A stretch of 38,075 bases of DNA from an uncultured Prevotellaceae bacterium (lineage in GTDB: Bacteria; Bacteroidota; Bacteroidia; Bacteroidales; Muribaculaceae): the NCBI GenBank assembly GCA_900320245.1, contig ONRP01000045.1:1-38075 (forward strand), in the 5' to 3' direction. Position numbers and translations under genes: made by a program. The notes under the pieces were generated by a model that was given only the letters and a program-made list of their open reading frames with translations, was not told the DNA's origin and did no database searches. This document shows positions 1 through 38,075 of the stretch, in pieces; within the stretch, counting starts at the first letter, position 1; every line of letters starts with the position of its first letter.

Positions 1-107
1 GAATCTCTATCAGTGAATGGATTGCATTTTTGATACGACCTCTCTGCAATCGCGGCTGCACTGAAGCGATTCCAATTCACAATGTTAATTAATTTTTAAG
101 AAAGACT
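1..107 (+). promoter_or_regulatory. Leader upstream of rpsD, possibly structured
   Basis: This is non-coding sequence before rpsD and does not encode the C-terminus of S11, the usual upstream neighbour. Complementary segments are visible: 14-20 with 72-79 (TGAATGG/CCAATTCA, one bulge) and 21-26 with 45-50 (ATTGCA/TGCAAT). Together they give a nested fold ending about 28 nt before the ATG. S4 is a known autoregulator of its operon in other bacteria, so an S4-binding leader is a reasonable inference, but it is not shown here. The left edge is cut by the window. Confidence 0.35.
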
Positions 108-716
108 ATGGCTAGATACACCGGTCCTAAATCAAAAATTGCCCGCAAACTGGGTGAACCCATCTTCGGTGAAGACAAGTACTTTGCCAAGAAAAACTAT
201 CCCCCGGGCCAGCATGGTGCCAACCGTCGCAGGAAAATGTCTGAGTACGGCACCCAACTTCGCGAAAAACAGAAAGCAAAATACACCTACGGCGTCCTCG
301 AACGTCAGTTCCGCAACCTCTTCAACAAGGCTTCACGCATGAAGGGCGTTACCGGTGAGGTGCTCCTGCAGTTGCTCGAGGCAAGACTCGACAACGTCGT
401 TTACCGCCTGGGTATCGCTCCCACGCGCGCTGCAGCCCGTCAGTTGGTACTGCACCGTCACATCACTGTCGACGGCAAGGTTGTCAACATCCCTTCCTAC
501 TCGGTAAGCGAGGGACAGATTGTCGCCGTTCGCGAGAAATCCAAATCACTTGAGGTGATCCAGGACGCCCTCGCCGGCTTCAACCACAGCAAGTATCCTT
601 GGATCGAATGGGACGAGAGCGTAAAGGGCGGCAAACTGCTGCACATGCCCGTTCGCGATGACATCCCCGAGAACATCAAGGAACAGTTGATCGTCGAGTT
701 GTATTCTAAACAGTAA
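108..716 (+). CDS. rpsD: 30S ribosomal protein S4
   Basis: S4 is a primary 16S rRNA-binding protein that nucleates 30S body assembly and in many bacteria also represses its own operon. The 202-aa product has the family's full length. The N-terminal part starts [17 protein letters not shown], and the region with YPPGQHG and RRRKMSEYG is typical of the non-zinc S4 type. The S4 RNA-binding fold covers about residues 93-155, with [10 protein letters not shown] and [13 protein letters not shown]. The start ATG at 108 gives the canonical N-terminus. The gene is followed 11 nt later by rpoA and then rplQ, the conserved end of the alpha operon. Confidence 0.98.
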
Positions 717-727
717 AATTTTTATCC

Positions 728-1720
728 ATGGCTATTTTAGCATTTCAGAAACCCGACAAAGTCTTAATGTTGGAAGCCGACAACTCGTTCGGCAAGTTTG
801 AGTTCCGACCCCTGGAGCCCGGCTACGGCGTCACCATCGGTAACGCACTGCGCCGCATCCTCCTCTCAGGACTCGAAGGCTTCGCAATCTGCAGCATCCG
901 CATCGACGGCGTGCAGCACGAGTTCGCAACCATCACGGGAGTGAAGGAAGATGTTACCAACATCATCCTCAACCTCAAGAAGGTGCGCCTCAAACGCATT
1001 GTCGAAGACACCGACACCGAGAAGGCCGTTGTCAAGGTTTCAGGTCAGAGCGTCTTCAAGGCAGGTGATATCGGCAAGGTGCTCAGCGCGTTCGAGGTAC
1101 TCAATCCCGAACTCGAGATTTGCCACATCGACCCCTCCTGCGGTTTCCAGATCGAACTCTCGATCAACAAGGGACGTGGTTATCTGCCCGCCGAGGAGAA
1201 CAAGAACGCCAACGACCCCATCGACGTGATCGCCATCGACTCCATCTACACGCCCATCCTGAACGTGAAGACCGCAGTCGAGAACTTCCGTGTCGAGCAG
1301 AAGACCGACTACGAGAAGTTGATCATCGAAATTACCACCGATGGCTCAATCCACCCCAAGGACGCTCTCAAGGGCGCTGCCGAAATCCTGATCCAGCACT
1401 TCCAACTCTTCACCGACCGTGAAATCGTCCTCGACAACACCGAGGTCAACGGCAACGAGGAGTTCGACGAGGAGGTACTCAAGATGAGGCAACTGCTCAA
1501 GACCAAACTTGTTGACATGGATCTCTCTGTACGTGCACTCAACTGCCTCAAGTCGGCCGAAGTCGAGTCGCTCGGAGAACTCGTGGTCTTCAACAAGACC
1601 GACCTCCTCAAGTTCCGCAACTTCGGTAAGAAGTCGCGCAGCGAACTCGAGGAACTGTTGGCCAACCTCAATCTGCACTTTGGCATGGATATCACTAAAT
1701 ACAAATTAGAAAAAGAGTAA
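728..1720 (+). CDS. rpoA: DNA-directed RNA polymerase subunit alpha
   Basis: Alpha dimerises to scaffold RNA polymerase assembly, and its C-terminal domain contacts upstream DNA and regulators. The product is 330 aa, the usual length. The N-terminal domain (about 1-230) contains [26 protein letters not shown], interrupted here only by the usual family variation, and later [19 protein letters not shown]. After a short acidic linker, the C-terminal helix-hairpin-helix domain (about 255-320) contains [19 protein letters not shown] and [16 protein letters not shown]. The gene lies between rpsD and rplQ with gaps of 11 and 6 nt, which indicates cotranscription. Nothing looks unusual. Confidence 0.98.
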
Positions 1721-1726
1721 AGAACA

Positions 1727-2215
1727 ATGAGACACAATAAGAAATTCAACCACCTGAGTCGCAAGAGCGCCCACCGTGATGCCATGTTGGCCAATATGAC
1801 CATCTCCCTCATCATGCACAAGCGCATTATCACGACCCTCGCCAAGGCTAAAGCCCTGCGTATGTATGCCGAGCCCCTGATCAACAGGACCAAGGACGAC
1901 ACCACCGCATCGCGCCGCCTCGTCTTCCAGCACCTCCAGAACAAGGAGGCCGTCAAGGAACTCTTCTCGACCGTAGCCGCTAAGGTCGCCGACCGTCCCG
2001 GTGGATACACCCGTATCCTCAAGTTGGGCAACCGTCTCGGTGACAACGCCAAGACCTGCTTCATCGAACTCGTAGACTTCAATGAGGCCATGCTCGAGGC
2101 CAAGGGTCAGGAGAAGGCCGCTGCCAAGAAGTCGACCCGTCGCAGCCGCAAGAAAGTAGCCGCTCCCGCAGCCGAGGCTCCCGCAGCCGAAGAGGCTCCC
2201 AAGACCGAGGAATAA
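1727..2215 (+). CDS. rplQ: 50S ribosomal protein L17
   Basis: L17 binds 23S rRNA near the peptide exit side of the large subunit. The family core fills residues 1 to about 115: [20 protein letters not shown] at the start, then [25 protein letters not shown], and [17 protein letters not shown] further on. A C-terminal tail of about 40 residues, rich in Lys then Ala/Glu/Pro, extends past the core, as is common in Bacteroidota L17. The gene starts 6 nt after the rpoA stop and is the last gene of the operon, followed by a strong hairpin terminator at 2269-2308. Confidence 0.97.
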
Positions 2216-2268
2216 TCGACTCAACGTGTGGCCTCCACGTGAGCGCCACTACGCGATTACCGATAAAT

Positions 2269-2308
2269 GCAAGAAACCCTGCACCGCATCCGGTGCAGGG
2301 TTTCTTGC
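2269..2308. terminator. 18-bp perfect hairpin terminator after rplQ
   Basis: Arms 2269-2286 and 2291-2308 are perfectly complementary (GCAAGAAACCCTGCACCG with its reverse complement) around a 4-nt CATC loop. A T-rich stretch follows on the plus strand. It separates the rplQ end from the convergent lipoprotein gene and could stop transcription from both sides. Confidence 0.85.
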
Positions 2309-2339
2309 TTATTGTTGTCTGTTTGATGTGTGACTGTTG

Positions 2340-2732
2340 TCACTTTGCAGGCTCTTGCTTAGCATCGCCGACCGGCTTCAGTGCCACGGGTTCGGCAGAT
2401 GCTGCGGGAGCAGGCACGGGATTCGAAGTCTTCATCACTTCATTCAGCAATTCCTCATTGGTGTTCAGCGTGTCACCCTTGGGCGAGAGAATAAACATCT
2501 TCTTGAACGGAGCCTCCTCCTTGTCCATGTTCTCGACGATGATCTTGCCCAGTTTGTCGAGATACATGTTCAGGGCCACCGTGTCATTAGGTGCCACCAG
2601 TTCCTCGACCTCCTCCTTGCCGTCGTTCAGGACCTTGACAATCTTGTAGTTTTGAGGCGGCTTCTCGTTGCACGAGAACATGCCGCAGCACAAGGCTGCC
2701 AGCACGATTGCCGATAATATTTTCTTCATCAT
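2340..2732 (-). CDS. Small hypothetical lipoprotein
   Basis: This 130-aa protein of unknown function has a type II signal peptide: a basic MMKK start, a hydrophobic stretch, and the lipobox GMFSC with Cys21, so it is probably a membrane-anchored lipoprotein. The mature part is highly charged with a predicted alpha/beta pattern (NYKIVKVLNDGKEEVEELV), and the C-terminus is rich in Pro and Ala (PVPAPAASAEPVALKP). Two adjacent ATG codons (2730-2732 and 2727-2729) are possible starts. The ROK kinase lies 46 nt upstream on the same strand, so cotranscription is likely. I do not recognise a domain family. Confidence 0.7.
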   Translation of the reverse strand: MMKKILSAIVLAALCCGMFSCNEKPPQNYKIVKVLNDGKEEVEELVAPNDTVALNMYLDKLGKIIVENMDKEEAPFKKMFILSPKGDTLNTNEELLNEVMKTSNPVPAPAASAEPVALKPVGDAKQEPAK

Positions 2733-2778
2733 TTATGATTTGACTGATTGAAAATTAGCGTAATGCGTTTCTTATTGC

Positions 2779-3741
2779 TTATTCTTTCACTTCCCAGCCC
2801 AGGGCGCTGGCACCCAGCACAGCGGCATCGCTCTCCTTGAGTTCGCTGATCAGGATCTTCACCTTGCCCCTGTAGATGCCCAGCACATTGCGGTCAAAGG
2901 CCTCCTTGACAGGATTCATGATCAGGTCACCGCTCTTGGTCAGACCACCGAACAGCACAAATGCCTCGGGGCTCGAGAAATTGGTGAAATCGGCCAATGC
3001 CTCGCCCAGGATGGTACCCGTGTAGTTAAAGATGTCCTTAGCCAACTGGTCGCCGGCAATCGCGCAGTCATACACATCCTTGCTCGTGATGGTCTCGATG
3101 TCATACTCACGCAACTTCGACGGCTCGCTGCGCAGTTCCAGGAACTCGCGTGCCGTGCGGGCAACGCCCGTTGCCGAGCAGTAGGCCTCCAGACAGCCCG
3201 TGCGGCCGCAGCCACACACGCGACCGTTGGTGCGCTTCACAATCACGTGGCCAAGTTCGCCGGCAAAGCCGTCATGGCCATACACCATCTGGCCGTTTAC
3301 CACGATACCGCTGCCCACACCGGTGCCCAGCGTGATCATGATGAAATCCTTCATGCCGCGAGACACGCCATAGGTCATCTCGCCGATAGCGGCAGCATTG
3401 GCATCATTGGTGATCAGGCACGGAATGCCGAATTTCTTGGTCACCATCTCGGCCAGGGGGATGGGAGTGGGCCAGGGCAGGTTGGGAGCCTGGTCAATCA
3501 AGCCGGTGTAGTAGTTGCCGTTGGGGGCACCGATGCCGATGCCGTTGATTTTGCCCTCAGCGTCCTCCTGGGTGATCAGACGGGTCAACTCGGTGTGCAA
3601 CTCGTCGATATAGTCATTGAAGTCGCTGTGTTTTGCGGTCTTGATGGAACTGCTGGCAATCACATTGCCGCGAGCGTCCACGATGCCGAAGACGGTGTTG
3701 GTACCGCCCATGTCGATTCCGATTACATAAGGTTTTGCCAT
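2779..3741 (-). CDS. glk: ROK family sugar kinase (probable glucokinase)
   Basis: ROK kinases phosphorylate hexoses using ATP in the cytoplasm; in Bacteroidales this type is generally annotated as glucokinase. The 320-aa protein has the phosphate-binding start IGIDMGGTNTVFGIVD and the sugar-binding region TNDANAAAIGE. It also has GTGVGSGIVVNGQMVYG and the ROK zinc site CGCGRTGCLEAYCS at about residues 175-190, followed by the C-terminal ATPase segment FVLFGGLTKSGDLI. All diagnostic motifs are intact and there is no N-terminal HTH, so this is a kinase rather than a NagC/Mlc-type repressor. The substrate could also be mannose or N-acetylglucosamine. Confidence 0.88.
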   Translation of the reverse strand: MAKPYVIGIDMGGTNTVFGIVDARGNVIASSSIKTAKHSDFNDYIDELHTELTRLITQEDAEGKINGIGIGAPNGNYYTGLIDQAPNLPWPTPIPLAEMVTKKFGIPCLITNDANAAAIGEMTYGVSRGMKDFIMITLGTGVGSGIVVNGQMVYGHDGFAGELGHVIVKRTNGRVCGCGRTGCLEAYCSATGVARTAREFLELRSEPSKLREYDIETITSKDVYDCAIAGDQLAKDIFNYTGTILGEALADFTNFSSPEAFVLFGGLTKSGDLIMNPVKEAFDRNVLGIYRGKVKILISELKESDAAVLGASALGWEVKE

Positions 3742-3791
3742 GATTTTGGTCCGTTTTTATTTGTTGATAATATTGGTTATTTCTCGATGGA

Positions 3792-3799
3792 CAAAAGTA
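3792..3799 (-). promoter_or_regulatory. -7 element upstream of the ROK kinase
   Basis: The minus strand reads TACTTTTG, a match to the Bacteroidota -7 consensus TAnnTTTG, 51 nt before the kinase ATG. No clear -33 TTG at 18-21 nt was found, so only the -7 half is supported. Confidence 0.45.
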
Positions 3800-4064
3800 A
3801 TAAAAACTTTTCAATTCTCATTCCGCAACGACAATTTTTTCAGTAACTCTTCATCATGCTTGTTGGGCAACCATAATTGATGGATAAGAAAATGTATCAA
3901 AACTTCACGCCTGGAACTTTGGGCGAACTTCGCTGGAGAAACTATTGAAAAAAATGTCTAAAAATAATTTTGCATAATTTTAGGCCGTTAGGCCGAATAA
4001 CATGTCTAAAACGCGTTTTGACACAGCTTCATCTGATAATTTTGGTGCGGCAGTTCTCTTTCTC

Positions 4065-4094
4065 TTTGATATTTGGATTATTTTTGTAAATTTG
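4065..4094 (+). promoter_or_regulatory. Promoter of the first FISUMP-type gene
   Basis: TTTG at 4065-4068, an 18-nt spacer and TAAATTTG at 4087-4094 fit the Bacteroidota housekeeping promoter. The coding start follows 38 nt later. Confidence 0.65.
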
Positions 4095-4132
4095 CAGTAT
4101 CCTAATATTAACCTTTTAAAATTTTTAAAGCG

Positions 4133-4900
4133 ATGAAAAAATTCAGTTCTCTATTGATTGTATTGCTGCTGATGCTGACCTCGTTCACGGCAGGCGCTGA
4201 GGATATTCGCGGCGATGTGAACCGGGATGGCACGGTGGACATCACCGATGTGACATGGCTGATTAATTACTTGTTGCATGGCACTTGGTATAATGACCCC
4301 GTCGATAATCACGAGTGGGTTGACCTGGGTCTGCCCAGCGGCACGCTGTGGGCGACGATGAACATTGGCGCCAACAACCCCGGGGAGTGCGGCGACTACT
4401 TCGCCTGGGGCGAGACTGCACCCAAGGAGATTTATAACTGGAGTACCCACATATGGTGCAACGGTAGTGAGAATACATTGACGAAGTATTGCACCAAAAG
4501 CAATAACGGCAACAACGGTTTCACTGATGATAAAACAGAGTTGGATCCTGAGGATGACGCTGCCTATGTGAACTGGGGATCTTCTTGGCGCATGCCGACC
4601 ATAGAACAACTGCAGGAACTGCAACAAAACTGCACTTGGACATGGACTCAACAGAACGGTAATTACGGTCAGCTGGTAACTGGCCCGAATGGGAACACCA
4701 TTTTCCTGCCCGCAGCGGGCTACCGTTGGGATCACGGGCTCTATTACGAGGAATATGGCAACTATTGGTCGCGCACGCTTGACGCGGGCTACTCAACCTG
4801 CGCTGACAACCTGTTCTTCGGCATTTCGGGGGGCTTCGTACTCTACTCCACACGCTCCACCGGGTTAACCGTTCGTGCTGTGCGTGTCTCGCAGAATTAG
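4133..4900 (+). CDS. Secreted FISUMP-type protein with N-terminal dockerin-like repeat
   Basis: This 255-aa secreted protein starts with a signal peptide (MKKFSSLLIVLLLMLTSFTAGA). It is followed directly by one dockerin-like calcium-binding repeat, GDVNRDGTVDITDVTWLI. From about residue 60 the sequence matches the Fibrobacter major paralogous (FISUMP) pattern: WVDLGLPSGTLWATMNIGA, CGDYFAWGETAPK, then ELDPEDDAAYVNWGSSWRMP, a TGPNGNTIFLPAAGY segment, and YWSRTLD with a terminal VRAVRV strand. The molecular role of FISUMP domains is not established; a surface-exposed or carbohydrate-associated role is inference. It is clearly paralogous to the protein at 17218-17991, with the same domain order. 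It has its own promoter and is followed by two strong hairpins. Confidence 0.85.
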   Translation: MKKFSSLLIVLLLMLTSFTAGAEDIRGDVNRDGTVDITDVTWLINYLLHGTWYNDPVDNHEWVDLGLPSGTLWATMNIGANNPGECGDYFAWGETAPKEIYNWSTHIWCNGSENTLTKYCTKSNNGNNGFTDDKTELDPEDDAAYVNWGSSWRMPTIEQLQELQQNCTWTWTQQNGNYGQLVTGPNGNTIFLPAAGYRWDHGLYYEEYGNYWSRTLDAGYSTCADNLFFGISGGFVLYSTRSTGLTVRAVRVSQN

Positions 4901-4935
4901 TTCACGGGTCCCCTAAACGACGAAACATGTAATTA

Positions 4936-4985
4936 CCCCTTGACAGTACGCCGCCCGACTTGACGGGTGGGGTGCTGCCAAGGGG
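4936..4985. terminator. Long imperfect hairpin downstream of the FISUMP-type gene
   Basis: Three stem blocks pair in register: CCCCTTG/CAAGGGG, CAGTAC/GTGCTG and CCGCCCG/CGGGTGG. Two 1x1 mismatches separate the blocks, and the loop is ACTTGA (4958-4963). This makes 20 base pairs between convergent genes. No T-run follows, so it may be an RNA 3'-end stabiliser or half of a two-hairpin terminator. Confidence 0.6.
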
Positions 4986-4992
4986 CGTGTAT

Positions 4993-5029
4993 AACCACTG
5001 GGGGTGTTATGCATCACCCTCCAGTGGTT
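4993..5029. terminator. Second hairpin between the convergent genes
   Basis: Arms AACCACTGG (4993-5001) and CCAGTGGTT (5021-5029) continue into GGGTG/CACCC with one bulged T at 5020 and the loop TTATGCAT. It lies between the FISUMP-type gene and the TonB-dependent receptor, whose stop is just beyond it. It is likely a bidirectional terminator. Confidence 0.65.
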
Positions 5030-5052
5030 GTGATTAATTTGCCATTTGTGGG

Positions 5053-7434
5053 TTAGAACCGTGCCGACAGGCGCACGTTGAGTTGGCGGCGCGTCAGGTA
5101 GTTGGGCACCGCATACTGGACATTGTTCACGTCGGTTACCCAATAGTAACTGCTCACGTTCGAGATATCCATCAGGTTGAAGCAGTCGACACCGAGCCAG
5201 ATTTCCTTGAAGTGGCTCAGGAAACCGCTGTAGGGACGGTTCTCCTTGCCCACCAGTTCATAACTCAAGCCCACGTCGACGCGCTTGTAGGCGGGTTGGC
5301 GCACGTAGGAGTCGGCACGCGTCAGGTGCGGTGCCGTGGTGGGCAGACCATCGCTGACGATGCCCTTCAGGCTGAACTTCAGGCGGGGAACGTTGGGGAA
5401 GTAGTCGGTGAAGAAGAGGGCTATGCTGTAGCGCTGGTCGGTGGGACGCGGCACTTTCACGCCGTCCAGGTCCTCTTGGGTTTTCATCAGCGAGAAACTG
5501 ATCCATGAGTCGGTCCCCTCGACAAACTGGCCGAACAGTTTCATGTCCAGGCCGGCGATGTAACCCTTGGATGAATTCACACCGCTGTACACGAGTTTCA
5601 GGTTGTCGATCTCGTAGGGGATAAGGTTCGACAGGTTCTTGTAGTAGGCTTCGGCGGTGAATTTGAATGGACGGTCCAGTGCGCGGAAGGTGTAGTCGCT
5701 GCCCAGGATGACCTGGATGCTGCGCTGTGACTTGATATCCTTGTTCAACAGGATGTTGCGGTTGTTGAGCGTGTCCATCACCTGTTGTCGGTATTCTTTA
5801 TAGAACGGGGCTTGATAGTAGACGCCACCGGCCAGTCGCAGCGACAGGTTGCCATTGCGCTCGGGGACGAAGCCCAGGCTGACGCGCGGCGACACGAGCG
5901 TCTCGTTGTTGAAGTTCCAGTGCGACAGTCTCACGCCTGCATTGAGCGACCAGTAGCCTGCCGAGTTGGTGAAGCGCCACGTGTCCATCAGCCAGCCCGC
6001 GATGCGGGTAGTGTTCAGGTCGTTGCTCGACGTCTCGGTGAAGATGACGTTGACCTGGTCGGCGATATGGGGTAGGGAGTAGCCCGCGCTGTCGCGCCAC
6101 TGCCACTGCCGTGAGCGGTCATAGATGTCCTCCTTGCGCATCGACATGCCGTAGGAGATGCTGTTGTTGCTGATGCCGATGTTGCCACGCAACGTCAGGT
6201 CCAGCACATTCATCTTCAAGCGGGTGCGCTCGTGCTCGTGGTACTTGCCCACACCCTGTTCCTCGCCTGCGTCTTTCAGCCAATACTCGCCGTGGATGTC
6301 ATAGGCCACCAACTCGTCGGTGCGGTAGCCCGAGGCTTGCAGCGTCAGGTCAGTGCCCTTGTTGTTGAATGCATAGGTGATGGCACCGGCCCCGAAGTAG
6401 GTCTGGAACTTGTCTTTCTCGTAACCGTCAAAGAAGACGGTGAATTGTCTCACATCATTGCTGGTACCGAAACTCGTCTCGCGGCTGGCGGGCGTGAAGC
6501 GGTAGTCGTTGATGCTCACGTTGCCCAGCAACGCGATGCGCAGTTTGTCGATGGGTTTGAACACTAAACTGGCCTGATAGTCGAAGTATTGCGGGTCATA
6601 CTCACCCTTGCTCTCCAGCGAACCCATCAACGACGAGTTGCGCTTGTAGCGCACGCCGTGCATCTGTGAGTAATGGCTCGTGCTGTGTCCCAGCATCAGG
6701 CTGCCGCCCTGAAGACTTGCGGCAAATGCTCCCTCAAACGACTCGGGCTCGCGGTAGGTGATGTCCAGCACCGACGACATGCGGTCGCCATAGGCGGCGC
6801 TGAAACCGCCCGTCGAGAAGTCCACCTTGCGCACCAGGTCGGGGTTGATGATACTCATACCCTCCTGCTGCCCGCTGCTGATGAGTTGCGGGCGGTAGAC
6901 CTCGATGCCGTTGATGTAGACGCTGTTCTCGTCGTAGGAGCCTCCTCGCACCATGTATTGTGAACTCATCTCGTTCTTGCTGCTCACGCCCGCCATGGTG
7001 GTCAGCACGGCCTCGACACTGCCGCCCGAGGCATCGGGTGTGCGTTTCAGCATGTCCACGTCGATGCCCTGCATGCCGTTGGTCTGCTTCTTGTATTCGG
7101 TGATCTCGACTCCTTCCAGTTCGAGCGTTTTCTCATACAATTTGGGACTCAGGGTTACGGTGCCTTCGGGTTTGATGAGTTGGCGCGTCACCGTCGAGTA
7201 GCCCAGGCACGTGAATTCCACCATCAGCGTGTCGGCTTTGGGGACAGTCATCTCATATTCTCCCTTGGTGTCGGTGTTGGTGCCCGTGGCGGTACCCAGC
7301 AAGCGCACTGTGGCAAACTCGATGGGCTGGCCCGAGGCGTCAACGACCTTACCGGTGATCTTGACTTGTGAAAATGCGGCAATGGCGCACAACAGGCACG
7401 CCAGCAGCATCAGTATTCGGGAACGGAGTTTCAT
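5053..7434 (-). CDS. TonB-dependent receptor with carboxypeptidase-regulatory-like domain
   Basis: This outer-membrane receptor imports a ligand using TonB/proton-motive energy. The 793-aa protein has a signal peptide (MKLRSRILMLLACLLCAIAAFS). A CarboxypepD_reg-like beta-sandwich follows at about 24-110 (ITGKVVDASGQPIEFATVRL, then GEYEMTVPKADTLMVEFTCLGY). The plug domain is at about 115-225, with SVEAVLTTMAGVSSKNEMSSQ, YMVRGGSYDENSVYINGIEV and SAAYGDRMSSVLDI. A long beta-barrel ends in a terminal Phe (RLSARF). It lacks a SusD partner and is shorter than SusC proteins, so a non-polysaccharide substrate is plausible; the ligand is unknown. It lies 62 nt after the DUF4292 lipoprotein gene on the same strand and may be cotranscribed with it. 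Confidence 0.93.
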   Translation of the reverse strand: MKLRSRILMLLACLLCAIAAFSQVKITGKVVDASGQPIEFATVRLLGTATGTNTDTKGEYEMTVPKADTLMVEFTCLGYSTVTRQLIKPEGTVTLSPKLYEKTLELEGVEITEYKKQTNGMQGIDVDMLKRTPDASGGSVEAVLTTMAGVSSKNEMSSQYMVRGGSYDENSVYINGIEVYRPQLISSGQQEGMSIINPDLVRKVDFSTGGFSAAYGDRMSSVLDITYREPESFEGAFAASLQGGSLMLGHSTSHYSQMHGVRYKRNSSLMGSLESKGEYDPQYFDYQASLVFKPIDKLRIALLGNVSINDYRFTPASRETSFGTSNDVRQFTVFFDGYEKDKFQTYFGAGAITYAFNNKGTDLTLQASGYRTDELVAYDIHGEYWLKDAGEEQGVGKYHEHERTRLKMNVLDLTLRGNIGISNNSISYGMSMRKEDIYDRSRQWQWRDSAGYSLPHIADQVNVIFTETSSNDLNTTRIAGWLMDTWRFTNSAGYWSLNAGVRLSHWNFNNETLVSPRVSLGFVPERNGNLSLRLAGGVYYQAPFYKEYRQQVMDTLNNRNILLNKDIKSQRSIQVILGSDYTFRALDRPFKFTAEAYYKNLSNLIPYEIDNLKLVYSGVNSSKGYIAGLDMKLFGQFVEGTDSWISFSLMKTQEDLDGVKVPRPTDQRYSIALFFTDYFPNVPRLKFSLKGIVSDGLPTTAPHLTRADSYVRQPAYKRVDVGLSYELVGKENRPYSGFLSHFKEIWLGVDCFNLMDISNVSSYYWVTDVNNVQYAVPNYLTRRQLNVRLSARF

Positions 7435-7496
7435 TGACTAATTCTTTGTTATATAATCATAACGCAGAAAAAGGCCCAAAAGTATATCCCAAGGCC

Positions 7497-8327
7497 CTAA
7501 TTCGAGAACATCGAGAACAGGTCGCGGGCGTTCATGCGCTTGTAGCCGCTGGGGATGTTCTTGTCGATTTTGACTTTGCCGTTCCAGTCGATGTTTTTGA
7601 ACTCCAGCGAGAATGCCACTTTCTTTTTGTCGACGGTGGCATCGACATTGATGTCGTGGGCGATGTTGCCGGCCGTCGTGCTGCGCACGCCGCTGTATTT
7701 CACCTGATAGGCGGGGGCAGTGCTGCCTGCGGGCACGATGTTGAGCGAGGTGATGCGGTTGTTCTTGTCAAAGGCGAAGGCATATCCGTAGCCCTTGTAT
7801 TGCTTCTCGGCGGTCAGCACGATGCCGTTGCCTTGCTTCTCGGCGGTCACGGCATTCTTGTTGCCCTCGTTGAGGGTTCCGTTGCCGAGGATGAACGGAC
7901 GGCCCAGGAAGATGTCCTGCACGTCGCTCACCGTGACGGGGATGCCCGACGTCAGTATCGACACCTTCTCGGCAAGGTAGCGCTTGTGCACCTTGTCCAC
8001 GGCGTAGAGGCTGTCGGCGGTAATGATGAGTTTGCCCACCTCGATGCCCAGCACGGGGCGCAGCGAGATGAAGATGGCTTCGTCACGCACCATGCGCACC
8101 TGTATCGATGACGAGAAACTGCTGCCGGCGTTCAGTTTGATGTTGCCGCCGGTCTGCATCGTCTGCCAGCCGCCCAGGGTGGCGATGATGGTCTCGGCAG
8201 GGTTGACAGTGCTTGTCGTTGTGGTGGCACTTTGGCTCGTGGTGTCGGGTTGGGCGGCTTGCTTGGTGGTGCCGCATGCGGTCATCAGAGCCGCTATGGT
8301 GAAGAGGATGGCAATTTTATTTTTCAT
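7497..8327 (-). CDS. DUF4292-type lipoprotein
   Basis: This 276-aa lipoprotein resembles the DUF4292 family of Bacteroidota. The start is placed at the ATG at 8325-8327 because it gives a clean signal peptide, MKNKIAILFTIAALMTACG, with lipobox LMTAC and Cys18; the longer frame only reads through the upstream gene. After a Thr/Ser/Gln-rich linker, the mature protein shows alternating beta-strands (GNIKLNAGSSFSSSIQVRM, AIFISLRPVLGIEVGKLIIT). This resembles the lipid-binding folds of LolA/LolB-like proteins, and that comparison is inference. Its start overlaps the end of the TPR gene by 11 nt, which indicates translational coupling. The pairing with an upstream TPR protein and dUTPase is conserved in this phylum. 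Confidence 0.82.
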   Translation of the reverse strand: MKNKIAILFTIAALMTACGTTKQAAQPDTTSQSATTTTSTVNPAETIIATLGGWQTMQTGGNIKLNAGSSFSSSIQVRMVRDEAIFISLRPVLGIEVGKLIITADSLYAVDKVHKRYLAEKVSILTSGIPVTVSDVQDIFLGRPFILGNGTLNEGNKNAVTAEKQGNGIVLTAEKQYKGYGYAFAFDKNNRITSLNIVPAGSTAPAYQVKYSGVRSTTAGNIAHDINVDATVDKKKVAFSLEFKNIDWNGKVKIDKNIPSGYKRMNARDLFSMFSN

Positions 8328-10047
8328 AATAGGTCTTGTTTTTGACTTTGCGTTGCAGCAGTTCATTGTCTTTATCGTTCTCCAGGGCCTTGGTCCATTG
8401 CTCGATGGCGGCTTCTTTCTCACCGTTGAACCACAGGATGTCCCCGTAGTGTTCCAGCACGACTTCGTTGTCCTCTTTGTCCACCAGGCGCTTGATTTGT
8501 TCCAGCGCCTTGGCATAGTCCTTCTTGGCAAAGAACACCCAGGCATAGGTGTCGATGTAGTTGACGTTTTCGGGTTCATATTTCAAGGCCAGTGCCGACA
8601 TTTGCTCGGCATGGTCCAGGTCCCTGCCACGCTGGGCGAGGAAGTAGGCATAGTTGTTGAGCGCTCCTGAGTTGATGGGGTCGAGGGCCAGGGCACTCTC
8701 ATAGTACTCGATGCACTTCTCGTCATCTTTCATCTCGCTGTAGATGTCTCCCATGCCCGTCAGAATCTCGGCGCGAGTCTCGAGGTCGGTCGAATCCACC
8801 ATGGCGAGGGTTTTCTGATACGCTTCTATCGCCTTGTCATATTCCTTCATCTGGTAATAGCATCCCGCGACGTAACGGCGCAGGTCCAGATGGTTAGGAT
8901 TATACTCCAAGGCTTTCTCCGAGGCTTTGACGGCGCCTGCATAGTTGTCGTCCAGCATATTCAGGATGACCATGTTGCGCCACCCGTCGGCATCGGTGGG
9001 GTTCACGTCCAGGCTGTAGCCCAGTTGCTCGATGGCTCCTTTGATGTCTTCTTTGGCATACAGGTACTCGCTGTAGAGTTGGTGGATGCTGTGTTCGTGG
9101 GGATGCTGCTGGATGAGCACCGTGAACAGGTCGTTGATGCGCTGTGTCGTGTCTTCAACGGCAAGGTGCTGGCGGATGTAGCCCAGCAGGACGTCAAGTT
9201 TGTCTTCCAGGTCCAGTTGCTGGGCCGTGAGTGCATTGTAGATTTGCTGTTCATAGCCGGCGCTGTCGCCCAGTTGATTGTAGAAATCGGCACGGGCAAG
9301 ATAGACGGTGCCGTTGTCGGGCTCGTATTTCTGGGCGAGGTCCAGGTAATGGAAGGCGCTGTCGGTCATTCCGTAGTGCATGAACATATTGCCCATCGAG
9401 ATGTTGTAGTCGGCATTCTCGGGCGCCTGGTAGAGCAGGTGCCTCATCTCGTTGAGCGCGCCGATGCTGTCGTTCATGGCCTCGTAGTTGGAGATTTTGC
9501 CTGCGGTGATTTGGATATTGTCACCGAACAGGTGGGCGATGCTGTCGAGAGTCTCGTTGCTCTGTTCATAGTTGCCCGAACGCGAGTAGGCCTCGGCCAA
9601 CCGCACCTGCAGTTCAAGGCGGTTGGGATTGTGCTCGTTGAGCAGTTTGATGGCGCGCAGGGCCTCTTCGGGGTCGCCCAACTGCATGTTGGCGTCGCTG
9701 TAGAACGTCGTCTCATACATGTCTTCGGGCTGGGCCTCAAAGTGCTCCTTCATCAGCGCCAGGCCTTGTTCACAGCGCTCCTTGGTCGTGTTGTTCATCT
9801 TGAGCAGGCACATTCCCATATAGAACGACACGGCAGTGTTGCCCGAGTCAATCGAGTGGGCATGGGACAGCAGTTCATAGAAAGCGTCAAAGTTCCCCTT
9901 GTTCTTCTGGTTCTGCGCTTCGACGAAGATATATTCCGCTTTGCGCTGGTCGGCAAGGCTGACACCTTTGGTAGCAGACTCTTTTTTGCCGGCCATCGAT
10001 GTCAGTGCAATCAGCACAATCGCTATTATCGCAAAATGTCGTTTCAT
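8317..10047 (-). CDS. Tetratricopeptide repeat protein, exported
   Basis: This 576-aa protein consists of a signal peptide and many TPR units. The start at 10045-10047 (ATG, MKRHFAIIAIVLIALTSMAG) is preferred over a TTG two codons upstream, because it begins the signal sequence directly. TPR helices are recognisable throughout, for example EALRAIKLLNEHNPNRLELQ, ALEYNPNHLDLRRYVAGCYY, YDKAIEAYQKTLAMVDS and CIEYYESALALDPINSGALN. It probably acts as a periplasmic scaffold for protein-protein contacts; the partner is unknown. Its 3' end overlaps the DUF4292 gene by 11 nt, and dut lies upstream across a heptamer repeat tract. Confidence 0.9.
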   Translation of the reverse strand: MKRHFAIIAIVLIALTSMAGKKESATKGVSLADQRKAEYIFVEAQNQKNKGNFDAFYELLSHAHSIDSGNTAVSFYMGMCLLKMNNTTKERCEQGLALMKEHFEAQPEDMYETTFYSDANMQLGDPEEALRAIKLLNEHNPNRLELQVRLAEAYSRSGNYEQSNETLDSIAHLFGDNIQITAGKISNYEAMNDSIGALNEMRHLLYQAPENADYNISMGNMFMHYGMTDSAFHYLDLAQKYEPDNGTVYLARADFYNQLGDSAGYEQQIYNALTAQQLDLEDKLDVLLGYIRQHLAVEDTTQRINDLFTVLIQQHPHEHSIHQLYSEYLYAKEDIKGAIEQLGYSLDVNPTDADGWRNMVILNMLDDNYAGAVKASEKALEYNPNHLDLRRYVAGCYYQMKEYDKAIEAYQKTLAMVDSTDLETRAEILTGMGDIYSEMKDDEKCIEYYESALALDPINSGALNNYAYFLAQRGRDLDHAEQMSALALKYEPENVNYIDTYAWVFFAKKDYAKALEQIKRLVDKEDNEVVLEHYGDILWFNGEKEAAIEQWTKALENDKDNELLQRKVKNKTYYEK

Positions 10048-10051
10048 TCTC

Positions 10052-10107
10052 AACTGATAACTGATAACTCTTAACTGTTAACTGTTAACTCTTAACTCCT
10101 AACTCCT
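10052..10107. repeat. Tandem heptamer repeat between dut and the TPR gene
   Basis: Eight consecutive heptamers of the form AACTnnt fill the gap: AACTGAT twice, AACTCTT, AACTGTT twice, AACTCTT, AACTCCT twice. On the transcribed minus strand they read as AGTTAGG/AGTTAAG/AGTTAAC-type units. They begin 2 nt from the dut stop and end 4 nt before the TPR ATG. Repeats of this type can expand or contract, which would change the spacing upstream of the TPR start. Confidence 0.85.
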
Positions 10108-10109
10108 AA

Positions 10110-10553
10110 CTACTTTGTTCCCGTGTGGCCGAATCCGCCTGCACCACGTTCGGTCTCGTCCAGGTCGTCGACGAGTGTCCACTCCACCGTGCTGTGACGG
10201 CCCACGACCATCTGGCAGATGCGCTCGCCGTCCTCGATGGTCTGTGGCTCGTTGCTCAGGTTGACGATGATGACGCCCACCTCGCCGCGGTAGTCGGCAT
10301 CGATGGTGCCTGGGGTGTTAAGCACAGTCAATCCATGTTTCAGCGCCAATCCGCTGCGGGGCCTGATTTGGCACTCATAGCCCTCGGGCAGGGCGATGTA
10401 GATGCCCGTGTGCACCAGTGCCCGCTCCAGGGGTTGCAGCGTCAAGGGCTCTGCAAGCCACGCACGCAGGTCCATGCCGGCGCTCATCGAGGTGCCGTAG
10501 GATGGCAACTCATGCGGGCCGCGGTTCACTATCTTCACATTTATCTTCTCCAT
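10110..10553 (-). CDS. dut: Deoxyuridine 5'-triphosphate nucleotidohydrolase (dUTPase)
   Basis: The enzyme hydrolyses dUTP to dUMP and pyrophosphate, which keeps uracil out of DNA and supplies dUMP for thymidylate synthesis. The 147-aa protein has all five motifs of the trimeric family in order: [42 protein letters not shown] and the C-terminal P-loop-like arm [11 protein letters not shown]. The substrate-discriminating beta-hairpin and catalytic Asp are in GTIDADYRG. The length is normal. A minus-strand -7-like TACTTTTG at 10577-10584 lies 24 nt before the ATG. Downstream genes on the same strand are TPR, DUF4292 and a TonB-dependent receptor. Confidence 0.97.
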
Positions 10554-10576
10554 AATCTATGATTGGTTACAAACTG

Positions 10577-10584
10577 CAAAAGTA
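10577..10584 (-). promoter_or_regulatory. -7 element upstream of dut
   Basis: The minus strand reads TACTTTTG (TAnnTTTG consensus), 24 nt upstream of the dut ATG. The nearest TTG is only 15 nt further upstream, shorter than usual, so the -33 half is uncertain. Confidence 0.5.
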
Positions 10585-10749
10585 CATCAAAAACGCTTAC
10601 AACCATCATTTGAAACCTTTTTTAAATGTCATTGGCCATCAATGGCTATAAATGCGCCCAGAATTGTGCTGATGGGTTCTGCCCACTGTCCATTATTTAG
10701 ACAATTTTTCGTGTTTTTACTGAAATCGGTCTTTTTTTTGAGGAAATAG

Positions 10750-10781
10750 TTTGGCAAGATTGGTTCGCAGACATAACTTTG
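10750..10781 (+). promoter_or_regulatory. Promoter of the S41-type protease gene
   Basis: TTTG at 10750-10753, a 20-nt spacer and TAACTTTG at 10774-10781 form a near-ideal Bacteroidota promoter. The ATG lies 28 nt downstream. Confidence 0.8.
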
Positions 10782-10809
10782 TAGCAGAAAAACCAATCTC
10801 TGAACGATC

Positions 10810-11874
10810 ATGAAAAGAGTATTGTATTTAGTTTTATGTCTGATGGCAGGCATGGTGGCGATGGCCCAGTCGCCCGGATTGACTATCGGTCAGCAACTTG
10901 AGGACTATGACCTCACCGTGAAGTACATCGAGGATAACTATGCCGGTTTTCCTGACAAAGTCGTTGACAACACGCGTGCTGCCTATGAGGCTATGAAATA
11001 CCGGCTGCGTGACAAGGTCGTCGGCGGTGAGAGCACCGCATGGGATGCACTCGCACAATATACGGCTTGGTTCAACGACCGTCATTTGCGTTTGCAAGGT
11101 TCTTTCTTGAATGAGGATGGCCACTGGAGAGGCTATACCAATCAGTACTGGCTCCGTCAAGAGATTTATTATGACGAACTGATGGACGAGTACGACCCGA
11201 AACCTGTTGCCTGCAAGGTGACGGATAAGACGTTCCTGATCCGTTTCCCGACTTGTGACATGGAACTGCTTGACCTGAAATGGGTTAAGAATTCAATCAA
11301 ACTGTTCAAGAAGTCCCATTGCGAGAATCTTATCATCGATATCCGTGGTAATGGTGGTGGCGCTGATGCGATGTTTGATCCGTTCTTAAACCTGCTTTAC
11401 GACCATGCTGGTACTATCACCGGTGCGGAAATCCGCAACACTCCGCAGAATCGTGAATATCTGGTAGAGCATAAAATGCGAAAACGGCTGCAAAGAATAT
11501 TGGCACAGAATCCCGATGTGGAATTTATGGCCTATTCTAATGAAATCTTATCTGGAGGAAAGAAGACCAACGCTGTTCGCAGGGCCGCTCTGATCATCGA
11601 TGATGGCGTTTGGAGTGCTGGTGAACAAATGGTATTATGCATGAAGGCATGTAGCGACCGTGTCACTCTTTATGGCCGTGACAATACGGGAGGTTGTCTG
11701 GATTATTCTAATTTGGCATATCTGAAGTTTAAATATGGTGATTCGTATTTTTCAGTCCCTATGACGCGAAGAATAGGCCTTCCCGAGACCTCCATCGACG
11801 CCACAGGCATTGCCCCCGATGTGCGCATCCCGTTGCCACTGCCCGCCCGCTTGACCGACAACATCGACGAGTGA
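10810..11874 (+). CDS. Secreted S41 family (C-terminal processing type) peptidase
   Basis: This is a serine peptidase-like protein of 354 aa with a signal peptide (MKRVLYLVLCLMAGMVAMAQ), probably acting in the periplasm or at the cell surface. The N-terminal helical part (about 25-100) includes DLTVKYIEDNYAGFPDKV and an AWFNDRHLRLQG segment. The tail-protease core has LIIDIRGNGGGADAMFDPFL (about 177-196) and the nucleophile region DDGVWSAGEQMVLCMKA, where Ser matches the catalytic Ser of the SAAE/SAGE motif. It then continues as TLYGRDNTGG. A separate PDZ domain is not evident, so it is more like the tricorn/CtpA-type peptidases found in Bacteroidales than classical CtpA. The substrate is unknown. 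It has its own promoter. Confidence 0.85.
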   Translation: MKRVLYLVLCLMAGMVAMAQSPGLTIGQQLEDYDLTVKYIEDNYAGFPDKVVDNTRAAYEAMKYRLRDKVVGGESTAWDALAQYTAWFNDRHLRLQGSFLNEDGHWRGYTNQYWLRQEIYYDELMDEYDPKPVACKVTDKTFLIRFPTCDMELLDLKWVKNSIKLFKKSHCENLIIDIRGNGGGADAMFDPFLNLLYDHAGTITGAEIRNTPQNREYLVEHKMRKRLQRILAQNPDVEFMAYSNEILSGGKKTNAVRRAALIIDDGVWSAGEQMVLCMKACSDRVTLYGRDNTGGCLDYSNLAYLKFKYGDSYFSVPMTRRIGLPETSIDATGIAPDVRIPLPLPARLTDNIDE

Positions 11875-11906
11875 TAACTTTACATTGCAATTTTGGATAT
11901 AATAAT

Positions 11907-11937
11907 AAAGTGATTATCAATTTTCGATGATCACTTT
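11907..11937 (+). terminator. Hairpin after the S41 gene, overlapping the next promoter
   Basis: AAAGTGAT (11907-11914) pairs with ATCACTTT (11930-11937), followed by TTG. Because the T-run of the hairpin is also the -33 TTTG of the dgt promoter, the two signals share bases. Confidence 0.5.
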
Positions 11938-11968
11938 TTGATAATTAATGGGATTGTTGTTACTTTTG
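11937..11968 (+). promoter_or_regulatory. Promoter of dgt
   Basis: TTTG at 11937-11940, a 20-nt spacer and TACTTTTG at 11961-11968 match the consensus. The expected transcription start (about 11975) lies only about a dozen nt before the ATG at 11987, so the mRNA leader would be very short. Confidence 0.75.
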
Positions 11969-11986
11969 TGCAAAATTTGGAACGAA

Positions 11987-13327
11987 ATGTCACAACAACG
12001 CATGAATTGGAACCGCTTGATATCCGACAAGCGACTGGGACTGGAACATTACCACGACGAGAAGGGTGGGGGAGTGCGCAGCGACTTCGAGCGCGACTAT
12101 GACCGCCTGGTATTCTCCTCGCCATTTCGCCGCCTGCAGAACAAGACGCAGGTGTTTCCGCTGCCCGACAGCATCTTTGTGCACAACAGGCTGACACACA
12201 GCCTGGAAGTGTCGAGCGTGGGCAAGTCGATGGCCCGCGAGGTGGTCAAGCGACTGATGCCGCGCTATGCTGGCGAGGCGTGGGCCGACAAGTTGCGTGA
12301 CATCGGCGAGATCGTCGCTGCTGCGTGTCTGGCACATGACCTGGGCAACCCGCCGTTCGGCCATTCGGGCGAGAAGACCATCGGCGCCTACTTCAGCGAG
12401 GGTAAGGGCTTGGAATTCAAGGATAAATTTACCATCGAACAGTGGAATGACCTCATCCACTTCGAGGGCAATGCCAACTCGTTTCGTACGCTCGTGCACC
12501 AGTTCAAGGGTCGGCGCCCGGGCGGCTTTGCCATGACCTACTCGACGCTGGCTGCCATCGTGAAGTATCCCTATTCGTCAATGTATGCCGGCGAGAAGGG
12601 CAAGTTCGGCTTTTTCACTACCGAGAAAGATATCTTCAGCCGCATTGCCGACGAGTTGGGCCTCATCCGTCTTGACCACGATCGCTACTGCCGTCATCCC
12701 CTCGTCTATATCGTCGAGGCGGCCGACGACATCTGCTACCAGATCATGGACATCGAGGATGGCCACAAACTCAAAATCATCGGCACCGACGAGACCATCG
12801 ACCTGCTGCTCGGCTTCTTTGACGACGAGCGCAAGGCCCACCTGCGTGAACACATGGGTCGCGTTGCCGACCCCAACGAGAAGATTGCCTACCTGCGTTC
12901 CTGCATCGTAGGCCTGCTGGTGGAGCAGTGTGCTGCAGCCTTTGCCGAGCATGAGGAGGATATCATGGAGGGGCGCTTCGTGGGTGGCCTGATTGACTGC
13001 ATCGACCCGCTGCCGGCAGAGGCCTATCGTGCCTGCAGCGCTTTGGCCCAGGAGCGTCTTTACCGCGCCAGTTATGTCGTCGATGTGGACCTGGCCGGTA
13101 ACCGCATCATCAACCTGTTGCTCGAGAAACTCATCGAGGCTGTCATGCACCCCGAGCGCAACTACTCGCAGTTGCTGATGAACAAGTTCCCCCAGCAGTA
13201 TGACGTGCACGCCCCCACGCTGTTCGAGCAGGTGCAGGCCGTGCTCGACCACATCAGTGCGATGACCGACGTCTATGCCTTGAACCTCTACCGCCAACTC
13301 GACGGCATTTCCATCCCCACAGTATAA
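11987..13327 (+). CDS. dgt: Deoxyguanosinetriphosphate triphosphohydrolase (dGTPase)
   Basis: The enzyme converts dGTP to deoxyguanosine and triphosphate, which balances dNTP pools. The HD-domain core is clear: RLTHSLEVSSVGKSMARE, then the metal-binding CLAHDLGNPPFGHSGEK, and LIHFEGNANSFRTLVH. Later come YIVEAADDICYQIMDIEDG and a long helical C-terminal region. I chose ATG 11987 (MSQQRMNWNRLIS, 446 aa) because an upstream in-frame ATG at 11948 lies inside the promoter; ATG 12002 (MNWNRLISDKRLG) is also possible. The family member is of the longer, Dgt type-1-like kind. It converges with GH92, only 20 nt away. Confidence 0.94.
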   Translation: MSQQRMNWNRLISDKRLGLEHYHDEKGGGVRSDFERDYDRLVFSSPFRRLQNKTQVFPLPDSIFVHNRLTHSLEVSSVGKSMAREVVKRLMPRYAGEAWADKLRDIGEIVAAACLAHDLGNPPFGHSGEKTIGAYFSEGKGLEFKDKFTIEQWNDLIHFEGNANSFRTLVHQFKGRRPGGFAMTYSTLAAIVKYPYSSMYAGEKGKFGFFTTEKDIFSRIADELGLIRLDHDRYCRHPLVYIVEAADDICYQIMDIEDGHKLKIIGTDETIDLLLGFFDDERKAHLREHMGRVADPNEKIAYLRSCIVGLLVEQCAAAFAEHEEDIMEGRFVGGLIDCIDPLPAEAYRACSALAQERLYRASYVVDVDLAGNRIINLLLEKLIEAVMHPERNYSQLLMNKFPQQYDVHAPTLFEQVQAVLDHISAMTDVYALNLYRQLDGISIPTV

Positions 13328-13347
13328 AAACTGAGGACTACCAAGGC

Positions 13348-15576
13348 CTAAGGGCGCTTCTCGCTCATGACAAATTCCAGCGTTCCACCCGCCATGATGT
13401 CTTGATGCTTGAGTTTGAAACCCTGTAGCCGCTTGCCGTTCAGGCGGATTTCCTTGACGTATATACCCTTGTCGCCCTTGCGGACGATGGTGAACTCCTT
13501 GTTGCCAGCCAAGTGCAGCGTGGCACGCTGGAACAGTGGCGTGCCGGTGACATATTCGGCAGCGCCCGCATTGAAGGGGTAGAAGCCTAATGCCGAGAAA
13601 ATGTACCAGGCCGACATCTGTCCACAGTCATCGTTGCCCGCATAGCCTGCCGGTGTGGCATTATAGAATTCGGAGCGCACTTGGTTGACCAGTTCTTGAG
13701 TGCGCCAGGGGCGACCGGCGAAGTTATAGAAATAGACGGTGTGGTGGCTGGGCTCGTTGCCGTGGGCATACTGGCCGATAAACGCCGAGGCATTGCCGTT
13801 AGTCTCACGGTTGGCGGTAGTGAGGCTGAAGTTCTCATCCAGTTTTTTCAGAAATGCTTTCTTGCCACCCATCAGTTCGATGAATTGCTCGGGTGCGTGA
13901 GGCACAAACCACAAGTATTGCCATGCGTTCCCCTCAATAAAACTGTTGTCCTCATAACTGAGCGGGTCAAATGGCTCGGCCCATTGTCCCTTGTCGTCAC
14001 GCGCTCTGAAGAACCCCGTTTTTTCATCATACAGGTTTTTATAGTAAGCCGCCCTATGGGCAAAGTGTTGATAGTCGTCCTTGTGCCCCAAACGTGCGGC
14101 AACGGCAGCGACGCACCAGTCGTCAAATGCCTGCTCCAGTGTGATGGAAACCGAAGATCCTTGCTTGTTGCAGGGCATGTAGCCCAGTTTTTCCCACAGG
14201 TCAAACGGCGAGTTGGTGTGCGGCCTCGTGCTGCTCTCGACCATCGCTCGATAGGCTTTCTCGACATCGATGCCGGGCAGGTCGGCGAGAATGGCGTCGG
14301 CGATGACTGGGATGGCATGGTTGCCTATCATGCAGTAGTTCTCTTGTCCCCACAGGTCCCAGATGGGCAGGTAGCCATAGGTCTCGTGATGGCGCACCAT
14401 GTCGTTCACAAACTGAGCCGCCAAGTCGGGTTTGAGCAAGAGGTAAAGCGGATGCGCGGCGCGGAAGGTGTCCCACAGCGAGAATGTGGAGTGGTAACTT
14501 TGGCCCTTGGGCATCTGGCGTATCTCGTAGTTGGTGTCCATGTATCGGCCATCGACATCGCTCATGGTGTTGGGCTGCAGCAACACGTGGTAGAGTCCGG
14601 TGTAGAAGATCTGCTTTTGCTCATCAGTGCCGTCAATGTCGATGCATGAGAGTTGCCGCTGCCACTCGTCGTGGGCTTGACGGACATATAGGTCAAAGTC
14701 CCAGCCCGGGGCTTCGGCGGCGAGGTTTCGGCGCGCTCCGTCGATATCGACAGCAGAGAGGGCAACCTTGACCGTCAGTTGGCTGTCACCTGCGGTGTCA
14801 AACGACAGGGCGCAGCGCAGTGTGCGCCCGTTGATGACCGTAGCATCGCCCACTGTGCGCGTGCCGTCCATGAGCAGGTGGCCGGTGATGGGACGGGAAA
14901 ATTCGGCGCGGAAATAGACTTTGCGCAGTTTGGCCCATCCGGTGATGACGCGGTAGCCTTCCACCGTGTGGTCATCGACAAGGCGGAGTTGGGCTTGGAT
15001 GATGTCATAACTGCGGCGCCCGCTATAATAGGCCTGGCCGCGAAAGGTGGAGTGGTCGAGGTCAAGAATGACCTGTTGCGGCTTCCCTTGGGGGAAAGTA
15101 TAGTGGTGGATGCCGGTATGGGTGGTGGCGCTGAGTTCGGCTTTTACTCCGCTTTCCTGAAGTAAAACCCAATAGTATCCTGGACGTGCCGCTTCTTGGT
15201 CGTGCGAGAAAGTCTGCCCGAAGTTGCCTGTCGCCAGATACTCTGGAGTCACCTTCCAGGTCACTGGCATGAGCGAGACGTCAAACAGGTCGGTACAGCC
15301 CGTGCCGCTCAAGTGGGTGTGCGAGATAGCGTAGATGCTGTCACGGTTGTAGTCATAGCCAGAGCAGGGATCCCAGGTCACCATCTGTTCGGTGTCGGGA
15401 CTCACCTGCACCATTCCCTGTGGCATCGTGGCTCCGGGGAACGTGCTGCCGCTCAAGGCGCCGGTGGAATCGGTCTGCGTGCCGATAAACGGATTGACAA
15501 ATCGGGTGTAATCGGTTGCAGTGGCTTGGAGCAGCATTGTGCTCCACAAGGCAAGGAATAAGATAGTCTGTTTCAT
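13348..15576 (-). CDS. GH92 family glycosidase (probable exo-alpha-mannosidase)
   Basis: GH92 enzymes are calcium-dependent exo-acting alpha-mannosidases of host or yeast glycans. The 742-aa protein has a signal peptide (MKQTILFLALWSTMLLQATA). The family N-terminal signature is VNPFIGT followed by GSTFPGATMPQGMVQVSPDT, then SHTHLSGTGC. The central part has the RQMPKGQSYHSTFSLWDTFR segment. The C-terminal (alpha/alpha)6 region contains GNEPSHHTVYFYNFAGRPWR, with the catalytic-site Glu and His pair, and AGNDDCGQMSAWYIFSALGFYP. Length and motifs are complete. It is not next to SusC/SusD genes, so it is not in a classical polysaccharide utilisation locus. Confidence 0.94.
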   Translation of the reverse strand: MKQTILFLALWSTMLLQATATDYTRFVNPFIGTQTDSTGALSGSTFPGATMPQGMVQVSPDTEQMVTWDPCSGYDYNRDSIYAISHTHLSGTGCTDLFDVSLMPVTWKVTPEYLATGNFGQTFSHDQEAARPGYYWVLLQESGVKAELSATTHTGIHHYTFPQGKPQQVILDLDHSTFRGQAYYSGRRSYDIIQAQLRLVDDHTVEGYRVITGWAKLRKVYFRAEFSRPITGHLLMDGTRTVGDATVINGRTLRCALSFDTAGDSQLTVKVALSAVDIDGARRNLAAEAPGWDFDLYVRQAHDEWQRQLSCIDIDGTDEQKQIFYTGLYHVLLQPNTMSDVDGRYMDTNYEIRQMPKGQSYHSTFSLWDTFRAAHPLYLLLKPDLAAQFVNDMVRHHETYGYLPIWDLWGQENYCMIGNHAIPVIADAILADLPGIDVEKAYRAMVESSTRPHTNSPFDLWEKLGYMPCNKQGSSVSITLEQAFDDWCVAAVAARLGHKDDYQHFAHRAAYYKNLYDEKTGFFRARDDKGQWAEPFDPLSYEDNSFIEGNAWQYLWFVPHAPEQFIELMGGKKAFLKKLDENFSLTTANRETNGNASAFIGQYAHGNEPSHHTVYFYNFAGRPWRTQELVNQVRSEFYNATPAGYAGNDDCGQMSAWYIFSALGFYPFNAGAAEYVTGTPLFQRATLHLAGNKEFTIVRKGDKGIYVKEIRLNGKRLQGFKLKHQDIMAGGTLEFVMSEKRP

Positions 15577-15882
15577 ATCGATAGCGTAGCAGTTGTTTTG
15601 TCACATTTGGATAAATTTGGCTGCGCCTAAGCAATTGATAGAACACTCTCATTGCGTTCGGCTTGCACATAATTTGTGGTGACAAAATTAAAAAAAATTA
15701 GCGCAATTCGAATAAAGAACAAAAGAATCATTATTTTTTGTGTTGAGATGTAGCCGAATTTATCCAAAAACCACAGTTTTTTAGTAATTTTGCAGCAAAA
15801 TTTGTGAAAGCCGAATACCATAAAGTTCACTTTAATGGTTGAGGCGCTGCCAAATTTATCTAATTAATAAAAAAGTGACTTA
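15577..15882. promoter_or_regulatory. Divergent intergenic region GH92/hflX with shared motif
   Basis: No gene is present. A motif of the form AGGCGCwGCCAAATTTATC occurs on the minus strand at 15610-15628, upstream of GH92, and on the plus strand at 15842-15860, upstream of hflX. Extended by three bases at its 3' end, each copy runs 22 bp (15607-15628 and 15842-15863). They lie 30 and 19 bp before the respective ATG codons. A third, shorter copy (AGCCGAATTTATCCAAA) is on the plus strand at 15752-15768. -7-like elements are TAATTTTG at 15785-15792 (plus) and TAATTTTG on the minus strand at 15683-15690. The copies are read as a shared regulatory or leader element, by inference. Confidence 0.55.
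15785..15792 (+). promoter_or_regulatory. -7 element upstream of hflX
   Basis: TAATTTTG fits the TAnnTTTG consensus 90 nt upstream of the hflX ATG. No TTG lies at the proper distance upstream, so the call rests on the -7 only. Confidence 0.45.
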
Positions 15883-17130
15883 ATGGGACTGATAGACGAC
15901 AGTAAACGCATCAACGAAATAGACCAGAAAGAGGAGCGCGCCATCCTCGTGGGACTGATTACTCCACAGCAGGGCGAGGCCAAGGCCAAGGAATACCTCG
16001 ACGAACTTGAATTCCTTGCCGAGACGGCAGGAGCAGTCACCGTGCACACCTTCCTGCAGCGTTGCGATGGGCCCAACAGCACTTCCTACGTCGGCAAGGG
16101 AAAACTCGAGGAAATCGTCGCCTATGTCGAGCAGAACGATATCAACCTGGTCATCTTTGACGATGACCTCACCCCCAAACAGGTCGCCTTCATCGAGAAG
16201 GCCGTACAGGTCAAGACGCTTGACCGCACAAGCCTTATCCTTGACATCTTTGCCAAGCGCGCACAGACCGCCAGCGCCAAGATGCAGGTCGAACTCGCAC
16301 AGTACCAGTACCTGTTACCGCGATTGGCGGGCATGTGGACCCACTTGGAGCGTCAGCGAGGCGGTATCGGTCTGCGCGGCCCCGGTGAGACTCAGATCGA
16401 GACCGACCGCCGTATCGTCAAGACCAAAATATCCCTGCTCAAGGAGAAACTGGCACAACTCGATAAGCAGAAGGCCACCCAGCGCAAGAACCGTGGCAAA
16501 CTCACTCGCATCGCCCTCGTGGGCTACACCAATGTGGGAAAATCCACGCTGATGAACGTGCTGAGCAAGAGCGAGGTATTTGCCGAGAACAAACTGTTCG
16601 CTACCCTCGACACCACGGTGCGCAAGGTCGTCATCGCCAACTTGCCCTTCCTGCTGACCGACACCGTCGGCTTCATCCGCAAGTTGCCCACCCACCTCGT
16701 TGAGTCCTTCAAGAGCACCCTCGACGAGGTGCGTGACAGTGATATCCTTGTCCATGTCGTGGACATTTCCCATCCGCAGTTCGAGGAGCAGATCGAAGTC
16801 GTGAACCGCACCCTTCAGGAAGTGTGCGATGCCGGCAACAAGGAGATGGTCATGGTGTTCAACAAGATTGACCAGTTCACCCATGTCCCTAAGGACGAGG
16901 ACGACCTCACTCCGCGACAGCGCGAGAATATCCCCCTCGAGGAACTCCAGGAGACCTGGATGGCACGCATGGGCGAGAACTGCGTCTTCATCAGTGCCAA
17001 GAAGCAGCAGAACATCGACGGCCTCAAGCGCATGCTCTATAACAAGGCTAAAGCCGTCCACACCGCCCGCTTCCCTTACAACGATTTCCTGTACCAGACT
17101 TACGATGACCTGGAAGAAGATAAGAATTAA
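15883..17130 (+). CDS. hflX: GTPase HflX
   Basis: HflX is a ribosome-associated GTPase that splits stalled or stressed 70S ribosomes. The 415-aa protein has the N-terminal HflX domain (about 20-195), with VTVHTFLQRCDGPNSTSYVG, the ribosome-contact helices, and GLRGPGETQIETDRRIVKTK. A coiled linker leads to the G domain: G1 GYTNVGKSTLMN, G3 DTVGFIRKLPTHLVESF, G4 NKID, G5 ISAKK. All nucleotide-binding motifs are intact and the length is normal. The upstream region contains a 22-bp motif shared with the divergent GH92 gene. The FISUMP-type gene starts 87 nt after its stop. Confidence 0.97.
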   Translation: MGLIDDSKRINEIDQKEERAILVGLITPQQGEAKAKEYLDELEFLAETAGAVTVHTFLQRCDGPNSTSYVGKGKLEEIVAYVEQNDINLVIFDDDLTPKQVAFIEKAVQVKTLDRTSLILDIFAKRAQTASAKMQVELAQYQYLLPRLAGMWTHLERQRGGIGLRGPGETQIETDRRIVKTKISLLKEKLAQLDKQKATQRKNRGKLTRIALVGYTNVGKSTLMNVLSKSEVFAENKLFATLDTTVRKVVIANLPFLLTDTVGFIRKLPTHLVESFKSTLDEVRDSDILVHVVDISHPQFEEQIEVVNRTLQEVCDAGNKEMVMVFNKIDQFTHVPKDEDDLTPRQRENIPLEELQETWMARMGENCVFISAKKQQNIDGLKRMLYNKAKAVHTARFPYNDFLYQTYDDLEEDKN

Positions 17131-17217
17131 ATAGATAGGTGCCATGCAGAAGGCTCTAACGGGCTCTGCTCTCTGTAATGGCGTTGAATAGTTTTTTAGA
17201 GCCCACAATAGACAATT

Positions 17218-17991
17218 ATGAAGAAATTATTTGCTTTATTAATGGTTTTGGCATTGGCATTCTCCATCACTACCAACGCGACAGTAAAGAATGGCGACGT
17301 GAATGGTGACGGCTCCATTGACATCAGCGACGTGACGGAACTGATCGCTTACATCTTGACCGGAGGATCGGTAACCCCTGACCCCGCTCATGAATCAGTC
17401 GATTTAGGTCTGCCCAGCGGCACACTGTGGGCTACATGCAACGTGGGTGCTACCGCTCCTGAGGAGTATGGTGACTACTTCGCTTGGGCCGAAACCGTCC
17501 CCAACAAGGATTTCTACCAGTGGTCCACAACTCCGTATGTCGTAATCGAGGATGGTCAAGTGCATTTTACAAAGTACAATACTAAAGAAAGTCTTGGTCC
17601 GGTTGACAACAAGACCGAATTGGACCCCGAGGATGATGCTGCCTACGTGAACTGGGGCGAAGAATGGCGTATGCCCTCCAAGGAGCAAATCGATGAATTG
17701 TCGGCCAATTGCACCTGGGTGTGGACGCAGGTGAATGGTGTGAACGGTCAACTGGCGACCGGCCCTAACGGCAATACCATTTTCTTCCCCGCTGCAGGTT
17801 CCCGCTTGGAGTATGACCTCTCGGGCGCTGGCGAGAGGGGCCACTACTGGACGCGCTCGCTCTATATCCTCACTCCAACTGTTACCTTCCCCAATAGCGG
17901 TTACAAACTCTACGTCACCAATAATACTTTTGGCTGGAATTCCGGCAACCGCAATTGTGGCTTTGTAGTGCGTGCCGTGCGTGCTAACTAA
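17218..17991 (+). CDS. Secreted FISUMP-type protein with N-terminal dockerin-like repeat (paralog)
   Basis: This 257-aa secreted protein has a signal peptide (MKKLFALLMVLALAFSITTNA). A single dockerin-like repeat, GDVNGDGSIDISDVTELI, follows immediately. The FISUMP-type domain comes next: SVDLGLPSGTLWATCNVGA, YGDYFAWAETVP, ELDPEDDAAYVNWGEEWRMP, ATGPNGNTIFFPAAGS and FVVRAVRA. Domain order and many motifs match the protein at 4133-4900, so the two arose by duplication, now 13 kb apart. No canonical promoter was seen in the 87-nt gap after hflX, so readthrough from hflX is possible. An inverted repeat (GGCTCTAA 17152-17159 with TTAGAGCC 17196-17203) lies in that gap. Function is unknown beyond predicted extracellular location. 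Confidence 0.85.
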   Translation: MKKLFALLMVLALAFSITTNATVKNGDVNGDGSIDISDVTELIAYILTGGSVTPDPAHESVDLGLPSGTLWATCNVGATAPEEYGDYFAWAETVPNKDFYQWSTTPYVVIEDGQVHFTKYNTKESLGPVDNKTELDPEDDAAYVNWGEEWRMPSKEQIDELSANCTWVWTQVNGVNGQLATGPNGNTIFFPAAGSRLEYDLSGAGERGHYWTRSLYILTPTVTFPNSGYKLYVTNNTFGWNSGNRNCGFVVRAVRAN

Positions 17992-18032
17992 AATAGGAAC
18001 CTTGCTTTAGCACATCGGTTTTAAACATATTC

Positions 18033-18072
18033 ACGCCGCTTGTCGACCCGTGCTGGGACCGACAAGCGGTGT
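18033..18072 (+). terminator. Terminator after the second FISUMP-type gene
   Basis: Arms 18033-18045 and 18060-18072 pair over 13 bp with one G-U (core CCGCTTGTCG/CGACAAGCGG) around a 14-nt loop, followed by the T-rich GTTGTTTGAT. Confidence 0.75.
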
Positions 18073-18140
18073 TGTTTGATAAGGACATCTGAGGGGGGGA
18101 TACATGTTGGCCCGATGTGAGTTAATAATTCCAGGTTACA

Positions 18141-18171
18141 TTGATTAACTGTGATAATTATTGTACCTTTG
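18141..18171 (+). promoter_or_regulatory. Promoter of the C10 protease gene
   Basis: TTG at 18141-18143, a 20-nt spacer and TACCTTTG at 18164-18171. It predicts a start near 18178 and a leader of about 170 nt before the GTG start. Confidence 0.7.
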
Positions 18172-18177
18172 CATGGT

Positions 18178-18351
18178 CGAAGAGGACAAGAAACCTGTGC
18201 CATCGAGAGAGACCTGAAAGATTTGCACAGGCTAAAATGCGTCGTTATCAGCATGAATAACCAACTGGAGTGAATGCTCAAGGTGTGCGCTTGGCTAACT
18301 CGATGATTATCATCTTTTTGAGCAAAAGCACTCTTTAATACTTAATAACTT
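18178..18351 (+). promoter_or_regulatory. Long structured 5' leader of the C10 protease gene
   Basis: Pairing segments are CCTGTGC (18194-18200) with GCACAGG (18225-18231), and TGCTCAA (18275-18281) with TTGAGCA (18318-18324). A small GATGA/TCATC hairpin (18302-18314) followed by TTTTT is nested inside the second pair. A seven-codon open frame (MRRYQHE) lies at 18238-18261. The small hairpin plus T-run resembles an intrinsic terminator that the longer pairing would disrupt. An attenuation role is inference. No known riboswitch class was recognised. Confidence 0.35.
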
Positions 18352-20433
18352 GTGAAAAAGAGAGTTATCACTGTTTTTCTGAAGCCGCTGGTTCTGTTGA
18401 TGTGTGTCATCATGTCGATGGATATGGCAGCGGCTGGCATTGATGCTGCCGGTGCTCACACCAGGGCTTTGCAGTTTCTGAATAGTCAGCAGCGCAACAT
18501 CCTGTCAACCAGCCCTCGACAACTGTCGCTTGTTCATACCGAGAAGTCTAAGGCCGATGCACGCCTAGCCGATTACTATGTGTTCAATGCCGATGACGGC
18601 AGCGCATTTGTGATAGTCGCCGGCGATGACCGCGCTGCGGGTGTGCTGGCCTGTGGCAACCATGCCATTGACATGGACAATGTGCCTTGTAACATGCAGT
18701 GGATGCTGGATCATTACAGCAAGCAGATAGACTACTTGCGCGCCCATCCCGAGGTGCCTGTCATGGCTGGCGCCGGGCAGAATTCGGTGGTGGTGTCGCC
18801 GCTGGTATCATGTACCTGGAACCAGCGGGCGCCTTTCTACAACCAATGCCCGACCAGCGGCACCCAGCATTGCCTGACGGGATGTGTGGCAACGGCGATG
18901 GCCCAGGTGATGTACTACTGGAAATATCCGGCCCAGGCTCCTGCTTTGGACGGTTACACATCCGAGGTGAATGGCGCCACCGTTGACGCTTTACCTGGTG
19001 GCACATTTGATTGGGACAATATGCTTGACGTGTATCCGACCAACGCCACTGCCCAGCAGAAGGATGCCGTGGCGATGCTTATGCGCTATTGCGGCCAGGC
19101 TTGTCACATGGGCTACGGCACCAGTGCCAGCGGCGCTTACAGCGACGATGAGTTGGAAGGCATGAAGACGTTTGGCTACAACAATGATGCGGTGCTCCTT
19201 GACCGTGACGATTTTACGGCCGGCGAGTGGGCCGCAATGATTGAGCAGCAACTCGCTGCCGGTTGTCCTATTCTGTACGGTGGCGTGGATGCCGACAAGA
19301 ATGCGGGCCATGCCTTTGTCGTGGACGGCTGCGGGGGTGGCATGTATCATATCAACTGGGGATGGAGCGGTTCTGGCGACGGCTACTTTGTGCTCGATGC
19401 ATTCACAACGATGAATCTCCAGTATTCAAGTGAGCAGCAGATGCTCTATCAGGTCTATCCTGCCGGATATTTGTATGATAAACATGCGGCGTTCATGCTT
19501 CCCGCTACTCAGGTCGGTGCCACCTCTTTCACGGCAACGTGGACCGATTCAACGCCCAGCGAGTGGGTAACAGGCTACACGCTGTATGTGCAACCCTACG
19601 ACCCCTCGGCCCACGAGGTGGTGCTCAACGAGACGTTTGCGGCCATCAATGTGAATCTTGATGCCACAACGGCCCTGTCGGCCAACAAGGTGGGGGACTA
19701 CTGCGACAATCCTGGCTGGACCGGCAGTTTTGTCTATCTGGGTGCAGGTGGCTGCTTTATCGTCGGTGGACAAAAGTATGTGGGTTCCCTTACTACACCG
19801 CAACTGTATCCTGATGACGACGGCAAGATGACCGTCAGGTTCAGTGCCCGCTACTACGGCAACGAGAACAGTTCGGCACTTGTGACCTGTGGCGACACCC
19901 AATTGAGCATTCCCTTGACACGCATGGCGACCCCTTATGCCCTGGTGTTTGATAACGTCGCGCCGGGGGCAAAGGTGACCTTCGGCTGCACGGGCAGGGC
20001 ACAGCGATTCTACCTTGATGATGTGGTAGTCACCACGGGCGACGACCGTGACCCTGTCGAGATGGCCCCCGATGGTACGGGATTTCTTGTCGTTCCTGAC
20101 CTCACCGCTATGACATACAATGTCACAGGGCTCACCACGGGAGCAACCTATCGTTTCCTGGCAGTCACCCGATTTGCTGATCAGGTGTCCAAGAAATCCA
20201 ACGTGCAGTTGGTGACGTTGCTCGATCAGGAGCAACATAACTACAGGGTGGGTGATGTGAACCACGATAGCGCTGTCGATATCGATGACGTGACCCTGCT
20301 GATTTCCTGTCTGCTCAACGGATGGGATGACAACATCTGTTCAACTTGTGCCAACGTCGATGGTGCGGGTGGCATCGATATCGACGATGTGACCAGCCTC
20401 ATTGGCATCGTGCTGGGCATGAGTGTCCAATGA
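18352..20433 (+). CDS. Secreted C10 family cysteine protease with C-terminal dockerin-like repeats
   Basis: C10 peptidases (streptopain type) are secreted papain-like proteases made with an inhibitory propeptide. The 693-aa product starts at GTG (18352), giving a signal peptide ending near MDMAAAG. The propeptide (about 30-140) contains YYVFNADDGSAFVIVAGDDR. The catalytic domain has the nucleophile Cys178 in CLTGCVATAMAQVMYYW and the His320 in GHAFVVDGCGGGMYHINWGW. A beta-sandwich follows (about 400-580), probably a jellyroll and a fibronectin-like segment. Two dockerin-like repeats end the protein: GDVNHDSAVDIDDVTLLISC and VDGAGGIDIDDVTSLIGIVL. It has its own promoter and a long leader. Likely role: extracellular proteolysis at or near the surface. 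Confidence 0.9.
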   Translation: MKKRVITVFLKPLVLLMCVIMSMDMAAAGIDAAGAHTRALQFLNSQQRNILSTSPRQLSLVHTEKSKADARLADYYVFNADDGSAFVIVAGDDRAAGVLACGNHAIDMDNVPCNMQWMLDHYSKQIDYLRAHPEVPVMAGAGQNSVVVSPLVSCTWNQRAPFYNQCPTSGTQHCLTGCVATAMAQVMYYWKYPAQAPALDGYTSEVNGATVDALPGGTFDWDNMLDVYPTNATAQQKDAVAMLMRYCGQACHMGYGTSASGAYSDDELEGMKTFGYNNDAVLLDRDDFTAGEWAAMIEQQLAAGCPILYGGVDADKNAGHAFVVDGCGGGMYHINWGWSGSGDGYFVLDAFTTMNLQYSSEQQMLYQVYPAGYLYDKHAAFMLPATQVGATSFTATWTDSTPSEWVTGYTLYVQPYDPSAHEVVLNETFAAINVNLDATTALSANKVGDYCDNPGWTGSFVYLGAGGCFIVGGQKYVGSLTTPQLYPDDDGKMTVRFSARYYGNENSSALVTCGDTQLSIPLTRMATPYALVFDNVAPGAKVTFGCTGRAQRFYLDDVVVTTGDDRDPVEMAPDGTGFLVVPDLTAMTYNVTGLTTGATYRFLAVTRFADQVSKKSNVQLVTLLDQEQHNYRVGDVNHDSAVDIDDVTLLISCLLNGWDDNICSTCANVDGAGGIDIDDVTSLIGIVLGMSVQ

Positions 20434-20479
20434 AACACCCGGTTTAAAAGTATTGTTTTACCGTTAAATTCTGAATATT

Positions 20480-21016
20480 TTGGCTAACCCAAGTACTAAA
20501 CAGGAATTGTTGGCTTCTATCGCTGATGGATATGCCAAGTTGTGCGACCAGGTCGCTAAGATGAGTGATGATGAGAAGGCAGCAGCGTTTGACTTAACTG
20601 CCGACCCCAAGAAGTGCGGTGTGCGTTGGCAGTATGACCGCTGTTTGCGTGACTTGCTGATTCACCTGTACGAGTGGCAGGTGCTTATGCGCGAGTTTGT
20701 GCAGAACATCCGTGAAGGTCATCCCAGGGATTACCTGCCCGATGAGTACCGCCACAACTATCACGAGATGGACAAGATGCTGGTCCAGAAGCATCAGGAC
20801 ACCCCTCTGGAAGAGGCAACGCGGCCCCTGGGACAGACACACGACGAGATGCTCGCCCTCGCCGATAGTTTCTCAGACGAGGAACTCTTCACTAAGGGCT
20901 ACTACAAGAACACCTACACGACCACGATGGCGGCCTATTTCGTGAGCGTTACCACCAGCCCATATGGCCAAGCGGTGAAACTGCTCAAGTCTCACCAGAA
21001 GAATTGCAGCAAATAG
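20480..21016 (+). CDS. ClbS/DfsB (DUF1706) family protein
   Basis: This 178-aa cytoplasmic protein resembles the ClbS/DfsB family, four-helix-bundle proteins of the DinB-like superfamily. The family includes ClbS, the colibactin self-protection enzyme. Visible features are STKQELLASIADGYAKLCDQ, the RCLRDLLIHLYEWQVLM segment with a typical His, YNYHEM-like spacing (YRHNYHEMDK) and a C-terminal TTSPYGQAVKLLKSHQK. The frame starts with TTG at 20480 (MANPSTKQE); the first in-frame ATG is about 28 codons later and would cut helix 1, so TTG is chosen. No colibactin-like biosynthetic genes are nearby, so a general protective or unknown function is more likely. Confidence 0.82.
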   Translation: MANPSTKQELLASIADGYAKLCDQVAKMSDDEKAAAFDLTADPKKCGVRWQYDRCLRDLLIHLYEWQVLMREFVQNIREGHPRDYLPDEYRHNYHEMDKMLVQKHQDTPLEEATRPLGQTHDEMLALADSFSDEELFTKGYYKNTYTTTMAAYFVSVTTSPYGQAVKLLKSHQKNCSK

Positions 21017-21071
21017 TTGTCGGGTTGTTTGTTTTTAGTGTGTGGCAGGAGCCACGGGGACACCTGGCGCC

Positions 21072-21356
21072 TCAGGGATTGTAGTAATCCTTGTGGTAAT
21101 AGGCCAGCAGTTCCTGCAGGTGGCGGTAGGCCTCGGCGGCGGGGCCGTCGGGGTCGAGTTCCATGGCTTCGAGATAACTGTTCAGGGCCATGCGCACGTT
21201 GCCTTCCTGGCGGTAGGCATTGCCGCGCAGGTAGTAGGCCGTGGCCAGCGTGCTGCGGTTGGTTCCGGCGCTCTCAATGATTTCGTTGGCGGCGGCCAGC
21301 GCCTGCGGGCCCTCGCTGTGCGACAGCATTTCTTTGATTTCCTGTATGGTTTTCAT
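21072..21356 (-). CDS. Small TPR protein
   Basis: This 94-aa protein is essentially one to two tetratricopeptide repeats: ALAAANEIIESAGTNRSTLA followed by AYYLRGNAYRQEGNVRMALN and YLEAMELDPDGPAAEAYRHL. It has no signal peptide, so it is likely cytoplasmic. It is divergent from the TerB-like gene across an 82-bp gap. A minus-strand -7-like TAATTTTG lies at 21379-21386. A role as an adaptor protein is the family expectation; the partner is unknown. Confidence 0.8.
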   Translation of the reverse strand: MKTIQEIKEMLSHSEGPQALAAANEIIESAGTNRSTLATAYYLRGNAYRQEGNVRMALNSYLEAMELDPDGPAAEAYRHLQELLAYYHKDYYNP

Positions 21357-21378
21357 CTTGTCACTTGATTTATTGCGG

Positions 21379-21416
21379 CAAAATTACACCAACTTCCCGA
21401 AAAATCATTATCTTTG
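21379..21416. promoter_or_regulatory. Divergent -7 elements, mini-TPR / TerB-like genes
   Basis: The minus strand has TAATTTTG at 21379-21386 and the plus strand has TATCTTTG at 21409-21416, each 23 nt from its gene's start. Neither has a clear -33 element at the usual distance. Confidence 0.5.
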
Positions 21417-21438
21417 CCCAAAATAAATTTCTGTTACA

Positions 21439-21831
21439 ATGGATACGAATAATGACATCAACAAGAATCAACAGCGCCTCGGACAACTCAAGAATCTCGT
21501 CATGCTCGCCGCTGCCGATGGACACCTGACCGACTCCGAGTTGGCTGTCGTGCTGGCCGTAGCCTCGCGCGAGAACATCACACCCGAAGAGTTTGACCAG
21601 GTGGTGGACAATCCCGATAGCGTTACCATCGCCCTGCCCGAGGACGAAGACACCAAACTTGCCTATCTGCGCGACATGGTCGCCCTGATGATGATTGACG
21701 GCGAACTCGAAGAACAGGAAATGGCCATCTGCAAAATCTATGCGATGGCACTGGGCTACCGTGGCAGCATCGTCGACGGCATGATTGCCGGTATCGTTGA
21801 ATCACTCGATAGTGAGGGACAGGTGGATTAA
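21439..21831 (+). CDS. TerB-like (tellurite resistance TerB family) protein
   Basis: This 130-aa cytoplasmic protein has a TerB-like all-helical domain. The two acidic metal-site-like motifs are LVMLAAADGHLTDSELAVVL and LVxMMxIDGE-type (VALMMIDGELEEQEMAICKI). TerB domains occur in tellurite/stress proteins and as adaptor modules associated with membrane or chaperone complexes. No TerC/D/E gene is adjacent, so classic tellurite resistance is unlikely. The next gene starts 12 nt after its stop, so the two are probably cotranscribed. Confidence 0.85.
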   Translation: MDTNNDINKNQQRLGQLKNLVMLAAADGHLTDSELAVVLAVASRENITPEEFDQVVDNPDSVTIALPEDEDTKLAYLRDMVALMMIDGELEEQEMAICKIYAMALGYRGSIVDGMIAGIVESLDSEGQVD

Positions 21832-21843
21832 CGTCAGCGCGAT

Positions 21844-22299
21844 ATGAACTGGAAACAATTCTTCTCGCTCTTGCTGGCTTGCTTCCTCTTCACAATGGCG
21901 GCCCGGGCTCAGGACAAGGTGGAGGTGGTGGATGACATTTACCCCACTAAAGAATCGGTGGCCGCCGAGTTGGATGAATACAGCGAGCAATTGAATGACA
22001 AGTGTCCCATCATCTACGGTGGTGATTGGATTATCAAGTCCATCACGATGGTGGGTGACAGATATGCCCTGGTCGATCTCCAGGCCCCCTCGACCCTGTC
22101 GATGGTGTTCTCGTCATTGACTGGCAATACTGACAATGTGAAACAGGTGTGGGGCAAGCAACTCAGGCAATATGGCGAGCAATGGAACCGCTTTGCCAAA
22201 CTGCTTGTTCGGGCCGGACGCCCTGTTGTCCTCATCGTGCAGCCCGACGGTAACCCCAAATCGGCGATCATGACCCTGCAGCCTTCTGATTTAAGGTAA
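21844..22299 (+). CDS. Small secreted protein of unknown function
   Basis: This 151-aa protein has a signal peptide (MNWKQFFSLLLACFLFTMAARAQ), so it is exported. The mature part (DKVEVVDDIYPTKESVAAEL, then CPIIYGGDWIIKSITMVGDR) appears mixed alpha/beta, with WNRFAKLLVRAGRPVVLIVQPDG near the C-terminus. I do not recognise a family. It starts 12 nt after the TerB-like gene and shares its direction with the glycine-zipper lipoprotein 125 nt downstream, so a small envelope-stress operon is conceivable. Confidence 0.7.
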   Translation: MNWKQFFSLLLACFLFTMAARAQDKVEVVDDIYPTKESVAAELDEYSEQLNDKCPIIYGGDWIIKSITMVGDRYALVDLQAPSTLSMVFSSLTGNTDNVKQVWGKQLRQYGEQWNRFAKLLVRAGRPVVLIVQPDGNPKSAIMTLQPSDLR

Positions 22300-22424
22300 G
22301 GCTAACTGCTTCGCCGCGCTCTCGGCAACGGACCGGGGCCCTTTGGCATAATTCTTGCAAATGAGAGTTTTAGCGGCAATAGATGTCCGTGAATTGTTGA
22401 ACCAGAATAATCAAGAACGAATAG

Positions 22425-23078
22425 ATGAACAAGAAAACAGTCTTTGCGGCACTGATGGCTTCGACCTTGTTGCTGTCGGGGTGCCAGTCGATGAACCAGT
22501 TCTATGGTGCTACCACCGGGGCATCGATAGGTGGCATGTTTGGCTCTGCCATTGGAGGCATTGCCGACGGGTGGCGTGGGCATGATGTCGGCACTGTAGT
22601 CGGCATGGCCGTGGGTGGCATCATCGGCGCTGCAGCAACGGCACCCAAGACCGATGACGGCAACTATCGCTCCTCGGACTACTACCACGACTACGATATG
22701 GACGATTATCGTGGAAACAATGCCTACAGTCCTTTTGCCAACATCGAGATTGTGGACCTGCGCTTTATCGACGAGAACGACAACGGTGCACTCGATGGGG
22801 GAGAGCATGCCAAACTCGTGTTCATCATCCGCAACATGGGACGCGACTACGTCTATGACATCGCTCCTGTCATCACGGTGAGCGGTACCAAGGAGATTTA
22901 CCTCTCGCCGACAGCAATCGTCAAGGAATTGGGACCGGGCAAGGCGGTGCGCTACCAGAGCGAGGTCATAGCCACAAGAAAACTCAAGAACGGTGCAGCC
23001 GACTTCTCCATCGGCTTCTCCGACGGTGACAAACTCTACACCATGCGCTCTTTCCAACTCAAGACGATGAAACGTTAA
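22425..23078 (+). CDS. Glycine-zipper lipoprotein
   Basis: This 217-aa lipoprotein has a signal peptide with lipobox LLSGC (Cys20; MNKKTVFAALMASTLLLSGC). A glycine-zipper segment follows: GATTGASIGGMFGSAIGGIA and HDVGTVVGMAVGGIIGAAA, the GxxxG pattern of YMGG/Gly-zipper proteins that can insert in or span membranes. The remaining C-terminal part (about 85-217) has an Ig-like beta-sandwich pattern: FANIEIVDLRFIDENDNGAL, AKLVFIIRNMGRDYVYDIAP and SFQLKTMK. The combination suggests an envelope protein with an outside-facing beta domain. Function is unknown. A terminator follows at 23104-23131. Confidence 0.82.
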   Translation: MNKKTVFAALMASTLLLSGCQSMNQFYGATTGASIGGMFGSAIGGIADGWRGHDVGTVVGMAVGGIIGAAATAPKTDDGNYRSSDYYHDYDMDDYRGNNAYSPFANIEIVDLRFIDENDNGALDGGEHAKLVFIIRNMGRDYVYDIAPVITVSGTKEIYLSPTAIVKELGPGKAVRYQSEVIATRKLKNGAADFSIGFSDGDKLYTMRSFQLKTMKR

Positions 23079-23103
23079 CGACCGGCCGTTTTCGGTCAGT
23101 CTG

Positions 23104-23131
23104 TGCCGTGGCTCTGCCGCGGCATTTTTTT
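23104..23131 (+). terminator. Intrinsic terminator after the glycine-zipper gene
   Basis: TGCCGTGG (23104-23111) pairs with CCGCGGCA (23117-23124) around CTCTG, with one G-U, followed directly by seven T residues (23125-23131). Confidence 0.9.
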
Positions 23132-23140
23132 GTCTTGTGC

Positions 23141-23989
23141 TTACAGGATGACGCGGCGCGCGTTGACGGGCTCGTTGACAAACACGCTGGCCAGCGGGGA
23201 GAAGTGCTCGGGATCCTCGGTGGTATAGTACTGGCAAGTGCCTCCACGGCTGCAACGGCTCTCAATCTCGGGGTGGCGCTGCAGGTAGTTGGCGAGGCTC
23301 TCGGCCACGATGGGACCTTGTTGCACGACTTTCACCCCGTCGGGCATATGTTTATCGATCTTGTCGATGAGCAGGGGATAGTGGGTGCAACCCAGAATCA
23401 CGGTATCGATTTCGGGACATTCTCCCAGCAGCAGGTCAATGTCTTTCTTGACGAAGTAGTCGGCGCCGTCACCGCTGCTCTCGCGGTTCTCGACCAGGGG
23501 CACCCACATCGGGCAGGCGTGACCGTGGACCTTGTAGCCCGGATACATTCCTTCAATCTCGATGTTGTAACTGCCGCTCGCGATGGTGCCGGGAGTGCCG
23601 AACACGCCGATGTGTCCCGTGCGCGTCAGTTCGCCCACCTTCTCGACTGTGGGACGCACGACGCCCAGCACGCGGCGGGTGGGAGCAAGCGTGGGCAGGT
23701 CCTTCTGCTGGATGGTGCGTAGCGCCTCGGCCGAGGCGGTGTTGCATGCCAGGATAACGAGATGGCAACCTTGGGCAAACAGGTGCTTTACAGCCTGCAA
23801 AGTGAACTCATACACCAGTTCGCGCGAACGTGTTCCGTAAGGTGCACGCGCATTGTCGCCGATGAACAGGTAGTCATATTGAGGCAGCACCCGCCTGATG
23901 TCGCGCAGGATGGTCAACCCGCCGAATCCGGAGTCAAAAACCCCGATAGGGGCACGCTTGATACTGTCGCCTTGTGTATTTGTTGCCAT
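23141..23989 (-). CDS. murI: Glutamate racemase
   Basis: The enzyme interconverts L- and D-glutamate, providing D-Glu for peptidoglycan. The 282-aa protein has both catalytic Cys motifs: LVILACNTASAEALR for the first Cys and VILGCTHYPLLIDKI for the second. It also has the N-terminal IGVFDSGFGGLTILRDIRR and IGDNARAPYGTRS. The start ATG at 23987-23989 adds an N-terminal leader MATNTQGDSIKRAP before the fold. Length is normal. It is divergent from folP across an 83-bp region holding two -7 elements. Confidence 0.97.
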   Translation of the reverse strand: MATNTQGDSIKRAPIGVFDSGFGGLTILRDIRRVLPQYDYLFIGDNARAPYGTRSRELVYEFTLQAVKHLFAQGCHLVILACNTASAEALRTIQQKDLPTLAPTRRVLGVVRPTVEKVGELTRTGHIGVFGTPGTIASGSYNIEIEGMYPGYKVHGHACPMWVPLVENRESSGDGADYFVKKDIDLLLGECPEIDTVILGCTHYPLLIDKIDKHMPDGVKVVQQGPIVAESLANYLQRHPEIESRCSRGGTCQYYTTEDPEHFSPLASVFVNEPVNARRVIL

Positions 23990-24009
23990 GTCGGTTAATT
24001 TCTATAGTG

Positions 24010-24048
24010 CAAAGGTACGCCATTTTTCGGAAATCTTTAGTAACTTTG
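24010..24048. promoter_or_regulatory. Divergent -7 elements for murI and folP
   Basis: The minus strand has TACCTTTG at 24010-24017 and the plus strand has TAACTTTG at 24041-24048. The two elements share the 23 bp between them, so the two polymerases may compete. No convincing -33 elements were seen. Confidence 0.55.
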
Positions 24049-24072
24049 CAAACAAAATGAGATGCACTGTGC

Positions 24073-24939
24073 ATGATGCAGCCGTTCAGGACATATAGCC
24101 TCAACTTGAACGGGCGGTTGGTGTTGATTGACCGCCCGTGGGTGATGGGTATCATCAACGTCACGCCCGACTCGTTCTACAGCGCCAGCCGTGTCAACGA
24201 CGAGGCCGCCCTTGTCGAGCGTGTGAGGCAGATGGTGGCCGACGGTGCCGATGTCCTCGACGTCGGTGCCTGCTCGACGCGGCCCGACAGCCAGTCGGTC
24301 GATGCCCAGGGCGAGATGCAGCGCCTGCAGTGGGCGCTTGCCGTGATACGGCGAGAAGCGCCCGATGTGGTCATCTCGGTCGACACCTTCCGTGCCGATG
24401 TGGCGCGACGGTGTGTCGAGCAGTGGGGGGCCGACATCATCAACGACATCTCGGGTGGCACGCTCGACGAGGAGATGTTCAGCACGGTGGCAAGCCTGGG
24501 AGTCCCCTATGTGCTCACCCACACGCGCGGAACACCGGCCACCATGTCATCGATGACCGATTACGGCGATGTCGCTGCCGATGTCCTCGAGTGGATGGCG
24601 CGTCGCATCGATGAACTGCGGCAGATGGGCGTCGCCGATGTGATTGCCGACCCTGGGTTCGGGTTTGCCAAGGACGTGGAGCAGAACTACAGGCTCTTGA
24701 CTTGTCTTGACGCTTTCCATGCCCTCAACGCTCCGCTGCTGGTGGGTGTGTCGCGCAAGCGCATGGTCTATATGCCTCTCGGTATCACTCCTGACGAGGC
24801 CCTGAACGGAACCACAGTCGTCAACACCATGGCCCTGGAACGCGGTGCGCACATCTTGCGCGTCCACGATGTCAAGGCTGCCGTCCAGGCGGTGACACTC
24901 ACGGCAATGGCCCGCCGGACAACTAAAACGAATCAATAA
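24073..24939 (+). CDS. folP: Dihydropteroate synthase
   Basis: The enzyme condenses p-aminobenzoate with dihydropterin pyrophosphate in folate synthesis and is the sulfonamide target. The 288-aa product has VMGIINVTPDSFYS, the pterin-binding VLDVGACSTRPDS, VVISVDTFRADVAR, IINDISGG and IADPGFGFAKD, and ends with LLVGVSRKRMVY and a final HDVKAAVQAV helix. Two adjacent ATG codons give MM at the N-terminus. cdaA follows 10 nt later, and DUF3109 after that, so an operon is likely; the folP-cdaA link is common in Bacteroidota. Confidence 0.96.
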   Translation: MMQPFRTYSLNLNGRLVLIDRPWVMGIINVTPDSFYSASRVNDEAALVERVRQMVADGADVLDVGACSTRPDSQSVDAQGEMQRLQWALAVIRREAPDVVISVDTFRADVARRCVEQWGADIINDISGGTLDEEMFSTVASLGVPYVLTHTRGTPATMSSMTDYGDVAADVLEWMARRIDELRQMGVADVIADPGFGFAKDVEQNYRLLTCLDAFHALNAPLLVGVSRKRMVYMPLGITPDEALNGTTVVNTMALERGAHILRVHDVKAAVQAVTLTAMARRTTKTNQ

Positions 24940-24949
24940 TCACAAGATA

Positions 24950-25735
24950 ATGGGATCATCACTTTTCACACTCTTCAGTATCAAGGACCTGATCGACATC
25001 CTGCTTGTCGCTACCTTGCTCTACTATCTCTACCGCACCATGAAGGATTCGGGCTCGCTCGACATCTTTGTCGGCATCTTCGCCTTTGTTGTTGCTTGGG
25101 TAGTGATGTACAAGATGCTCGACATGAGGCTCATCGGAACCATCATGGACAAGTTCATCGATATCGGTCTGTTCATCCTTGTCATCCTCTTCCAGGACGA
25201 AATCAAGCGTTTCCTCACCGAGTTGGGTTCCAGGAGGGGCCTCAAGTTCGTTGAGAAACTCTTCAAGAGCAAGTCCGAGGTCGATGTCGCCAAGAAGTGG
25301 ATTATGCCTGTCGTCTATGCCTGCATGAATTTGTCCAAGACCAAGACCGGCGCCCTTATCGTCATCCAGCAGGACATGCCGCTCACCGACTACGAGCGCA
25401 CGGGCGACATCATCAATGCTGATCTCAACTCGCGGCTCATCGAGAACATCTTTTTCAAGAACAGCCCGCTCCACGACGGCGCGCTCATCATTGCCGGCAA
25501 CAAGATCAAGAGCGCGGGATGCATCCTTCCCGTTTCTCACGACACCAACATTCCGCGATACTTGGGTCTGCGGCACCGCTCGGCAAAGGGCATGTCACAG
25601 GCTACCGACGCCATCGCCATTGTTGTCAGCGAGGAGCGAGGGCACATCTCTTATGCCTACAAGGGGGAATTGCACCTGGGACTTACAAGTACCCAACTCG
25701 AGAACGCCCTCTCGGCCCTTGTCGAGAACAAATAG
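24950..25735 (+). CDS. cdaA: Diadenylate cyclase CdaA (membrane, c-di-AMP synthesis)
   Basis: The enzyme makes cyclic di-AMP from two ATP. The 261-aa protein has an N-terminal membrane part with three hydrophobic segments in residues 10-85 (LIDILLVATLLYYLY, LDIFVGIFAFVVAWVVMYKM, FIDIGLFILVILFQ). The DisA_N/DAC domain follows, with the catalytic DGA motif in PLHDGALIIAGNK (Asp about residue 176) and RHRSAKGMSQATDAIAIVVS (RHR about residue 208). Length and order match CdaA rather than DisA. It starts 10 nt after folP. c-di-AMP usually controls osmolyte and potassium transport. Confidence 0.95.
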   Translation: MGSSLFTLFSIKDLIDILLVATLLYYLYRTMKDSGSLDIFVGIFAFVVAWVVMYKMLDMRLIGTIMDKFIDIGLFILVILFQDEIKRFLTELGSRRGLKFVEKLFKSKSEVDVAKKWIMPVVYACMNLSKTKTGALIVIQQDMPLTDYERTGDIINADLNSRLIENIFFKNSPLHDGALIIAGNKIKSAGCILPVSHDTNIPRYLGLRHRSAKGMSQATDAIAIVVSEERGHISYAYKGELHLGLTSTQLENALSALVENK

Positions 25736-25774
25736 AAACCAAGAATAGGGACCGGAAAAAACAACCACTAAACG

Positions 25775-26356
25775 ATGTTTGATATCGACGGAACTTTGGT
25801 CAGCCTGGACCTGGTCGAGCGCTTCTTCTGCTGTGACCTGGATACCTGTCTGGGCGCTTGCTGCATCGAGGGTGACTCGGGCGCTCCGCTCACCGAGGAA
25901 GAGTACCAACGCTTGAAGGAAGTCCTCCCCGAAGTGTGGAATGACCTGTTGCCGCAGGCACAGCAGCAAATCAAGGAACACGGTGTGGCGTTTGTGGATG
26001 TCGAGGGCGAACTGGTCACCCAACTCGTGGGTGGGGCCAACTGCGTCTTCACCACCTATGAGCGAGGGGGCATGTGCCTGTGTGCCATCGAGAAGGCTTA
26101 TCGCGAGGGCCGCATCAACTGGCGCAAGCCCATCTCCTGCTACCTCTATCCTGTGCGCATCAAGAAGTATCCCGGTTACGAGGCGGTGAACTTCGACCGC
26201 TGGAAAATCTGCAAGTGTGCCGAGGTGCTGGGGCGCCGCGAGCACATACGGCTCTACCAGTTCCTCAAGGAGCCTCTCATCGAGCGCTACGGCCAGCAGT
26301 GGTACGATACCCTGGTCGCCAACTGCGAACTCTACATCAAGGAGTATCTGTCCTGA
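25775..26356 (+). CDS. DUF3109 family Cys-rich protein
   Basis: This 193-aa protein of the DUF3109 family is common in Bacteroidota and probably metal-binding. The signature is FFCCDLDTCLGACCIEGDSGAPLTEEE near residues 16-42. It has further Cys in GGMCLCAIEKAYREG, PISCYLYPVRIKKYPGYEAV and KICKCAEVLGRREH, with the pattern of a zinc- or Fe-S-binding protein. Start MFDIDGTLVSLDLVERFF is the family-typical N-terminus. It lies 39 nt after cdaA and continues the folP-cdaA transcript by position; the biochemical role is unknown. Confidence 0.85.
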   Translation: MFDIDGTLVSLDLVERFFCCDLDTCLGACCIEGDSGAPLTEEEYQRLKEVLPEVWNDLLPQAQQQIKEHGVAFVDVEGELVTQLVGGANCVFTTYERGGMCLCAIEKAYREGRINWRKPISCYLYPVRIKKYPGYEAVNFDRWKICKCAEVLGRREHIRLYQFLKEPLIERYGQQWYDTLVANCELYIKEYLS

Positions 26357-26451
26357 GGCAGCCATGCCGGTGATTCCGTGTGTGAACAAATTGAACACAA
26401 TAACCCTTTTTCGATAAATTAAACCCTAAAAACAACCAATTGACAATCATC

Positions 26452-28191
26452 ATGAGACAACCGAAATTGATATTCTTCCTGTTGTTCTGTTTCATCATCG
26501 CCACTGCCGATGCCCAAGTGAGGTTTAACGGCAAGACGGCAGCAGTCGACACTTTGACAGGCAACTGGTTGCTGTCGGTTCCAAGGACGGTCTTCGGTGC
26601 TGACTATGATGCAGCGATCACCCTTGGCGACAGCCTCGCTGTCTGCACGATTGAGGACAGCGTGGTGACCGACCACTATACCTTCAGCAATGTGCAGCCT
26701 TCAGCGGTCTATCACCTCTGTATGGCAAGCGGCGAGGATACGGTAAGGGCCAATATCCAGTTCACCTTTTGGCCGATAATCCAGATCTATGGCGACTATG
26801 TCAAGAGGCCCTATAACCACGGAACCGTGGTCTATACCCATCCCGATTCGGTGTGCCAGGACAGCCTCATCTCGCGTGTGAGATGGGCGGGAAGTTCGAC
26901 GGCGGGCGAGGATCGTAAAAAGCACAATTTCCATCTCAAGTTCTATAACGAGGACAGCACCAAGCACGAGATGTCCTTCTTCGGGCTGCGCAGCGATTTC
27001 CACTGGCGACTGGATGCCGGGCAGGTCGATTTCGCCCGCGTGCGCAACCGTGTGGCCAAGGATATCTGGGCCGAATTTGCTCATAAGCCCTACTATGCCG
27101 CCTATGAGCCCAAGACGCCTTACAACTATGTGCGCGGCGACTTCGTCGAGGTCTTTCTCAACGACCAGTATATGGGCATTTACAGCCTGAATGAGCACAT
27201 GGACCGCCAGCAACTCAAACTCAAGAAATATGACTATGAGGACAGCGTGTTCCATGGCGGCTTGTGGAAACCGATGATGTTCAGTGCGACCACTACATTC
27301 AGGAACACGCCCGCCATCGACCCCACCTTGAAGCACTGGGATGAGTTCTATGTCAAGTATCCCAATATCGATGACGTGAACCCCACCAATTTCGTTACGC
27401 TCAGGAAGGCCATCCTTTTTGCCATCACGCCCCGTGAGAAGTTATACAGGGACAGCGTTGCCTATTACTTTGACATTCCCGTGTTCCGTGACTACTATCT
27501 GCAGACTATCCTGATGCAGGCCCCCGACAATGTCGGCAAGAACCTGTATTACGCATGCTATGACGTCGCCACCGACCGCCGACTGACCCTTGCGTTATGG
27601 GACATGGACTGCACACAGGGCCAGTACTGGAGCAACGAGGGCAGCGACTATCACCACAGCATGGTAGGACCCGAGGTCGATTTCAGGGCTGGGTATCTCA
27701 AGGATCACTATGTCTTCAGACGCTTGTGGACAACCTTCCCCTCGTTCCACGGCTTGGCTACCGAGCGGTACTGGGAATTGCGCGAAACGACTTTCAACCC
27801 CGATAGCATACTGGCGCGTTACGAAGCCTATTTCAACGAGATGAAGGCTTGCGGTGCCGACCAGCGTGAGATAGCCCGCTGGAGTTATGGCAGCGACCTG
27901 GGTGGCCGCGAACTGAACTTCGATAATGAGTTGGTATACTTGCGCAACTGGTGGACACGCCACATCGCCTACCTGGACCAAAACGTCTTTATCCCTTACC
28001 CGATGGGTGATGTCAACTTCGACCGCAAGGTGGATATTGACGACATTACGGCGTTGATCGGGTGCCTTCTGACGGGTGACAGCGACGAGTTGAACCTCCG
28101 GCGCGCTGATATCGTTCCCGACGAGCGCGTCGACATCGATGACTTGTGCGAACTCATCAACAGGGTGCTGACTGGACATTCCGAACAGTGA
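26452..28191 (+). CDS. Secreted CotH kinase-type protein with C-terminal dockerin-like repeats
   Basis: CotH-type proteins are protein kinase-like enzymes known from spore coats, and secreted versions occur in many gut Bacteroidales. I chose ATG 26452 (MRQPKLIFFLLFCFIIATADA, 579 aa) because it gives a typical signal peptide; a TTG four codons upstream adds nothing. Visible CotH features are the HNFHLKFYNEDST strand region, NRVAKDIWAEFAHK, YVRGDFVEVFLNDQYMGIYS and LNEHMDRQQLKLKK. The metal/catalytic-type segment is LALWDMDCTQGQYW. The final part carries two dockerin-like repeats: GDVNFDRKVDIDDITALIGC and DIVPDERVDIDDLCELI. Substrate unknown; extracellular location likely. Confidence 0.85.
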   Translation: MRQPKLIFFLLFCFIIATADAQVRFNGKTAAVDTLTGNWLLSVPRTVFGADYDAAITLGDSLAVCTIEDSVVTDHYTFSNVQPSAVYHLCMASGEDTVRANIQFTFWPIIQIYGDYVKRPYNHGTVVYTHPDSVCQDSLISRVRWAGSSTAGEDRKKHNFHLKFYNEDSTKHEMSFFGLRSDFHWRLDAGQVDFARVRNRVAKDIWAEFAHKPYYAAYEPKTPYNYVRGDFVEVFLNDQYMGIYSLNEHMDRQQLKLKKYDYEDSVFHGGLWKPMMFSATTTFRNTPAIDPTLKHWDEFYVKYPNIDDVNPTNFVTLRKAILFAITPREKLYRDSVAYYFDIPVFRDYYLQTILMQAPDNVGKNLYYACYDVATDRRLTLALWDMDCTQGQYWSNEGSDYHHSMVGPEVDFRAGYLKDHYVFRRLWTTFPSFHGLATERYWELRETTFNPDSILARYEAYFNEMKACGADQREIARWSYGSDLGGRELNFDNELVYLRNWWTRHIAYLDQNVFIPYPMGDVNFDRKVDIDDITALIGCLLTGDSDELNLRRADIVPDERVDIDDLCELINRVLTGHSEQ

Positions 28192-28318
28192 CAACCCGGG
28201 AAGGGTAGAGAACAGCAGGGTGGGGTACCACCTGCCGTGGGCATATGTTCCTGGGGCAAAAATCCGCCTGCGGGATACTTAATTTTTTCATTTTAGGCAA
28301 ATTTGTTCACTTTTTTCA

Positions 28319-28348
28319 TTGCAGGGTCGCAAAATTGTACTACCTTTG
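28319..28348 (+). promoter_or_regulatory. Promoter of rplS
   Basis: TTG at 28319-28321, a 19-nt spacer and TACCTTTG at 28341-28348, 85 nt before the rplS ATG. Confidence 0.75.
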
Positions 28349-28432
28349 CCCCGCTTTTCGTAATCTCTGACAAGAAATAGTGTGGCTTGTGTATATTGCG
28401 AAGTGATTATTAACAGATTAAATGATATAACA

Positions 28433-28781
28433 ATGGACTTGATTAAAGTTGCAGAACAAGCATTTGCTACAAACAAGCAGCACCCGCAGTTTTTCCCGGG
28501 TGACACAATCACGGTAGCATACCGCGGAGCGTATCCAGCAGTACCGTGGTGTGGTGATCAAAATCAACGGCGAGGGTGACAAGAAGCGTTTCACCGTTCG
28601 CAAGATCAGTGACAACATCGGCGTTGAGCGTATTTTCCCGCTCGAGTCTCCGTTCATCGACAGCATCTCCATCAACAAGCATGGTAAGGTTCGTCGTGCT
28701 AAGTTGTATTACCTGCGTGGTCTCACCGGTAAGAAGGCTCGCATCAAGGAGCGCCGCATCATCAAGAAGGAGGAGGCATAA
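28433..28781 (+). pseudogene. rplS: 50S ribosomal protein L19, frame broken by an apparent 17-nt deletion
   Basis: L19 sits at the 30S-50S interface. The first part reads MDLIKVAEQAFATNKQHPQF and continues [12 protein letters not shown] in frame to codon CGC (28523-28525). The family then needs six residues (as in VVEGSK of E. coli L19) before [20 protein letters not shown], which is present but in another frame beginning at 28527. A single G (28526) replaces the expected 18 nt, so 17 nt are missing and the frame shifts. Restoring them gives a 121-aa protein, normal for L19, ending in the conserved [20 protein letters not shown]. No slippery sequence was seen. A sequencing or assembly error is the simplest cause; a real lesion would remove a normally important protein. 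Confidence 0.85.
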
Positions 28782-28811
28782 GCCACTTCTCGATAAAATG
28801 TCATTTAAGGT

Positions 28812-28847
28812 CGAGGCACATCGCAATGGTGTGCCTCGGCTGTTTTT
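28812..28847 (+). terminator. Intrinsic terminator after rplS
   Basis: CGAGGCACA (28812-28820) pairs with TGTGCCTCG (28830-28838) around a 9-nt loop and is followed by GCTGTTTTTT. Confidence 0.9.
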
Positions 28848-28908
28848 TGCCTGTAGGACTTGGGCGGCTTGATGCCGATACTGTCCGGATATCGGCAAAT
28901 GTTCGTTT

Positions 28909-28963
28909 TTTTATCTCATTTTGGTTACAGTTTGGACGGTTTTTCTCGTTTTATGAGATAAAA
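28909..28963. repeat. 11-bp inverted repeat upstream of the repeat-protein promoter
   Basis: TTTTATCTCAT (28909-28919) and ATGAGATAAAA (28953-28963) are perfect inverted copies 33 bp apart. The right copy ends 3 bp before the -33 TTG of the promoter at 28967-28996. The arrangement looks like a two-half-site operator; an RNA hairpin is unlikely because the repeat lies upstream of the predicted transcription start. Confidence 0.55.
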
Positions 28964-28966
28964 GTG

Positions 28967-28996
28967 TTGTCTATTATTAAATAATGTGTAACTTTG
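28967..28996 (+). promoter_or_regulatory. Promoter of the low-complexity repeat-protein gene
   Basis: TTG at 28967-28969, a 19-nt spacer and TAACTTTG at 28989-28996. The coding start is 64 nt downstream. Confidence 0.75.
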
Positions 28997-29060
28997 GGGG
29001 CAGAGAAAGCCGAAACGCTCGAAAGGGAGTAGGCGCATAACCAACAACTACAGGATTTTT

Positions 29061-29699
29061 ATGGATGAGGAAATGAAGAATGCCGAACAGGCTGCCGAAG
29101 AGGTGAAGAACGAAGGTGGGGGACTGCTCGACCAGATCAAGGCGATGGTGGAAGAAGCCACCAACGGCGAGGACAACGTGTTTGACAAACTCAAGGGCAT
29201 GTTCGAAGGCAAAGAGGGAGAGCCCGGATTCTTTGAGAAAGCCAAGGATATGTTTGATGGCGAGGAGGGACAGCCTGGCCTGTTCGACCAACTCAAAGAG
29301 ATGTTTGACAAGGGAACTACCGCTGCCGGCGAGATGAGTTCCGACATGATGGATAAACTCAAAGAGATGTTCACCCCCAAGGAGGGCGAGCCCAGCCTGT
29401 TTGACAAGGCCAAAGAAATGTTTGGCGAGGGTGCAACTGCTGCAGGCGAGATGATGGAGAAGGCCAAAGACGCCGTCGAGAAGGGCGCCACCGCAGCAGG
29501 CGATATGGCCGAGAATCTTGCCCAGAAAGCCAAGGACGCTTTCGAGACCAAGGAGGGTGAAGAGAGTGTCATCGACAAGGCCAAAGATGCCCTCAGCGAT
29601 GTTGCTGAAGCCGCCGACGGCATGATGGACAAGGTGGAAGACTTCATCAAGGACACCTTCGGCCCCAAAGACGAAGGACAAGGCGAAGGTCAAGCCTGA
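29061..29699 (+). CDS. Acidic amphipathic-helix repeat protein, LEA-like, unknown function
   Basis: This 212-aa protein has no signal peptide and is made almost entirely of repeats of about 16-23 residues: a helix FDKAKEMF-type unit followed by either an EGEPG turn or a TTAAGEM linker. About nine units can be counted, for example VFDKLKGMFEGKEGEPG, FFEKAKDMFDGEEGQPG, LFDQLKEMFDKGTTAAGEM, MDKLKEMFTPKEGEPS and LFDKAKEMFGEGATAAGEM. The whole sequence contains no Arg, His, Cys, Trp or Tyr and is strongly acidic. Composition and periodicity resemble late-embryogenesis-abundant-type or phasin-like helical proteins, suggesting stress or surface-coating roles; this is inference. It has its own promoter, an adjacent inverted repeat and a strong terminator, so it forms a single-gene unit. 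Confidence 0.85.
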   Translation: MDEEMKNAEQAAEEVKNEGGGLLDQIKAMVEEATNGEDNVFDKLKGMFEGKEGEPGFFEKAKDMFDGEEGQPGLFDQLKEMFDKGTTAAGEMSSDMMDKLKEMFTPKEGEPSLFDKAKEMFGEGATAAGEMMEKAKDAVEKGATAAGDMAENLAQKAKDAFETKEGEESVIDKAKDALSDVAEAADGMMDKVEDFIKDTFGPKDEGQGEGQA

Positions 29700-29720
29700 T
29701 CGTCGGCATCCACTGATAAG

Positions 29721-29771
29721 TAAAAAGTGAAGGACAATCCCGGTTAACAACCGATTGTCCTTCACTTTTTA
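29721..29771. terminator. 19-bp perfect bidirectional terminator
   Basis: Arms 29721-29739 and 29753-29771 are perfectly complementary, with an A-tract on one side and TTTTTA on the other. It lies between the convergent repeat-protein gene and aguB, so it can terminate transcription from both sides. Confidence 0.92.
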
Positions 29772-29787
29772 TTCGTCTTGGATGATG

Positions 29788-30663
29788 TCAGTCCAGAAAA
29801 CGCTTGTCCAGGTCGCCGTAGCACTCGATGCGCCTGTCGCGCAGGAACGGCCACCAGCGGCGCACCTGTTCGCTGCGCTCCATATCGATGTCGATGACCA
29901 GCAGGTCTTCGCTGTCGTTAGGTGCGCGGTAGATGAGTTCGCCTTGCGGACCTGCAACAAAACTGCTGCCCCAGAACTGAATGCCGTTGGTCTGTCCCGA
30001 CGGGTCCGTTTCAAGTCCCACGCGGTTGACAGTGATGACAGGCAACCCGTTGGCCACGGCATGTCCGCGCTGGACGGTCGTCCACGCCTCGCGCTGGCGC
30101 TCCTGCTCCTCGGGCGTGTCGCTGCTCTCATATCCGATAGCGGTGGGGTAGATGAGCAGTTGGGCACCCCGCATAGCCATCAGGCGGGCGCCTTCAGGAT
30201 ACCACTGGTCCCAGCATACCATCACACCCAACCGTCCCAGCGACGTGTCGATGGGGATAAATCCCTGGTCACCGGGGGTGAAGTAGAATTTCTCATAGTA
30301 GGCAGGGTCGTCGGGGATATGCATCTTGCGGTATTGGCCTGCTATGCTGCCGTCGGTGTCAAACACCACTGCCGTGTTGTGGTACAGGCCTGTTGTCCGC
30401 TTCTCGAACAGCGAGGTGACAAGCACGATACCGCACTCGCGCGCCACAGCGGCATATTCCCGGGTCACTTCGCCGGGGATTTCCACTGCGAGGTCAAAGT
30501 TGTCCACGCTTTCCACTTGGCAGAAGTATAGTGAGTCGTGCAACTCGGGCAGCACAACGAGTTGGGCACCCTGGCGGGCGAGTTGTTTTATCTTGTTGAT
30601 GAGCGACTGGCGGTTGGCCTTCACGTCGTCGCTGTTGCGTTGCTGGATGATTCCTACTTTCAT
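29788..30663 (-). CDS. aguB: N-carbamoylputrescine amidase
   Basis: The enzyme hydrolyses N-carbamoylputrescine to putrescine, CO2 and ammonia. The 291-aa nitrilase-superfamily protein has the Glu-Lys-Cys triad regions: Glu in QLVVLPELHDSLYF, Lys in YRKMHIPDDPAYYEKFYF, and Cys in LGVMVCWDQWYPEGARL. The segment IGYESSDTPEEQERQREAWT and QRGHAVANGLPVITVNRVG are typical of AguB. It follows aguA by 23 nt on the same strand, so the two carry out consecutive steps from agmatine to putrescine and are surely cotranscribed. Confidence 0.96.
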   Translation of the reverse strand: MKVGIIQQRNSDDVKANRQSLINKIKQLARQGAQLVVLPELHDSLYFCQVESVDNFDLAVEIPGEVTREYAAVARECGIVLVTSLFEKRTTGLYHNTAVVFDTDGSIAGQYRKMHIPDDPAYYEKFYFTPGDQGFIPIDTSLGRLGVMVCWDQWYPEGARLMAMRGAQLLIYPTAIGYESSDTPEEQERQREAWTTVQRGHAVANGLPVITVNRVGLETDPSGQTNGIQFWGSSFVAGPQGELIYRAPNDSEDLLVIDIDMERSEQVRRWWPFLRDRRIECYGDLDKRFLD

Positions 30664-30686
30664 GATGAGTATAATGTCTTTAGTGA

Positions 30687-31730
30687 TTAATCAGTGAGGG
30701 AGCCCTCGGGCAATTGCATCGTCGCGCAGTGCAGCGAACCGTGCTGGCAGATGAGCGGCCGGCAGTCGATGCCCTTGATTTTGCGGCCGGGAAACGCCTG
30801 GCCAATCAGTTCGCAGGCCTTGACGTCGTTCTCGGGCTGTCCGTACACGGGCACGAGCACCTGATGGTTCATCACCAGGAAGTTGGCATAGGTGGCCGGC
30901 AGCCTTGAGATTTCGTCATACATCGCGTCGGGCAGCGGCAACTTGATCAGGTGGTAAGGGTTGCCCTCGGCATCGGTCATCTGCTTGAGGTCTTCTTCCA
31001 TCTTCATCAGCGGTTCGTAGTGCTCGTCTTCGGGGTTGTCGCAACCGCAGTACAGGATGACTCCGTCGGGGGCAAAGCGAGCCAGCGTGTCGATGTGTCC
31101 GTCGGTGTCGTCACCACTCAGGGTGCCGTGGTCCAACCACAGCATCTTCACACAGCCCAGGCGGTCCAGCAGTTCCTGCTCCAATTGTTCGCGCGAGAGG
31201 GCATCGTTGCGGTTCGGGGCGGTCAGGCAGCACGTCGTGGTCAGCACGGTGCCGTTTCCGTCGGTCTCGATAGAGCCGCCCTCCAGTACCAGATCGCGGT
31301 AGTTGACCAGTGGTGCCTTAAACACGCCACGGGCTTGGAGCCGTGAGGTGACCAGGTTGTCGCAGTCGGCAGCAAACTTCATGCCCCATGCGTTGAAGGT
31401 GAAGTCGGTGAGCACCGTGCGCCCGTCCTTGAACACGGCGATGGGGCCATAGTCGCGCACCCATGTGTCGTTGGTGGGCAACTCGATGATGCTGATGCGT
31501 TGCCAGTCCACGTCCTGGCCGAGCGACGCTTTCACGTCGTCAGCATCGGGGGCAACAATAACGAGGCGCTCATCGTCTTCCAGAATAGCGCGTGCCATTT
31601 CCATATAGCAGGCTGTCACCTCGTCGAGCATGTAGGCCCAGTCGGTGCCGGCATGGGGCCATGCAATCAGGATGCCGTCCTGGTTGTCCCATTCGGTGGC
31701 AAAACTGCGGTTATTTTTTGACGGAAACAT
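30687..31730 (-). CDS. aguA: Agmatine deiminase
   Basis: The enzyme converts agmatine to N-carbamoylputrescine and ammonia. The 347-aa protein belongs to the peptidylarginine deiminase (PPAD) family of pentein-fold enzymes. Visible signatures are TNDTWVRDYGPIAVF, LEGGSIETDGNGTVLTT, DDTDGHIDTLARF, and the catalytic Cys in QHGSLHCATMQLP (Cys about residue 335). There is no signal peptide, unlike the gingipain-associated peptidylarginine deiminase, so it acts in the cytoplasm. aguB follows 23 nt downstream. No canonical promoter was seen in the 146-bp gap upstream. Confidence 0.95.
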   Translation of the reverse strand: MFPSKNNRSFATEWDNQDGILIAWPHAGTDWAYMLDEVTACYMEMARAILEDDERLVIVAPDADDVKASLGQDVDWQRISIIELPTNDTWVRDYGPIAVFKDGRTVLTDFTFNAWGMKFAADCDNLVTSRLQARGVFKAPLVNYRDLVLEGGSIETDGNGTVLTTTCCLTAPNRNDALSREQLEQELLDRLGCVKMLWLDHGTLSGDDTDGHIDTLARFAPDGVILYCGCDNPEDEHYEPLMKMEEDLKQMTDAEGNPYHLIKLPLPDAMYDEISRLPATYANFLVMNHQVLVPVYGQPENDVKACELIGQAFPGRKIKGIDCRPLICQHGSLHCATMQLPEGSLTD

Positions 31731-31876
31731 TGATGTTCTTCTGGTTCAGTTTTTATTGGTTGGCAGATGGTTGACTGCGGGATGCCTTACACTGGCCGCG
31801 GCAACGGCTATAGCGCCTTGTAGGTACAATGCGCGGCCTGTGGTCCTAAGTCCCGCTGGTGATGTTGTGGCAACAG

Positions 31877-32116
31877 TTAGATGTTGTTCCCGAATTCGTG
31901 GTAACTATCCCAGTAGGAGTCCTGCGACTCGATGATTTCGTTCAGATAGTCGCGGTATCCGTCCTTGAGTGTGTAGCCATTGTCCTCGCACCACACGGCA
32001 TATTCTTGCTCGAATCCTTCCTCTTCGCGGAGCATGCGCTCAAACTCCTCGTCAAGTTCGGGTGTGTTGCTATAGCGGTCCAGGAGTTCTCTTAAGATGT
32101 CTGAAATCTCGTTCAT
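31877..32116 (-). CDS. Small acidic protein of unknown function
   Basis: This 79-aa protein has a very acidic, helical composition: ISDILRELLDRYSNTPELDE, EEFERMLREEEGFEQEYAVW and YRDYLNEIIESQDSYWDSYH. It has no signal peptide or membrane segment. Codon use fits the surrounding genes and the frame is clean, so it is probably real. The minus strand carries TAAATTTG at 32192-32199, a -7-like element about 75 nt upstream. I do not recognise a family; a regulatory or binding-partner role is only a guess. Confidence 0.6.
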   Translation of the reverse strand: MNEISDILRELLDRYSNTPELDEEFERMLREEEGFEQEYAVWCEDNGYTLKDGYRDYLNEIIESQDSYWDSYHEFGNNI

Positions 32117-32503
32117 AGTCTTTTCTTGTTGATTAACGGGCAGTTACATACCCGGATTAGGTTTTTACTCTTACTATCGATTTTGGATGTTCAAATTTAA
32201 TGCTTTTTTCTTGAAACATCCTATTAAGTTTAGTTAAATTACGTTTTAACTATTAAATACGGTTGTACGCTTGTCTCGACCCCCTCCGTTTTTCGGCTTT
32301 TTCGCCCGACCTCTCCGCTTTTTTGCCTCGCTTTGGCACACGGATGGGTGTTGTTGATAATTGTAGCCGTTTTTTCACACTTGTTTTCATGCTCTATATC
32401 ATAAAGTTGTAGTAACTTTGTGCCGACCACAGCGCGATTTCGCCGTGAAAGTCATGGCAATGAAGCCTGTTAACCCTTATCAACCAACAATAACGATAGA
32501 CCC
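32117..32503. other. 387-bp intergenic region with pyrimidine-rich tract
   Basis: No gene is supported. It holds the -7-like element of the small acidic protein gene (32192-32199, minus strand) and the promoter of the DUF4836-type lipoprotein (32391-32420, plus strand). Between them is a C/T-rich tract at 32272-32335 made of two imperfect copies of about 30 nt. The copies begin CGACCCCCTCCG at 32277 and CGACCTCTCCG at 32307, each followed by runs of T. Confidence 0.5.
32391..32420 (+). promoter_or_regulatory. Promoter of the DUF4836-type gene
   Basis: TTG at 32391-32393, a 19-nt spacer and TAACTTTG at 32413-32420, 83 nt before the ATG. Confidence 0.75.
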
Positions 32504-34027
32504 ATGAAGTGGTTTAAGCACCTGACAATGACGCTGTTGCTGCTCCTGATGACAGCCTGCGCCGGTGACAACCTTGAAAAAATGATTCCTGCCGATGCTA
32601 CCGGCGTGGTCAGCATCGATGTTCATGATATCGTCAAGAAGGCAGGTATGCTCGACGATGGCAAAATCATCCTGCCGCAAGCCTTGAGACAGGCTGTCGA
32701 CGAGAATGACACCTCGCCATTCTGCATCATGCTCAACGACCTGCCGCAGATGGGAATCAATACCGATAGCAGGGCTTATGTCTTCTTCTCGACCAAGACC
32801 TTTGGCCGTGTGATTCTGGCTGCTCTTGATGAGCCCGAAAAGGCCCGCAAGACGCTCGAGATGCGCATCGGTGGCGAGTTCAGCAAGGTCGAGAACCTGG
32901 ACTGCATGTATGTCAAGGACAACATCTACGTCATCGACGATGGCGTGCTGTTGGTTGGTACGGTCAATATGCCGATGGAGGTTTCCAAGGCCGCTCGCGG
33001 CGCCAAGGCAATCTTGAGCAAGACGGCCACCAGCATCACCGAGAACAAAGAAGTCAGGGACCTGCTCGGCATGGACTCCGAAATCAACGTGTGGCTGCAG
33101 GGCAAGGGACTGAAGTCCATCTTTGGCAAGAGTGAAGTCTACCGTGAGTTGTCGCAGAAGTTGCCCATCATCGGCATCTTTACCGAGAGCGACATCGATG
33201 CCGTGACCTGCAATGTGGACTTTGATGAGAAGGCCGTGCAGATGAAGACGCGCATCCTCGCCGCCGACAACAGCGAGTATGCTCAGATGCTCAATACCAC
33301 AATAAGCAAGCCCACTGGCGATGTCCTCAAGGCCATCCCCAACTCGATGGACTACATCTTCACCATCAGCATCAAGGGCGACAATTTCGTGAAACTCAAA
33401 CAGATTCAGCAGTTGCTCGAGTTGTTCGGCAAGGTGCCCTACATCGGTCGCATCGACTTGGCAAGCATCCTGTCCACCATCGATGGACCGTTCACCATAG
33501 CACTGGCACGTGACCCGCATCTCGAGGGCGAGTGGAACATGGTGCTTGCGGCACACTCCAACAACCCCGACGGCGTGGTGGCCCAGATCAGCAACTTTGC
33601 CAACTCCATGGGACAGGCCCCCGAACTCTATGAGGGAGAATACATCTATCAGTACGACAACAAGATGATCAGAATCGGTATCACCGACGGCATCCTGTAC
33701 ATGAAGATGCTCGATTATGAGCAGACCGAGGGCTATGCCTACGAGATGAAACCCGTCAGGGAATTCTTCGACGGTGCCGTGGTCGGCTTCTTTGCCCAGT
33801 CCCGCACCGATAGCATCAGCGGATATTTCGACTTCGGACTCGAGGACATTTTCAATGGCAAGGGGCATTTCTACACCAGCAACGACAAGGCCAATACTTC
33901 GCAGGAGTTCCTCCGCTCGCTGTGCGCTATCAAGGTGAGCGACGGCTTCGGCAACGAGGACGATGACGACGATGGCATCTCAGCCTTCATGAACAAGACC
34001 ATCGAAAACCTCCAGGAGGACGAATAA
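32504..34027 (+). CDS. DUF4836-type lipoprotein
   Basis: This 507-aa lipoprotein has a lipobox-like LMTAC (Cys19) after MKWFKHLTMTLLLLLMTAC. The mature protein starts GDNLEKMIPADATGVVSIDV, typical of the DUF4836 family of Bacteroidales. It has repeated alpha/beta units such as DSRAYVFFSTKTFGRVILAA, SKVENLDCMYVKDNIYVIDD and SMDYIFTISIKGDNFVKLKQ. The C-terminus is highly acidic (NEDDDDDGISAF). The family function is not established. It probably sits in the periplasm or on the outer membrane. The gene has its own promoter and a hairpin terminator. Confidence 0.82.
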   Translation: MKWFKHLTMTLLLLLMTACAGDNLEKMIPADATGVVSIDVHDIVKKAGMLDDGKIILPQALRQAVDENDTSPFCIMLNDLPQMGINTDSRAYVFFSTKTFGRVILAALDEPEKARKTLEMRIGGEFSKVENLDCMYVKDNIYVIDDGVLLVGTVNMPMEVSKAARGAKAILSKTATSITENKEVRDLLGMDSEINVWLQGKGLKSIFGKSEVYRELSQKLPIIGIFTESDIDAVTCNVDFDEKAVQMKTRILAADNSEYAQMLNTTISKPTGDVLKAIPNSMDYIFTISIKGDNFVKLKQIQQLLELFGKVPYIGRIDLASILSTIDGPFTIALARDPHLEGEWNMVLAAHSNNPDGVVAQISNFANSMGQAPELYEGEYIYQYDNKMIRIGITDGILYMKMLDYEQTEGYAYEMKPVREFFDGAVVGFFAQSRTDSISGYFDFGLEDIFNGKGHFYTSNDKANTSQEFLRSLCAIKVSDGFGNEDDDDDGISAFMNKTIENLQEDE

Positions 34028-34041
34028 CCGATTGCCGAGTC

Positions 34042-34095
34042 AAGGAAAAACAGGACGGGGCCAACACCATGATGTTGACCCCGCCTTGTTTCCTG
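34042..34095. terminator. Hairpin between DUF4836-type gene and OMP gene
   Basis: An imperfect stem of more than 20 bp is centred on GGGGCCAACA (34057-34066) paired with TGTTGACCCC, with one C-A mismatch. It extends outward through AGGAAA/TTTCCT, with the apical loop around 34067-34072. It separates two convergent genes. Confidence 0.75.
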
Positions 34096-34117
34096 TGGGG
34101 GAGATAGGTCCCGTTAA

Positions 34118-34606
34118 TCAGAACTTGTAGTTCAGACCCAGGCCAATCACACCCTGATCCACCTTGCGGATGATGGTGTGGCGGTATTCCAGGTTCACAC
34201 CGAAGTGCTCGGTGAGTTCATATTCGAGACCGGCACCCAGGTTGAGGCCGATATGGTTCTCCTCGCCCTTCTCGTTGTGTTCGCCCTTGTAGTCGATCAT
34301 CGTGTAGTTCAAGCCGGCAAGCGGGTAGATATAGAACCGGTCATTGGCCAGGCCGACCAGGTAGTGGGCGTTGATGTTCACATCCCAGCACGACATGTGC
34401 TTGTGCTCAAAGAAGTAGTTGAAACCCACCTCGGTGCGCAACTGGTCCAGAATGCCATACTGGAAACGTGCTCCGATACCCATGCTCTCGATGCGGCTGC
34501 CGTAAACCAGGTTGACGCCTGCAGCAGTCTCGTTCTTTTGTACCTGTGCACTGCCCACGCCCATGCCCAGCATAAGCAGGCAGACAAATGTCAAAATCTT
34601 TTTCAT
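34118..34606 (-). CDS. Small outer-membrane beta-barrel protein
   Basis: This 162-aa protein has a signal peptide (MKKILTFVCLLMLGMGVGSA) and an eight-strand-like barrel pattern with alternating hydrophobic and aromatic residues. Examples are VNLVYGSRIESMGIGARFQY, LRTEVGFNYFFE, VNINAHYLVGLANDRFYIYP and HFGVNLEYRHTIIR, ending in the terminal aromatic LGLNYKF. Size and strand count resemble OmpX/OmpA-N-type porin-family proteins. It likely resides in the outer membrane; ligand and role are unknown. A promoter-like site lies upstream on the minus strand at 34673-34703. Confidence 0.85.
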   Translation of the reverse strand: MKKILTFVCLLMLGMGVGSAQVQKNETAAGVNLVYGSRIESMGIGARFQYGILDQLRTEVGFNYFFEHKHMSCWDVNINAHYLVGLANDRFYIYPLAGLNYTMIDYKGEHNEKGEENHIGLNLGAGLEYELTEHFGVNLEYRHTIIRKVDQGVIGLGLNYKF

Positions 34607-34672
34607 CTCTTTTTTCTTTTGTTAAGTGTTTATTGATATGAAAATAAATTGCCACAATAATAAAACATCGGG

Positions 34673-34703
34673 TAAAGGTACTGCAGTTTTTTCATTCCTG
34701 CAA
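34673..34703 (-). promoter_or_regulatory. Promoter of the small OMP gene
   Basis: On the minus strand TTG (34701-34703), a 20-nt spacer and TACCTTTA (34673-34680) fit the consensus except for the final base of the -7. Confidence 0.55.
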
Positions 34704-34775
34704 TAGATTTGCGGTTTTTTCTTCTCTGGAGGCGCCAAGTCGTGTCATATTGTTACATTGGTGGCACATGGGGAA

Positions 34776-34803
34776 CAAAAAGGCTGCCCTTGTGAGGCAG
34801 CCT
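34776..34803 (-). terminator. Intrinsic terminator after the first sigma factor gene
   Basis: On the minus strand AGGCTGCC (34796-34803) pairs with GGCAGCCT (34781-34788) and is followed by five T residues (34781-34777). It lies 29 nt after the sigma gene stop. Confidence 0.88.
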
Positions 34804-34832
34804 GAATCGTTTAACTAGCATGTGTGAGGCAA

Positions 34833-35690
34833 TCAGCCCAGATAGGCTTTGAGCAACTTGCTCTTCTGGCCTTTCAGGCGGCGGATGGCCTTCTCCTTGA
34901 TTTGGCGCACGCGTTCACGTGTCAAGTCAAACTTTGCTCCGATTTCCTCGAGAGTCATCTCCTGGCAACCGATGCCGAAGAACATCTTCAGGATGTCGCG
35001 CTCGCGCGGGTTCAGTTGGTCCAACGCACGGTTCACCTCCTTGGCCAGCGACTCCTGGTTCAGCGTCGAGTCGGCCATCGGCGAGTCGTTGTTGGGAAGC
35101 ACATCCAGCAGACTGTTGTCCTCGCCCTCGACAAACGGCGCGTCAACCGAGACGTGACGGCCCGACACCTTCATCGTGTCGCTGATTTTGTCGACGGGGA
35201 TGTCAAGGCGGTCGGCAAGTTCCTCCGCCGACGGACGGCGCTCATGCTCCTGCTCAAAACGGGCCTGGGCTTTGCTGATCTTGTTGATCGAACCCACCTG
35301 GTTAAGCGGCAGACGCACGATGCGGGCTTGCTCGGCAAGGGCTTGAAGAATCGACTGACGGATCCACCACACAGCATAGGAGATGAACTTGAAACCACGC
35401 GTCTCGTCAAACTTCTGCGCTGCCTTGATGAGGCCCAGATTACCCTCGTCGATCAAGTCGGGAAGACTCAATCCCTGGTTCTGATACTGCTTTGCGACAG
35501 AAACGACAAAACGCAAGTTGGCGCTCACGAGTTTATCAAGTGCTGCTTGATCGCCCTGGCGGATGCGCTGTGCCAACTCGACTTCCTCATCAACCGTAAT
35601 GAGTTCCTTACGGCCGATTTCTTGAAGATATTTGTCGAGGGACGCGCTCTCGCGGTTAGTAATGGATTTTGTGATTTTTAATTGTCTCAT
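34833..35690 (-). CDS. rpoD: RNA polymerase primary sigma factor, RpoD-like
   Basis: This 285-aa sigma-70 of the short Bacteroidota kind lacks region 1.1. It contains region 1.2 ([20 protein letters not shown]) and region 2 ([40 protein letters not shown]). Regions 2.4/3.0 ([20 protein letters not shown]) carry the canonical QAR..RLP, and region 3 includes [16 protein letters not shown]. Region 4 covers [16 protein letters not shown] and [18 protein letters not shown]. The canonical 2.4/3.0 segment makes this the likely housekeeping factor. It lies downstream of a paralog on the same strand. A promoter-like TTG-N20-TATCTTTG (35716-35746, minus) precedes it. Confidence 0.95.
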
Positions 35691-35715
35691 CTAACGTATG
35701 TAGAGTTTAAGCGTG

Positions 35716-35746
35716 CAAAGATACGACAATTATCGTCTACTTCCAA
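35716..35746 (-). promoter_or_regulatory. Promoter of the first sigma factor gene
   Basis: On the minus strand TTG (35744-35746), a 20-nt spacer and TATCTTTG (35716-35723), 26 nt upstream of the ATG. This supports separate transcription from the upstream sigma paralog. Confidence 0.75.
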
Positions 35747-35829
35747 GGATTTTTCTCGAAAATTTCAGAAAACCTGAAAATTTTTGTCTTTTTGTTGCAA
35801 TTTTCGTCGCAACGCCTTGTGTGATACAG

Positions 35830-35855
35830 GGTCCCCGTCGCCACCGGCGGGGACC
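35830..35855. terminator. Hairpin between the two sigma factor genes
   Basis: GGTCCCCG pairs with CGGGGACC around a GC-rich interior, with TTTTT after it on the plus strand. For minus-strand transcription from the upstream sigma gene the hairpin lacks a T-run, so it may end or stabilise that mRNA but is not an ideal intrinsic terminator in that direction. Confidence 0.5.
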
Positions 35856-35868
35856 TTTTTCATGGCTG

Positions 35869-36723
35869 TTAACCCAGGTAGGGGCGCAGCAGTTGGCTCT
35901 TGTTCCTCAGGCTACGGATGGCCCTCTCCTTGATTTGGCGAACGCGCTCACGCGACAGGTCAAACTTGTCGCCGATTTCCTCGAGCGATAGTTCTTGCCC
36001 GCCGATGCCGTAGAACAGTTTCACGACGTCGCGCTCGCGGGGATTCAGGTGCTCGAGCACGCGTGCGACCTCCCTGGCCAGCGACTCCTGGTTCACTGTC
36101 GAGTCGGCCATGGGGGAGTCGTTGTTGGGCAGCACGTCGAGCAGGCTGTTGTCTTCACCTTCGGCAAACGGGGCGTCGACCGACACCGAGCGGTAGGTGG
36201 TCTTCAGCGTCTCGTTGACCTTGTTGACGGGGAGTTTGAGTTCCTCGGCCAGTTCCTCGACCGATGCGCGGCGCTCGTTGAGTTGCTCAAAACGCGATTG
36301 CGCTTTGTTGGCTCGGTTGGCAAGGCCCACCTGGTTCTGCGGCACCCTCACCAGGTTGGAGTCCTCGGCAATGGACTGGAGAATCGCTTGGCGTATCCAC
36401 CACACGGCATAGGAGATGAACTTGAAACCGCGTGTCTCGTCAAACTTCTGTGCGGCCTTGATCAGACCCATGTTTCCCTCGTTGATGAGGTCCGATAGGC
36501 TCACGCCCTGGTTCTGGTATTGCTTGGCGACCGACACGACAAAGCGCAGATTGGCAGTGACAAGCCGGTCAAGGGCGGCCTGGTCGCCCTGATGGATGCG
36601 CTGGGCAAGTTCCACCTCTTCCTCGGCGCTGAGCAGGTCCTGACGGCCAATTTCCTGGAGATACTTTTCGAGAGAGGCGCTCTCGCGGTTGGTGATTGAT
36701 TTGATGATTTTCAGTTGTCTCAT
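35869..36723 (-). CDS. Second RpoD-like sigma-70 factor (tandem paralog)
   Basis: This 284-aa sigma factor has the same layout as its downstream neighbour. The N-terminus, region 2.1-2.3 ([33 protein letters not shown]), the acidic [16 protein letters not shown] block and region 4.2 ([18 protein letters not shown]) are intact. By hand alignment the pair is about three-quarters identical overall but only a little over half identical across residues 121-186. There the canonical [17 protein letters not shown] is replaced by [17 protein letters not shown]. That segment lies at regions 2.4-3.0, which contact the -10 and extended -10, so altered promoter choice is inferred. No TAnnTTTG site was seen upstream. 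It could be a stress or growth-phase sigma. Confidence 0.9.
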
Positions 36724-37017
36724 ACCATTTTTTTATAGATTTGATGCTTGTTTGTCAGGTGATAATGGGGTAGATTCGTGACAGTTAACTACAGCAAAAA
36801 CCGTGCCAATCCTGTAGCAGGTGGCGTTTGGTGCATTTCGTTCATTTCGAGACATGCCTGCCTGGTGTCAATGGCGATGACGTTCACGGGCAGGATGGGG
36901 TAGGCAGTTGTTTTCTCTCTTCCCGATTCGGGGGGATTGTTGGGCGGAGTCGTGTTATATCAACGTGTGAAGTCATGGACTGTTGTCAGCCGATGGGGAT
37001 CGGTGGAGGCTCATCGC
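36724..37017. other. 294-bp intergenic region, nothing clear
   Basis: No gene, promoter consensus or strong hairpin was found. On the minus strand it is the upstream region of the second sigma gene. A 74-codon plus-strand frame crosses it but has no protein-like features. Confidence 0.4.
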
Positions 37018-37209
37018 TCATGACGACAGTAACACCTCATCGTGCTCGTTGATGATCAGTCGCTCAACAATGCTGGCAAGAGGTTTGCCCGTGGCTCGGG
37101 CCAACTCTTTGAGTTTGGCTTTGGTCTCTTCAGAAATCAAGATTGATAACTGCACTCTTTTTCCATAAATTCTCGGCCTTCCGGCTCCTGGTCTAGATCC
37201 TCCTCTCAT
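37018..37209 (-). CDS. Small ribbon-helix-helix-like protein
   Basis: This 63-aa basic protein begins MRGGSRPGAGRPRIYGK, the Gly/Arg/Pro arm seen in many small phage or plasmid DNA-binding proteins. It continues as a beta-strand plus two helices typical of ribbon-helix-helix fold: VQLSILISEETKAKLKELAR followed by TGKPLASIVERLI. It probably binds DNA as a dimer and may act as a transcription regulator. A minus-strand -7-like TACCTTTG lies at 37245-37252, 35 nt upstream of the ATG. No toxin-like partner is adjacent. Confidence 0.75.
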   Translation of the reverse strand: MRGGSRPGAGRPRIYGKRVQLSILISEETKAKLKELARATGKPLASIVERLIINEHDEVLLSS

Positions 37210-37244
37210 AATGATTCAAATTTTGGGGTTAGTTATTCTGTTCG

Positions 37245-37252
37245 CAAAGGTA
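37245..37252 (-). promoter_or_regulatory. -7 element of the small RHH-like gene
   Basis: TACCTTTG on the minus strand, 35 nt before the ATG. No matching -33 was seen. Confidence 0.45.
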
Positions 37253-37423
37253 AGACATTTTTTTGAAAATCCCATGGATTTCCGTAATTTTTTTTCAAGA
37301 AAAGATTGAATATCATAAAATTGTGTTTTGGGCCTCGGAACAACGCAAAGTGAATAATTTGTGGATAAACCCTTGCCGGCTCCCTGCTACCGGGCGATGT
37401 GCCTCACGGGCGGGCGCCGTGGC

Positions 37424-37459
37424 AAAAAGCGGTGGCGATGACTGTCTGCCATCGCCACC
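37424..37459 (-). terminator. Intrinsic terminator after the HtrA-like gene
   Basis: GGTGGCGATG (minus strand, 37459-37450) pairs with CATCGCCACC (37440-37431) around a 9-nt loop, followed on the minus strand by GCTTTTTG. It lies 39 nt after the stop. Confidence 0.88.
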
Positions 37460-37498
37460 ACAGTGGAAAATAGTTATATGTGCGTATGAAAGTTCGGT

Positions 37499-38075
37499 TT
37501 AATCTTCGTCGTCGCTCAGGTCGACGGCATAGTACACTTTCTTGCCCGTGGGGTAGAAGCCCGTGATGAACATCACCTTGTCACTGTCACTGCTGCGCAT
37601 GATCTGATTGTAGATGTTCTCCACGTCATCGCGCGAGTCGACGGGAATGTTGTTGATGTCGGTGATGATGAAGCCGTCACGGATTCCGGCGTTCTTGAAC
37701 TTGCCGGCTTTCACTCCTGCCACCTTCAGGCCCTTGCTGATGGCCAGGTCTTCCTTGTCGGCCTTGCTCAGTTCGGTGAAGGCACAGCCCAGCGACATGA
37801 AGTCACTCTGCTTGGTCATCTTGGTGTTGCCCTGGTCGTTCTTGAAGGTGACGGTGGTGCGTTTGAGTTTGTTGTCGCGGTAGTATTCCACCTCGGCCTT
37901 GTCACCGGGACGCAACTTGTTCATCTCTTCCTGCATCTCGCCGCTGTCCTTGACGCGCGAGCCGTTGAGTTTGACGATGACGTCGCCCTCTTGCAGGCCG
38001 GCTTCCTTGGCAGCACCGCGGTCGGTAACGCTGGCAACGTAGATGCCCTCGGTGGTGGCGGTGATGTTCTTCTCT
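37499..38075 (-). CDS. HtrA/Do-type periplasmic serine protease, C-terminal part (partial)
   Basis: The frame is open from the window edge to a stop at 37499-37501, so only the C-terminal 191 codons are present. The first visible part is a PDZ domain: GIYVASVTDRGAAKEAGLQE, GDVIVKLNGSRVKDSGEM, then LRPGDKAEVEYYRDNKLKRT. A second PDZ domain follows (LGCAFTELSKADKEDL, AGIRDGFIITDINNIPVDSR) and the protein ends with an acidic LSDDED. This two-PDZ layout fits the DegP/HtrA protease-chaperone of the periplasm. The catalytic domain lies outside the window. Location next to rpoD is common in Bacteroidales. Confidence 0.88.
   Translation of the reverse strand, partial: EKNITATTEGIYVASVTDRGAAKEAGLQEGDVIVKLNGSRVKDSGEMQEEMNKLRPGDKAEVEYYRDNKLKRTTVTFKNDQGNTKMTKQSDFMSLGCAFTELSKADKEDLAISKGLKVAGVKAGKFKNAGIRDGFIITDINNIPVDSRDDVENIYNQIMRSSDSDKVMFITGFYPTGKKVYYAVDLSDDED

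What the first reader, a model, noticed from the sequence alone, without database searches (positions are those of the whole stretch)
28433..28781. rplS (L19) broken by an apparent 17-nt deletion in a near-universal ribosomal gene
Both halves of L19 are well conserved and lie in different frames. Exactly six family residues are missing between TVAYR and [12 protein letters not shown], and one leftover G remains of the expected 18 nt. The rest, including promoter and terminator, looks functional. It is either a consensus or assembly error or a real lesion compensated elsewhere. A +1 shift at CGC-G would restore the frame but still lack the loop.
Basis: partly seen in the sequence, partly recalled or inferred. 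Interest (0 to 1): 0.7.

Follow-up and report, generated by a model that had tools for sequence, protein, structure and literature searches.

The report
Ribosomal gene broken by assembly error
The gene for ribosomal protein L19 looks broken in this genome, but the break is almost certainly a short-read metagenome assembly mistake at a stretch of DNA that many closely related rumen species share letter for letter, so probably nothing biological is lost.

Summary
rplS (28433-28781) lacks exactly 17 nt between 28525 and 28526, so its halves lie in different frames. The own assembly shows no second rplS. It is very unlikely to be biology. Of 93 same-genus assemblies inspected, 8 have rplS broken inside a contig (window -17; others -50, -58, -60, -155, +47, +1, one replaced 3' end). 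Another 5 have contig ends at or in the gene, and 80 are intact. rplT behaves likewise (17 of 80 partial only, own genome included); the less conserved smpB hardly does (2 of 83). rplS is an inter-species repeat: exact runs shared with other species have medians of 77-137 nt in the gene, 10-14 nt downstream. In 4 of 5 clean deletions the arm first in the contig matches another species for exactly 99 nt (100 in the fifth; 3% at control positions). The own rplT contig end also shows 99. That is k-1 for a k=100 de Bruijn assembly; IDBA-UD was used for rumen MAGs of this genus. Verdict: contig-joining artefact. Raw reads were not available.

The parts
28433..28525 (+). 5' part of rplS (L19 residues 1-31); arm that ends at the false junction
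   Evidence: tblastn residues 1-31, 97% identical. The 99 nt that end at 28525 are identical in G122 and G129, and the next base upstream differs.
28525..28526 (+). junction where 17 nt are missing
   Evidence: Gap of 17 in the alignment with an intact relative; no microhomology; 30-base junction pattern found in 1 of 101 genus genomes, the own one.
28526..28781 (+). 3' part of rplS (L19 residues 38-121 in another frame, then the stop codon)
   Evidence: tblastn residues 38-121, 98% identical; profile match 33-111 of 111.
28318..28432 (+). upstream region conserved in a relative, probably promoter and leader
   Evidence: Aligned without gaps to the intact relative from -115; promoter function inferred, not tested.

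Best explanation
The lesion is a metagenome assembly artefact, and the organism very probably has an intact rplS. The genus has many related species, and rplS is nearly the same DNA in many of them. In a k=100 de Bruijn assembly, a species-specific contig can run only k-1 = 99 nt into such a shared stretch before the graph branches. The two contigs flanking the stretch were then joined directly, without Ns and with the wrong amount of overlap, so 17 nt were lost. Shown: the shared stretches, the lesions of other sizes in sister MAGs, the breakage of rplT, and the 99-nt run at the junction and at another contig end of the own genome. Inferred: that read pairs drove the join, that the second contig was over-trimmed, and that the assembler was IDBA-UD.
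For: (1) 8 of 93 inspected same-genus genomes (own included) have different in-contig rplS lesions, and 5 more have contig ends at or in the gene. (2) rplT has only partial matches in 17 of 80 genomes, including the own genome, whose contig C65 starts inside it; rplM in 5 of 79; smpB in 2 of 83. (3) In one set of 20 species the median exact run shared with another species is 83 nt for rplS, 197 for rplT and 20 for smpB. (4) In the arm that lies first in contig orientation, 4 of 5 clean deletions have a species sharing exactly 99 nt; the fifth has nine species at exactly 100; the rate for 99 is 3.0% over 1088 control positions. The 47-nt duplication in G129 gives 99 at one of five tested placements. 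(5) Own contig C65: six of the 20 species in the rplT set share exactly 99 nt from its end. Two contig ends of G126 overlap by exactly 99 nt. (7) The one-contig genome G060 (98% complete) has full-length L19, L20, L13, L16 and SmpB matches. (8) The two halves differ from the three closest relatives mostly by synonymous changes, 9-11 against 2-4 codons.
Against: No raw reads were available, and the own genome's assembler is unknown. Two of the 8 lesions, G016 (+1) and G048 (replaced end), show no 99-nt run in the 5' arm. The window's own contig ends show none against 19 relatives each (31 nt at most at the start, no match at the end). In the tally, 99 comes first with 4 of 5, but seven other run lengths reach 3 of 5, partly because the window and G122 share a junction. 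Of 12 rplT and 7 rplS contig ends tested, 4 and 1 include a species at 99; no chance rate was computed for these. L16 has no partial match in 61 genomes, although 40 lack it altogether. In the 39 genomes of other families of the order that have rplS, none is broken; 8 of 93 against none of that group is not significant by itself (p = 0.10, which used n=40).
Confidence: 0.96

Rival explanations
1. A real deletion in the living population that inactivates rplS, compensated by another copy or tolerated.
For: The sequence as given has the deletion, without Ns. The assembly is about 90% complete, so a second copy could be missing.
Against: No second rplS was found. Other lesions occur in rplS of 7 sister MAGs and in other ribosomal genes. 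There is no microhomology. The 99-nt run is not expected of a biological deletion. The gene is otherwise under purifying constraint.
Confidence: 0.03
2. Programmed frameshifting or another recoding event joins the two frames and makes a loop-shortened L19.
For: The two frames are both conserved and directly adjacent.
Against: 80 of 93 inspected genus genomes have an uninterrupted gene. The lesions differ in size and, except for the left junction shared by the window and G122, in place between genomes, so there is no conserved shift site. Six conserved residues would still be missing.
Confidence: 0.005
3. A simple base-calling or consensus error, unrelated to assembly graph structure.
For: The G016 +1 change could be of this kind.
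Against: A clean 17-nt block is not a typical short-read base error (general knowledge), and the junction sits 99 nt into shared DNA.
Confidence: 0.01

Closest known systems
Inter-species repeat artefacts in metagenome assembly (described in PMC8021871, passages read)
   Same: DNA shared between species fragments contigs and can cause assembly errors.
   Different: That paper's examples are mobile or transferred DNA, with 'conservative regions' also named; here the shared DNA is a conserved ribosomal protein gene and the error is a clean short deletion without Ns.
Ribosomal protein bL19 (rplS, Pfam PF01245)
   Same: Both halves match with high identity, and the flanks align with a relative.
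   Different: The reading frame is interrupted, at a junction found in no other of the 101 genus genomes.

Membership tests
k=100 de Bruijn contig-join artefact | The gene lies in DNA shared exactly between related species over about k bases or more | tested here: met
   Median shared runs of 77-137 nt inside rplS, 10-14 nt downstream (31 genomes, every 15th position).
k=100 de Bruijn contig-join artefact | One arm ends exactly k-1 = 99 nt into a shared run | tested here: met
   The window's 5' arm shares exactly 99 nt with G122 and G129; other genomes share other lengths, among them 97, 101 and 109. Over the five deletions, 4 show 99 and one shows 100.
k=100 de Bruijn contig-join artefact | Same signature elsewhere in the same assembly | tested here: inconclusive
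   Seen at the C65 start in rplT (6 of 20 species at 99); not seen at the two ends of the window contig.
k=100 de Bruijn contig-join artefact | Raw reads contain the missing bases | not testable with these tools
   No reads held.
Functional rplS (bL19) | One uninterrupted reading frame over the whole family profile | tested here: not met
   Only profile positions 33-111 match in one frame; two frames.
Real pseudogene with a compensating copy | A second rplS in the genome | tested here: not met
   1 match in the own assembly, which is about 90% complete.

The most novel reading that the evidence does not exclude
The deletion is real, and this rumen species lives with an interrupted L19 gene, decoded by frame switching or replaced by an unassembled copy.
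Probability: 0.02. Interest if true: 0.7.

Novelty: not a real feature. Interest (0 to 1): 0.08.

Why it matters
As biology it does not. As a caution it has some use: in genera with many related species in one sample, the most conserved single-copy genes may be the likeliest to look broken or missing in short-read MAGs. rplS was broken or cut in 13 of 93 genomes by inspection, and by profile match rplT was only partial in 17 of 80 and smpB in 2 of 83. This affects completeness estimates, marker-gene trees and claims of ribosomal gene loss. An arm of k-1 shared bases at the lesion is a simple test for this artefact.

Tried and rejected
Rejected: a second rplS (none found); the same junction in relatives (none found); a chimeric window. 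On the last point, the window's start, rplS and its end lie in the same order on one contig of G043, G122 and G127. A lesion confined to rplS was rejected because rplT and rplM break too.

Led nowhere: the window's own contig ends gave no 99-nt run. The L9 N-terminal domain (47 positions; 84 genomes match, 5 of them only over a shortened stretch) was judged too short to score and was not used. A search of the own genome for a second contig overlapping the C65 end found only C65. In the deletion-placing script the window row is invalid, because the gene had been cut one base too long; the placement used here is. One fetched rplM region (L251) was not analysed, and the rplT in-contig lesions were only aligned, not tested for the 99-nt run. 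Literature: among the 4 and 8 papers listed, no title or abstract start describes clean deletions in ribosomal protein genes of MAGs from this cause; only listings were seen, except PMC8021871 (passages). That is no proof that it is unpublished.

Caveats on counts: 1 of the 94 genomes with an L19 match (G012) was not fetched. The 80 intact are 73 by a script filter plus 7 by tblastn. The 8-against-1 comparison with smpB counts G131 as the one in-contig lesion and takes the partial G124 match to be cut by a contig end, which was not checked; G057 has an extra partial smpB piece beside a full one and was not counted. The choice to look at the arm first in contig orientation was made; counting all ten arms of the five deletions, 4 of 10 show 99. 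The five deletions are not fully independent: the window and G122 share a left junction and are 99-nt partners of each other. The 99-nt control rate was taken on intact 366-nt genes, 5' arms only, at every tenth position.

Full report
What is there. rplS runs from 28433 to 28781 on the + strand. Compared with an intact gene from the same genus, it lacks one block of 17 nt after 28525, and nothing else in the gene is inserted or lost. The two halves match residues 1-31 and 38-121 of intact L19 at 97% and 98% identity in two frames. Against the three closest relatives the halves carry 9-11 synonymous and 2-4 non-synonymous codon differences, so this does not look like a decaying gene. The junction has no microhomology, and the window has no Ns. 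The own assembly (3.02 Mb, 73 contigs, about 90% complete) has no second Ribosomal_L19 match.

The genus. The search covered 101 genomes of the genus, the own one included (300 were asked for). I recall that such MAGs belong to the GTDB genus Sodaliphilus; that name was not tested. The window's own record was not identified.

The lesion is one of many. 94 of 101 genomes have an L19 match; I had rplS DNA for 93 of those 94. 80 are intact (73 by a script, and 7 by tblastn). Eight are broken inside a contig: G000 (window, -17), G043 (-58), G020 (-155), G035 (-50), G122 (-60, in frame), G129 (47-nt tandem duplication), G016 (+1) and G048 (3' end replaced by other sequence). Five more have contig ends at or in the gene: G026, G055, G105, G110 and G126. 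G110 and G126 each have rplS on two contigs whose ends overlap exactly, by 49 and 99 nt. Of 40 genomes from other families of the order, 39 have a match, each a single piece without stops.

Controls in the same 101 genomes. rplT: 80 match, 17 of them only partially, the own genome among these, where contig C65 begins inside the gene. rplM: 79 match, 5 only partially. L16: 61 match, none partial, but 40 have no match at all, the own genome among them. smpB, less conserved: 83 match, 2 only partially. rplS breaks by inspection (13 of 93) exceed partial smpB matches (2 of 83), Fisher p = 0.006; for in-contig lesions, 8 of 93 against 1 of 83, p = 0.04 (one smpB case assigned to a contig end without a check). 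G060, a one-contig genome at 98% completeness, has full-length matches to L19, L20, L13, L16 and SmpB.

Why there. For 31 intact genomes I measured the longest exact run shared with another species of the genus, reported at every 15th base. Inside rplS the median is 77-137 nt. Just 5' of the gene, from -14 to -89, it is 44-65 nt and falls to 9 nt at -149; downstream it is 10-14 nt. With one set of 20 species, the gene medians are 83 nt (rplS), 197 nt (rplT) and 20 nt (smpB), the same order as their breakage. L16 and rplM were not measured. To a short-read graph assembler rplS is thus a repeat between species.

The 99-nt signature. If the assembler's last k was 100, a species-specific contig ends exactly 99 shared bases beyond its last distinguishing base. 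I tested the five clean deletions, taking the arm that comes first in contig orientation (5' arm for four, 3' arm for G035, whose gene is on the minus strand); this choice of arm was made after a first look. Four have at least one species sharing exactly 99 nt: the window with G122 and G129; G043 with 13 species; G035 with one; G122 with seven. The fifth, G020, has nine species at exactly 100; a shift of the junction by one base would explain that (inference). The second arms show no run of 99. At 1088 control positions in intact genes, a 99-nt run is present in 3.0%. If the five were independent, four or more of five would have probability 4e-6, and three or more of four 1e-4; the window and G122 share a junction, so the first figure is too strong. 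In the same tally seven other run lengths (18, 52, 54, 63, 66, 72, 97) occur in 3 of 5, so 99 stands out by one; its weight comes also from being the value expected beforehand from the 99-nt end overlap of G126.

More on the signature. G129 gives 99 for one of the five junction placements tested; G016 and G048 show none in the 5' arm. Neither end of the window contig shows it against 19 relatives each. The own genome's C65 end in rplT matches six of 20 species for exactly 99 nt. Of 12 contig ends tested at or in rplT, four (G000, G016, G020, G043) include a species at 99 and one (G035) at 100; of 7 rplS contig ends, one (G126:C6) does. At least four further rplT contig ends (G057, G058, G112, G136) were not fetched.

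The assembler. Two rumen MAG papers state that single samples were assembled with idba_ud and co-assemblies with MEGAHIT with k up to 87 (PMC5830445 and PMC6785717, passages read). That idba_ud's default largest k is 100 is recalled. 99 fits idba_ud and not k=87. Whether the own genome was made this way is not known. PMC8021871 (passages read) describes conserved regions shared between species as a source of fragmentation and inter-genome errors.

Mechanism. Shown: shared DNA, junctions and some contig ends 99 nt into it, and clean lesions of varied size. Inferred: the scaffolding step joined the flanking contigs on read-pair evidence, kept the first contig whole and cut the second by a wrongly estimated overlap, giving deletions when too much was cut and a duplication when too little was cut.

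Verdict. Observation confirmed; biological lesion very unlikely; assembly artefact at about 0.96. Raw reads would settle it.

Noticed in passing
window 1-2215 and G000:C65:1-283: The window contig begins just before rpsD and rpoA (Pfam), the own assembly has no L16 match, and its rplT is cut at a contig end, while its L13 and L9 N-terminal matches are full length: several conserved ribosomal genes of this genome are missing or cut.
   Followed up: partly
G009 rplS (L037) and G110 rplS (L109): The loop affected in the window differs in length in these two genomes: a few extra residues between AYR and ERIQ. In G110 the gene is also cut by contig ends.
   Followed up: no
window 26440-28191: The gene upstream of rplS encodes a CotH kinase domain followed by a type I dockerin domain.
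   Followed up: no
L128 (JAMPAQ010000001.1): A MAG record titled Pseudoflavonifractor sp. carries an rplS 88% identical to the Bacteroidales query on a 1.78 Mb contig; the label may be wrong.
   Followed up: no
   Followed up: partly
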